49,748 bases of DNA from Acidobacteriota bacterium (GTDB lineage Bacteria > Acidobacteriota > Terriglobia > Acidiferrales > UBA7541). This document shows, one piece after another, positions 1 to 49,748 of the stretch (the stretch's first letter is position 1; the number at the start of each line of letters is the position of its first letter). The notes below the pieces were generated by a model. It did not search any database. It was given only the letters and a program-made list of their open reading frames with translations, and was not told the DNA's origin. Where the stretch lies: the NCBI GenBank assembly GCA_003224525.1, contig QHZB01000182.1, positions 1 through 49,748 of the forward strand. The letters run 5' to 3'. A program made the translations under genes and the position numbers.

Positions 1-2
1 AC

Positions 3-365
3 GTGGCGAACGCGGATGGCTACCTCTTCACCAATTCCAAGGGCAAGCCATACCTGTCCGACAACGTTGTGAAATACGGTGTTCATCGGGCAATGGAAAA
101 GCTAGGCATTAAAACTGCGAAAGGTGTTCACATCGGGATTCACTGTTTCCGGCACGGAGTAACCTCGGAGCTGCTCGAAACAGGCACCCCGATTCACGTC
201 GTCACTCGACTTATGCGGCATGCTGATTCTAACGTTACGTTGGAGCATTATGCGCACATCGTTGGCGACGCCGAGCGCGTTGCTTCTGAGAAGTTCTCTC
301 AGCGGATCGGGCAGAAAATCACTCAATTGGAGTCAGACTCTGTAATGGAGTCAGCTCGTAGCTAA
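3..365 (+). CDS. Tyrosine recombinase (phage-type integrase), C-terminal part
   Basis: This is the catalytic C-terminal end of a tyrosine site-specific recombinase; the gene begins outside the window and the frame is open to the left edge. The visible 120 residues carry the box II signature HxxR (H47, R50, within HCFRHG), a second conserved His at position 73 (MRHADS) and the nucleophile Tyr at 83 (LEHYAHI). Family knowledge: such enzymes cut and rejoin DNA through a 3'-phosphotyrosine and often integrate islands at tRNA genes. The stop codon is only about 20 bases from the 3' end of a tRNA gene on the other strand, the usual place for an integrase next to its attachment site. I infer that a mobile element lies to the left. 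It could instead be a leftover integrase from a decayed island; the N-terminal half cannot be judged. Confidence 0.85.
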   Translation: MANADGYLFTNSKGKPYLSDNVVKYGVHRAMEKLGIKTAKGVHIGIHCFRHGVTSELLETGTPIHVVTRLMRHADSNVTLEHYAHIVGDAERVASEKFSQRIGQKITQLESDSVMESARS

Positions 366-385
366 GACCGCGTGAAGAAAGGACT

Positions 386-484
386 TGGCGGAAGCGTGTG
401 GGAGTCGAACCCACCATTCGACCCGCGAAGGACCGAATCGCCAGCTTTGAAGGCCGGGAAAGTCACCGGACTCTTTTCGCCTCC
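386..484 (-). tRNA. selC: tRNA-Sec (anticodon TCA), CCA encoded
   Basis: Read on the minus strand, 99 nt fold as a selenocysteine tRNA. The acceptor stem is GGAGGCG with CGCTTCC, followed by G and an encoded CCA (386-388). The D stem is six base pairs closed by a CGGT tetraloop, typical of bacterial tRNA-Sec. The anticodon loop is CTTCAAA with anticodon TCA (448-450 on the plus strand). A long variable arm of about nine pairs with a TTCG-containing loop follows, then a T arm GTGGG-TTCGACT-CCCAC. The eighth acceptor pair expected in bacterial tRNA-Sec is an A-A mismatch here. It implies that the host decodes UGA as selenocysteine, although selA, selB and selD are not in the window. Confidence 0.93.
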
Positions 485-512
485 GTGAGCAGTATAGTCT
501 CTTAAGGCAAGC

Positions 513-2999
513 TCAGGCGCGATGGGACGCCAGTGCGGCAGCTTGTTGGGTGCGGATCAACGCAGCAACGAGATCATAAAGCGCGGGACTGGTACAGACT
601 TCATAGTAGGCATGCGTGGAAGGGGCACCGATTTTTCCGTCGGGGAGCAATTGCCGTGCCATGCCTTTTCGCAATACGAGGAGTTCCACGGATTCGCCAA
701 GAGGCACTTCCCCATAATGAAGAGTCACGTTTTCCTTGCCCCATGGTTTGTCCAGCTTCGTTTCGATGGAGTCGAGGGAAATCTCCTCGGAAAGCTTTTG
801 AAAACCCTCCTCGTTGAGCTCGATGCCGTTCATGTTGAAGCGAACCAGGAATTCGTCCAATTCTTCCGCCGACGCCCCTTCCATGGTATTCAGAAACTGA
901 AAAACCGAAAAATGGGTTTTCTGTCCGGCCAGCATGCGCTTTGCCAGCTTGGCGCAGCCGGAAAGACGGTCGGAGAGATTCAGCGCCTTTGAAATCATGA
1001 TGCGCGAATCTCCGTCGGTCCAATAGGTAGGAGCAGACCCCTGAAAAGCAACCCCCAGGCCGAGTTCCAGAGCGGGAAGATTGCTTGCCGACGCGCGTTC
1101 GTTGTAAGAGTTGCAAACGGCAAGAATCTGGCGCGAAAGGATGCAGGCCTTCGCAACCGGCCGGGCATAGGCTACCGTCGATTCCGTTTCGAAAATAGCC
1201 AGAATGATGGCGTCACCTTCGATAAATACCTTCTTCGCCGAATAGCGGTCCAGAAGCTTCTTGACGGGCTCGTGCAAATTCAGACTGAAGTGTGAAGCCG
1301 GGTTTAGTCCGCGCGAGAGCAAATCCTGCGTCATGCGCGTGGAGCCGCGCACGTCGGACTTGATGATGACGTGCGAGACGACGTGGTCCTGCTCCGGCCG
1401 GGCTTCCTCCGGGAGCACGCACTCGTACAGCCGGTTGTTCAAGCGCGACAATTCGCGCGCCTTTTCGGTGGTAACCAGGTTGATGCGCTCCATGCAGGTG
1501 GTCAGATGTTCGGCGTCACGCAGATCCCTTCTCAGACGAAGGAAGTCGTTGGCGAATCGCAGCACGAAGGCCTGCATCTCCTCGCGGGAATAGCGGTGTA
1601 TCTTCTTCGAGAGTTCCTCGATGGCCTTGAGCGACAGCTTCTTCGCGGGAACCTGCTTAATGACCTGCTCGACTTGCTTCAGCTCTTCCTTCGAAACAAG
1701 GGCCTTGCGGAGTTGCTGCAAATGCACGGGCGGGCAGTAATCGGCGGCGATCGGCCGGATTTCATAGCTTGCCAAGATGTGATAGAGAATTTCGAGCTGT
1801 TCGAGACGGTCGAGGAGCCGCGCGAGCAAGCGCGCGCGCGCCGGCGCCTCCGTCTCCGAGGCGGAACTTGCGTCGAATAGCCGCTTCGCGTTTTCTGGCT
1901 CGTTCAGATATTCACCGAGCTTCCCGGCATGATCCTTGACGAAGAAATCGAGCTTTTGCTTGGCCGCGTCGATCTGTGGTCCCAATTCCTCCAGCTTGCA
2001 TTCCTGATGCTTGAGCCGGAGTTCGAGGTCATTCAGCGATGCTTTCAGATCAGCAGGATCACCCGAATTTAGAAACTTCGTGAAGAAACCATCACCCCGG
2101 TCAAGACGCTTGCGGGTGTTTTCGCGCTGTTCCTCGAGGTTTGCAATGTCCGCACGAATCGCCTGCACTGCTTCCAGTAGCGCGGTATGAGCCTGGATGG
2201 CTTCCGTGTGCGCCGGGTCATGGCTGGGTGTAATGCCGGCCTCGCGGAGGAAATCCTGGAAAAGCGCGTCCATAGCCTCAAAGCGGTCGGGGTCACGGGC
2301 ATAATTGCCCAGGAGGATGTAATGCTCCAAAAAGAAAACGTCGTCCTTCCCGCCGTCGAGGAAAATCAGCCGGTTCTTACAAAGCTCGTAATAAGAAGCG
2401 AATTCTTCGCCGAACAGGGCGCGGCGGGCTTTTGCAATGACGTTGTCTTCCACGTCGGCAACAATCTGCGCCACTTGCTGCCCCACGCGGCGGACTACGG
2501 CCCTTCGCGCGGACTGCAGTTCCGACAAGCGTGCTTTGATGACGTGGGCCTGCTGGCTGCGCTCGAATTGCTCGCCTCTCTTGCGTATCCATTCCTTCCC
2601 TTCAAGGATGAGGTTGGCAAATTGATTGCCCATTTCGAAGGTCAGAAATTTTAGCAAGCCCAACCGGAAAAGCACGTCTATCTCTATATTTTTGTAATAC
2701 TTGGCCTGCGTCAGCGAACTTTGCAGCAGCTCGGAGAGCAGCTTGCGAAAGCCCGCACCGTCCGGTCCTCGTGAGGTGCGAAGCTCGATCCCCGGAAGAT
2801 AGGTGCTGGCGGTGCTCTGGCGAATAAGGTCGAAAAGATAATCGCGAGCCGCCTGGACAAACTTCGGGCTCAAGAATACATCGTGGTGGATGTTATCCAC
2901 TCCGATCGCCAGCGATCCCATCGGGATCGTGACGCTGTAGCTCTTGAGTTCCGTCAGGGCCTCTTCGGTGGCACTGGGCGTTAGAAGTTCGTTGGGCAT
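513..2999 (-). CDS. Large coiled-coil protein with class III nucleotide-cyclase-like domain
   Basis: 828 residues, no signal peptide and no obvious membrane segment. The first 530 residues are helical and charged, with strong coiled-coil tendency around 140-190, 265-360 and 395-520. Residues about 543-690 resemble a class III adenylate/guanylate cyclase catalytic domain: a metal-binding Asp in SDVRGST (D549), a second Asp in IEGDAIILAIFE (D596), and an N-x-x-x-R pair (N674, R678 in ALNLSDRLSG), where cyclases place the residues that stabilise the transition state. The domain is divergent, so the nucleotide made, if any, cannot be read. It stands alone beside tRNA-Sec, transcribed towards it, with 124 bases separating it from tsaE. 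It could be cargo left by an integrated element, or a resident signalling protein. The cyclase assignment is moderate; the biological role is unknown. Confidence 0.6.
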   Translation of the reverse strand: MPNELLTPSATEEALTELKSYSVTIPMGSLAIGVDNIHHDVFLSPKFVQAARDYLFDLIRQSTASTYLPGIELRTSRGPDGAGFRKLLSELLQSSLTQAKYYKNIEIDVLFRLGLLKFLTFEMGNQFANLILEGKEWIRKRGEQFERSQQAHVIKARLSELQSARRAVVRRVGQQVAQIVADVEDNVIAKARRALFGEEFASYYELCKNRLIFLDGGKDDVFFLEHYILLGNYARDPDRFEAMDALFQDFLREAGITPSHDPAHTEAIQAHTALLEAVQAIRADIANLEEQRENTRKRLDRGDGFFTKFLNSGDPADLKASLNDLELRLKHQECKLEELGPQIDAAKQKLDFFVKDHAGKLGEYLNEPENAKRLFDASSASETEAPARARLLARLLDRLEQLEILYHILASYEIRPIAADYCPPVHLQQLRKALVSKEELKQVEQVIKQVPAKKLSLKAIEELSKKIHRYSREEMQAFVLRFANDFLRLRRDLRDAEHLTTCMERINLVTTEKARELSRLNNRLYECVLPEEARPEQDHVVSHVIIKSDVRGSTRMTQDLLSRGLNPASHFSLNLHEPVKKLLDRYSAKKVFIEGDAIILAIFETESTVAYARPVAKACILSRQILAVCNSYNERASASNLPALELGLGVAFQGSAPTYWTDGDSRIMISKALNLSDRLSGCAKLAKRMLAGQKTHFSVFQFLNTMEGASAEELDEFLVRFNMNGIELNEEGFQKLSEEISLDSIETKLDKPWGKENVTLHYGEVPLGESVELLVLRKGMARQLLPDGKIGAPSTHAYYEVCTSPALYDLVAALIRTQQAAALASHRA

Positions 3000-3123
3000 C
3001 TACTTAGCCAAAAAGGGCTATTTTTACGTTAGCAGCCGCCCGGGAGCCGGGCAAGAGATCCAGAGGGGTCCGTAACCAGAGAGTAAGGGAGCGCTGCGGG
3101 CCGTAGATTTGCGAGGGTTTAGA

Positions 3124-3543
3124 CTAGAGGACGGTAATGCGGCGGGCGTCGCCTCCCAGGTGTTCAAGACGTATTCGGATCTGCGGCCAGGGAGACTTCA
3201 ATGGGAAGCGCTCTGACCACTCCAAAATAGCCACGGAGGGAGCTGTGAACATATCTTCCATTCCCAGAGTCTCAAAATCGTGGAAACTCTCAATCCGGTA
3301 TAAATCGGCGTGGTAGACCTTGGCGGGTCTCCCATAGACGTGAACGAGGGTGAAGGTTGGGCTGGTGACGTCGTCTTCGCTGGCGGCGCCGAGTCCGGAA
3401 ACGATGCCTTTGGTTAATGTCGTCTTTCCCGTTCCCAGGTCGCCGGCGAGAAGCACTAGCACAGGAGCATTGAGGCGCTTCGAGAATTCCCTGCCCCAGC
3501 TCGTGGTTTCCTCGGCCGAATGGGTGATGATTTCCTCAAGCAC
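3124..3543 (-). CDS. tsaE: tRNA threonylcarbamoyladenosine biosynthesis ATPase TsaE
   Basis: TsaE is the small P-loop ATPase that works with TsaB and TsaD to make N6-threonylcarbamoyladenosine at position 37 of ANN-decoding tRNAs. With the start used here the protein has 139 residues, normal for the family. Walker A is GDLGTGKTT (about 34-42), followed by the family motifs SPTFTLVHVY (61-70), the YHADLYR segment with Asp80, and ILEWSER. I chose the GTG at 3543 because a GAGGAG sequence lies ten bases upstream and the frame then starts LEEIITHSAEET, as TsaE proteins do; an in-frame start at 3597 would add 18 residues buried in the upstream gene. It overlaps the end of the NAD(P)HX-repair gene by eight bases, so the two are probably translationally coupled. 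Confidence 0.93.
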   Translation of the reverse strand: MLEEIITHSAEETTSWGREFSKRLNAPVLVLLAGDLGTGKTTLTKGIVSGLGAASEDDVTSPTFTLVHVYGRPAKVYHADLYRIESFHDFETLGMEDMFTAPSVAILEWSERFPLKSPWPQIRIRLEHLGGDARRITVL

Positions 3544-5146
3544 GCTCGCGTAGCTCCTCAAGGAGTTTCCGCCGGGCGCGGGGCACGGCGTCTGCAACTT
3601 CGCCGGCGAGGAGGCCGGACTGATCCGTGCCGCGGGAGGCCAACTCCGCAGCCAGACCGTGAAGGTAGACGCCGAGGCTCAGAACTCGCGCTCCGTCGTC
3701 GGCGCCAAACTGCGCAATCAGTGCTGCGAGAATCCCGGTAAGTACGTCGCCCGTGCCGCCCTTCGCCAACCCGGCATTCCCAGCCGTACTTACAAAGACT
3801 TGCCCGTCCGGCGAAGCCACGATCGAGTGGTAGCCCTTGAGGACAAAGTGCGCGTTCCAGCGACGTGCGGCATCAAGCGCCATTGCGAGGCGGTCAGCCT
3901 GAATGGTCTGGGTTGCGATTCCAAGAAGCCGACCCATTTCACCAGGATGAGGCGTAAGAGCGAGAAAATTCGATTGGCGGCTGCGAAATAGGTCGCCGCT
4001 GCCGGCAAAGGCGTTCAAACCATCCGCATCCAGAATCGTAGGCAGGGGAGTCTCGCGAACGACGGCGCGAATGAATTTTTGCGTTTCGGGGTGCGTGCCA
4101 AGACCCGGACCGATGCCGAGAACGGTCTTTCCTTTAAGAATTTCTTTGAAGCCATTTCCCTCGAGGCTGCTGAAGGCAATCGTGCCTTCGTCAGTTGACT
4201 CCAGACTTTCAGACATGTATTCCGGCCGGCCGGCCGCAACGTGGGGCAGCACGATGTCGGGAGTAGCTATCGTGACCAGACCCGCGCCAGTCCGCAACGC
4301 GCCTCGGCCCGAGAGAATAGCGGCGCCGCTCTTCCCGAGAGAACCTGCGACAAGGAGAACATGCCCGAAAGTGCCTTTGTAGGATTTGACGGAGCGAACC
4401 AGCGGCAACTGGTCAAATTCATCCGGCCCAGCCCAACGGAGCGTTCCCTGCCCGATTTCTTCGACGAGCGCGGCAGGCGAACCGATGGCGCAAACCTCCA
4501 AAGCACCGACTGCATCTGCATCCTGAGAAAGCAGCTGGCTTACCTTGGGCGCAGTAAAGGTGACAGTCCGGTGTGCAAGGAGAACGGGACCTTCGGCATG
4601 CTGCCCGTCAGAAGGCAGCCCGGAAGGAGTATCCACTGCAAGGATCAATGCTGGACGTGCCGCAGTCCCATGAGCCGACAGACGATTGATGTCTTCGATT
4701 GCCTGCGCGATCAGTCCAGTGGCCGCGCCGCGCAGGCCCGTGCCCAAAAGCGCGTCAATGATGACGTCCGAATGGGCAACCGAATGCCAAGCACTCTCCC
4801 AAGCAGCTTCATCTGCGATGGTGAGGATTCTGGATCCCGCTTGGAGGTAGCGAGCGAGATTTGCGCCCGCATCGCCGTGCATCTCCGGCGGATCGGCGAA
4901 GAGGCATACAAACGGATCAATCCCCGCTGCTTTCAGGTGTCTCGCGGCGACTAAACCGTCGCCGCCATTATTTCCCTTGCCGCAGAGAATGATGACGCGC
5001 TGTGGCAATCCGGAAGAAAACTCACGTAAGACCGCATTCGCGACGTTCTTACCTGCAGCCTCCATCAACTGCAGGCTGGGAATACCGTAACGTTCGGTGG
5101 TGAGGCGGTCGATCTCGCGCATTTCAGCGGCAGTGAGAGCTTTCAT
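3536..5146 (-). CDS. nnr: Bifunctional NAD(P)H-hydrate epimerase / ADP-dependent dehydratase
   Basis: A 536-residue fusion of the two NAD(P)HX repair enzymes. The N-terminal YjeF-type epimerase domain (about 1-215) shows CGKGNNGGDG (55-64) and DALLGTG (131-137). The C-terminal ribokinase-like dehydratase domain (about 245-530) shows LTPHPGEMGRLLG (397-409) and the nucleotide-binding NAGLAKGGTGDVLTG (457-471). Together they convert damaged hydrated NADH or NADPH back to the normal cofactor in the cytoplasm, the dehydratase using ADP. Fusion and length are as in E. coli YjeF. The 3' end overlaps tsaE, and nnr-tsaE adjacency is common in bacteria. The start ATG at 5146 opens directly with KALTAAEMREIDR, the normal family start. 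Confidence 0.95.
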   Translation of the reverse strand: MKALTAAEMREIDRLTTERYGIPSLQLMEAAGKNVANAVLREFSSGLPQRVIILCGKGNNGGDGLVAARHLKAAGIDPFVCLFADPPEMHGDAGANLARYLQAGSRILTIADEAAWESAWHSVAHSDVIIDALLGTGLRGAATGLIAQAIEDINRLSAHGTAARPALILAVDTPSGLPSDGQHAEGPVLLAHRTVTFTAPKVSQLLSQDADAVGALEVCAIGSPAALVEEIGQGTLRWAGPDEFDQLPLVRSVKSYKGTFGHVLLVAGSLGKSGAAILSGRGALRTGAGLVTIATPDIVLPHVAAGRPEYMSESLESTDEGTIAFSSLEGNGFKEILKGKTVLGIGPGLGTHPETQKFIRAVVRETPLPTILDADGLNAFAGSGDLFRSRQSNFLALTPHPGEMGRLLGIATQTIQADRLAMALDAARRWNAHFVLKGYHSIVASPDGQVFVSTAGNAGLAKGGTGDVLTGILAALIAQFGADDGARVLSLGVYLHGLAAELASRGTDQSGLLAGEVADAVPRARRKLLEELRERA

Positions 5147-5164
5147 GGGAGGTTCACGGCACGA

Positions 5165-5908
5165 TCAAAGCATCCAGCCGCCGCTGACATTGACGATCTG
5201 TCCTGTAACATACTCGGCTTCTTCGGAGGCGAAAAAGGCTACCGTCGCGGCAACATCTTCGACCGTCGGCGGGCGTCCGATCGGAAAACGCGCGTCGTGA
5301 ATCTTGCGGGCCTCTTCCAGCGTCAGCTCATTTTCATCGATGCTGGAGGGATTCACGACGTTCACGGTGATCCCGTTCTTGGCTTCCTCAAGCGCCAAAG
5401 AACGGGACAACGCCACGACCGCGGCTTTGGCAGCGGCATAGGCTGAAATTTTCGCCTGCCCGAATGCGCGCTCCGCACCGACGGCGCCCAAATTGATGAT
5501 TCGGCCCCAGCGCGCTTTCCGCATATGCGGCAGTGCGGCGCGGCACATGTACAAAACCGTGAGCAGATTCGAAGTGAAGATGCCTTGCCAGTCCTGCAGC
5601 GACGATTCCGCCAGCGTCCCCCAGCGAAAATCACCCACATTGTTGACGATGATATCGAGTCGTCCGAAGCGGTCCGCGACCGTCTTGATCAATTGATCGC
5701 AGCGCCCAGCATCGGTGATGTCCGTCTCGACTGCCACGCAATCCACCCCAGTTGCCTGCAACTGACGCAGTGTCTGCTGTGCGGCAACTTTGTTGGAGCG
5801 ATAGGCAAGGGCCATCCGCGCTCCATCCTGCGCCAGCCGTAAAGCAATCCCGCGGCCAATCCCCCTGCTCCCGCCTGTTACCAGCGCCACTCGATTGCGA
5901 AGCGACAT
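5165..5908 (-). CDS. SDR-family oxidoreductase, FabG-like
   Basis: A classical short-chain dehydrogenase/reductase of 247 residues. The cofactor motif TGGSRGIG is at 11-18, NNVG at 89-92 and the catalytic YxxxK is Y157/K161 (SAYAAAK). Overall it resembles 3-oxoacyl-ACP reductases, which use NADPH, but the substrate is not determined by sequence. One oddity: where FabG has the catalytic serine (IINxxS), this protein reads IINLGAVGAER, apparently with Ala142 in place of Ser. Either the serine role is taken by a neighbouring residue or the enzyme acts differently; an alignment would decide. It lies 18 bases upstream of the nnr gene on the same strand and may be transcribed with it. Confidence 0.8.
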   Translation of the reverse strand: MSLRNRVALVTGGSRGIGRGIALRLAQDGARMALAYRSNKVAAQQTLRQLQATGVDCVAVETDITDAGRCDQLIKTVADRFGRLDIIVNNVGDFRWGTLAESSLQDWQGIFTSNLLTVLYMCRAALPHMRKARWGRIINLGAVGAERAFGQAKISAYAAAKAAVVALSRSLALEEAKNGITVNVVNPSSIDENELTLEEARKIHDARFPIGRPPTVEDVAATVAFFASEEAEYVTGQIVNVSGGWML

Positions 5909-5969
5909 TCTTCTCCCCGGTAAAATCTCTCGGAAGGATTTTCAGTATAGCCTAGCCGCAACGGAGGTA

Positions 5970-7955
5970 CTACCGAAGTCGCGCCACGATCACCGTCATG
6001 TCATCGGCTTGCTCAGGAGTCCCGGCCCACTCTTCCGCTGCCGCCATCAAGGATTCCGCAACCATCAACGGCGCAGCCCCTTGCACGTGGATGGCAGATT
6101 CCTGTAAACGGCGAATCCCAAATTCTTCGCCATAGACGTTCTCGGGTTCTATCAAGCCATCACTATAGCCAATCAGGAGCGCGTCGGGTGCAACTGTCAA
6201 CGATCCTTCCTCGTAGACGTAGTCGTCCACGACTCCCAGGACCATGCCACCCTTGTCCAACTGCTCCGAAGCACCTTTGCAGATCAGAAATGCCGGCAGA
6301 TGGCCAGCATTTGTATAGCGCAAGGTCCGCGTGACACTGTCGTAGACGGCGATGAAAAAGGTTGCGAACCGGTCATCGCCAGTGTTGCGCACCAGATGCT
6401 TGTTTAGCCGGGAAACAAGCTCGGCCATGCTCAACCGTTCGCTGCCATCGGAAAGCATTTGACTGCGCAGCGCGGCCTGCAAGCTGGCCATCAGCAGCGC
6501 CGCTGAAATTCCCTTCCCGGAAATATCGGCGATGGCGATGGCAATATGCGTGGGGCTGAGTTGAATGAAGTCGTAGTAGTCTCCGCTCACAGATCGCGCA
6601 GCTTTGCAAATGGCCTCGATTTCCACTCCCGGCACCGAAGGCAAAGTGCTCGGGAACAGCTGGTTTTGCACCTCCCGGGCAATGGAAATCTCATCCTCGA
6701 GGCGCCGGCGCTTGTTTTCCTCTTCGATCAGCTGGCTGATCGAACCTGTCATGCGATTGAACGATTCGCCCAGTTCGCCCAGCTGGTCACGGCGTTCGAT
6801 TTGCACGCGATGCGAAAAATCCATGGCTTGCACGTATTGCGTGCCGCGGTAAAGGTCGGCCACCGCTCGTGTGATTCTTCGCGTGAGCACAATCCCGGTG
6901 GCAAATGCGGCAGCTTCGACAATCACGAAAACGATACCCACGAGAATGAAAAAAATCAGATAGGAATCGCGTAATTCTCCGAGCGACGTGAAGATTCGCC
7001 CATTCAATCGGGATGGACGCGCGTTAGAGGCGGCAAAGACCGGACGAACAAGCTCCACTCGGCCATCGGGCCCAACGTAGACCGAATCAAGCCTCGATAC
7101 CACATCCACTTGACTGTCAATCCAGAACATCGCCGCTTGCAACGTTCGGTTACTCGCGACGATGGGGCGCGCCACCACATACTGCGTATCGCCCGACTTG
7201 TATTTCAGACCCTGCTGCACGCCACCGGTGTCACGCTCCATGAGATTTAATTGAACCCCGCCGAGGTCCGGCGCGACGGTACTCAAGAAATCCGGAGTGA
7301 CGGGTACCCGGAGCGTGACGACACGCTCGCCTTTGCGATCCGGAATAATGCGCAAGCTCACAATCGCAAGCTTGTCGCCTTCTTGCAATAACCCCGCGAA
7401 CGCTCTCTTCCCTGCCGGAATCACTTTTTGTGAAAGCGTCTGTTCGTTCGAAAACCCTATGCTCAAGCCGGGAAGCTCACGGTCGTGAACCGCATGCGAT
7501 TGCGCCGCCAAAATGCGCTCCGAATCACTCTCCGTGACGGTGGGGGGCAAGGTCTGATGGGCAATGGCGATGTGCTCGGAAATATCCGCAAGCATATCAA
7601 TACGCTTATGAATGTCTTCATAGAGCAGGTATGCGCCCAGCTGTGAATAAAGAATACGGGCGGCAAGCACAACCAGAGTCACGATGGATAAAATCGGGAC
7701 CGCCGCGATAAAAAGGTAAGCCACGATCAAGCGGTTGCGCAGGCTCCAGAGCAGCCGGTTTCTCCACCAGCCGATGAACCGGAACAAGAGATAAAAGCTG
7801 GCGAGCACCGCCAGATACTTCAGAAAACTGAAAAAGCCGCCACTGAATTCAAAAATGCCGGCCAGCAATCCGCCAGCCACAACCGCAGTGGACACCAGAT
7901 CGGGCCAGGTGAGGCGGCTCCAAACTTCTTTGAGATTGGCGCGGAAGGATGTCAT
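5970..7955 (-). CDS. Membrane-bound PP2C-type phosphatase, RsbU/SpoIIE family, with HAMP domain
   Basis: About 661 residues. Two to three hydrophobic segments near the N terminus (roughly 20-90) precede a periplasmic sensor-like region; another membrane helix (around 345-370) leads into a HAMP domain (RRITRAVADLYRGTQYVQAMDF onwards, motif shown in part) and a short coiled coil. The C-terminal SpoIIE/PP2C phosphatase domain (from about 435) keeps metal-binding acidic motifs: SGDYYDF, IADISGKG, IGYSDGLIE and ADDMTVIV. Family knowledge: such proteins dephosphorylate anti-sigma antagonists in partner-switching pathways; no partner kinase or STAS protein is encoded nearby. The start is uncertain: I prefer ATG at 7955 (TSFRANLKEVW); an ATG at 7997 would add 14 residues. 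Confidence 0.88.
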   Translation of the reverse strand: MTSFRANLKEVWSRLTWPDLVSTAVVAGGLLAGIFEFSGGFFSFLKYLAVLASFYLLFRFIGWWRNRLLWSLRNRLIVAYLFIAAVPILSIVTLVVLAARILYSQLGAYLLYEDIHKRIDMLADISEHIAIAHQTLPPTVTESDSERILAAQSHAVHDRELPGLSIGFSNEQTLSQKVIPAGKRAFAGLLQEGDKLAIVSLRIIPDRKGERVVTLRVPVTPDFLSTVAPDLGGVQLNLMERDTGGVQQGLKYKSGDTQYVVARPIVASNRTLQAAMFWIDSQVDVVSRLDSVYVGPDGRVELVRPVFAASNARPSRLNGRIFTSLGELRDSYLIFFILVGIVFVIVEAAAFATGIVLTRRITRAVADLYRGTQYVQAMDFSHRVQIERRDQLGELGESFNRMTGSISQLIEEENKRRRLEDEISIAREVQNQLFPSTLPSVPGVEIEAICKAARSVSGDYYDFIQLSPTHIAIAIADISGKGISAALLMASLQAALRSQMLSDGSERLSMAELVSRLNKHLVRNTGDDRFATFFIAVYDSVTRTLRYTNAGHLPAFLICKGASEQLDKGGMVLGVVDDYVYEEGSLTVAPDALLIGYSDGLIEPENVYGEEFGIRRLQESAIHVQGAAPLMVAESLMAAAEEWAGTPEQADDMTVIVARLR

Positions 7956-8071
7956 CGTGCCGTCAACGGAAACAATACTGTACCTGAATCGGCACAAGGA
8001 AGCAGCGGAAGCGTTGAATGAAGTGAAAGCAGAGCGGGCTTAATGATGCCCGGTCTGTCACAACAAGAGAC

Positions 8072-9664
8072 TTACGGTTGTTGTGGATTGCTGACCCGGC
8101 TGTGGTAACGGCTGTAAGTAAAATAAATCACCAGTCCGATGATCAGCCAAATAATGAGGCGGGCCCAGTTCACCCACCCGAGCTTGTACATCATGTAGCC
8201 GTTGAACAGGATTCCAAGAATTGGAACGACCGGCACCCACGGTGTACGGAAGGGGCGCGCTTGATCGGGATTGGTGTTGCGCAGAATCATGACGGCGATG
8301 CATACAATCACGAAGGCCAGCAGCGTCCCGATGTTGACCATCTTTCCGATGTCATCGATTGGTGTCACGCTCCCAACTACGGCAGCCAGCAAGCCAACAA
8401 GCATGGTGTTCTTATACGGTGTGCGGAATTTCGGATGGATTGCCGCAAAGAACTTCTTCGGCAGCAGGCCGTCGTTAGCCATTGAATAAAGCACGCGCGT
8501 TTGGCCAAGAAGCATGACCAACATCACGCTCGTCAGTCCCGCCAACGCTCCCAGCGTGACGATATGCGAGGCCGTCGTCAATCCGCGGTCCAGGAACGCC
8601 CGCGCAATCGGGGCCTCGATGTTCACGTCCTGCCAGTGCACCATGCCGGTGAGCACCCCGGCGACGGAGATGTAGAGAATTGTGCAGATCAACAGGGAAG
8701 CTATGATCCCGATGGGCAAGTCCCGCTGCGGATTCTTGGCTTCCTGCGCGGTCGTGGAAACCGCATCAAATCCAATGTAGGCAAAAAAGACATACGCCGC
8801 TCCCGCTCCAACTCCGGCAAATCCCATGGGCGCGAAGGTAGACCAGTCATGGCCCCAATTGGAATAATCGACGTAGCGGATTCCCAGGCCGATGACGAAG
8901 AGCACCACGGCGACCTTGATGGCCACGATGGTGGAATTGAAGCGCGCGCTTTCTTTGATGCCGATGACCAAGACCGCGGTGATGATGAGAGCGATCAAAA
9001 ATGCGGGCAGATTGAACCCAATTTCCATTCCGAAAATTGCCGGTGCATTCAGCAGCGCGTGGGCTTGCTGAAGCAACTCCGGGGACTGCGCTTTTACTAT
9101 GGCATCGACTTTGTCCAAGAAGGCTTGGGTGCCCGGCTGCAAGGCCGCATCTGAGGCTTGCGCCATCTGGCGTGCGACGACTTTCGTAGCGGTGCTCAGC
9201 CCGGTCCAGTGGTCGTAGGCCAGCCACAATGGCATCTTGATCTTGAAAATATTCAGCAATTCAATGAAGTGGTTGGACCAGCCCGATGAGACCGTGCTGG
9301 CGCCCATGGCGTACTCGAGCGTGAGGTCCCAGCCGATGATCCAAGCGAATAGTTCGCCAAGTGTAGCGTACGCGTAGGTGTAAGCGCTGCCCGCCAGCGG
9401 GATCATGGCGGCAAATTCCGCGTAGCACAGTGCCGCAAACGCGCAGCCCAGTCCGGAGAGCACGAAGGAAAGCATCAGGCCCGGCCCGGCATAGTGCGCA
9501 CCCAGTCCAGAAAACACAAATATGCCCGCACCGATGACCGCCCCGACACCCAGGGCTGTCAATTGCACCGGACCAAGCGTGCGTTTCAGGCTGTGCTCGC
9601 CCGCTTCCTTTGCTTCCGCGAGCAACATGCTCATCGGTTTTCTTGCAAACAAGGGGTTGCCCAT
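8072..9664 (-). CDS. APC-superfamily amino acid permease (cationic amino acid transporter type)
   Basis: A 530-residue integral membrane protein with about twelve to fourteen hydrophobic helices. The N-terminal segment GVGAVIGAGIFVFSG (about 39-53) is the unwound first helix that binds substrate in APC transporters, and helix 3 carries the conserved EFAAMIPLAGSAYTYAY region. A hydrophilic loop of about 60 residues between about 165 and 225 is longer than in many relatives. It resembles the CAT/YfnA group, which move amino acids with protons across the inner membrane; the substrate cannot be read from sequence. A second APC permease lies upstream on the same strand, 114 bases away, with a palindromic repeat between the two. 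Confidence 0.88.
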   Translation of the reverse strand: MGNPLFARKPMSMLLAEAKEAGEHSLKRTLGPVQLTALGVGAVIGAGIFVFSGLGAHYAGPGLMLSFVLSGLGCAFAALCYAEFAAMIPLAGSAYTYAYATLGELFAWIIGWDLTLEYAMGASTVSSGWSNHFIELLNIFKIKMPLWLAYDHWTGLSTATKVVARQMAQASDAALQPGTQAFLDKVDAIVKAQSPELLQQAHALLNAPAIFGMEIGFNLPAFLIALIITAVLVIGIKESARFNSTIVAIKVAVVLFVIGLGIRYVDYSNWGHDWSTFAPMGFAGVGAGAAYVFFAYIGFDAVSTTAQEAKNPQRDLPIGIIASLLICTILYISVAGVLTGMVHWQDVNIEAPIARAFLDRGLTTASHIVTLGALAGLTSVMLVMLLGQTRVLYSMANDGLLPKKFFAAIHPKFRTPYKNTMLVGLLAAVVGSVTPIDDIGKMVNIGTLLAFVIVCIAVMILRNTNPDQARPFRTPWVPVVPILGILFNGYMMYKLGWVNWARLIIWLIIGLVIYFTYSRYHSRVSNPQQP

Positions 9665-9738
9665 GCAACTCCTCCTTTGGGAGATTTCCCCGGTTTCACC
9701 GTTTTTTACAGGGTACTTCCAATTTGGCTCTAAACAGT

Positions 9739-9766
9739 GTAGGGGCGCAGCCTGCCGCGCCCCTAC
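9739..9766. repeat. Palindromic REP-like element between the two permease genes
   Basis: Ten perfect base pairs, GTAGGGGCGC (9739-9748) with GCGCCCCTAC (9757-9766), close an eight-base loop. An A-rich run follows on the plus strand. The same GGGGCGCAGC / GCGCCCCTAC theme reappears at about 42670 and at 42837-42860, so this is a dispersed repeat rather than only a local terminator. In RNA from the leftward permease genes it would form a stable hairpin between the two coding regions, where it could protect or separate the messages. Confidence 0.7.
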
Positions 9767-9778
9767 GAGAAAAATAAG

Positions 9779-11332
9779 TTATTCCCTCCGGGCGGCTTGC
9801 GTTGCCCGCCTTGACCACAACAGGTAAACCGGAACGCCCAGGAGCACGATCACCAGTCCCGGCCAGGCCGTCTGCGTCCTATAGAGCAGCAGCACGAACA
9901 TGATCGCCAGCGCCGAAACGATATAGAGCAATGGAACAATGGGGTACCCGAACGCGCGGTACGGACGTTCGGCATCGGGCCGCTTCGCGCGCAACACAAA
10001 AATTCCTGCAATCGTAAGCACGTAGAAGATCAAGACGGAAAAAACCACGTAGTCGAGCAGGTCGCTGTAGAGATTGCCATACGTGACCATGCCAGCCGCG
10101 TCCACATGCCGCGTGCGCAGCAAGATCAAGACGGCAATCCAAATCCCCTGATACACGAGCGCGGTACCAGGAACGCCTTTCTTGTTCAACTTACCCGTCG
10201 ACCGGAAGAAGAGTCCATCCTTCGCCATCGCGTAAGAGACTCGCGCGCCGGCAAGAATCAACCCATTGTTGCACCCAAACGTAGAAATGATGATCGCCAC
10301 CGCCATGATCATGGCGCCAGGGGGTCCGAAGATGGCGTTCAAAGCCGCGCTGGCCACGCGATCATCTGGAGCGGTCTGAATCTGCACCAGCGGCAACGTG
10401 CAAAGATACGCCAGATTCGCTAGGCAATACAGAGTGATCACGATGATCGTGCCGAAAGCCATCGAGAGCGCCACGTCGCGCTTTGGGTTCTTTACTTCCG
10501 CCGCCGTGAAGCCGATATTGTTCCAAGCGTCGGCAGAAAACAGCGAACCGACTTGCGCCACTCCAAAGGCCACGAACAAGCCAAACGCGCCGCCTGCAGC
10601 AGTGATGGTCGGCACAAAGCTTCTCAGGAAATTCGCGCCAGGCTCGATGGACTGCGCGTTGCGAATCGTCCAGAAGTGGCTGAAATTCTCTGTTATGGCC
10701 CCGGCATTTCTCCCAACAAAAATACCCAAGAAAATCAATCCCAGAAGGGACAGCGTCTTCGCGCTCGTAAAAACATTCTGGATCAGCTTCCCGAGCCGCA
10801 CGCCCAACGTATTGATGAATGTCAGGAGCACGATCATCAGCACGCCCACCAACTGCTGCACCGAAAGGCTGATCGCGTACTTCGAACCGAGGGCGAGGGG
10901 GTGAACGATCCATACGTTCGGAGAAATTGATGGCAGCAAAACGCCGAGATAGCGCGCGAAACCCACCGCCACCGCCGCGATCGTCCCCGTCTGAATCACC
11001 AAGAAAAGCGTCCACCCGTACAGAAATCCCCAGAGCGGCGAGTAAGCTTCGCGCAAATAAACGTATTGACCGCCCGCGTGCGGGAACAGAGCGGCCAGCT
11101 CACCGTAAGAAAGCGCGGCAGAAATCGTCAACAGTCCGGTAAGAATCCAGGTGAGAATCAGGCCACCGGCCGATCCCGTTTGTCGCGCAATATCCGCAGC
11201 GACAATAAAGATGCCCGATCCGATCATCGATCCCACGACAATCATCGTGCCATCGAACATTCCAATGGCGCGCACAAAGCCCGGCTCGTTCTTCGCGTTA
11301 CTTTGTGGGATGGCGTGTGTGGTGTCGGCCAT
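9779..11332 (-). CDS. APC-superfamily amino acid permease
   Basis: 517 residues with about twelve hydrophobic helices. The first helix contains GSMIGSGIFIVAADIARQTG (about 36-55), the APC substrate-binding stretch, followed by the SYGELAALFPHAGGQYVYLREAY region typical of the LAT-like amino acid transporters (shown in part: GELAALFPHAGGQYVYL). It is therefore a probable amino acid/proton symporter or exchanger of the inner membrane; the substrate is unknown. It starts 11 bases downstream of thiE and is in line with thiE, accC and accB, so it may belong to the same transcript. It is only distantly similar to the permease that follows it. Confidence 0.88.
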   Translation of the reverse strand: MADTTHAIPQSNAKNEPGFVRAIGMFDGTMIVVGSMIGSGIFIVAADIARQTGSAGGLILTWILTGLLTISAALSYGELAALFPHAGGQYVYLREAYSPLWGFLYGWTLFLVIQTGTIAAVAVGFARYLGVLLPSISPNVWIVHPLALGSKYAISLSVQQLVGVLMIVLLTFINTLGVRLGKLIQNVFTSAKTLSLLGLIFLGIFVGRNAGAITENFSHFWTIRNAQSIEPGANFLRSFVPTITAAGGAFGLFVAFGVAQVGSLFSADAWNNIGFTAAEVKNPKRDVALSMAFGTIIVITLYCLANLAYLCTLPLVQIQTAPDDRVASAALNAIFGPPGAMIMAVAIIISTFGCNNGLILAGARVSYAMAKDGLFFRSTGKLNKKGVPGTALVYQGIWIAVLILLRTRHVDAAGMVTYGNLYSDLLDYVVFSVLIFYVLTIAGIFVLRAKRPDAERPYRAFGYPIVPLLYIVSALAIMFVLLLYRTQTAWPGLVIVLLGVPVYLLWSRRATQAARRE

Positions 11333-11343
11333 TCGGAGGCGCC

Positions 11344-11991
11344 TCAGACGGCAGCCGCAGGTTTCGCGGCTTCCAGAACTTCGATATATTGCCGCGCCCG
11401 CTGACCCGGATCGCGCGCGAGGAGAATATCACTGATGACCGCAACGGAATCAGCGCCCGCTTGAATGACTTCGGCCGCCCGCTCCAGCGTGATGCCTCCG
11501 ATGGCCACAATCGGCTTGCCCGTTAGTGCCCGAGCACTACTAATGAATTCGATTCCAACCACTGGGTCTGGGTTGGCCTTGGTGGACGTTGAAAACACGG
11601 GGCCGACGGCGACGTAGTCAGCGGATGTAGCAGCAGCTTCCTTGAACTGTTCCAAGTTGTGCGTTGAAACGCCCAGGAGTTTTCCCGTCCCAATCACCGA
11701 ACGCGCTGCTTCCGCTCGCAAATCCTCTTGTCCAAGGTGAACGCCGCTGGCTTCCACGGCCGACGCGACATCAGCACGGTCATTCAACACAAATATCACA
11801 TCCTGCGGAATCAGCAAGGAAGAAAGCCCCTTCGAGGATTCGAATAGTTCTCTCGCCGACGCCCGCTTGTTCCGGTACTGGAGCAACCGGACACCGGCAG
11901 CGGCAAGTTTTTGGGCGCACTCTGTTTCGGGAGCGGTAAGCAATGCTGCGTCTAATATCACATACAGCCGCGGTAGAACAAGGCGCTTCAA
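11344..11991 (-). CDS. thiE: Thiamine-phosphate synthase
   Basis: ThiE joins the thiazole phosphate and hydroxymethylpyrimidine pyrophosphate to give thiamine phosphate. The 215 residues fold as a TIM barrel and show the family motifs in order: LLQYRNK (about 36-42), FVLNDRADVA, GVHLGQEDL, GVSTHN, YVAVGPVFSTSTK (pyrophosphate/Mg binding) and AIGGIT near the end. Length is typical. It begins three bases after the stop of accC, which indicates cotranscription with the acetyl-CoA carboxylase genes; no other thiamine gene and no TPP riboswitch is visible in the window. Confidence 0.94.
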   Translation of the reverse strand: MKRLVLPRLYVILDAALLTAPETECAQKLAAAGVRLLQYRNKRASARELFESSKGLSSLLIPQDVIFVLNDRADVASAVEASGVHLGQEDLRAEAARSVIGTGKLLGVSTHNLEQFKEAAATSADYVAVGPVFSTSTKANPDPVVGIEFISSARALTGKPIVAIGGITLERAAEVIQAGADSVAVISDILLARDPGQRARQYIEVLEAAKPAAAV

Positions 11992-11994
11992 CGT

Positions 11995-13344
11995 TTATTT
12001 TCCGTTCGTTCCGAGCAATCTTTCGATAAAGTGGGTATCGAATTTTCCCGCGGCAAAATCCGGATCGGCGAGAATCCGGCGGTGCAACGGGATTGACGTC
12101 TTGATGCCTTCGATGACGAACATCTCGAGCGCCCTCTTCATGCGGCCAATTGCTTCGGTGCGGTCGCGCCCCTTGACGATCAGCTTTGCGATCATCGAAT
12201 CGTAGTACGGAGGAATGACGGCATCGGCATAAGCCGCGGAATCCACGCGCACGCCCGTGCCTCCCGGCGCTTGAAACGTCGTAATGCGTCCGGCCGAGGG
12301 CACAAACGTCACCGGATCCTCGGCATTGATCCGGCATTCGATGGCATGCCCGGAGTGGTGAATCTCCCCAGTGGCATCCTCCATCCGTTCTCCGGCGGCA
12401 ATCCGGATCTGCGCCTTGATCAAATCCACTCCGGTGACAAGCTCCGTCACGGGATGCTCGACCTGAATACGCGTATTCATCTCAATGAAGTACATTGAGC
12501 CGTCTTTATCCATCAGGAACTCGACGGTCCCCGCGTTGGTGTAGCCGATCTTTTCCAGTGCCTTCACCACTTTCGTGCCAAGATCCTTCCGCCGTTTCGC
12601 GTCCAGCACCGGCGAAGGCGATTCCTCGACTAATTTCTGGTGCCGCCGCTGGATGCTGCATTCGCGTTCGCCGAGATGGATCACTTTCCCATGCTGGTCG
12701 CCCAGCACCTGAAATTCGATGTGGCGAGGATGCTCGAGGAATTTTTCCGCATAAACGTCCGGCGTGCCAAAGGCTTGCTGCGCCTCGCTGCGGGCCGTTT
12801 GGTAAGCGGACAGAAGTTCATCCTGCTTGCGCACCACACGCATCCCGCGGCCACCTCCGCCTGCGGAGGCTTTGAGAATGAGCGGATACCCGATGTGCGC
12901 CGCCTCTTTGGCGAGCTGCTCTTCCCCTTCAACGATGCCCTCGCTCCCCGGAATGGTGGGCAAACCCGCCGTCTTCACTTCCCGCCGCGCCCGGTCCTTT
13001 TCTCCCATCATTTCTATGAGTTCCGGCTTCGGCCCGATAAACGTAATTTCCGATGCTTCGCAGACCTTGGCGAAGTTGGCGTTTTCGGAGAGGAACCCGT
13101 ACCCCGGGTGGATGGCGTCCACGTTTGTGATTTCGGCCGCGCTGATCACCTGGGGGATGTTCAGATAACTCTCGCTGCTCCGGGCAGGTCCGATGCAAAC
13201 TGCCTCATCGGCAAACCGGACATGGAGCGAGTTACGGTCTGCTTCGGAATACACCGCAACCGTGGATATCCCCAATTCCTTGCAGGCGCAGATGACCCGC
13301 AGGGCGATCTCCCCGCGATTGGCAACTAGGATTTTCTGGAACAT
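11995..13344 (-). CDS. accC: Biotin carboxylase subunit of acetyl-CoA carboxylase
   Basis: AccC carboxylates the biotin carried on AccB, using ATP and bicarbonate, in the first step of fatty acid synthesis. The 449-residue protein has the biotin-carboxylase N domain ([18 protein letters not shown]), the ATP-grasp domain with the glycine-rich loop [14 protein letters not shown] (about 159-172), the HIEFQVLGD and [12 protein letters not shown] segments, the catalytic [14 protein letters not shown] stretch, and the C-terminal domain. Length matches E. coli AccC (449). It follows accB by 15 bases in the standard order accB-accC. Confidence 0.97.
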
Positions 13345-13359
13345 GATCTGGCGTGCCGG

Positions 13360-13890
13360 CTACTTCTTCCGGCTCGGACGGATGCCAAAGAGAGGCTGCC
13401 CGTATTCAACCGGCTGTCCGTTTTCGACGAAAATCCGAATGACTTCGCCGGTGGCGTCGGATTCGATCTCGTTCATCAGCTTCATCGCTTCCACGATACA
13501 AAGGGTTTTTCCCGTCTCCACGTACGAGCCTACCTTCACAAAAGCCTCCGTCCCGGGGCTGGGCGACTCATAGAACGTCCCCACGATGGGGGACTTGACC
13601 AAGTGTAAATCTTCGGTGGAGCGCCCCTCAGCAGAGGCCGGAACGCCTCCTGCCGATGCGTGCGGAGCTTCCACCGACCCGGCAACGATAATCTCCGGCG
13701 CGGCCATTACCCGCGGAGCGGCAACCACCACCCCGGCCGAGGTCTTACGCAGCCGGATATGCAAATCACCTCTCGAATATTCAAACTCTTCTAGATTGTG
13801 CTCCGTCATAAACTGAAGGAGCTGTTCGATCTGCTGAATTTCCGGATGGGCGAACGACGGACTGGACTTTGTAGGCTTTTTGCGTTTCAT
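13360..13890 (-). CDS. accB: Biotin carboxyl carrier protein of acetyl-CoA carboxylase
   Basis: A 176-residue BCCP. Residues about 15-50 form the conserved N-terminal helix and strand region; 52-92 are an Ala/Pro/Val-rich flexible linker; 95-172 are the biotinyl domain with the thumb [19 protein letters not shown] and the biotin attachment site EAMKLMN (Lys137). The biotin is added by BirA, not in the window. It carries carboxyl groups from AccC to the carboxyltransferase AccA/AccD, which are also elsewhere. The gene sits seven bases after the M24 peptidase gene and 15 bases before accC. A very basic N terminus (KRKKPTKSS) precedes the domain. Confidence 0.96.
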
Positions 13891-13897
13891 GCCTGCT

Positions 13898-14977
13898 CTA
13901 GATCTCGATGAGATCCCGCGGTGAGCGGGTCAGCACTTCCGTATGGTCGGCGTGAACGGCGACATCGTCTTCAATGCGAATCCCCCCGATGCCTGCCGAG
14001 TATACGCCAGGTTCAATGGTAATTACGTTTCCCGGCTCCAGGCGCTTCTTTTGCCCCCGCGCCACCCTGGGATCCTCGTGCACTTCGAGTCCAAGCCCAT
14101 GGCCCGTGCTATGAACAAAGAGATGGTCTAGACGATACCCCGCTAAGACTTGCCTCGCCGCCCTATCGACATCCCCACAGGCCGCGCCGTTCTTTACAGC
14201 CGCGATCGCTGCTGTCTGGGCCTCCAAAACCGCCTGATACCAAGTCCGAATGTGTTTTGGGGCCCGCCCCAAGTACACTGTGCGGGTAATGTCGCTGCAA
14301 TAGTGGCCGAGTATAACACCCAGGTCCAGCACCACCAACTCATTTTTCCTCAGTCGTTTGGCCGTGGGGCGCGCATGCGGCAGGGCAGCTCTCTTTCCAA
14401 ATGCGACTATCGTTGCAAACGCCGGTCCCGACGCGCCTTTCTTTCTCATTTGATATTCGATCTCGGCACCCACGTCAAGTTCTCGAATTCCGGGTTTTAG
14501 CAGACGGATTGCCTGTTGCACCAGCTCCCCCGCCAGGATGGCCGCCTGTCGCATTTGCGCTAGCTCTGCTGCATCCTTGCGCATCCGGAGACTCTCCACC
14601 TTGCCCAGAGCCAAAATCCAGCGCACTCCTGGACCAGCGGCTTTGCGAAGGCTCTGCAGTTGTCCCACCGTAACCTGGGAGGGATCGAAACCCACGCGGT
14701 TGGAATGCGAATCCTTCAGGCATTGGCCGACCGATTCAAACAGGGAGCCTTGCTGTTGGAGGATGCGGACTCCAGACGCCTCCGCTCGGCCCTGCACCAT
14801 GAATCGGCCGTCCGTGATCAGGCTGGTGCCCTTCCGCGACACCACCAGAGCACCGGACTCACCGGTGAAACCGGTCAAGTAATACCAGTTGGCTGGGCTA
14901 GTTATCAGCAGCGCATCAATTTTCGCGTGAGCAAGGTCTGCGATCAGGTTGCGGAGGCGCTCGAATGGAGTCTTCAT
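13898..14977 (-). CDS. M24-family aminopeptidase P / Xaa-Pro dipeptidase
   Basis: 359 residues with the creatinase-like N-terminal domain (1-130) and the pita-bread catalytic domain. The five dinuclear metal ligands are present: D228 (VLDLG), D239 (CSDITRT), H303 (STGHGLG), E332 (TIEPGVY) and E346 (IRIEDDV). This group removes residues before proline or splits Xaa-Pro dipeptides in the cytoplasm; sequence alone does not separate PepP from PepQ activity. Placement directly before accB-accC is a frequent arrangement in bacteria. A perfect hairpin lies just upstream, between this gene and pilQ. Confidence 0.92.
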
Positions 14978-14983
14978 AAATGG

Positions 14984-15009
14984 AACGAGGAGACCATAGT
15001 CTCCTCGTT
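14984..15009. other. Perfect hairpin between pilQ and the peptidase gene
   Basis: Eleven perfect pairs, AACGAGGAGAC (14984-14994) with GTCTCCTCGTT (14999-15009), close a four-base loop. It follows the pilQ stop by about 30 bases in the direction of transcription. On the minus strand the bases after it are CCATTTATG, so there is no real U tract and I do not call it a Rho-independent terminator. It could stabilise the 3' end of the pil message, act as a weak attenuator, or be a protein-binding palindrome at the head of the peptidase-acc operon. Confidence 0.55.
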
Positions 15010-15039
15010 TCAGCTCTTGGCTGAGAAACTACTCCGCAA

Positions 15040-17064
15040 CTACCCCGGGATAATCCGCGGAGTCAGGAAGAACATCAGTTCCTGCGACGTAGTAGAAACG
15101 TTGGTCCGCTTGAAGAGATGCCCGATCAGCGGCAAGCTGCCCACGAGTGGAACCTGTTGGATGTCCGTGCGCTGCGCGGAGATGATGATGCCGCCGATTA
15201 CGACGGTACCGCCATCGGCCACGGTCACCTTGGTTTCCGCCGACTCGGTATTGAGAGCCGGGATTCCCGACACGCGAGGGATACCGGCATCGATCTGCGT
15301 ATTCTCAACGAGCACGTCCATGAACACGGTGCCTTCCGCGGTGATCTGCGGCGTCACTTCCAGTTTCAACACGGCGTCAATGAACTGCACCGAGATTGTG
15401 TTATTGATCGTCGTCTGAATCGGAATCTTAGTACCCTGCTTGACCGTCGCTTTCTCGTTGTTCTGCGTGGTGATCTTGGGTTTCGAAAGGAGCTTGCCGA
15501 CGCCTTTGGCTTCCGCCGCGGTGATGAAGAAGTCAACCGCAAAGTTAGGTGAACGATGCCCAAGGAACAGTCCACTCGTCGGAGCAACAGCTCCGAGGTT
15601 GGTGTTCAGCGGCAGGTTGCTAGTCCCCGCAGTCGTATAAAACGGCGGCGGGGTACTCGTGACATTGCTGGAACCGACCGTCGAATCTCCGCCCATGATT
15701 GACCGGCCGCTCGTAGTTTGTCCCGCAAAGCCTAACTGCGTGCCGATATCCAAAGCGAAGGAACGTGAAGCGGAAACGACACGCGCTTCGATTTCCACCT
15801 GCTGCGACTTGCGGTCCAGCTGGCGGATCAGGTTATCGATGACTGGAATGACCGACGGAATGTCGCGAATGATGATCTGGTTCGAGCGGTCATCATACAA
15901 AATATCACCGCGCGAACTGAGGAACTTCTTTAGTGTAGGCGCCATCGAAGCCGCCTTGGCATAGCTGAGTACACGGGTCACGGTCACCGGAGCGATCGCT
16001 TCGGCTTGCGCCTTTTCCAGATCGCGCATCGTTTCCGCTTCACTCTTCAGCGTGGAGCGGGTCGCGATGCGCAGAACGTTGCCGTTTAGCTGTTTGTCGA
16101 GGCTGTTGTTCTGCATCACGATGTCGAGCGCCTGGTCCCATGGCACTTCATCCAGCACGATCGTAAGGCTCCCCTTGACCGCGGGATCCAGAACCACGTT
16201 CAGTCCGCTGATTTCGTGAATCAGCCGGAAGAAGTCTTTGAGGTCAACGTCTTTCAGGTTTACGGAGATCGGCTCACCGGTATATTTTCCCGCTGCCGGA
16301 GCAGGAGGCGCTCCCGCCGGGGCCTGTGTGGCCGACGACGTCGCCATCGTCGTGGCTGCGGTGTTTGCCTGCTGCACTGCTTGCTGGGCGGCCGCTTGTT
16401 GCGTCGTGGAATCCGGCCGAACAGGTTCCTTCCTGCCGCCGAACGATGCCAGGGTGACTGAGGGCTGGGTCAGTTCGCCTGGCAAGGCGAAGCGAGGAGC
16501 AGAAATCTTCCAATCTTTGGACGAGCGTCCTGCAGCCCGGCGGGGCGACGCCGCGCTGTAACGGAATTCCGGACGCGCCTTCTCATTCTCGAGTGACGCC
16601 AGAGTTGTCACGCTTGACACCGGCTCCACAGGAGTCGTCGACGGACTCTCGAAGTAGATGACCACCGCCTGGCCATCGCGTGAAATCTGATAAGGAGTCG
16701 CCGTCGTTAGATCGACAACCACGCGCGCCACATCCGGACGGTATTGTCCGCTGCGCACTCCGCGCACGGGAGCGGATATTCCCGGGATGACCGTCTTGTC
16801 GACCGCCAGCCGCGCTCCAGCAAAATCCAGCACCACACGATCCGGGTTTTGCATGCGGCCGGCGTGTACGTCGAGACGTCCTTCGCCTTCCACACGAACC
16901 GCCGCCCGTTGCGGCGCTTGGGTAATGGCAACGCTGGAGATCACCGCTGCGGTCGCCGTTGCGCCAACGCGCGCCTGCGTTTGCGCAAGCACGGGGCTGC
17001 TCGCCAGCGCCATGCCTGCAAGGATCAGGTAGCCATGCCGAAGGGCCGGCCAATTCGTCTTCAT
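15040..17064 (-). CDS. pilQ: Type IV pilus secretin
   Basis: PilQ forms the outer-membrane pore through which the pilus is extruded. The 674-residue precursor has a signal peptide ending near AQTQA, an AMIN domain (about 40-150) that binds peptidoglycan, an Ala/Thr-rich linker (205-250), a secretin/TonB short N-terminal domain (ISVNLKDVDLKDFFRLI), a secretin N1 domain (LSYAKAASMAPTLKKFL) and the C-terminal secretin domain (from KPKITTQNNEKATV to LMFFLTPRIIPG) with the conserved VPLVGSLPLIGHLFKR. One AMIN domain is visible, where Myxococcus PilQ has several. The ATG overlaps the stop of pilP by four bases (ATGA). Last gene of the pilMNOPQ operon. Confidence 0.95.
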   Translation of the reverse strand: MKTNWPALRHGYLILAGMALASSPVLAQTQARVGATATAAVISSVAITQAPQRAAVRVEGEGRLDVHAGRMQNPDRVVLDFAGARLAVDKTVIPGISAPVRGVRSGQYRPDVARVVVDLTTATPYQISRDGQAVVIYFESPSTTPVEPVSSVTTLASLENEKARPEFRYSAASPRRAAGRSSKDWKISAPRFALPGELTQPSVTLASFGGRKEPVRPDSTTQQAAAQQAVQQANTAATTMATSSATQAPAGAPPAPAAGKYTGEPISVNLKDVDLKDFFRLIHEISGLNVVLDPAVKGSLTIVLDEVPWDQALDIVMQNNSLDKQLNGNVLRIATRSTLKSEAETMRDLEKAQAEAIAPVTVTRVLSYAKAASMAPTLKKFLSSRGDILYDDRSNQIIIRDIPSVIPVIDNLIRQLDRKSQQVEIEARVVSASRSFALDIGTQLGFAGQTTSGRSIMGGDSTVGSSNVTSTPPPFYTTAGTSNLPLNTNLGAVAPTSGLFLGHRSPNFAVDFFITAAEAKGVGKLLSKPKITTQNNEKATVKQGTKIPIQTTINNTISVQFIDAVLKLEVTPQITAEGTVFMDVLVENTQIDAGIPRVSGIPALNTESAETKVTVADGGTVVIGGIIISAQRTDIQQVPLVGSLPLIGHLFKRTNVSTTSQELMFFLTPRIIPG

Positions 17065-17765
17065 TGCTGTTCTCCTGGACTGGAGTAAATTCTCTTATTT
17101 ACCTGGTGCTCGACGGGCTTCCCGAAGGCATCTTTTCCTTCTTCATGGAAGGAAACGCCATCCATCGAAATCTTTTCTACGCTGCCGTCATACAGACGGT
17201 CGCCTTCACGCAGGAAGTAGGTCCGCGCTTGCGGGTTCGAAACCACTGCGATCATCCCATTCGGGGCGCGCACGATGCCGTCAAGACGCAATGTGCTAAC
17301 CTGCAAACCGAGTTTGCCCGGAGGAAGAATCGCATTAGTCTTAGTCTGCCGGCCAATCAAGGATTCAAAAGGATCACGGCGAGCCTGCTTCAATTCGCTT
17401 TCCGCGGCCGCCGGTGCGGTGCCTGGAGTAGCACGCTTCTCCACTGCTCTTACCGTCGCTTTCGCAACCGGCTTCGCCGGCCTCTTCGCTCCAGGCTTTC
17501 CCGAAGGCTTGACTGCGGGTTTCCCGGTCGGTTTGGCAGCTTGTGGTGCGGGTTTGGTCGAGGCTGGTACTGCCGGCTTGGCCGTTTGCTGTGCGGGTTT
17601 GCGCGCAGCTGGTGCCGCTGGCTTGGCTGCTTGCGGCGTGGGCTTGCCCGCGTTTCCCAGTGCGGACTTCACACTGTTGGGCGTTGACGGGTTCACCTGC
17701 GCCCGCAATCCGGGCGTCGCTGCTGCGATCAAAATCGCTAGTCCGAGAGTTATCGCTGAACGCAT
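17061..17765 (-). CDS. pilP: Type IV pilus alignment protein PilP, with long Ala/Pro/Lys-rich linker
   Basis: 234 residues. A cleavable signal sequence (about 1-22) is followed by an unusually long low-complexity stretch (about 40-115) built from repeats of the type KPAxQxAKPA and GKPxxKP, rich in Ala, Pro and Lys. The folded domain is at the C terminus: RRDPFESLIG (about 130), LRLDGIVRAPNGMIAVVSNP, and TYFLREGDRLYDGSVEKIS, the beta-sandwich that contacts PilQ. I see no lipobox, so it may not be a lipoprotein as in Neisseria. It bridges inner-membrane PilN/PilO and the secretin across the periplasm; the linker probably spans the peptidoglycan. Assignment rests on the domain and the position between pilO and pilQ. 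Confidence 0.85.
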   Translation of the reverse strand: MRSAITLGLAILIAAATPGLRAQVNPSTPNSVKSALGNAGKPTPQAAKPAAPAARKPAQQTAKPAVPASTKPAPQAAKPTGKPAVKPSGKPGAKRPAKPVAKATVRAVEKRATPGTAPAAAESELKQARRDPFESLIGRQTKTNAILPPGKLGLQVSTLRLDGIVRAPNGMIAVVSNPQARTYFLREGDRLYDGSVEKISMDGVSFHEEGKDAFGKPVEHQVNKRIYSSPGEQQ

Positions 17766-17782
17766 AGTTCGCTCATTCCCGC

Positions 17783-18433
17783 TCAGGGTTTCCCAGCCGC
17801 GCCGACTTGTGGCTTGGCTCCGGCTGCCGGAGCCGCACCTGTATCGGCGGGCTTGGTGAAGAATGTTGTTGCCGTGAAGATTCCAGAAACCGTTGTTCCG
17901 GGACGCGTCGGATACCTCGTGCCCTTCGGCTTCTCCGGATCGTCAAATGTAAGGTCGCCCACATTGATGATTCGCGACAAACGGCCCAACCTCCCGAAGA
18001 AATCCAGGATATTGAAATACGGGCCGTCGGCCTGCACCTCGAACGGCATTTCGTAGTGATATTCCTTGGGAACGATGGCCTGCGCCGTCAAACGCCGAAT
18101 TTGCACGCTGGATGCGCTGGCTGCTCCCTGCAACAACCGGATAAACTCGTCGGTCTCTTTTTCCTCCGGCACGATGGTTTTCAGCGTGTCGAGTTGCTTC
18201 GACAGCGCGTCCATCTGCTGTTTCAATTCCCCATAGCGTTGCTTGTAAACCTGGAGTTGTGTGACTTCCTGGTTGAGCTTGGTGCGCTTCTGAACGGCGC
18301 TGTCCACCTCGTCCCGCTCTCGAGCAATCGGAGAACCGGGCACGTAAACGCCAACCAGAACCAGCACAACAGCTACTGCCGCAGCCACCAGAGCCTGCAT
18401 GATCACGGACATGTCTCGAAATGGATTGGCCAT
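17783..18433 (-). CDS. pilO: Type IV pilus inner-membrane protein PilO
   Basis: 216 residues: a short cytoplasmic N terminus (MANPFRDMSV), one transmembrane helix (about 12-31), a periplasmic coiled coil (about 40-90, KRTKLNQEVTQLQVYKQ) and a ferredoxin-like domain (about 95-185, with FIRLLQGAASASSVQIRRL and LTFDDPEK). The C-terminal tail is Ala/Pro/Gly-rich. PilO pairs with PilN to make the platform under PilP and PilQ. It starts nine bases after pilN in the standard order. The domain signature and the operon context agree. Confidence 0.9.
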   Translation of the reverse strand: MANPFRDMSVIMQALVAAAVAVVLVLVGVYVPGSPIARERDEVDSAVQKRTKLNQEVTQLQVYKQRYGELKQQMDALSKQLDTLKTIVPEEKETDEFIRLLQGAASASSVQIRRLTAQAIVPKEYHYEMPFEVQADGPYFNILDFFGRLGRLSRIINVGDLTFDDPEKPKGTRYPTRPGTTVSGIFTATTFFTKPADTGAAPAAGAKPQVGAAGKP

Positions 18434-18442
18434 GGCGCCCCC

Positions 18443-19081
18443 TTATCCTTTCTTCGCCGGCGCCTTCGCGGCCGCAGCGGGTGCCGGCGCGCTGGCCGGC
18501 CGTGTCTGCATTGCGGGGGGCGGAGTGATTTCAGCGGAAATCTGGAACAGGAAGGACTGCACTGCCATGTTCTTCTCGTCCTGCTTCGATTCCTTGATTT
18601 CGACCTTCTGGAAATAGCCGGAGCGCTTCAGCGCGGTGATAAAGTTCGCAACCGCGTTGATCGATGCGGACGAGCCTTCCAACGAAAGCGTGTTGCCTTT
18701 GCGGACCATCTCCGTTAGCCACAGGTTTTCGGTCCGCGAGACCGTGTTGGCAACCATGTCGAGCAGCTCCTGCCCGCCGGTGCGATCGCGTTGCAACTGC
18801 TCGATCGTCGAAACGCGCTGTTGCAAGACCACCTTTTGCTTTTCGAACGCCTCGACTTGCAGCTTGGTCTGCTCCAGATCTGTCTTTTGCGCTGTAAGTC
18901 TCTTGATCTCTGCGTTTTCTTTGTTGAGCTGGTTTTGCCACGTGTAATAGAAAAACCCGAGGACCACGGCACCGAGAACCAGTCCCGCGCCGATGAATAC
19001 CACTGGCAGCGCTGCTCCCGTATCAACCGGACGCCGTGCCGCCTTCGGTCGAATTTGTCCAAGAAGGTTTATGCGGATCAT
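18443..19081 (-). CDS. pilN: Type IV pilus inner-membrane protein PilN
   Basis: 212 residues. The N terminus MIRINLLGQIRPK is the conserved cytoplasmic peptide that docks into PilM. A single membrane helix follows (about 24-47), then a long coiled coil (50-100, QLNKENAEIKRLTAQKTDL) and a ferredoxin-like periplasmic domain (about 115-185). The end is an Ala/Pro/Lys-rich tail. The ATG lies two bases after the pilM stop, so coupling is likely. Confidence 0.92.
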   Translation of the reverse strand: MIRINLLGQIRPKAARRPVDTGAALPVVFIGAGLVLGAVVLGFFYYTWQNQLNKENAEIKRLTAQKTDLEQTKLQVEAFEKQKVVLQQRVSTIEQLQRDRTGGQELLDMVANTVSRTENLWLTEMVRKGNTLSLEGSSASINAVANFITALKRSGYFQKVEIKESKQDEKNMAVQSFLFQISAEITPPPAMQTRPASAPAPAAAAKAPAKKG

Positions 19082-19083
19082 GG

Positions 19084-20133
19084 CTAGTCGAAGCTCCTCA
19101 GCGCCAGACCTACGGCAATGGCCAGCCGCGGCGCCATTTCGCGGATCTGGTCATCACTGTGCTTGCCGGGATCGATCAGCACCTTGCGGAACGGATTCAA
19201 TTCTTCCACCGGCATGGCAAATTCTTCCCTCAGCAGGTCCACCAGGCCCGGAACACGGGCCGTGCCGCCCGCCACTACGATTCGTTGAATATTCTCGCCG
19301 CTGGCCGTTGCCCGGAAGAAGTCAAACGTTTTTTGAATTTCCAGCGTCAGGATGTCGGAAACGCTTCGCAGAATCTGCTGTTTCTGTTCGTCGGTGACGC
19401 TCGGCAGCGAATCGCCCCTCTTCAAGCGCTCCGCATCTTCAAAGCTGAGGTCCAGCTCTTTCTGCAGCGCGTCGGTGTACTGGTTGCCTCCCACGCTGAC
19501 GTCACGCGTGAACAACGGCACGCCCCCGCGCACGATATTAATATTCATTACGCTCGCGCCAATGTTCAACAACGCCACCGTCTGCCCCGCATCCGGCTCG
19601 TAATTGATTTCGAAGCAGTTCTGCAAACCGAAGGCATCGATATCCACCACCACTGGCGTCTTGCCCGCCTGCGCCAAGACGTTGGTGTGATTCAAAATCT
19701 TGTCCTTCTTTACCGCCACCAGCAGAACGTCCATCTGCGAGTCCATTGATTCCAGCAGTTGATAGCTCAGGTTCACGTCCGCGATATCGAAAGGAATGTG
19801 CTGGCTCGCCTCGGAAGGAATCCGGTCGTAAAGCTCGTCTTCGGTCATCAACGGTAACGGCACCCGCTTGACGATCACCGAGTGTCCCGAAACCGAGGTA
19901 GCCACGTTTTTCGTCTTCACGCGTTGCGCGTCGAAAATCTTGCTGATGGCATTGGCCACCTGCGGCGCGTCCATGATGGCTCCGTCCACCACGGTGTCCG
20001 GCGCCAGGGCTTCCATCCCGAAGCTCACGAGCTCATAGCCCGCTTTCGTCAATTTCAGCTCCACGGCCTTGATCGAACTGGACCCGATGTCCAGTCCTAC
20101 GAGCTGCCGGCTCTTTTTTCCAAGTCCAAACAT
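19084..20133 (-). CDS. pilM: Type IV pilus actin-like ATPase PilM
   Basis: 349 residues, cytoplasmic, with an actin/FtsA-like fold. The phosphate-1 motif is LVGLDIGSSSIKAVEL (about 12-27), and the PilM-specific DELYDRIPSEASQHIPFDI segment is near 118-136. The second phosphate and adenosine motifs appear as LLNIGASVMNINIVRGG (about 210) and IVVAGGTARVPGLVDLL (about 285-301). PilM binds the N-terminal tail of PilN and connects the pilus platform to cytoplasmic motor proteins. First of five pil genes spaced by two to 18 bases or overlapping. Confidence 0.95.
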   Translation of the reverse strand: MFGLGKKSRQLVGLDIGSSSIKAVELKLTKAGYELVSFGMEALAPDTVVDGAIMDAPQVANAISKIFDAQRVKTKNVATSVSGHSVIVKRVPLPLMTEDELYDRIPSEASQHIPFDIADVNLSYQLLESMDSQMDVLLVAVKKDKILNHTNVLAQAGKTPVVVDIDAFGLQNCFEINYEPDAGQTVALLNIGASVMNINIVRGGVPLFTRDVSVGGNQYTDALQKELDLSFEDAERLKRGDSLPSVTDEQKQQILRSVSDILTLEIQKTFDFFRATASGENIQRIVVAGGTARVPGLVDLLREEFAMPVEELNPFRKVLIDPGKHSDDQIREMAPRLAIAVGLALRSFD

Positions 20134-20178
20134 TTCGCGGCCCCTTTTCTTACCAACGTCCCTGTTTCCCGCGCCAGA

Positions 20179-20415
20179 CTACCGGCGTCTCGCGGTCGCC
20201 TGGCTCATCTTGCGCTCCATCCAGCGGTCCAAGATCGTTTTACGCAGTTTCCAACGGTTGCCGAGTTTAAATGCGGGAATTTCGCCTTCCGTGATGTAAC
20301 GGTACAGGGTATCCGGAGAGATGCCCAGATATTGCGACGCCTGCCGCACATTCATCACTTCGCGCGATTCGCTCACGAGGAAGCCACCCCGGCATCCGAA
20401 TACACTTGCTATCAC
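20179..20415 (-). CDS. Small helix-turn-helix protein, excisionase/MerR-like
   Basis: Up to 78 residues; the recognisable domain starts at Met21 (NVRQASQYLGISPDTLYRY) and runs to about residue 65 (ITEGEIPAFKLGNRWKLRK). This is the excisionase-family winged helix-turn-helix found in small DNA-binding proteins. The start is open: ATG at 20355 gives 58 residues and opens directly with the domain, GTG at 20376 or 20415 give longer forms, and none has a clear ribosome binding site. It sits 45 bases ahead of pilM, behind a promoter-like sequence, so it may be the first gene of the pil transcript and regulate it. There is no integrase beside it, which argues against a true excisionase. Confidence 0.75.
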   Translation of the reverse strand: MIASVFGCRGGFLVSESREVMNVRQASQYLGISPDTLYRYITEGEIPAFKLGNRWKLRKTILDRWMERKMSQATARRR

Positions 20416-20474
20416 GACCGCTCGCTGCTCCCCGCCTGCGCTGCGGACTCCCGGGGACGCAGCCCGTGAGAGCT

Positions 20475-20503
20475 TTATGACATTTTACCATTCCGACCGT
20501 CAA
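20475..20503 (-). promoter_or_regulatory. Candidate sigma70-type promoter for the HTH-pil operon
   Basis: On the minus strand TTGACG (20498-20503) is followed after 17 bases by TCATAA (20475-20480). The -35 is one base from consensus, the -10 is weaker. It lies about 60 bases upstream of the longest HTH reading frame and is the only such pair I found in the roughly 400-base gap between ubiD and the HTH gene. No sigma54 signature (TGGCAC-N5-TTGC), often used for pilins, was seen. Confidence 0.4.
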
Positions 20504-20814
20504 GGGAATCTATAGGGCTGTTGTCCTAACAATACGGGTAGTTCTAGGCAGTTTGGGGGTTATTGTCCGGTAGTACCCACTTATATGGTGCTAGATGCGT
20601 TGTGATACCACAATTACTTGTAGTTTTGCACCCTCTGCTCCTGTACGCAAGGACGGTTATCCTTTGAATCCTTTGAAATCAGTCTCAGCACACGAACAAG
20701 TACTCCTTGTGCTTTCAGCCGTCAGATCTGCTTTGTTCTACACCCCTTAGGCCGACCGGAAGCTTCCTACCGCCTAACCAATGCGAGCGATGCACCTCTG
20801 CTCCAGAATCCTTA

Positions 20815-22296
20815 TCACGCCTTATCCAGCAACAGCGATTTCCACAGGGCATCGATCCGTTTCTTCGTGACTTCGTCCATCAAAATCTCATCAGGCCACG
20901 GTCGCGTAAAACCTTCCGATACCCATTTGCGCGTCGCATCGATCCCCATCTTCGATCCAAAGTCTTGCATACGCGCTGCGTGATCCAGTGTGTCCATTGG
21001 CCCCAGCGAAAACTGCACGTCCCGCTCGGGATCCAGTGCGCACAACGTCTTCCATACCACCTCGCTGTAGTTGTGGATATTCACGTCGTGGTCCACCACC
21101 ACAATCACCTTCGTAAACATCGCCTGCCCCAGCGACCAAATCGCATTCATGATCTTCCGTGCATGCCCCGGATAGGACTTTCGAATGGCCACGATCATGA
21201 GGTTGTGAAAAATTCCCTCGGCGGGCATCGCCACATCCACAATTTCCGGATACTGCATCTTCATCACCGGCAAGAACACGCGCTCTACCGCATATCCCAT
21301 GTAGAAGTCTTCTTGCGGTGGCGGACCCACAACCGTCGTCAAGTAGATCGGCTCTTTGCGGCGCGTCACGCACTCAACATGAAAGGCCGGGTACTCCCCT
21401 TCCAGCGAGTAAAATCCCGTGTGGTCTCCGAAGGGCCCCTCCGTACGCATCTCATTCAAACTGACGTAGCCCTCCAGCACAATCTCAGCGTTGGCAGGCA
21501 CTTCCAGGTCGTTGGTCTCACAGGGCGCCATCTCTACTGGCTCGCGCCGCAAGAACCCTGCAAACATCATCTCGTCGAGGTCCGGTGGAATCGGCAGCAT
21601 CCCCGCCAGCGCCGTCGCCGGGTCGGCACCAATCACCACGCTCACGGGAATTCTGCCTTCGGGATCCTTGGCCTTCGCTCGCCGAAAATGCTCCGCCCCG
21701 TGCTTTTGCGTCTGCCAGTGCATTCCCGTCGTCCGCTCGTCGTAGACCTGCATCCGGTACATCCCGACATTTCGTTTTCCACTCTCCGGATTCCTCGTAA
21801 AAACTAGAGGAAAGGTGATGAACCGTCCCCCATCCTGCGGCCAGCACTTTAGAATGGGAAAATCAAAGAGGTTGACGTCGCTTCCCTTCTGGATAACTTC
21901 CTTGCACGCGCCGGACTTCACGCTCCTCGGAAAAAACGACCCGAGCTCCGCCAGCTTCGGCAGCATCTTGATCTTGTCGAAGAGCCCTTGCGGAGTCTCC
22001 ATTGCCAGGAATCCGCGGATTCGCGCCGCTACTTCATCCAGATCCTCCACTTCAAACGCCAGTGCCATCCGCCGCACGCCCCCAAACGCATTGATCAGCA
22101 AGGGATGCCGCGACCCCTTCGGCCTTTCAAACAGTAGTGCCGGTCCCACGGAGTTCGGCGCCCGCTTTGCGTCCCGCGCCACGCGCTGCGCCACTTCCGC
22201 AATTTCCAGGACAGGGTCCACCTCAGCACGAATCCGCTTCAGCTCCCCCTCCTTCTCCAGCCTCTTCACAAACTCTCGCAAGTCCGCGTACGCCAC
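20815..22296 (-). CDS. ubiD: UbiD-family decarboxylase
   Basis: A 493-residue UbiD-type, prenylated-FMN-dependent decarboxylase. The start is GTG at 22296 with GGAGA five bases upstream, opening AYADLREFVKRLEKEGELKRI as is usual in the family. The core has GMYRMQVYDERTTGMHWQ (about 175), VVIGADPATALAGMLPIP, the catalytic region EMRTEGPFGDHTGFYS, and the C-terminal VVVDHDVNIHNYSEVVW. Family knowledge: it removes the aromatic carboxyl group in ubiquinone or menaquinone synthesis, using a cofactor made by UbiX. No UbiX or quinone gene is adjacent, so the exact substrate is not settled. It is a single gene with long gaps on both sides. Confidence 0.92.
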   Translation of the reverse strand: MAYADLREFVKRLEKEGELKRIRAEVDPVLEIAEVAQRVARDAKRAPNSVGPALLFERPKGSRHPLLINAFGGVRRMALAFEVEDLDEVAARIRGFLAMETPQGLFDKIKMLPKLAELGSFFPRSVKSGACKEVIQKGSDVNLFDFPILKCWPQDGGRFITFPLVFTRNPESGKRNVGMYRMQVYDERTTGMHWQTQKHGAEHFRRAKAKDPEGRIPVSVVIGADPATALAGMLPIPPDLDEMMFAGFLRREPVEMAPCETNDLEVPANAEIVLEGYVSLNEMRTEGPFGDHTGFYSLEGEYPAFHVECVTRRKEPIYLTTVVGPPPQEDFYMGYAVERVFLPVMKMQYPEIVDVAMPAEGIFHNLMIVAIRKSYPGHARKIMNAIWSLGQAMFTKVIVVVDHDVNIHNYSEVVWKTLCALDPERDVQFSLGPMDTLDHAARMQDFGSKMGIDATRKWVSEGFTRPWPDEILMDEVTKKRIDALWKSLLLDKA

Positions 22297-22801
22297 TGTG
22301 CTCTCCTGTCCCGCCGAACTCTATCACGAACCAGTCTGGGTTCTCCCCAATGTCCAGCGTGAATCCGCGGGGCTCTCGCTTACGCCGCACTCGCCCACTG
22401 AACCACCGCCCAGACCTCATTTCTTCGCAAGATGAGTCAGAGAAGTTTCAAGCTGACACAAACTGTCTCAGACTGACCATAAACGCCCGAATCAAGAGGC
22501 TCTTCCCCCTTCAGTGGGATTCGGTACTTCCCTAAATAGCAGCATCACAACGACTTGCTGTCACTGTCGAAAACCGCACCCCGTCCCGGGGGCCCCGCGC
22601 GATTGGCCCGACAATTGCACCTTCTCTTGCAGGACAGAGCCGGTTGCTCGCCCGTCTTTCGTGCGACCCTCTGCCTAAGCCGCGGTCATGTTTTGTTAAT
22701 CCCCGGGCAACAGGACTCATCATCGTAAGAAGGAGAGCCGCAACGCTAAGCGCGCCGATGGATCGTTCCATCAGAGTTCGCCTCTGGCTCATCGGCCCAA
22801 T
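22297..22801. other. Non-coding gap of about 500 bases
   Basis: I find no convincing gene, tRNA or terminator here. A leftward frame at 22532-22792 (86 residues) begins with something that resembles a weak signal peptide but its remainder is compositionally random, and no ribosome binding site supports it. The stretch must hold the promoter of ubiD, transcribed leftwards, and of the small membrane protein that starts at 22802, but I could not fix either one. Confidence 0.4.
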
Positions 22802-23056
22802 ATGCTGCCCAACATGCTAAATGTCCTTCACATGATTCGACTCGATTATCTCTCCTGCATTTTGACCGTTCTCGCCACCGTGCTCATTGGCAAGAAGCTC
22901 TGGCAAGGCTGGGTCGTCGCCGCTGTCAACAGCGCCGTCGTCTGCGTCATCGGAGTCCGCACCGCGCAATTCGGATTTGTCCCCGCCAATCTTCTTTGCA
23001 TCGCCCTCTATACCAGCAATCTCGTCAACTGGCGCCCCAAAAAACAGAGCCAATAG
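22802..23056 (+). CDS. Small PnuC-like membrane protein
   Basis: 84 residues, or 74 if translation starts at the ATG at 22832 (IRLDYLSCILTVLATVL). Three hydrophobic segments fill almost all of it: about 14-30, 35-52 and 56-72, the second followed by GVRTAQFGFVPANLLCIALY. The pattern resembles a piece of the PnuC (nicotinamide riboside transporter) fold, but it is far shorter than PnuC (about 200 residues), so it may only share ancestry or shape. It ends in a basic tail (RPKKQSQ). No neighbour suggests a role. Confidence 0.65.
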   Translation: MLPNMLNVLHMIRLDYLSCILTVLATVLIGKKLWQGWVVAAVNSAVVCVIGVRTAQFGFVPANLLCIALYTSNLVNWRPKKQSQ

Positions 23057-23097
23057 TCTTTACCAAACGATCTGAGGCACTCGTAAAGGAGGCGACT

Positions 23098-23262
23098 ATG
23101 TTTACGAGAATTTTATTCAACCTGCGTTCAAGCCCCCAAGTTGCGTTGGTTGATGCTCTTCCCGTTACTCGCGGGCGTACATCAGAATTGGGAGATGAAG
23201 TCATGCAGCCGTCTTCCTTTGATCTGAACGGCGTTGCCAGAAATCCTCAAATCGTCCGCTAA
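23098..23262 (+). CDS. Hypothetical 54-residue ORF with a strong ribosome binding site
   Basis: The ATG at 23098 is preceded by AAAGGAGG with five bases of spacing, the best Shine-Dalgarno sequence in the region. The predicted peptide (MFTRILFNLRSSPQVALVDA...) has no recognised domain. Its last 20 residues are antisense to the end of a decayed transposase, which suggests that an original gene was cut by an insertion and now ends in foreign sequence. It is either a truncated gene or a small leader; evidence for a functional product is only the ribosome binding site. Confidence 0.3.
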   Translation: MFTRILFNLRSSPQVALVDALPVTRGRTSELGDEVMQPSSFDLNGVARNPQIVR

Positions 23263-23535
23263 GTCTGCTGCAGCGCCCGGCGATGATGGTGTTTGCGCCC
23301 TTTACGGTCCAATGCATGCCCGCGCGCTTGAGCCGCGTGCCGATCACCACTTTACAGCCTCCACCACACCGGTCGAGGTGCAGAAGCCTTGGCGCATGCG
23401 GTGTCCATAGCGCGCCTGGATCCAGGGCTTGCCCTCTCGGCAGCCCCCATAAATGATCTTTCTTCCCACCTGGCTGAGATGTTCTTTGGCGCGAAAGCGG
23501 TCGAGAATCTGAGTGGCTTGCGGGAATAGTTCCAT
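23201..23535 (-). pseudogene. Decayed ISKra4-like transposase, C-terminal remnant
   Basis: Read leftward, 23535-23347 gives MELFPQATQILDRFRAKEHL and then ARYGHRM joined to QGFCTSTGVVEA; after a frame change near 23360 the text continues GCKVVIGTRLKRAGMHWTVK, GANTIIAGRCSRLSGRFEDF and stops at 23201. These are the last blocks of ISKra4-type transposases (ELFP..IQI.D.FH..EHL; GVVEAGCK..IG.RLK.SGM.W). The segment that should separate the YGHRM and QGFCTS parts is missing, and the N-terminal two thirds are absent. It has at least one internal deletion and one frameshift, so it is not active. No inverted repeats are visible. The assignment is from memory of family motifs. Confidence 0.7.
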
Positions 23536-23568
23536 TTCGCCCCCTGGTAGTATCCTATGGTTAGCCCT

Positions 23569-24771
23569 ATGAACCGCGTCTACCTCGATTTCAATGCCAC
23601 CACGCCCGTCGAGCCGGACGTGCTCGACGCCATGCTGCCCTATTTCTCTGGCGAATTTGGCAACGCCGCCTCCATCCACACGCCAGGCCAGCGTGCCCGC
23701 GGCGCGGTTGAGACGGCCCGCGAGCAAGTCGCTGCCCTGATGGGCGCCCGCCCTCAGGAGATCGTCTTCACCAGCGGTGGCACGGAATCCGACAACCACG
23801 CCATCTTTGGCGTTGTGGGACAGGCACTACTGCCTGTCCCCTCTTCAAGAGAGGCCAATTCTCCTCCCCACATCATCACCACCGCTATCGAACACGAAGC
23901 TGTCCTCAACACCTGCCAAGCTCTCGAAAAAGAAGGCGTTCGTGTCACCTATCTGCCGACCGATCGCAAAGGGCAGATGGAACTGGAGGAGCTGCGCCGC
24001 GCCATCCGGCAGGAAACTGTTCTTATCACCATCATGCACGCCAACAACGAGCTCGGCACCGTCCAGCCGCTCGAAGAAATCGGCCGCATCGCCAAGGCAG
24101 CTGACGTCTGCTTTCACACCGACGCCGTGCAATCCGCGGGCAAAATTCCGATTGACGTAAATGCACTCCAAGTGGATTTGCTCTCCATCTCCGGTCACAA
24201 GCTCTACGCGCCAAAGGGAATCGGCGCCCTGTACGTCCGCGGCGGAACGCGCTTGCGCCAGCTTCTCTATGGCGGACATCACCAGCGCGGCTTCCGCCCT
24301 GGGACAGAAAACGTCGCCGGCATCGTGGGACTCGGGAAGGCCGCGGAAATCGCGCGCAAGTCTCTCGCGGACGACGCCCAGCGCATCTCCGCGCTCCGCG
24401 ACAATTTGCAGCAACGTCTGCTGCAACGCGTTCCCCAGTCGCGTGTGAACGGCGGCGCTGCTCCCCGCACTCCGAACACCACAAACCTTGTTTTTCCCGG
24501 CGTCGAAGGCGAAGCCCTGCTCATCGCCCTCGACTTGAAAGGTCTTGCTTGTTCGACCGGAGCCGCCTGTTCCTCGGGCGCCGTCGAGCCATCACACGTG
24601 CTTACCGCCATTGGATTGCCGCCGGAAGAAGCCCGGGCCAGCCTGCGCTTCAGCCTCGGCCGCCACACTACCTCCACAGACATTGATTTCGCCTTGAATG
24701 TGGTCCCCGCTGCCGTCGGCCAGCTCCGCGAGCTTTCCCCCACCTATCAGAAGGCGGTAGCCCATGAGTAG
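23569..24771 (+). CDS. iscS: Cysteine desulfurase (IscS/NifS family)
   Basis: A PLP enzyme of 400 residues that turns cysteine into alanine and passes the persulfide sulfur to tRNA thiolation or Fe-S assembly. Key residues: His109 (AIEHEAV), the PLP lysine K211 (SISGHKLYAPKG) and the persulfide cysteine C334 (STGAACSSG). I use the ATG at 23569 (NRVYLDFNATTPVEP); an ATG at 23557 adds four residues. Residues about 84-100 (GQALLPVPSSREANSPP) are extra compared with the family and are encoded by a perfect hairpin element, see the repeat at 23817. mnmA follows 132 bases downstream on the same strand, so this copy probably serves 2-thiouridine formation; the gene symbol is by family, and the paralog could be NifS-like. 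Confidence 0.93.
   Translation: MNRVYLDFNATTPVEPDVLDAMLPYFSGEFGNAASIHTPGQRARGAVETAREQVAALMGARPQEIVFTSGGTESDNHAIFGVVGQALLPVPSSREANSPPHIITTAIEHEAVLNTCQALEKEGVRVTYLPTDRKGQMELEELRRAIRQETVLITIMHANNELGTVQPLEEIGRIAKAADVCFHTDAVQSAGKIPIDVNALQVDLLSISGHKLYAPKGIGALYVRGGTRLRQLLYGGHHQRGFRPGTENVAGIVGLGKAAEIARKSLADDAQRISALRDNLQQRLLQRVPQSRVNGGAAPRTPNTTNLVFPGVEGEALLIALDLKGLACSTGAACSSGAVEPSHVLTAIGLPPEEARASLRFSLGRHTTSTDIDFALNVVPAAVGQLRELSPTYQKAVAHE
23817..23840. repeat. Perfect hairpin element inside the cysteine desulfurase gene
   Basis: GGGACAGGCA (23817-23826) pairs with TGCCTGTCCC (23831-23840) around the loop CTAC, ten perfect pairs within a coding region. A smaller inverted repeat (CCTCTT / AAGAGAGG) follows at once. 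The DNA is in frame and adds about 17 residues at a surface loop position between the TSGGTESDNHAIF motif and the HIITTAIEH motif. It looks like an inserted REP-type palindrome that the gene tolerates. Confidence 0.7.
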
Positions 24772-24903
24772 GACAACAAGACATTTAATATTTCCTTGTC
24801 CGGCTGCTCTCCATTTTGGCTCTGTGCTCTCTCCTGAACTCTGTGTTAAGAACCCCGCCCTCAAATGCACAGCCGCTGAATCAGCTACAATAAGATTGTC
24901 ACC

Positions 24904-26055
24904 ATGAACGCGGCCACCCAATTCGACACCCTCCCCGAGCGCGCAGAAACTCAGCGCGGCCTCGTCGCCGTCGCCATGTCCGGCGGTGTCGACTCTTCCG
25001 CCGTTGCCGCTCTCTTGCAGCAGCAGGGCCGCGCCGTCGTCGGCCTTACGATGCAGCTCTGGAACCAGCGCCGCCTCCCCGAACTTCAGGGCGACGGCCC
25101 CGCGCAGCACCGCTGCTGCTCGCTCGATGACGTGTATGACGCCAAGGCCGTGGCACAGCACCTGAATTTCCCGCACTACGTTGTGAATTTCGAGGAGCAC
25201 TTCGAGGCGCGCGTCGTGCGTCCTTTTGTGGACCACTATCTCGCCGGCCGCACGCCCATCGCCTGCACCAATTGCAACACCGATGTGAAGTTTGAGCCGC
25301 TCCTCCGCATGGCGCGCCAGATCGGCGCCGAGCGTCTTGCCACCGGCCATTACGCCCGCATCCGCAAGAACGGCGATACCGGTCGATGGGAATTGTTCCG
25401 CGCGCGTGACGAATCGAAAGACCAGTCCTATTTCCTCTGGGGACTCTCGCAGGAACAGCTCTCGCGCAGTGACTTCCCTCTCGGCGAACTCACCAAAGAA
25501 GAAGTCCGCGCCTTGGCGCGCCGCGCGAATCTGCCCGTCGCCGAAAAGCCGGAAAGCATGGAATTGTGCTTCGTGCCCACCGGCAACTACGTGCAATTCA
25601 TCCAAGCGTATTCACAAGAGCGCGGAATCTCCCTGCAGAATGAAGAGGGTGAAATCGTTAACGAAACCGGCGAGGTGATCGGCCGCCACAATGGCGTTCA
25701 CAATTTTACGATCGGCCAGCGCAAGGGCCTCGGCTTCGCCGCCGCCAAGCCCCTTTACGTTCTCTCGATTGATCCGGAGAAGAACCGCGTCGTTGTCGGC
25801 GAAGACGATGTCCTGCGAAAGACAGTGTGCGAAATCGAAGGCGTTAATTGGATTTCCTGCGAAAAGCCGTCCGCCCCGCTTCGTGCCTTCGCCAGAATCC
25901 GCCACAAGCACGACCCTGCGGCCGCCACCATCGAGCCGCTGGACGCCGGCATTGTGCGCCTCACCTTCGACACCCCGCAACGCGCCATCACCCCCGGCCA
26001 AGCCGCCGTGTTCTACGACGGTAACATCGTCCTCGGCGGCGGCTGGCTCCGCTGA
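24904..26055 (+). CDS. mnmA: tRNA-specific 2-thiouridylase
   Basis: MnmA adds sulfur to U34 of tRNAs for Lys, Glu and Gln, using ATP and a persulfide relay that starts at a cysteine desulfurase. The 383-residue protein has the PP-loop SGGVDSS (about 26-32), the nucleophile in PIACTNCNTDVKF (about 119-131), the second catalytic cysteine in MELCFVPTGNY (near 222), and the C-terminal tRNA-binding barrel (GQRKGLGFA, ARIRHKHDP, TPGQAAVFYDG). It is a little longer than E. coli MnmA at the N terminus. Its neighbour upstream, the desulfurase, is the expected sulfur donor. Confidence 0.96.
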   Translation: MNAATQFDTLPERAETQRGLVAVAMSGGVDSSAVAALLQQQGRAVVGLTMQLWNQRRLPELQGDGPAQHRCCSLDDVYDAKAVAQHLNFPHYVVNFEEHFEARVVRPFVDHYLAGRTPIACTNCNTDVKFEPLLRMARQIGAERLATGHYARIRKNGDTGRWELFRARDESKDQSYFLWGLSQEQLSRSDFPLGELTKEEVRALARRANLPVAEKPESMELCFVPTGNYVQFIQAYSQERGISLQNEEGEIVNETGEVIGRHNGVHNFTIGQRKGLGFAAAKPLYVLSIDPEKNRVVVGEDDVLRKTVCEIEGVNWISCEKPSAPLRAFARIRHKHDPAAATIEPLDAGIVRLTFDTPQRAITPGQAAVFYDGNIVLGGGWLR

Positions 26056-26364
26056 ACGGCGATTTCTCACAGATTTCTTTTCGGACAGGGCCGGAAAGAA
26101 TTTTGAGAATCAGCGGGAACTGCCAGGGTGGTGAATCCGCAAGCGGAACCACTCTCCCACATTGGCGAGTATCAAGAGAAGGAAGTGTCCTGAAGGATTA
26201 AAAAAGCGGCTTCCAAAAAAGTCCTTCTCCTACTCTTGAGGAACAAATTTTAACCCATGTTTTATCAGCTAGTTACGGAAGCCCTGTTCCTCACCTGTTT
26301 GACCCGCGCATCGCGGGTCCGTTGCTAAGAACTAAAAACTGACAACTAAGAATTCCCGAATTCC
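26056..26364. other. Convergent intergenic region with a hairpin at 26301-26319
   Basis: About 310 bases between the 3' ends of mnmA and the leftward DUF948-like gene. GACCCGCG (26301-26308) pairs with CGCGGGTC (26312-26319) around CAT, eight perfect pairs; no U run follows on either strand, so a terminator is only possible. Bases 26326-26350 contain an AAGAACTAAAAACTGACAAC-type stretch that recurs in other gaps of the window. I see no gene here. Confidence 0.45.
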
Positions 26365-26877
26365 CTAAATGAAGAGTTCTTCTTCCTGCTGTTCGCGCGG
26401 TTCGTCACCCTGTCGGCGCCTGCGGCGCGACCGCAGAATATCGAGCCCGACCTTAATGCCCTGCACCAGCGCCGACGCCTTCTGCACTGGCCGCCAGAAA
26501 CTGTGCTTGATCTTCGCGCCCGCATCTTCCACTGCCTCGAGCGTCCCGGTCAGGATTCGATCCACCTGCACCAACTGTCCGCGAAGTCGATCCGCGGCAT
26601 CCGTGAACACGCGGTCTATCTTTTGCGCCTGCCCCCGCGCCAAATACACGATGTGCGAAGCGTCATTCACCATGCTGGAGATTTTCGGCTGCGTGTCGTC
26701 CAGAAGAATCTGCACGCGCGTCAGAATGGGGCCGACTCGCGAATGCAAATCGCCCACCAGACGATTCACATTTTCCGTCGTGCGCCGAAGATGAAAAAAC
26801 AACGCCGCCAGGATCACAACTTGCACAACCAGGGCAATCGCCGCGACGATGCTGAATAACTCGAGCCAGAATTGCAT
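26365..26877 (-). CDS. DUF948-like membrane-anchored coiled-coil protein
   Basis: 170 residues with one N-terminal membrane helix (about 8-30, SIVAAIALVVQVVILAALFF) and a long amphipathic helical region (about 35-130) containing VNRLVGDLHSRVGPILTRVQ, the pattern of DUF948 proteins. The C terminus is basic and then acidic (RSRRRRRQGDEPREQQEEEL). The orientation is probably short outside or inside helix with the coiled coil in the cytoplasm, but this is not settled. It follows the YtxH-like gene by about 58 bases on the same strand; the two families are often neighbours and are linked to envelope or general stress. Function unknown. Confidence 0.8.
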   Translation of the reverse strand: MQFWLELFSIVAAIALVVQVVILAALFFHLRRTTENVNRLVGDLHSRVGPILTRVQILLDDTQPKISSMVNDASHIVYLARGQAQKIDRVFTDAADRLRGQLVQVDRILTGTLEAVEDAGAKIKHSFWRPVQKASALVQGIKVGLDILRSRRRRRQGDEPREQQEEELFI

Positions 26878-26935
26878 ACCTGCCCCACCCGCCTCACTAA
26901 GAGACGGAACCTCGTGCTACCGCTTTCCCGCGCCT

Positions 26936-27223
26936 CTAGGACTTCGATTCTCGCAGATACGCTTCGCGTCCGGCTTCCACTGCCGCCGAGATGGAATCTT
27001 TTTTGCGCACCGCAACTTCCTTGCCGCGCTCGACCAACTCATCTGCGCGCTCACGCAGTTCGCGGGCTTTCTTCTGCGCGTAATCTTTGCCCTCATCCGC
27101 CTTCTTCGACAGAAAATCCCTTGTCTCTTCACCGGACTTGGGCGCAAACAAAATCCCGGCAAGTGCTCCAACTCCCAGCCCTACCAGGAAATAAGTCACC
27201 TTGGAACCCACATTGTCCGCCAT
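26936..27223 (-). CDS. YtxH-like small membrane protein
   Basis: 95 residues starting at the ATG at 27223, which has GGAGG five bases upstream; an earlier GTG at 27271 is less likely. A glycine-rich membrane segment (about 7-25, VTYFLVGLGVGALAGILFAP) with the KSGEETR turn leads into a highly charged helix rich in Lys, Glu and Arg up to the end. This is the YtxH/GvpP-like layout associated with stress in other bacteria. It shares its strand and neighbourhood with the DUF948-like gene and probably its transcript. Confidence 0.85.
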   Translation of the reverse strand: MADNVGSKVTYFLVGLGVGALAGILFAPKSGEETRDFLSKKADEGKDYAQKKARELRERADELVERGKEVAVRKKDSISAAVEAGREAYLRESKS

Positions 27224-27301
27224 AGCATCCTCCACAGAAACCGTAGCATAGCAGTTGTAAGCACGCAACACATCCTAACCGCTATATCAACCGGAAACTG
27301 G

Positions 27302-29149
27302 TTACGGTATGTTCGCAGCGCCAAGCTGGCTAAGTATTTTTTCTGCATTCTTCCGTGAAATAACGCTGCTCAATTTTTCCAGCCCCGCCCTCTGAATATT
27401 GGCAACGCTCCCAAATTCCTTTAATAGTTTCTGCGCCGTCCTTACCCCCACGCCAGGGATTTCGCTGAGCGCCGTTTGCGTTTGCCGCTTCCCGCGCCGC
27501 TGGCGGTGAAAGGTGACTGCAAAACGATGCGTCTCATCACGAATCTGCTGAATCAGGTGCAACACCGGCGAATGCCGTTCCAACACGATCGGCTCGTCTT
27601 CCTGTCCCAGAACGTAAAGAATCTCCTCCTTTTTCGCTATACTCGCGACCGGCTGATTGATGATCTGCAGCGATTCGAGCGTCTGCGCCGCGGCGTGAAG
27701 CTGCCCGATACCGCCATCAATCAAGATCAGCCCGGGCAATTCTTTCTTCTCTTCCTGCAACCGGCGATACCGGCGGCTGACGGCCTCGCGCATGCTGGCA
27801 AAGTCGTCGTTCTGCCCCGGAACATTTCCGTTGGCTCCTTCCTCCCCGCGCCCTTCATCCCCACGAATGATGAATTTGCGGTAATCCGATTTCTTCATGC
27901 GCCCTTTTTCCCAAACCACCATGGACGCAACCGTGTCGGTTCCTTGTATATGCGAAATGTCAAAGCTCTCGATGCGCCGCGGCTCTTCCGCCAGATTGAG
28001 CGCATTCTGCAGCGCCTCGCCAATCGCTTTCGACGTCGGCTTCAAAACACGGAATCGCTGTTCGAAGGAATGCTTCGCGTTGCTCTCCACGAGATCGAGG
28101 AAAGCCCGCTTGGTCCCGCGCTGCGGCGTGAAGATTTCCACTTTGTGTCCCGCGCGCTCCGTCAGCGTCGCTTCCAGCAACTCGCGATCTTCAAAATCCG
28201 CCGAGACGTGAATCGCTTTCGGCAGATATTCCGCTTCCAGATAGAGCTGCTTCAGAAGAGAAGGCACGAACTCCTGCGGATCAAACTCTTCCAGTTCTTC
28301 CCAATAAAATTCGCGGCGATCCACCACACGCCCGCCGCGCAAGTGGAAAAGGTCCGCAGCGACGAGCGGTGGTTCGGCGTAATAAGCAAGAACGTCGGTG
28401 TCATCTCCTTGCGCTGCGGCAATGCGTTGCCGTTCTTCGATGTCTTCCAGCGTGCGCAACAAATCGCGGTAAGCGGCCGCCTGTTCGAACAGCTCCTTCT
28501 CCGCCGCTACCGCCATCCGCTGTTCGAGACTCTTGATCAAGTCGTGCCGGCGCCCTTCGAGAAACAACCGCACATCGCGCGCGGCTTCCGCATAGCGTTC
28601 GTCCGTCGTGAGCCCTGCCACGCAAGGCCCAAGGCACCGCTTGATGTAGTACTGCAGGCAAGGCCGCGGGTGGCTGCGCTTCAGATCGACGGTGCAGGAA
28701 GGAACGAGGAACCGCTTGTGAACGAAATGCAGAATGCGGCGGGCCAGGCTTGAAGGAAAATACGGCCCGAAATAGAGTGACCCGTCTTTCTTGACGCGCC
28801 GCGTGAAGTACACGCGAGGATATTTCTCCGCCGCCGTGAACTTGATATAGGGATAGGTCTTGTCGTCGCGCAGCACGACGTTGAATTTCGGCCGATACTG
28901 CTTGATCAGATTGTGCTCGAGCGCCAGCGCTTCGCGCTCGTTGCCCACGACAATGGTTTCCAGATCGGCGATCTCTCGCGCCAGCGACCCGGTCTTGGCG
29001 TCGATCCACCGCGATTCCAGGAAGTAAGAACGCACGCGGCTGCGCAGGTTGCGCGCCTTGCCCACGTAAAGGACCGTCCCACCGGCATCCTTGAAGAGAT
29101 AGACGCCCGGGTTTTCCGGAAGCTGCGCGGCTTTTTCGCGGGGTTCCAT
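27302..29149 (-). CDS. uvrC: UvrABC excinuclease subunit C
   Basis: UvrC makes both incisions around a lesion after UvrA and UvrB have marked it. The 615-residue protein has the GIY-YIG nuclease domain at the N terminus (NPGVYLFKD..., GTVLYVGKARNLRSRV, about 13-50), the conserved four-cysteine-like area CLQYYIKRCLGPC (about 163-175), a UVR motif that binds UvrB (about 205-240), the RNase H-like nuclease with LILIDGGIGQLHAA (about 475-488) and a C-terminal helix-hairpin-helix pair (SEIPGVGVRTAQKLLKEFGS). Length is normal. uvrA is 4 kb away on the same strand; uvrB is not in the window. Confidence 0.96.
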   Translation of the reverse strand: MEPREKAAQLPENPGVYLFKDAGGTVLYVGKARNLRSRVRSYFLESRWIDAKTGSLAREIADLETIVVGNEREALALEHNLIKQYRPKFNVVLRDDKTYPYIKFTAAEKYPRVYFTRRVKKDGSLYFGPYFPSSLARRILHFVHKRFLVPSCTVDLKRSHPRPCLQYYIKRCLGPCVAGLTTDERYAEAARDVRLFLEGRRHDLIKSLEQRMAVAAEKELFEQAAAYRDLLRTLEDIEERQRIAAAQGDDTDVLAYYAEPPLVAADLFHLRGGRVVDRREFYWEELEEFDPQEFVPSLLKQLYLEAEYLPKAIHVSADFEDRELLEATLTERAGHKVEIFTPQRGTKRAFLDLVESNAKHSFEQRFRVLKPTSKAIGEALQNALNLAEEPRRIESFDISHIQGTDTVASMVVWEKGRMKKSDYRKFIIRGDEGRGEEGANGNVPGQNDDFASMREAVSRRYRRLQEEKKELPGLILIDGGIGQLHAAAQTLESLQIINQPVASIAKKEEILYVLGQEDEPIVLERHSPVLHLIQQIRDETHRFAVTFHRQRRGKRQTQTALSEIPGVGVRTAQKLLKEFGSVANIQRAGLEKLSSVISRKNAEKILSQLGAANIP

Positions 29150-29227
29150 GGAAGCTCAAAACACAATTTTACAATCGCCAGACAACTTCCATCATACTAG
29201 ACCGAATCGGAGTACAGGGAGACCTCC

Positions 29228-29719
29228 GTGACAGGCATGCGATTCGGCAGGGCAACTCCTATTTTCGCTGCGGTTTTCCTGCTGTTGGCCGCGCGGTCGA
29301 TGCACGCGCAGGACTCGCCACAGGAGTCCTCCTCAAAACCAGCCAGCCCGCCCAACGACATGAAACCAAAATCCCCCGCCAAGCGAACGAAAGATTCCGC
29401 CACGCAAAACGCCCCGGACCAGCCAGCTTGGGATCCGCTGCGTGCGGAGAAAGATCTCGAAGTCGGTCAGTACTACATGAAGAAGGGCGATTTAGATGCG
29501 GCCATCGATCGTTTCCAGGACGCCACGGCAGCGAAACCCGGTTACGCCATTCCGTTTCGGTACCTCGCCGAAGCCCAGGAAAAAAAGGGGCTGAAGAAGC
29601 AAGCCATCAAATCTTACCAGCGCTATCTGGATCTGTATCCCCACGCCGAAGACGGCGACAAGGTTCGAAAGAAAATCGATAAGCTCTACAAGGAAGTCGG
29701 AAAAGAAAAAAAGTTGTAG
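29228..29719 (+). CDS. Exported TPR protein
   Basis: 163 residues. An N-terminal signal peptide (about 8-28, ending SMHAQD) suggests export. Residues 30-70 are Lys/Pro/Ser-rich and disordered. Residues about 75-155 form two or three tetratricopeptide repeats: EKDLEVGQYYMKKGDLDAAI, FRYLAEAQEKKGLKKQAIKS and a helix to the Lys-rich end. I chose the GTG at 29228, which has GGGAG six bases upstream; the ATG at 29237 is the alternative. It is divergent from uvrC. The fold resembles the BamD-like lipoprotein repeats but lacks a lipobox, so the role is unknown. Confidence 0.82.
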   Translation: MTGMRFGRATPIFAAVFLLLAARSMHAQDSPQESSSKPASPPNDMKPKSPAKRTKDSATQNAPDQPAWDPLRAEKDLEVGQYYMKKGDLDAAIDRFQDATAAKPGYAIPFRYLAEAQEKKGLKKQAIKSYQRYLDLYPHAEDGDKVRKKIDKLYKEVGKEKKL

Positions 29720-29746
29720 AGCCCTGATACTCCCCGGCCTCTCACC

Positions 29747-30523
29747 TCAGCGGGCGAGCCGGTCCAGGATGCGACGCACGCGCTCGAATTCCTCAAAACG
29801 CTTCTCTTCTTCTCGAAATTCCCGGGAATGAGACACCATGCTACAGCCCGAGCGGCGAGTCGGGTGCTTCACGTGCAGCATCTCGTGAAACAATACATAT
29901 TCCACCGCGCACGCCGGAACCCCCGGACGATCCATCCGCCGATTCAGCAGAATCTGATTTGGTCCGGGATCGTAACAGCCGAATTGCCGCCGCCAGCTCC
30001 GCGTGCTCCATCCGATATGCGGGCGCTGCAACCGTCCCTCAAAGTATTTGGCATTCAGCTCATCGAAAAGCCTGTCCAGATCGAAATGGTCTCCGCGCGG
30101 GTTCGTCGCCGCCAGCCGGACGCGCCCACTGCGCATTTGGTTCATGCGGCTGCGCGTGCGATCGGACCGCGCGTACTCCAGATACGCCTCGGTGAGCGCC
30201 CCGGAGGCTTTGCGCCGATACACGCGCGCAAGTAGCAGCGCGGCCGCGCCTTCCAGGACGGCCAGCGGCGCTCGCCGCAAGAGATCGGAGAAACGAACGT
30301 AAACGACTTCCTCCCGGCGCCGAATCGTCAGCACCAGACTGGAATAAGGATAAAACTCCACCCGGAAGCGCGGCGGACGGCCATCGCAACCCAGCCGCGT
30401 GAACATCCGCTGAAACAGCGAGCTCCCTCCCGGAACAAGACCACTTCTATTTCCCTTCGATCTCATGCGCTCACTGAATTCCTGGAGAGTTCCAGTTGAT
30501 TGCGAGCCCTCTACCTTCCCCAA
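29747..30523 (-). CDS. SprT-like zinc metalloprotease domain protein
   Basis: 258 residues. The C-terminal half (about 155-255) is SprT-like: DRLFDELNAKYFEGRL, then GCYDPGPNQILLNRRMD and the zinc site HEMLH (223-227) with a third ligand candidate H242 (SHSREF). The N-terminal 140 residues are basic, have no recognised domain, and are longer than in minimal SprT proteins. Family knowledge: relatives such as SPRTN cut proteins crosslinked to DNA; bacterial members are poorly characterised. Its place between uvrC and the uvrA operon makes a repair link attractive, but that is inference. It is convergent with the TPR gene 27 bases away. Confidence 0.78.
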   Translation of the reverse strand: MGKVEGSQSTGTLQEFSERMRSKGNRSGLVPGGSSLFQRMFTRLGCDGRPPRFRVEFYPYSSLVLTIRRREEVVYVRFSDLLRRAPLAVLEGAAALLLARVYRRKASGALTEAYLEYARSDRTRSRMNQMRSGRVRLAATNPRGDHFDLDRLFDELNAKYFEGRLQRPHIGWSTRSWRRQFGCYDPGPNQILLNRRMDRPGVPACAVEYVLFHEMLHVKHPTRRSGCSMVSHSREFREEEKRFEEFERVRRILDRLAR

Positions 30524-30693
30524 CCTTCTTCTTCTACTTCTCTATCCCTGTTGACATCTACCGCCTTGTTCCACCCAAAAACAAAAGACCAATCCTGTTC
30601 TCTGACTAAGAACCTAAAACTGGCACCATTCAGCCTCGAGGAACCCGGAAATAAATAAACCATCCTTCTTCTCTTACTGAAAACTGAAAACCA

Positions 30694-31215
30694 TCAGTTC
30701 TTCCTCCGCACCGGCGGAGGCGCAACTTTCTTTTTCGCCTTTTCCGCGTCATTCATCGCGTCACGAGTGCCCTCGGTCGCGTCGTCGAGATTGTCTTTAT
30801 AGAGTTCTCGTTCCGCCCCTTCGCTGGACAGTTTCTCCAGCACCACGAGAAATGCCTTCGTGCGCGCAGTCATCATGTCGATTCCCTGCCGGATATTCTC
30901 CTGTTTTTCGATCCCTAGTTGGATAAGGTCCGCCGCGTCGTCCACGCAGCCAGCGTAGGCATTCAGGAGCGAATTCAGCATGTCCCCGTGGCGGTTCGTG
31001 GATGGATGGTCCAACTCATACTGAAACTTCTTCAAGCGATCGTCGGCAAACGTCAGAAACAGTTTTATGCGTTCGTTGACCGTCTCCGCATCGCGAATCT
31101 TGTCCGCTTCCAGCGCCGAAAGATAGTCCTTCTGCAGCAGGGTTCCCGCGCGAACGAGCGGCGGCGCGGCCAGCATGCAGAAAGCCAGGAGAAGAAGATG
31201 TATTTTGAATTTCAT
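30694..31215 (-). CDS. Exported protein of unknown function, last gene of the uvrA block
   Basis: 173 residues with a signal peptide (about 1-23, LLLLAFCMLAAPPLVRAG). The mature part is helical and charged, with repeated Ala/Asp/Lys heptad-like segments (LSALEADKIRDAETVNERIK, DDRLKKFQYELDH), and ends in AKKKVAPPPVRRKN. No domain recognised. Its ATG overlaps the stop of the gene before it by four bases (ATGA), so both are probably translated together; they are both small exported helical proteins and may form one complex. Confidence 0.7.
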   Translation of the reverse strand: MKFKIHLLLLAFCMLAAPPLVRAGTLLQKDYLSALEADKIRDAETVNERIKLFLTFADDRLKKFQYELDHPSTNRHGDMLNSLLNAYAGCVDDAADLIQLGIEKQENIRQGIDMMTARTKAFLVVLEKLSSEGAERELYKDNLDDATEGTRDAMNDAEKAKKKVAPPPVRRKN

Positions 31216-31721
31216 GGTTGTTTCTCCGCTGCAGGCGTAGCCGCGTGCTCCGCAGGCCGGTGGGGAAATAGCATTTTCAGCAGCTCTTCCTCCATGGCAA
31301 GCAAATCCTGCCGGACGATCTGCAGCGGCGGCTTGTAGTCTTCGGGGGATACCAGCAATGTTTCATCCACCTCTCGAATCCCCTTCCGCACGTGCATCTG
31401 CAATTGCCGGTAACCGTTGGATTGCTTTTCGGCATCCGGGTGTTGCCTCTTCAACGCCTCGATCGCGGCGCGAACATTGTCCCGGTATTTTTCGAGCGTC
31501 ATGCCCACCGCGTTATAGTCGCCGGCTTTTCCGGCCCGGCGCGCTTCTTCAAGTTGTGCGTCCCCAAGTTTTTCAATTAATCTTGCCTTGCGAACCCCGT
31601 TCGTTTCGCGATCGAAGCGCGCCTGAAGGTCGGCCGGGCTCTCTGTGCCGCCCGGAGGCAGGATCGCAAGAAAAACAAGCACACCGCACACTGCACCCAG
31701 GGAGGTCCCGCCGGCCCTCAT
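31212..31721 (-). CDS. Exported helical protein of unknown function
   Basis: 169 residues. A hydrophobic N terminus (about 8-27, LGAVCGVLVFLAILPPGG) is likely a signal peptide. The rest is helical: DLQARFDRETNGVRKARLIE, LGDAQLEEARRAGKAGDYNA, LEKYRDNVRAAIEALKRQ, and ends in a Pro/Ala-rich tail. It does not match a family I know. It begins five bases after the stop of the TPR gene in the direction of transcription and overlaps the next gene, so it belongs to the uvrA-TPR transcript. Confidence 0.7.
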   Translation of the reverse strand: MRAGGTSLGAVCGVLVFLAILPPGGTESPADLQARFDRETNGVRKARLIEKLGDAQLEEARRAGKAGDYNAVGMTLEKYRDNVRAAIEALKRQHPDAEKQSNGYRQLQMHVRKGIREVDETLLVSPEDYKPPLQIVRQDLLAMEEELLKMLFPHRPAEHAATPAAEKQP

Positions 31722-31725
31722 CCGC

Positions 31726-33090
31726 TTACCTTTTCCGTTCTAGCATGCGTTGTAGCACCTTGCTCCGCTCCTTGGCCTGCCAGACCTGATCGGGATTTTT
31801 GTCCTGATCGAGTTCGAGAAACTTCTGGTAAGCCTCCAAAGCAAGCTTCGGCTGGTTCAGCTTATCGTAGCAAATCGCGCGGATAAACCAGACGCCCGCG
31901 CCCGGTTGTTCCATTTTGGCTATCTCGTCGAGCGTCGCCAGCGCCGCCGGATAATTTCCTCCCAGAAAAAACGTGGAGCCGAGGTCCTTCCAATACGCCA
32001 GCTTCTTGCCATCCAGACGCAGCGCGATACGCAGCTCCTTCTCCGCGGCGGCAAAGTCGCGTCTCTGGAGCAAGATGCGCCCCAAACCCCCGTGCAGTTG
32101 CGCGTCATTCGGTGCCAGAGCGAGAGCTTGCTGAAGGGTGGCGATCGAATCATCCCACTTCTTCCCGGCAATCTGGATGTCCGCGCGGAGCCTGAGCGAC
32201 TCGAGCGTAGGCTGCTTGCCGGCGTCCAGGCGGTCGAGTTCTGCGAGGGCCGCGTCGTTCTGCTGCAGTTCGACGAGAAGATGGATCAGTCGGCCGCGGG
32301 ACTCGGAATCACTGGGCGTGAGTTCGAGATAATCGCGGTACGCGCCTGCGGCTTCGGGCTTTTTCTGGGCGTCAAGGCTGTGCGCCAGTCCTTTGAGCGC
32401 TTCAGGCCCTTTCGGTTGAACTTCCTGCGCGCGCCGGAATCGAGCTTCGGCTTCTTCGGGCTTGCCCTCTCGAAGTGCCGCCCAACCCAGGTAGTCAAGG
32501 GCCATGATGTCGTCGGGATCCAGACGGATTAACGCCTCGAAGGATTCAGCAGCGCCGGCCCGATCGCCCGCGCGATCCAGCGCGACTGCCAGGAGATATC
32601 TGGGACGGCTTTGTGCCGGCAGCAGTTCGACCGCTTTACGAAGCGGCGCTATAGCAGCGGCGTCTTCCTGCTTGTCGAGAAGCAGCATTCCGAGATTCAG
32701 ATATGCCTCGGACATTTTTGGGTCGATGGCGAGAGTGCGTGCGTATTCGGCGCGAGCTTCGTCCGTTCTCTTCAACGCAGTGTAGACATAAGCGAGTTGA
32801 AAGTGCGCGTAAGCGAATTCAGGTTGGTCAGCGACAACTTTTTGCAGCGGAGCGATCGCCGCCTCAAAATTGCTTTTGTCGATGTCGCGCTGCGCTTCCT
32901 CCAGCAAGTCGTTAAGAGGATTCGCGACTCTTTGAGACTTTGACTGCGCGGCAGGTTTGGGTTTCGAAGCCGACTGTGCTCGAGCCGTCAGTTGGTTGCC
33001 TTGTAGTGGCGCAGCATACTGCGCTCCAGCAACGTATAAGCCGCACAGGAGAGTCCGTATTGCAATCGAACGGAAATCAGCGAGCTTCAT
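31726..33090 (-). CDS. Exported tetratricopeptide-repeat protein cotranscribed with uvrA
   Basis: 454 residues. The N terminus has a membrane/signal segment (about 10-28) and a Gln/Ala/Lys-rich stretch, followed by some ten TPR units from about 68 to 445, for example FEAAIAPLQKVVADQPEFAY, FQLAYVYTALKRTDEARAEY, and SEAYLNLGMLLLDKQEDAAA. TPR arrays are protein-binding scaffolds, here probably periplasmic. The ATG overlaps the TGA of uvrA by four bases (33087-33090). Two more exported proteins follow within nine bases. Why an exported scaffold is coupled to uvrA is not clear from sequence. Confidence 0.8.
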   Translation of the reverse strand: MKLADFRSIAIRTLLCGLYVAGAQYAAPLQGNQLTARAQSASKPKPAAQSKSQRVANPLNDLLEEAQRDIDKSNFEAAIAPLQKVVADQPEFAYAHFQLAYVYTALKRTDEARAEYARTLAIDPKMSEAYLNLGMLLLDKQEDAAAIAPLRKAVELLPAQSRPRYLLAVALDRAGDRAGAAESFEALIRLDPDDIMALDYLGWAALREGKPEEAEARFRRAQEVQPKGPEALKGLAHSLDAQKKPEAAGAYRDYLELTPSDSESRGRLIHLLVELQQNDAALAELDRLDAGKQPTLESLRLRADIQIAGKKWDDSIATLQQALALAPNDAQLHGGLGRILLQRRDFAAAEKELRIALRLDGKKLAYWKDLGSTFFLGGNYPAALATLDEIAKMEQPGAGVWFIRAICYDKLNQPKLALEAYQKFLELDQDKNPDQVWQAKERSKVLQRMLERKR

Positions 33091-36068
33091 GGTTCGGCCG
33101 GAGGAATCTTGGCTCCGTTGGAAATTGCAGCCGAAGGGCCTGCCGTTTTGGATGCGCCGTTCGCAGGGCGCTTTGCCTGGCCATTTCCGTTCAGCACCCG
33201 CGCAAGAAAGCGCCCCGTATGCGATTGCGTATTGCGTGCCACCTGCTCGGGAGTTCCCGTCGCAATGATCTTGCCGCCCTGGTCGCCTCCCTCGGGTCCC
33301 AGATCGATCAGCCAGTCCGCGGACTTGATGACGTCAAGATTATGTTCGATGACCAGCAGCGAAGCACCGCCCTCCAGCAGCTTCCGGAACGCGCTGAGCA
33401 GCTTGGCGATGTCATCGAAATGCAAACCCGTGGTCGGTTCGTCAAGGATATAGAGAATGCCCTCGTTGTCCGTCTGGCTGAGATGTGCGGCCAGCTTCAG
33501 GCGCTGCGCTTCTCCGCCGGAGAGCGTTGTCGCAGACTGCCCGAGACGCAGGTAGCCGAGGCCAATTTCATTCAAGACCCTGAGTTTGGAAACAATCTTG
33601 GGAACGTTGACGAAGAACGCCAGCGCTTCGCGAACCGTCAACTGCAATACCTCGTGAATATTCTTCCCGTGATACCGGGCTTCCAGAACTCCGCTCTTGA
33701 AGCGCGTGCCCCGGCACTCTTCGCAGATCAGCTCGACGTCTGCCAGAAACTGCATCTCCACGGTGACCGTGCCGTCGCCCTGGCAAGTTTCGCAGCGGCC
33801 TCCGGGCACGTTGAAGGAAAAATGACCGGGGCCGTAGCCGCGCCGTTTCGAATCGGGAGTATCCGCAAAAACTTCTCGAATCGCGTCGAACGCTTTGAGA
33901 TACGTGGCCGGATTCGAACGCGGTGTGCGCCCGATGGGCGATTGATCCACAATCACTACTTCCCGGACACTCGCATCGCCTTCCAGCCGCTCGCAGAATT
34001 CCTTGAGGCTGCTGCCCACGCGCTTGGCGCCAAGCGCCTTGTACAACACGTCATGGACGAGCGTGGATTTGCCGGAGCCGCTGACGCCGGTGACCACCGT
34101 GAGCGTTCCGAGCGGGATCATCAAATCCAGATCCTGCAGGTTGTGCAAACTTGCGCCGTAGAGGCGGAGGAATTTGCCCGCGGGTTTGTGGCGCACGTTG
34201 GGCACGGGAATCCGCAGATCTCCGCTGAGGTACCGGCCCGTTAGGGATTTATGCTCCTCAAGCATGGCCGCATATGATCCCGCAAACAGAAGCTTGCCGC
34301 CAAGTTCGCCCGCGCCGGGACCGAGATCAATGACGCAATCCGCCGCCTGGATGGTGTCCGGATCGTGCTCCACGACCAGCACCGTGTTCCCCAGATTGCG
34401 GAGCGACTTGAGAATATCGATCAGCCGTTCTGTGTCGCGCGGATGCAAGCCGATGGAAGGTTCGTCAAGCACGTAGAGTGCGCCAACCAGATGCGAACCG
34501 AGCGACGTCGCAAGCTGAATCCGCTGCGATTCTCCGCCGGAGAGCGTGGAGGTCAGTCGGTCGAGCGTGAGGTAATCGAGACCGACTTCATCCAGAAACT
34601 GTAAGCGCGTTCGAATCTCTTCCAGAATTCTGTCCGCGATTTTCAGCTGCTCTTCGGAGAGTTGCAAAGTGGAAAAGAAAACACGCGCTTCTTTAACGCT
34701 GAGCTTGCAAACCTCCGTGATGGCTTTTCCCGCCACGCGAACGGCGCGGGCCTCGGCGCGCAAACGTGTCCCGCCACATTCTGAACACCTCGCATAACCG
34801 CGGAAGCGGCTCAGGAAAACGCGGACATGCAGCTTGTATTTCTTGCGCTCCAGCAAGCTGAAAAAACCTTTGACCCCTTCGTACCCGTTCTCGGGGTCGC
34901 CTTCCAGAATCAAGCGGCGCTGTTCGGCAATCAGTTGTCGCCACGGCACGTTCGTCGGAATCCCGCGACCGCGCGCCCACTTTTTTGCTTCCTGGAAAAG
35001 CACACGGTAGCGAGGTTTCGTCCACGGCTCGATGGCGCCGTCGTCGAGAGACTTGCTCTGATCGGGCACGACCAGATTCAAATCGAAGTCGATGGTATTG
35101 CCGAATCCCTGGCAGCGCGGACACGCTCCGTACGGATTGTTGAAGGAGAAAAGCCGGGGTTCAGGTTCCTGGTAAAGTGTGCCGTCATTCTTGCATTCGA
35201 ACCGCTCGTTGAAGGTGAGCCGCTCGGCCGGATTCCCGGCATTGTCCGCGACGAATTCGAGAAGGGCCTCGCCCTGCCCTTCGCGGTAACAAATTTCGAT
35301 GGAGTCAACGAGTCGCGCCCGAGACTCTGGGTTGACGGCCAGACGGTCGACCAGGACGTAGACAGGTTTCGAAAAATCCACATCCAGCAGCGTTTCCGGC
35401 GAGGAGAATTCGTGGATTCGGCCCCCCTGGTAAAGCCGGTTGAAACCGCGCTTCCGAAGATCGAGCAAAGCCTGACGAAGGATTTCCGGAGGCGGAGGGT
35501 TGACGGTTTTCTTGGCGCCTCGTTTCGAAACCACCGCCCCCGCCGACGTCGCAACTCGAAACTGGTGCAAAACGTAAAATCGCCGCCCCGCTGCAAGCGA
35601 CAAAATGCGCGTCGCAATTTCGTCCGGATTGTCCCGGCGAACTTCCGCGCCGCATTTAGTGCAAAAAGTCTGCCCGCAGCGCGCGAAAAGCAGCCGCAGA
35701 TAATCGTAAATTTCCGTCGCCGTCGCCACGTTCGAGCGCGGATTCCGCGTTGAATTTTTCTGCCGAATCGCCACCGCCGGCGCGATCCCCGAAATTTCGT
35801 CCACATCCGGTTTTTCCATGCGCTCGAGAAATTGGCGCGCGTACGCGGACAACGATTCGACGTAGCGGCGTTGGCCCTCCGCGTAAATGGTGTCGAAGGC
35901 GAGCGAGGATTTTCCGGAGCCGCTGACGCCCGTGACCACGGTAATGGCGTTGTGCGGAATTTCGACGCTGATATTTTTGAGGTTGTGGACGCGGGCGCCG
36001 CGGACGCGGATGGACTCCTGCTCCGGCCGGACATCCGTAGTTGCGTGGGTAATCTCTTTGGTCGCCAA
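33087..36068 (-). CDS. uvrA: UvrABC excinuclease subunit A
   Basis: 993 residues, an ABC-type ATPase that scans DNA for damage and loads UvrB. Two complete nucleotide-binding halves are visible: Walker [21 protein letters not shown] (about 46-65) and [13 protein letters not shown] (about 660), signature motifs [16 protein letters not shown] and [16 protein letters not shown], and two DEPS/DEPT Walker B boxes ([20 protein letters not shown]). Zinc-module cysteines include CTKCG (near 150), [18 protein letters not shown], and the C-terminal CETCQGDG with CEECRGTR. The first gene of a four-gene leftward block. Length is slightly above E. coli UvrA (940) because of a longer C-terminal tail and insertion-domain differences. 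Confidence 0.97.
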
Positions 36069-36203
36069 GGGAAAGCCTAGACAGCGCGTTTTTAGCGCCC
36101 TGCCTAAACTTCAAATTATACGTCTGCTGTCAAAGCGGGGCAAACGGCGAACCGGCGTGCCACCGGCGTGACCGGAGGCGGCTGCGAATTTGTCCCGGCA
36201 AAC

Positions 36204-37148
36204 TCACGGCTCCTGGGTGAGGGTGATCTGGCCGATTCCGCCTTCCACTTTCAGATGAATCGTCGCGGGAGATTTTCCGTAAGCGTCGTTGGTGTAGGAG
36301 TCCCCGTCGTGCTTCAGGCCATGCACGTCGATGGAGCCGATGCCGCCGGAAGCGTGAGCAATCACACCGACGTTTTTCGGAAGACGAATGTTGGCTTGTC
36401 CCACACCCCCTTCAATGTCGGCCGTCAAATCGGTCTTGCGGTCGCCGGTGAAATCGACATCCATTTGTCCCGCTCCGAGATTCAGATCCAACCGGGTGAG
36501 CGGAACGTCGCGAAAATGCAGATTTCCCTGCCCCGCTCCCATATCCACTTTCAACTCCAGCGGGATGTCCTTGCTGAAGTGCAGGTTCCAATCATTTTGA
36601 GAACGGCCGAAATGGACGGAGTGCGATTCTTGAGAAATGCTGAGTTGGCCGACGCCGCCGTCCACGTGGTAATCGACGCGAGGCTGGTCGTAGGAATCGC
36701 TGTAGGTAAAATCTGCGTCGAGAATATGGCTCGCGCCGCCGTTGATAATGAGCTGCCCCGCACCCATCTCCACCCTGGCGTGTGCCGACTTTGCTCCCAG
36801 CAGATCCACAGTTTGCGTGTTGTGCTTTGACCCCGAATAGAAGCCGTGGCTGCGGGAATAGCCGCGTCCGTGCCACAGAAGAATGATCAGCACCACGACA
36901 AATGCGATCGTGCCAAAAGTGGCGCCGATGGAAACTCCCGGAGGTGCGTTGGGATTGCGGCTTCTTTGTACGTTATCCCATATCTTTCCCACGCCAATAA
37001 AGACGAGAATGAGCGGCCAGTAGGTCCAGAGAATAGGCACGGGATCGAATCCGGGATGCCAATTGCGGAAGAGAAAGAGAGCACCGATGGCAATGAGGAT
37101 GATCGGGAAGACGAGGGAAACTCGCCTGGGATCGCCGTCCGGGGCCAT
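36204..37148 (-). CDS. LiaF-like membrane protein with DUF4097-type beta domain
   Basis: 314 residues. Three hydrophobic segments (about 11-27, 38-56, 72-92) start with a LiaI/LiaF-like first pair (PIILIAIGALFLF, YWPLILVFIGVGKIW). From about 115 to the end it is a regular beta structure of short repeated units of the kind VEMGAGQLIINGGA, VDGGVGQLSI, VDMGAGQGNLHF, LNLGAGQMDVDFTG and IEGGVGQANIRLP, like the toastrack or DUF4097 domains that sit on envelope stress proteins. The domain could be outside the membrane or in the cytoplasm. Function unknown, envelope stress likely by family. Divergent from deoB. Confidence 0.82.
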   Translation of the reverse strand: MAPDGDPRRVSLVFPIILIAIGALFLFRNWHPGFDPVPILWTYWPLILVFIGVGKIWDNVQRSRNPNAPPGVSIGATFGTIAFVVVLIILLWHGRGYSRSHGFYSGSKHNTQTVDLLGAKSAHARVEMGAGQLIINGGASHILDADFTYSDSYDQPRVDYHVDGGVGQLSISQESHSVHFGRSQNDWNLHFSKDIPLELKVDMGAGQGNLHFRDVPLTRLDLNLGAGQMDVDFTGDRKTDLTADIEGGVGQANIRLPKNVGVIAHASGGIGSIDVHGLKHDGDSYTNDAYGKSPATIHLKVEGGIGQITLTQEP

Positions 37149-37358
37149 GATACACCTCCGCTATCTTGTACTACGCACGCGAAAGGTAAATAGTTCAGCG
37201 AGCGGCTGGTACCACTGTACAACAAACAAGATGCGGACAAGAACTCGGAGTGCCAGCTCCGAAGCCCGGCCTTTGCATAAGACCGGAATTGTCGCGGAGG
37301 ATTGCCTGGACAGACAGTGTGGTACAGTGCGGGCGAAAGGCGCTTGAGGAGCGGGGTT

Positions 37359-38561
37359 ATGCAGGAATTCGAGAGAATTTTCTGGATCGTGCTGGATAGC
37401 GTGGGGATTGGCGAGCTCCCCGATGCGGCAGAGTACGGCGACGTGAGCAGGAACACGCTTGGACATATCGCGGAATCGCGGCCGCTGGAAATCCCGAATC
37501 TGGTGCGCCTCGGACTGGCGAACATCGCGCCGCTGAAACATCAGACTCCGGCCGCCGCTCCGCTTGGAGCGTATGGCAAGGGAGCTACCATCTCTCCTGG
37601 AAAAGATACGACGACCGGACATTGGGAAATGAGTGGGGTGTGGCTGGACCAGGCGTTTCCGGTTTACAAAAACGGATTCCCACGGGAGTTGATCGAGGAG
37701 TTTGAGAAACAGATCGGAAGGAAAACGATCGGAAACAAGCCGGCTTCCGGTACGGAGATCATCAAGGAACTGGGCGAAGAACATGTGCGAACGGGTAAGC
37801 CGATTGTGTACACGTCGGGCGACAGCGTGTTTCAAATCGCCACGCATGAAGAGGTGATTCCAGTTGCCGAGCTCTACCATATGTGCGAGGTCGCCCGCAA
37901 ATTGCTGGATGGGCCGCACCGCGTGGGACGCGTGATCGCGCGGCCCTTCACGGGAATGCCGGGACACTATGTTCGGACGACGCGGCGGCATGATTATGGG
38001 GTGGACCCGCCGAAGCCGATGCTGATGGATGTTCTCGCGGAGCGTAAAGTTCGCGTGTTTGGTATCGGCAAGATTCATGACATTTACAACGGCCGCGGAG
38101 TCGAAGAATACGTGACCACGAAGGGCAACGCCGACGGCATGGAAAAATTGACGGTAGCAATCAGCGAGCGCAAAGGCGGGCTCATTTTTTGCAACCTGGT
38201 GGATTTCGACATGCTGTACGGCCACCGGAAAGATGTTGAGGGATTTGCAAGATCGCTGGAAGAATTTGACCGCCTGCTTGCGGAGTTCTTGCCGCTGCTG
38301 AGCCTCTCCGACATGCTGATGATCACCGCGGACCATGGATGCGACCCCGATCCGCGCTGCGCGACGACGGACCATTCGCGGGAGTACGTGCCGATTTTAG
38401 CGTATTCGCCCGCAGGCGGGGCGGGCGTGAACCTGGGAGTGCGGGACACACTGGCGGATATGGGGCAAACGATTGCGGAGAATTTCGATGCGACGATTCC
38501 GCATGGAAAAAGCTTCTTGAGTGAAATGAGGAAGCAGCGAAGCAATGAAGTCGCGAGGTAA
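37359..38561 (+). CDS. deoB: Phosphopentomutase
   Basis: DeoB interconverts ribose-1-phosphate and ribose-5-phosphate (and the deoxy forms) in nucleoside catabolism. The 400-residue protein belongs to the alkaline phosphatase superfamily with two Mn ions: WIVLDSVGIGELPDA (Asp13), DTTTGHWEM with the phosphorylated Thr (about 85), NLVDFDMLYGHR (about 283-294), TADHGCDPD and TTDHSREYVPILAY. I chose the ATG at 37359, preceded by GAGGAG seven bases upstream; an upstream in-frame start at 37302 would add 19 residues without support. Monocistronic as seen here, divergent from the LiaF-like gene. Confidence 0.95.
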   Translation: MQEFERIFWIVLDSVGIGELPDAAEYGDVSRNTLGHIAESRPLEIPNLVRLGLANIAPLKHQTPAAAPLGAYGKGATISPGKDTTTGHWEMSGVWLDQAFPVYKNGFPRELIEEFEKQIGRKTIGNKPASGTEIIKELGEEHVRTGKPIVYTSGDSVFQIATHEEVIPVAELYHMCEVARKLLDGPHRVGRVIARPFTGMPGHYVRTTRRHDYGVDPPKPMLMDVLAERKVRVFGIGKIHDIYNGRGVEEYVTTKGNADGMEKLTVAISERKGGLIFCNLVDFDMLYGHRKDVEGFARSLEEFDRLLAEFLPLLSLSDMLMITADHGCDPDPRCATTDHSREYVPILAYSPAGGAGVNLGVRDTLADMGQTIAENFDATIPHGKSFLSEMRKQRSNEVAR

Positions 38562-38613
38562 GGTGAAGCAATAGCCGTGACTGCTGACTCGTGACTGGTG
38601 GAAGAGAATTCCT

Positions 38614-38746
38614 TTGTCGCTACGCTCCGCAGGACAACCTGCCTTGCCGGATAGGAGCAGAGAACCTTGGTCGCGATGCTCCTCAGGGCAGATTCCTTCC
38701 AGGGAATGCAAAGAGGTCCTTCGGCTCCCCCCGGTCGCTCAGGACA
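38614..38746 (+). repeat. Degenerate direct repeats, TCGCTxCGCTCCxCAGGACA type
   Basis: Two 20-base copies, TCGCTACGCTCCGCAGGACA at 38617-38636 and TCGCGATGCTCCTCAGGGCA at 38671-38690, match at 16 of 20 positions. A third partial copy, CGGTCGCTCAGGACA, is at 38732-38746. They sit in the gap between deoB and a 47-residue ORF. I see no open frame of note or coding signal. They resemble the short GC-rich intergenic repeats of acidobacterial genomes (from memory). Confidence 0.5.
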
Positions 38747-38789
38747 GAAATCCTCGTCGGATTCCTGGTTAGCCATCAGAATTCCTGCG

Positions 38790-38933
38790 TCAGAACCAGT
38801 CGCTGCGGTAGGCCACCCACCAGCTAAGGATGCCGATGGGAATCGTGGCCAGCAGCGACCAAACGATGGGCAAGGTGACATCTGCTATCAGTCCCAGCGC
38901 AATGAAGGTAGCCCAGAAGACCTTGCGTTGCAT
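38790..38933 (-). CDS. 47-residue membrane protein
   Basis: ATG at 38933 to TGA at 38790, too short for the usual gene cut-off. The peptide MQRKVFWATFIALGLIADVT continues with two hydrophobic helices (about 5-22 and 23-40, PIVWSLLATIPIGILSWWVA) and ends YRSDWF. The charge distribution, the double-Trp helix and the clean end look protein-like; similar small membrane proteins are, I believe, common in acidobacteria. There is only AAGGA directly in front of the ATG, so the translation start is weakly supported. Function unknown. Confidence 0.55.
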   Translation of the reverse strand: MQRKVFWATFIALGLIADVTLPIVWSLLATIPIGILSWWVAYRSDWF

Positions 38934-39086
38934 TCCTTCATTCTAGCGCGCGCAGGCGCGCTGCGTCCGCCGGTCAAGGTGCGGGTTTCGAGAAAAAACA
39001 CATGCCCGGACAAAATGATGAAGGAAAAGTCAAAGCTCCTCACCCTCAAAAAAACCGCAGGTGGGGCACTTCGATCCCCAACGAAT

Positions 39087-39428
39087 TCATTTCTTGGGTG
39101 CGCGATCCGAAAACTGGACGACGGTGGCACTTGAAATGTCCGCATTTCCGCTTGCGTGGGAATCCAGCCGGGAGAGCAGCCCCGGGGCAACATTCCAGTG
39201 CTCGCCACTTTCCGTGATAACAGTCACGGTTTTCTTATTGTAGCGCGTGAGAGTTCCAATCAACTCAGGCCGCCCCGTGGGGCGGAATTTCACTTTTTCG
39301 CCGATGCGGAAATCCAGCATGGCGCCGTGGGAACGCATTTCGCCGAGAAACCTGAGGCGCGCCACGATTTTGTGATTTAGCTCGACGAGTTCTTCTTCAG
39401 AGAGCGAGTCGATATTGATGATGCGCAT
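39087..39428 (-). CDS. Conserved hypothetical protein, 113 residues
   Basis: Starts at the ATG at 39428, MRIINIDSLSEEELVELNHK; an in-frame start at 39485 would add 19 residues. The first 40 residues are a helical region (HKIVARLRFLGEMRS), followed by a beta-rich domain about 45-90: MLDFRIGEKVKFRPTGRPEL, IGTLTRYNKKTVTVITESGE, HWNVAPGLL. The second half looks like a KOW- or SH3-type small barrel (G-x-L-T-R-Y-N-K-K-T), which often binds RNA or DNA, but I claim no family. I recall similar acidobacterial proteins of unknown function. The downstream side holds a short TGGGG/CCCCA stem followed a few bases later by seven U on the minus strand, a weak terminator. Confidence 0.65.
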   Translation of the reverse strand: MRIINIDSLSEEELVELNHKIVARLRFLGEMRSHGAMLDFRIGEKVKFRPTGRPELIGTLTRYNKKTVTVITESGEHWNVAPGLLSRLDSHASGNADISSATVVQFSDRAPKK

Positions 39429-39485
39429 TTGAGTCCGGTCCTGGAGTCCCTGCGCGTATTTTATAGAAACCTGGCCGTATGGCAA

Positions 39486-39710
39486 GCTGGAACCTAATAG
39501 AAGCGCAGAGGTGGGTGATGGATTGCAAGGCCGTAATCCGAGTCTGTCGTGACAGGGTAGCTAAAAGAGCCACGCGGCCCGGATCGGCAACTCGGAACTA
39601 GAGTGTTACCGGGTGATGCTCAGCGCGAAATTAGAGCATCACCCGCCTTGACCGCCTTGAGCACACGGTTGACCGACCGCGAGCATGACTGATAAAGTAA
39701 AAAGAAATGG
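39486..39710 (+). other. Non-coding stretch with strong hairpin; possible small RNA
   Basis: There is no coding frame of note in about 280 bases ahead of the hydrolase gene. GGGTGATGCTC (39611-39621) pairs perfectly over eleven bases with GAGCATCACCC (39634-39644) around AGCGCGAAATTA. It is followed by a possible promoter (TTGACC at 39669-39674 and GATAAA at 39691-39696, 16 bases apart) and then by the terminator at 39711. The region could be a small RNA ending at that terminator or the leader of the hydrolase gene. I do not recognise a known RNA family; it does not match a tRNA, a 4.5S RNA or a GEMM riboswitch. Confidence 0.45.
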
Positions 39711-39744
39711 ACCGCGCACGCCAATGGCGTGGGCGGTTTTTTTT
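39711..39744 (+). terminator. Strong Rho-independent terminator or attenuator
   Basis: ACCGCGCACGCC (39711-39722) pairs with GGCGTGGGCGGT (39726-39737) around AAT with a single G-G mismatch, and eight T follow (39737-39744). This is the clearest intrinsic terminator on the plus strand in the window. No plus-strand protein gene ends upstream; the hydrolase gene begins 29 bases downstream. It therefore ends either an unrecognised small RNA or a leader transcript of the hydrolase gene. Confidence 0.8.
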
Positions 39745-39772
39745 ATGGGACACTTGCGAGAGGAGCTGCGGT

Positions 39773-40599
39773 ATGACCCCTGCAACTTCGCCCGGGCGAA
39801 TCGAAAGGCTGAATGGAGTGCCGATCTACTTTGAGGTGCACGGAAGCGGTGATCCCCTGCTTCTGCTGCATGGGTTTTCCGGTTGCAGCCAGGACTGGTC
39901 CGCGTTCATCGGGTCGCAGAGCCCCTCCACGGGAGAGGGATTTCAGCGGATCATTCCGGACCTGCGGGGACACGGGCGGTCGTTTGTACCACGGGATGGT
40001 GGCCTTGCTGGCACGAAAAGCGCACAGCCTGGATTGACTGTGCCGCCTGGGTTTTCTGCGTGGCGGCATGACGAAGCGGCAGCGGACATGTTTGCGCTGC
40101 TCGACCATTTGGGGATTGAGACAGTTAAGGGTATGGGGGTGAGCGGAGGGGGAAACGTGCTGCTGCATATGGCGACGAAGCAGCCGGAACGCGTGAAAGC
40201 GATGGTGCTGGTGAGCGCGACGAGCTACTTCCCCGCTCAGGCACGGCCGATCATGCGGGCGTACCCGGACAGTCTGCCCGCGGAGGGAGAGAAAATCTGC
40301 GGCGGCGCCACCCCGGCGGTGACGCGCAGATCGAAGCGCTCTTGGCGAGCACCAAGGCGTTCGCGGACAGCTATGACGACATGAACTTCACGCCACCGTA
40401 TCTGGGGAGGATTACGGCGCGCACGCTGATCGTGCAGGGCGATCGCGACCCGCTTTACCCGCTGGAGATTTCGGTGGAGATGGCAAGTGCTATTCCACGA
40501 TCAAGCCTGTGGGTCATTCCCAACGCGGGGCACGGGCCGGTACTCGGCCAGCGGTGGCCGGAGTTTTTGAAGACGGCGGCGGCGTTTCTTCGAGGTTGA
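39773..40599 (+). pseudogene. Alpha/beta hydrolase, interrupted by a frameshift
   Basis: The ATG at 39773 has AGGAG seven bases upstream. The first part carries LLLLHGFSGCSQDWSAFI (oxyanion region) and the nucleophile elbow GVSGGGN (Ser). After about 40296 the frame is lost; the second frame continues RRRHPGGDAQIEALLASTKA and then ITARTLIVQGDRDPLYPLE with the acid Asp and AGHGPV with the catalytic His, ending at 40599. Between the two frames the text GAGAAAAT|CTGCGG needs one base (for example ATG-CTG) to be in phase. Repaired, the protein has about 276 residues, normal for the family. The cause may be a true mutation or a sequencing error; all catalytic residues survive. Confidence 0.75.
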
Positions 40600-40711
40600 G
40601 CGGCGGGCTGACAACGATTTCGCCTTCGCGAAGCACGCCAGGATGCGGCGCCCGATGGGGCGCCACACAGCGGGCTAACTCATGTAGACTGCTTAACGTT
40701 CTGGCTGCAGA

Positions 40712-41494
40712 ATGAAAACGACATTAGGTCTCGCCATCATGGACAAGCGCCAAACGGTTGGACGAGTTTTCGTTGCGGTTTCCCTGGTTGTTTTCGGGGT
40801 GCAACATTTCCTGTATGGCGGCTTCGTCGCAGGACTGGTGCCCGCGTTCATGCCGGGGCGGCTGTTTTGGGCGTACTTTGTGGGCTTAGCGTTCTTTGCA
40901 GCCGCTGCCGGTATTCTCTACGAAGAAATGGCCCGGCCGGCGGCAACCATGCTGGGAGTGATGTTTTTTCTTTTCGTGGTGCTCCTGCACATTCCGAGGA
41001 TCGTCACGAATTCGCGCGATGGAAATGAATGGACCAGCGGATTCGTGGCGCTGGCGATGTGTGGCGGCGCCTGGATTCTCGCCAGCGCTTCTCCCCTATA
41101 TGAGCGCGAGATCGCTGATCCGTTCCTCAAGTTCGGGCGACACATTTTTGCCATGGCTTTTGTGGCGTTTGGGATTCAACATTTTGTTTACGCGCGTTTC
41201 GCATGGGGACTGGGCCCACCTTGGTATCTGGGGCGGCCCCTCTGGGCGTTTTTTTTTGGAGTAATTTTTGCCGCCGCAGGCGGAGCGATCATTTCTGGAG
41301 AAAAGACGCGAATGGCGGCTGACGTTCTGGCGGCGGTCCTTTTTGTATTTTTTCTGCTGCTTTACGTTCCTCGGATCATTGGGCAACTTCACAATCCGAA
41401 CCTGTGGACCAGCGGATTCGAGGTGCTGGCTATGTTTGGGAGCGCTCTGGTCCTGATCGGCAATTTGCCAATAGAAAAGAACGAACGGGTCTAA
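40712..41494 (+). CDS. DoxX-like membrane protein made of two tandem copies
   Basis: 260 residues, eight hydrophobic helices. The first half (about 15-125) and second half (about 145-255) are clearly duplicated: VFGVQHFLYGGF / AFGIQHFVYARF, GRLFWAYFVGLAF / GRPLWAFFFGVIF, VVLLHIPRIV / LLLYVPRII, EWTSGFVALAMCGGAWIL / LWTSGFEVLAMFGSALVL. Each half has four helices, so the gene arose by fusion of a DoxX-like four-helix unit. A possible earlier or later start (40712 or ATG 40739) is not resolved. Function unknown; DoxX relatives are linked to quinone or thiol redox, but I do not claim it here. Confidence 0.8.
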   Translation: MKTTLGLAIMDKRQTVGRVFVAVSLVVFGVQHFLYGGFVAGLVPAFMPGRLFWAYFVGLAFFAAAAGILYEEMARPAATMLGVMFFLFVVLLHIPRIVTNSRDGNEWTSGFVALAMCGGAWILASASPLYEREIADPFLKFGRHIFAMAFVAFGIQHFVYARFAWGLGPPWYLGRPLWAFFFGVIFAAAGGAIISGEKTRMAADVLAAVLFVFFLLLYVPRIIGQLHNPNLWTSGFEVLAMFGSALVLIGNLPIEKNERV

Positions 41495-41545
41495 AGACCC
41501 GCCACTACAAGAGCCGGACTTAAGCCCGTCTACAGAGACAGGTCC
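41486..41545. repeat. Palindromic REP-like elements after the DoxX-like gene
   Basis: CGGGTCT (41486-41492) pairs with AGACCCG (41495-41501) around AA, overlapping the end of the gene; CCGGACTTAAGCCCG follows near 41514-41528 as a second imperfect palindrome, and ACAGGTCCGG near 41538. The spacer CCACTACAAGAG is like that of the other repeats of the window. These probably are copies of a dispersed intergenic element. Confidence 0.5.
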
Positions 41546-41627
41546 GGTTCATCACGACTTCCTAATGTGTTGCACGGTAGGCTGAAAGCTCAGAGTAGGT
41601 GTCGTCTCTGGCGGAGGGAGCGATCGC

Positions 41628-42599
41628 ATGGGTATGTTCAATAAAGGTGGAGGCCGTGACGACGCGGCATTTGAAATGAGCAGAGACGGCCCGCTCATAA
41701 AGCTTGGGGCCATCGTCATCGGTGTGATCCTCGTGCTCGCGGTGCTGGGTGTTTTCCTTCTGCGGGTGACGCGCATCGAGGCGGGACACGTGGGCGTGGA
41801 GATCAACCTGGCGGGCAAGCAGCGCGGTGCATCGGAAATTCCGGTGCGCACGGGCTGGGTGGTGTATTCGACATTGAGCACGCAGATCATTGAATTCCCG
41901 ACGTTCGTGCAGACGGTGAAATGGACCAAAGATACAAACGAAGGACATCCGGTAAATGAAGAGCTGGGGTTTAATTCGAAGGAAGGTATGGAAATCTTCG
42001 TGGACGTGTCGCTGTCGTATGCCATTGAAGCGGCGAAGGCGCCGGACTTCTACGTGAAGTATCGCCTCGCGGACATGGAGTCGTTCACGCACGGGATTCT
42101 GCGCGACGTGGCGCGCAACTCGCTGAACGAAGTGGCTTCGATGTACGTGGTGGAAGATATCTACGGCGAGAAAAAGGCGGAATTTCTGAGCAAGGTGCAG
42201 GCGAAAATCGAGCAGAAAATGTCGCCGCTGGGTGTGAGCGTGCAGCAGTTCGGTTTCATCGGGGCGCCGCGCCTACCGACGGTGATCGCGACGGCCATCA
42301 CGGCAGAGGCCCAGGCGATCCAACAGGCGGAGCGGGCCCTGAATGAATTGGCGACGACGCAGGCGGAAGCGGCGAAGAAAATCGCGGAGGCGGAAGGCGA
42401 TGCCAAGTCGCTGGTGACACGAGCACAGGGAGAAGCGGATGCCAAGCGCATCCGGCAGAACTCGCTGACGCCGCAGTTGCTGGAATTGCGCCGGACCGAA
42501 AACAATGGAGCACTCATCGACAAGAGGAACGGCCAGCTACCAACGGTGCAGACCGGGCAAGGTGGCGGGATGATCCTGCAACTGCCTAAGCCACAATAG
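41628..42599 (+). CDS. SPFH/band 7 (prohibitin-like) membrane protein
   Basis: 323 residues. GGAGGGAG lies seven bases before the ATG. One membrane helix is at about 25-46 (LGAIVIGVILVLAVLGVFLL). The SPFH domain (about 50-215) follows with GHVGVEINLAGKQRG, QTVKWTKD, VDVSLSYAI and GVSVQQFGFIGAPRLP; then a coiled-coil tail (about 222-290, AIQQAERALNELATTQAEAA) with the AEGDAKSLVTRAQGEADAK repeat usual for prohibitin or HflK/C-like proteins. Such proteins form large rings in the membrane and influence proteases or lipid domains. No NfeD or HflC partner is adjacent. Confidence 0.9.
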   Translation: MGMFNKGGGRDDAAFEMSRDGPLIKLGAIVIGVILVLAVLGVFLLRVTRIEAGHVGVEINLAGKQRGASEIPVRTGWVVYSTLSTQIIEFPTFVQTVKWTKDTNEGHPVNEELGFNSKEGMEIFVDVSLSYAIEAAKAPDFYVKYRLADMESFTHGILRDVARNSLNEVASMYVVEDIYGEKKAEFLSKVQAKIEQKMSPLGVSVQQFGFIGAPRLPTVIATAITAEAQAIQQAERALNELATTQAEAAKKIAEAEGDAKSLVTRAQGEADAKRIRQNSLTPQLLELRRTENNGALIDKRNGQLPTVQTGQGGGMILQLPKPQ

Positions 42600-42659
42600 G
42601 TTGCAAAACTTGCCACTACCGGGTGGGACCTTGCTGAAATGGGACGCAGCACAAGAGCA

Positions 42660-42860
42660 GGTCGCAGCAGTGCCGCGCCCCTACAAATTCGATGGTCAGC
42701 GATTTTCAGTTGTCAGTTCTCAGCTGTCAGTCAGAAAAGGATAATGCGTTATCGTTCGTTTGTCGTTGTTCTCCAAGGTGGCCCTGAGCAAACCTTCCAT
42801 TGAAGGGCGCGGCGTAATTTACGGCGTGGCGAGCCAGGGCGCAGCGGGCTGCGCCCCTAC
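42660..42860. repeat. REP-like palindromes between SPFH and VWFA genes
   Basis: Two relatives of the element at 9739 lie in this gap. Near 42672-42684 only the right half GCCGCGCCCCTAC is well kept. At 42837-42860 GGGCGCAGC pairs with GCTGCGCCC around GG, followed by CTAC. Between them, 42701-42733 contains a run of the CAGTTGTCAGTTCTCAG type, the complement of the stretch seen at 26326. No gene is seen in the 287-base gap. Confidence 0.6.
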
Positions 42861-42886
42861 AAAAACAAACGGTGCGGGGAGAATCG

Positions 42887-43870
42887 TCAGTTGCCGGCGG
42901 CGGAAGGCATTTCTGTAGGGGCGTAGTAGCCGTTGCGGGTGCGGGCGACGAGTTTGCCGCGGCCGCGCGGGGGAATGACTTCCACTTGGACGGCTCGGAA
43001 GGAGCCGTCGCGGCGGATGTTGGTGGGATAGTAGGCCAGAATGTACTGGTTGCGAATGTCGTGTGCAACCTGCTCGCAGATGTTGTGCACGTCATCGACG
43101 TTTTCCGGGAAGAAGGCCAGGCCGCCGGAGGCCGCCGAGATTTGCTCGAGGGCTTTGCGGGCGCGCTTGGCTTCCTTCTTATTTTCCTGGCCGAGGAGCC
43201 CGATGGTGTAGATCACCGTATCGGTCTTCTGGACTTCACGAATCATTCTCTCGAGGGAATTGCGGCTGGCGTTGTCCTCGCCGTCGGTGACGACGAGCAG
43301 GACCTTCTTGTCTTTGGAAGCTTTCTTGAGATGATCGAGAGAGCCGAGGATGGCGTCGCGCAGGGCGGTGCTGCCGCGGGAATCGATGCGTTCGAGGGCT
43401 TCCTTGAGCTCCGGGATGCTATTGGTGAAATCCTTGTCGAGATCGAGATAGAAGTCGTCGTTGAAATTGACGACGAAGGCCTCGTCGTTAGGGTTGCTGG
43501 CCTGGACGAGAGTGAGGGCGGCTTCATTGACGCGGGGACGCTTGTCGCGCATGCTGCCGCTATTGTCGATCACCAGCCCCATGCTGACGGGCACGTCCTC
43601 GCGCTTGAAAACGGAGAGTTTCTGTTCGACTTTGTCTTCGAAGACGCGAAAATTTTCCGACTTGAGGCCGTCCGCGAAGCGATGACGGTCATCGAGAACG
43701 GTCGTGTGCAAGACGACCAGGTTAACGTCAACCTTGATGCTCGAACCTTGTTTGCCGGCGTTGGAGTCCTGGCTGGGAGGAGGCGGTACGGAATTGGGGA
43801 TGGGAATCTGGGCAAAGGCGGCGGAAGCGAAGACAGCAGCAGCGCAGACCAAGAGTGAGATATAGCGCAA
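42887..43870 (-). CDS. Exported VWFA-type protein (acidobacterial VWFA family), second copy
   Basis: About 327 residues. A signal peptide (LRYISLLVCAAAVFASAAFAQ) starts the protein if a TTG at 43870 is the start; that is the position I prefer, since the frame is open far into the upstream gene (to 44083) but only this start puts the signal peptide first. The VWA domain (about 70-250) has the metal-ion site DNSGSMRDK, and VTDGEDNASRN further on. The end NGYYAPTEMPSAAGN contains the GYYAP block seen in this family. It lies 25 bases after its paralog. No good ribosome binding site, so the two may be translationally coupled. Confidence 0.85.
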   Translation of the reverse strand: MRYISLLVCAAAVFASAAFAQIPIPNSVPPPPSQDSNAGKQGSSIKVDVNLVVLHTTVLDDRHRFADGLKSENFRVFEDKVEQKLSVFKREDVPVSMGLVIDNSGSMRDKRPRVNEAALTLVQASNPNDEAFVVNFNDDFYLDLDKDFTNSIPELKEALERIDSRGSTALRDAILGSLDHLKKASKDKKVLLVVTDGEDNASRNSLERMIREVQKTDTVIYTIGLLGQENKKEAKRARKALEQISAASGGLAFFPENVDDVHNICEQVAHDIRNQYILAYYPTNIRRDGSFRAVQVEVIPPRGRGKLVARTRNGYYAPTEMPSAAGN

Positions 43871-43895
43871 GGGAGAAAAGAGACGCGGGAAGAGC

Positions 43896-44954
43896 TCAGT
43901 GGCTGGGGGCGTAATATCCGGTCTTGGAATAGACGCTGAGCGGCGGAAGTCCCTTGGGTGCGCGCAACTTGATCTTGAGCTTGCGCCAGCGCGCGTCGTG
44001 AGCCTTGTTGCTTGGTCGATAGCCGAGGACATATTGGTTTCGCAGCTCCATGCCGATTTTTGAGGCAATATCCGGCAACTCATCCAGCTTCTCCACGGCG
44101 AACACGCGGCCTCCGGTCATCTCGGTTACTTCACTGAGCAGCGACGGACCGCTCAGTTCCTCCGGGGACCGGTTGCGATAACCAAGCGGGTCAAAGATGC
44201 CGATGGCGTAGAGCTGGGTGTCGGCTTCCTTCACCAAGCGCTTGATATCGCTTTCGTTGTACCTACTATGATTATCGCCTCCATCCGATAGAATGAGCAA
44301 GGCACGTTTGGCGTTGTGTGCACCCCTCATCTGGCTGAGCCCGAGATAGATGGCGTCGAGCAGCGCGGTGCGGCCCTTGGGCGCCGTGAGCATCATGCGG
44401 CTCTGCAGATCTTCCACGCTGTTGGTGAAGGAACTGGTCAATTCCGCGCGCTCGTTGAAGCTGACGAGGAAGAATTCATCCTGGGGATTGGCGGTCTTGA
44501 AGAATTGGACGGCGGCTTCGCGGGCCTTGGCCACTTTGTTGGCCATGCTGCCGCTGAAATCAAAGATCACCCCGATGGAGATGGGGACATCCTCGGCGGA
44601 GAAAGTGACCACTTCCTGCTCGATGCTGTCTTCATAGACTCGGAAATTGTCAGGTTCGAGGCCGGTGACCAAGCGATTGTAGGGGTCCGTGACCGTGACG
44701 TTGATGAGCGCGAGGTCCACATCAAAGTGAAGCAACCCTCCGGGCTTAAACGGCGTGCCCGGGGTATCTTTCCGCACGTCGTCTTTCTTGATTTCCTTGA
44801 CTTCCTCGCGCTTGCCTTCGTCCTTGGACTTGTTTTCGTTGGAGTCGGATTGAGCCGCGGCAGGGAGTGCCGCGTAGAACATGGACAGGCAAACGACCAG
44901 CAAGAAGCGGAATAAGAAAGACAGGACGCGAAAACCCAGTAAATCGCGTTTCAC
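43896..44954 (-). CDS. Exported VWFA-type protein (acidobacterial VWFA family), first copy
   Basis: 352 residues from the GTG at 44954, which has GGAGAGG five bases upstream; longer in-frame forms start at 45107. A signal peptide (about 1-32, LLVVCLSMFYAALPAAAQ) is followed by a charged linker (NENKSKDEGKREEVKEIKKD) and the VWA domain with a complete MIDAS start DFSGSMANK. A later LSDGGDNHSRYN and the terminal TGYYAPSH match the acidobacterial VWFA family (TIGR03436 by description). It is about 35% like its downstream neighbour by eye. Function of the family is unknown; exported VWA domains usually bind other proteins. Confidence 0.88.
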   Translation of the reverse strand: MKRDLLGFRVLSFLFRFLLVVCLSMFYAALPAAAQSDSNENKSKDEGKREEVKEIKKDDVRKDTPGTPFKPGGLLHFDVDLALINVTVTDPYNRLVTGLEPDNFRVYEDSIEQEVVTFSAEDVPISIGVIFDFSGSMANKVAKAREAAVQFFKTANPQDEFFLVSFNERAELTSSFTNSVEDLQSRMMLTAPKGRTALLDAIYLGLSQMRGAHNAKRALLILSDGGDNHSRYNESDIKRLVKEADTQLYAIGIFDPLGYRNRSPEELSGPSLLSEVTEMTGGRVFAVEKLDELPDIASKIGMELRNQYVLGYRPSNKAHDARWRKLKIKLRAPKGLPPLSVYSKTGYYAPSH

Positions 44955-45191
44955 GGCACCCTCTCCATCCCGGCCTGCAGGGATGGCCGTGCGGTTCAGA
45001 CTAACTGAAATTCTACCACTCGGATTCTCGAACACAAGGGCAAATGCTTGCTGTTCAGTATTGCACAGCTCGATAGGCCGGCCGCGTTGAGGGGCGTGTG
45101 GTAGCATCGCCGCGCGGAATCTCCCGGCTAGAGTTAGACCGAGCCGGAAGGTCTCGTATTCCCGGCAAATGGAGAACGAGAGGAGACGAGC

Positions 45192-45926
45192 TTGGCCAAA
45201 GTGGTGGTGGTCATTCCTGCTAGATATGGTTCGACCCGCTTGCCGGGGAAACCATTGGTTTTGCTGGCGGGAAAACCTATGATCCAGCGGGTCTATGAGC
45301 GCGCCAAACTAGCACAGCGAGCGGACCGGGTGATTGTGGCGACGGACGACCAGCGCATCGTGAAAGCCGTAGAGGGATTCGGCGGCGAGGCGAGGATGAC
45401 GCGGACCGAGCACCGTACCGGTACGGAACGCGTCGCGGAAGTGGCCGCGCGCGAACAGGGAGATGTATTCGTGAACGTACAGGGAGACGAGCCGCTCCTG
45501 GATCCACATGCGATAGATGTGGCGGTCCATTCCCTGCTGGAGGAGCCGCAGGCTTCGATCAGCACGGTGGCGACGCCGATCAAGACGCCCGGGGACATCA
45601 TGGACCCGAATGTGGTGAAGGCGGTGTTGGACTTTGACGGGAACGCGATTTATTTCTCGCGCGCGCCGATTCCCTGGGTGCGGGACACCGCAAGCAAAAT
45701 CCAGGTGCGGCATCTGAAACATCTTGGGCTATACGTTTTTCAACGCGAAGCCTTGCTGGAGTATCCGACCCTGCCGCAGGGAGAGCTCGAAAGAATCGAA
45801 CAGCTCGAGCAACTGCGCTGGATGGAAAACGGATGGAAGATCCGCGTGGCGGAAGTGGAACATGACGCGGTGAGCGTGGACGTACCGGAAGACTTAGAGA
45901 GGGTGGAAAAGCTCCTACAGAAATAA
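45192..45926 (+). CDS. kdsB: 3-deoxy-manno-octulosonate cytidylyltransferase
   Basis: KdsB activates Kdo with CTP to CMP-Kdo for the inner core of lipopolysaccharide, so the organism has an outer membrane with LPS. 244 residues, normal length. The start is TTG at 45192, with AGGAG six bases upstream. Motifs: IPARYGSTRLPGKPLVLLAG (about 8-27), VATDDQRI, RTEHRTGTERVAEV, VFVNVQGDEPLL (about 93-104) and the active-site SRAPIPWVRD. Its CTP comes from PyrG, encoded 2.5 kb downstream on the same strand. Confidence 0.95.
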   Translation: MAKVVVVIPARYGSTRLPGKPLVLLAGKPMIQRVYERAKLAQRADRVIVATDDQRIVKAVEGFGGEARMTRTEHRTGTERVAEVAAREQGDVFVNVQGDEPLLDPHAIDVAVHSLLEEPQASISTVATPIKTPGDIMDPNVVKAVLDFDGNAIYFSRAPIPWVRDTASKIQVRHLKHLGLYVFQREALLEYPTLPQGELERIEQLEQLRWMENGWKIRVAEVEHDAVSVDVPEDLERVEKLLQK

Positions 45927-45927
45927 A

Positions 45928-45955
45928 TCCGCCCGGCCAGATGTGGCCGGGCGGA
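45928..45955 (-). terminator. Terminator between kdsB and the lipoprotein gene
   Basis: TCCGCCCGGCCA (45928-45939) pairs with TGGCCGGGCGGA (45944-45955) over twelve perfect bases around GATG. On the minus strand it is followed by TTTATTTC, so it should end the leftward lipoprotein transcript; on the plus strand it begins two bases after the kdsB stop and may also stop kdsB transcription, although no T run follows there. Confidence 0.75.
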
Positions 45956-45978
45956 CCGTTGCAATTCGTCTCAATTCC

Positions 45979-47535
45979 TCAAGGTTGTCGCGCGATCGAA
46001 CCCGCGAGGACGCGGTTGTTATCCACACCAACTAGAAAAACGGTGCTCGAATCCACAGCGTAGGCCGTGAAATTAAAGGTCTGTGGCGATGGGAACGTCG
46101 TTGTCAGTGTCAAAGTGTTTGGGCCCGTGCCCGGTGAAGTGATGTCTAGCGGGCCACTAGATTGAATATCGAATAACTGCTGCTGATGCGCCGGGCTGAA
46201 CTCAGTAAAGTCCATGATGCCAGTGGCGTTGTTGCCGGAGGCGGAGGTCAGCTTCAACTGGCCGACGAAATCGTTCGAGTCTACGTTGGAGCCATTCTGA
46301 GTCACTCCGCTCAATACAAAGGCGAAGTCCCCCGCAAGCGAGGCAGGCGTGATTGGACCGCCGGTCTGGGCGAGGAGTGTGCCGTCGCTTGTGATCCCGG
46401 TGTCAATCTCCTGGAAAACGGCCTCCGTCGGCGAGATCAAGTAAAAAATGAAGGTAAACGTTCCCACCCTCGTATCCGTCCACGTTGCCATGCCCCCTCC
46501 AAGTCCGTTGGCATCGAGAGTATAAGTGCCGGCGACCGTGCCGCCTTGCGAGGGAAGGAGTGTTACAGTTCCATTGTTGTTCTCATCGAGAAAAATCTCG
46601 GAAAGATTGCCAACGCCATCGGCAGTGAAGCGGCCCGCCGTGGCAATGGGCCCACTCGAGCTACTGCCCCCAAGCAGGAACGCAAGGCCGCTGTTCAGCG
46701 AGGCGGCAGTAAATGCAATACTTTGCTGCGCAAACGCCTCCCCGGAGAACACCTCGGGAAAATCGGTGCCGACTAGTTTCAAGCGCGTCGCATCCACGAC
46801 GTAGAAGGCAAAATTATGCCCGGCAATGTTGGCAACACCACGGCCAGACTTGCCGAACGTGTGGTCGAATTGATACAAGGCTCCGGCCGGGAAGAGTTGC
46901 TGGCCGGAGGGCGTGCCGGCTTCATTGGAGTCGTACAGGCCCAAACTGATGCTGCCTGCGCCATCAGCGTCGAAGCGGCCAATGATGGATTCGGGATTCG
47001 CGGCGCTGCTGGCGCCGAAAACATCAAAGACGTAGCCATTGGCGATCGCCGGATTGGAAAACGCTGCCGGGTTTTGTCTCTGAAGCGAACCGCCGGCTGT
47101 TGCGTTGCCATCGGTCTGCGCAACAAAGCCTTGGGTTGGGGAAGTTAGTGTAAGGCTGTAGGTCGTTGTGCCAGTGCTGTTCGTCAGGTTAAGCGTTCCG
47201 CGGCCATCGGCAGAGATGGAATACGTGCTACTGGTGAATGGTAGCGTGAAAACTCCCGTGCACACGTTAACGTCTTCAACACCGTCGGTTATGTGGCCGC
47301 TCCCGTCCGCGGTGAAGCTGCCGGCTCGCGCGAAGAAGCTTCCCTGCCCGGCGCAGAGCTCCGTGCCACTCATCGAAAAGGCGTATTGGCCATTCAAGCT
47401 GGAATTGGAGAAATTTCCCGTTGGCGGCGGAGGCGGAGGCCCGACAACAGTATTTCCGCCATTGCTGCAACCGGCGCTGAGGAAAGCGAACAGTGCCGCA
47501 GCGAACGAGAGCAGTCGCTTAACTGCGCGGTTCAT
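45979..47535 (-). CDS. Lipoprotein with about four internal repeats
   Basis: 518 residues. The signal sequence MNRAVKRLLSFAAALFAFLS is followed by the lipobox SAGC (Cys about 23), so the protein is lipid-anchored. A proline run (PPPPPPT) links to a beta-rich array of about four units of 100-120 residues, recognisable by GSFTADGSGHITDG, GRFDADGAGSISLGLYDSNE, GRFTADGVGNLSEIFLDENN and a weaker GQLKLTSASGNNATGIMDF, each followed by a YSL/YQF and a SPTxG element. I do not recognise a domain. Its ATG overlaps the upstream gene stop by four bases, so both are one operon that runs against kdsB and pyrG. Confidence 0.78.
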   Translation of the reverse strand: MNRAVKRLLSFAAALFAFLSAGCSNGGNTVVGPPPPPPTGNFSNSSLNGQYAFSMSGTELCAGQGSFFARAGSFTADGSGHITDGVEDVNVCTGVFTLPFTSSTYSISADGRGTLNLTNSTGTTTYSLTLTSPTQGFVAQTDGNATAGGSLQRQNPAAFSNPAIANGYVFDVFGASSAANPESIIGRFDADGAGSISLGLYDSNEAGTPSGQQLFPAGALYQFDHTFGKSGRGVANIAGHNFAFYVVDATRLKLVGTDFPEVFSGEAFAQQSIAFTAASLNSGLAFLLGGSSSSGPIATAGRFTADGVGNLSEIFLDENNNGTVTLLPSQGGTVAGTYTLDANGLGGGMATWTDTRVGTFTFIFYLISPTEAVFQEIDTGITSDGTLLAQTGGPITPASLAGDFAFVLSGVTQNGSNVDSNDFVGQLKLTSASGNNATGIMDFTEFSPAHQQQLFDIQSSGPLDITSPGTGPNTLTLTTTFPSPQTFNFTAYAVDSSTVFLVGVDNNRVLAGSIARQP

Positions 47536-48023
47536 CGCGGACCTGCTTGGCTGGCGAGCTGGGCGCGCTGCGCAGGAGACAGTGTGCGAGCGCCAGCAAA
47601 GGAGAGCGGCGCGCCCTTCGCGGTACGAAGCGCGAGGGACTGCCCGCCCTTTTGGATCAGACGCACGAGAAAGATCGTGCCCTGGCGTGTGGCTGAACTA
47701 GCACCCACAACTCTGACCGAATCACCTTTTGCCAAAGAAAAGTGATTGGCGTCAAGGTAAGAGCCCGTCCCAAGATGAATGTCCATGGTGCCGCTCGCGG
47801 TCTGCAACTGGACGTGCGTGCCGATGGGCGGCGTCGCGGCTTCCGCGGTGTAGCTCAAGACGGTGCCTTCGACCATAGTCTCTTGCGTTGCGTCATACGC
47901 AAGGCTCCGCATCGAGGCTGCCCGCGGCCGGTCAGCCAATTTTTGCGCCCAAACCGAAGTGCCAAGAACCAGCAGAAGCGCGAATAGGACCACTGAAATT
48001 CTGACGAGCGTTGTTTTCTGCAT
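47532..48023 (-). CDS. Exported small beta protein, DUF5666-like
   Basis: 163 residues with a signal peptide (about 1-26, LVRISVVLFALLLVLGTSVWAQ). Residues about 48-125 are a small beta barrel with VEGTVLSYTAEAATPPIGTH, QLQTASGTMDIHLGTGSYLD and KGDSVRVVGASSATRQGTIF, an OB-fold-like pattern that recalls DUF5666 domains. The C terminus is basic. It is the first gene of the lipoprotein operon. Function unknown; cell-surface association likely. Confidence 0.7.
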   Translation of the reverse strand: MQKTTLVRISVVLFALLLVLGTSVWAQKLADRPRAASMRSLAYDATQETMVEGTVLSYTAEAATPPIGTHVQLQTASGTMDIHLGTGSYLDANHFSLAKGDSVRVVGASSATRQGTIFLVRLIQKGGQSLALRTAKGAPLSFAGARTLSPAQRAQLASQAGPR

Positions 48024-48371
48024 CTCACACCCCCGGATTGGACTCCACTGCGCGGGCTCTGCCGTTTCGCAGCCTGTGACGAGCCAGCGGTCTTCAAGTC
48101 ACTCCCGACTGTAAGAACCCATTCGTGCCGGAAAAGTTGCACCGGTTTTTCGGGCCGTGCGCAGCACTTCCATTCAGAAGATGGTTGCGTCCCCAGAAAA
48201 TGTTACCTGGAAAACGTGGACATGCGCTCATGTTGAATGGGGATGCACGCCTCATCGCGACGATGAAAAGTGCCAAGAAGCTTGCGAGAAGGCCCGATCG
48301 AAAAAGACTTCGGAGCCAGAGCCTCAAGAATTCCAGAAAAAAATCCGTTTTGCACGAGTGGCGAGTTTGAT
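48024..48371. other. Intergenic region upstream of pyrG, no confident gene
   Basis: About 350 bases between the start of the leftward exported-protein gene and the pyrG promoter. Two overlapping rightward frames, 48125-48370 (basic) and 48157-48375 (Cys/His containing), are both open, but neither has a ribosome binding site, and their third-base G+C does not separate coding from chance. I call neither a gene. The leftward operon promoter should lie at the left edge of this stretch. Confidence 0.4.
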
Positions 48372-48400
48372 TTGACAGAATTGCGAGTTCCTACGATAAT
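48372..48400 (+). promoter_or_regulatory. Near-consensus sigma70 promoter of pyrG
   Basis: TTGACA (48372-48377, perfect -35) and GATAAT (48395-48400, one mismatch from consensus) are separated by exactly 17 bases. Transcription would begin around 48407 and give a leader of about 56 bases before the pyrG ATG. It is the best promoter sequence I found in the window. Confidence 0.8.
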
Positions 48401-48444
48401 TATGTGTACGTCACTCCTGTGGAGGGCAAACAAGCCCGGCGTAG

Positions 48445-49748
<1,304 letters not shown>

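Follow-up and report, generated by a model that had tools for sequence, protein, structure and literature searches.

The left end of an Acidobacteriota contig as the very probable junction of an element integrated at tRNA-Sec, an integration hotspot in its genus

Integration sites in tRNA genes reportedly include a class, set out by Williams in 2002, that involves the T-loop and the 3' end. According to the accessible part of one source, a block of identity in this class runs from the T-loop to the 3' end and restores the tRNA (PMC2647930). Enterobacteria carry LEE, PAI-1 of strain 536 and SPI-3 at selC, as stated in excerpts of a second source (PMC6174562). The Pf-tRNA-Sec prophages of Pseudomonas aeruginosa have a tyrosine integrase, and their attB, the last 27 nt of tRNA-Sec, is printed in the available text as GGGTTCGACTCCCACTGCCTTCCGCCA, a block that starts just ahead of the T-loop and ends with CCA (PMC7549136). 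The first-pass annotation of the locus described here had called tRNA-Sec a less usual target; since the selC islands and the Pf phages, as presented in those parts of the two papers, already make the site a classic one, we do not retain that description (PMC6174562, PMC7549136). For the acidobacterium Ca. Solibacter usitatus, the available sections of one paper describe numerous phage integrases, 16 candidate islands containing tRNA genes and the lack of an intact prophage, and make no mention of tRNA-Sec (PMC3174227). No paper came up in literature searches combining tRNA-Sec with Acidobacteria or Acidobacteriota, and a looser search gave none on the topic by title among the matches listed.

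The window, by which we mean the whole stretch of DNA analyzed (49748 nt), is the entire contig C41 of a genome in 516 contigs (6.47 Mb), and its base 1 is the contig edge (Table 1). ARAGORN called the tRNA at this edge as tRNA-SeC with anticodon tca, and the Rfam tRNA-Sec model was matched over positions 1–91 of 91 (63.8 bits, gathering score 47). The window genome has selB, scoring above its cut-off, which provides a plausible user for the tRNA-Sec gene. The recombinase ORF matched the Phage_integrase profile (E = 5.8e-11, 42.9 bits, cut-off 27.1) over profile positions 92–168 of 172 only, and therefore represents just the C-terminal part of an integrase. It is 89% identical to residues 335–452 of a 456-aa homologue that adjoins tRNA-Sec in a relative, G008; this homologue covers profile positions 10–168, with N-terminal SAM-like domains matching below cut-off. 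Because the gene meets the contig edge and matches the homologue from residue 335, its apparent start codon at position 3 is an artefact. Alignment with relatives made HCFR, RHAD and EHYAH visible (HxxR, second His and Tyr), which we take to be the catalytic residues, including the nucleophilic Tyr, in the C-terminal half of tyrosine recombinases. Matches elsewhere to the missing N-terminal part (335 residues) did not exceed 36% identity. An integrase cut at the end of contig C172 was considered as the missing part and rejected, since its identity to the A type, the type of the window integrase, is just 26%. The integrase and tRNA-Sec genes converge, with 20 bp (366–385) between the integrase stop and the encoded CCA; ARAGORN, Rfam and PF00589 thus agree with the arrangement first proposed, an intact tRNA-Sec 3' end facing a recombinase 3' end about 20 bases away. 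A Pfam search of the 828-aa protein on the chromosomal side gave no match. Among 28 further integrase loci in the window genome, six hold a tRNA (L012, L014, L015, L016, L019 and L028), with integrases near tRNA-Asp, -Arg (two), -Glu, -Ser and -Met.

Table 1. Features at the left end of the window, and families of arms beyond the attachment core
Feature	Positions	Strand	Basis or description
Tyrosine recombinase (A-type integrase), C-terminal 120 codons, gene cut by contig edge	3..365	+	PF00589
Arm-type repeat AATTGGAGTCA within integrase 3' end, putative integrase arm site	325..335	+	Recurrence in arms
Second arm repeat TAATGGAGTCA, degenerate, 2 mismatches	343..353	+	Sequence
att core, last 24 nt of tRNA-Sec, T-loop (403–409) to CCA	386..409	-	Recurrence in relatives and phage contigs
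tRNA-Sec gene (selC), intact, CCA encoded	386..484	-	ARAGORN, Rfam RF01852
828-aa gene, chromosomal side, 5' of tRNA-Sec	513..2999	-	Kept upstream in relatives
Arm family R1			ACTTACGAGGAA or close variant, 25 bp on
Arm family R2			Doubled AATTGGAGTCA
Arm family R3			AATTGGTACA-like repeats

We consider it very probable (about 0.93) that the left end of the window is the tRNA-proximal junction, that is, one end, of an integrated element, of which 385 bp lie inside the window. A lambda-type tyrosine integrase would have recombined the attP of the element with an attB consisting of the last 24 nt of tRNA-Sec, and the element-borne copy of this block would restore the tRNA. The integrase gene would then end just within the element, with arm repeats overlapping its 3' end, and the element would extend leftward, off the contig. 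We infer that the window integrase acts on the tRNA-Sec site.

The attachment core, TTCGACTCCCACACGCTTCCGCCA, was searched in 36 genomes of the genus at up to 3 mismatches with a reversed pattern as control. Besides the tRNA genes themselves, 17 orphan cores, which lack a tRNA body, were found in 12 of the 36 genomes, and the control gave 0 in all 36. Ten of the 17 are exact and occur in 7 genomes, compared with ~2e-6 exact orphan cores expected by chance (estimated from the base composition of the window, taking 4.9 Mb per genome). ARAGORN detected no tRNA at the orphan cores, the one on contig C17 of the window genome having only a distant tRNA-Leu. G029 has two exact orphan cores although no tRNA-Sec was found in it. 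The weakest sites are those with 3 mismatches: G030:C403, which has an R1-like arm, and G035:C62:11299 and G033:C142, which have no known arm. As the core begins at the first T-loop base, crossover likely takes place within the 7-nt T-loop.

Most sites sort, beyond core base 24, into the few arm families of Table 1. The 11-mer AATTGGAGTCA (up to 1 mismatch) is present in one or two copies in 4/4 A-type proximal arms and in two copies in 3/3 R2 distal arms, where mononucleotide shuffling gave a mean of 0.002 copies per 150 bp; single matches also occur in arms of G034 and G036. The window's proximal arm has one exact and one degenerate copy, the latter at the position where G008 and G032 have an exact second copy, and in relatives both arms carry repeats. 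These repeats look like arm sites of a lambda-type integrase flanking the core on both sides.

The first-pass annotation had pointed to the flanks of relatives without the element, and two genomes supplied apparently empty sites. In G027 the tRNA-Sec 3' end directly abuts a gene block with a DUF5666 gene, and in G026 tRNA-Sec is likewise joined to the DUF5666-gene side. In G028 the DUF5666 block ends at the homologous place in a 23/24 copy of the core, followed by unrelated DNA, and its tRNA-Sec lies on a separate contig with an element arm. The final 40–70 bp ahead of the core differ among these three genomes, so old short changes are possible there. The homologous downstream block of the window genome is on contig C170, where homology to G028 ends ~65 bp before the expected core and gives way to other DNA with a GFO_IDH_MocA domain. 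This break indicates that tRNA-Sec and its former neighbour are on separate contigs in the window genome too.

The other end of the element was not found in clean form in the window genome. On C170, which carries the homologous downstream flank, the 13 kb searched contained no core with 6 mismatches or fewer, and the final 1 kb none with 9 or fewer. The R2 arm, the type expected for an A-type element, was sought using the G008 arm, with no match in what was a weak search run without a positive control. The sole second core in the window genome at up to 3 mismatches is C17:183–206 (22/24, ~2e-4 expected by chance). Its ACTTACGAGGAA sits at +25, the offset also seen in G018 and G011, and the site is probably a genuine att-like one. 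We tried it as the other end of the window element and do not count it as support, since its arm is of the R1 type; in G018 and G011, what follows an arm of this type is integrase B rather than A. For the second copy of the tRNA end proposed earlier as the other attachment site, this 22/24 site with another arm type is the only candidate in the window genome at up to 3 mismatches.

This absence from the C170 and R2-arm searches bears on a variant of our reading, compatible with it, in which the element was lost or broken long ago and only an integrase tail has stayed behind at tRNA-Sec. The degenerate second arm repeat of the window points the same way, as do G032, G005 and G024, where tRNA-Sec adjoins integrase stubs only (94, 102 and 134 aa, respectively). 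The integrase frame itself speaks for a gene in better condition: its 120 codons are open, with the 89% identity given above to an uninterrupted 456-aa homologue, and it is the contig edge that ends the frame. We regard decay as a tentative possibility, to be taken seriously without being preferred; the window element could be an old remnant.

For comparison of tRNA-Sec flanks, we used the 31 of the 36 genomes in which tRNA-Sec was found (the genus is as grouped computationally and includes the window genome). Matches of at least 58 bits that ARAGORN also called were accepted as tRNA-Sec genes, weaker matches being mostly other tRNAs; G014, G015, G021, G025 and G029 had no strong match. The 828-aa gene is upstream of tRNA-Sec in 28/31 genomes (exceptions G017, G034 and G035), and also in 7/7 genomes compared, out of 25, from other genera or families. 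The 3' side varies between genomes within the genus. In four genomes from another family of the order this side is collinear, with redoxin, FAD oxidoreductase and VWA genes (the latter two named by eye). A convergent tyrosine recombinase gene, 10–61 bp from the tRNA-Sec end, is present in 8/31 genomes (G000, G002, G005, G008, G016, G024, G030 and G032), and also in G036, from another genus of the same family. Pfam confirmed six of these nine recombinases; those of G005, G024 and G032 rest on a genome-derived profile plus alignment. The count of 8/31 is a lower bound, because the flank profile was built from the window genome's own integrases, up to 10 kb of flank was read, and flanks were shorter than 3 kb in 13/31 genomes. 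Contigs end within 600 bp of the tRNA-Sec end in 6/31 genomes. Such short flanks and contig ends are expected of a repeat that breaks assembly, and suggest that contigs of such genomes are prone to break at tRNA-Sec.

With the window genome in 516 contigs, a chimera of binning or scaffolding, in which the assembler joined foreign DNA to the contig, was also weighed. G032, which has two tRNA-Sec copies across an N gap, possibly through scaffolding, indicates that such data may contain errors of this kind. An A-type integrase nevertheless adjoins tRNA-Sec in the same arrangement in G008, G030 and G032, with flanks 82–86% identical in DNA over 304–381 bp, and we consider a chimera highly improbable. 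Some chromosomal recombinases are resident, such as XerC/D, yet a resident recombinase that adjoins tRNA-Sec by chance, with no element, is likewise highly improbable, given that the gene was not found at this place in 23/31 genomes (within 10 kb or to the contig end, with the 13 short flanks included), that several recombinase types occur where one is present, and that G026 and G027 appear empty. The finding of recombinases in 8/31 genomes, with their variety of types, thus favors an integrated element over a resident gene, as the first-pass annotation had proposed.

Further evidence on use of the site came from viral contigs. Four IMG/VR contigs, all from one metagenome, contain the exact core, and two of them have it near both ends: G061 (17.7 kb; 75–98 and 17644–17667) and G062 (15.5 kb; 74–97 and 15368–15391). 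In each, one core is the 3' end of a tRNA-Sec with a convergent integrase, the contig stopping 2–4 nt before the full 99-nt tRNA, and the same 74-bp flank precedes the other core copy in both. The integrase of G061 is of type D (80% to that of G016) and the integrase of G062 of type E (88% to that of G036). G061 encodes a large terminase, portal, head protease, major head protein, adaptors, tail terminator and major tail protein. G062 encodes a head protease, two major-head-like proteins, a small terminase and an HNH protein; of its 26 listed ORFs, 19 were scanned, and these included neither a large terminase nor a portal. Its 15.3-kb element (L182, IMG/VR 3300050821_015087) may represent a capsid-forming satellite, or else a prophage that has decayed. 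Together, the two contigs indicate that alternative phage-like elements occupy one tRNA-Sec site. Relatives of the A-type integrase in IMG/VR could not be confirmed. We infer that the window element shared the life cycle of these elements with phage genes. A serine-recombinase-like (DNA invertase) gene was seen at L183:709–1374; the same contig carries a tyrosine-integrase-like gene adjoining a tRNA-Sec core.

Taken together, the conserved 5' gene with a variable 3' side, the orphan cores, the empty and occupied relatives and the repeat-bounded phage contigs support tRNA-Sec as an integration hotspot in the genus, used by several kinds of element, phage-like ones included. The hotspot suspected for this lineage from the window alone is upheld in particular by orphan tRNA ends in 12/36 genomes and by the two phage contigs with the repeat near both ends. 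Elements have accreted in tandem in some genomes, G018 having two cores 1,083 bp apart. The 1.1-kb segment between these cores (L117:10239–11345) holds an A-type integrase stub and a putative toxin-antitoxin-like pair (Gp49-like/antidote).

The 28 recombinases placed in a tree include one group formed by types A, D, E and G (84/89, drawn open), and the pair of A-type integrases from the window and G008 is fully supported. The same group includes two window-genome integrases without known tRNA-Sec use. Elsewhere in the tree are type B, whose genes adjoin orphan cores in G018 and G011, and the G002 integrase, type F. Use of tRNA-Sec, mapped as a label, needs 4 changes on the tree, at least two of them forced by well-supported branches. 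Integrase F was set aside as weak proof of a further lineage, since no orphan core was found in G002 and the Tyr column holds Cys. The integrase on contig C516 of the window genome, sister to type E, was likewise rejected as a user of the Sec site: by eye, it adjoins another tRNA-like 3' end, not the Sec core.

The tRNA-Sec genes themselves differ in ways that might reflect this traffic. G028 has an upstream protein 95–96% identical to those of G012 and G027, and its 5' flank closely matches theirs up to the first tRNA base. Compared with G012 and G027, its tRNA-Sec (L081/L185, G028:C117:1468–1562) shows 23 and 24 differences in 99 positions; from nucleotide 29 onward, it has exactly the sequence of the tRNA-Sec genes of the distant G018, G030 and G032. 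In G010, a genome of ~10 contigs, two different tRNA-Sec genes lie 3.65 kb apart on C2 (L065:12065–15812), with a 956-aa fn3-domain gene between them and a flank past the downstream copy that aligns with G007. These patterns raise the idea that elements may bring or swap tRNA-Sec alleles. We rejected the divergent allele as element cargo, as it occurs only in tRNA-Sec genes, in 4/36 genomes, and has no exact match in IMG/VR. A broader proposal, that tRNA-Sec is a docking site common to at least two integrase lineages (A/D/E/G, B and perhaps F) whose traffic also replaces the tRNA body, seems to us rather unlikely as a whole.

These observations extend the classic tRNA-Sec hotspot to another phylum. 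For a group of soil Acidobacteria they provide one defined 24-nt attB and candidate arm repeats, along with relatives in which the site appears empty or is occupied and two phage elements bounded by the repeat. Like the enterobacterial selC islands, going by the excerpts of that source, the sites described here hold foreign DNA with integrases beside tRNA-Sec, and different elements reuse them (PMC6174562); the phylum is different, and the 385 bp of element in the window hold no virulence cargo. The Pf phages are filamentous, whereas G061 has terminase, portal, head and tail genes of the tailed-phage kind and G062 has head genes. At the level of the attachment site the likeness is closer: the Pf attB printed in the available text is nearly the same block as the 24-nt core (PMC7549136), and this core extends from the T-loop to the tRNA 3' end, as in the T-loop/3'-end class in the accessible part of its description (PMC2647930).
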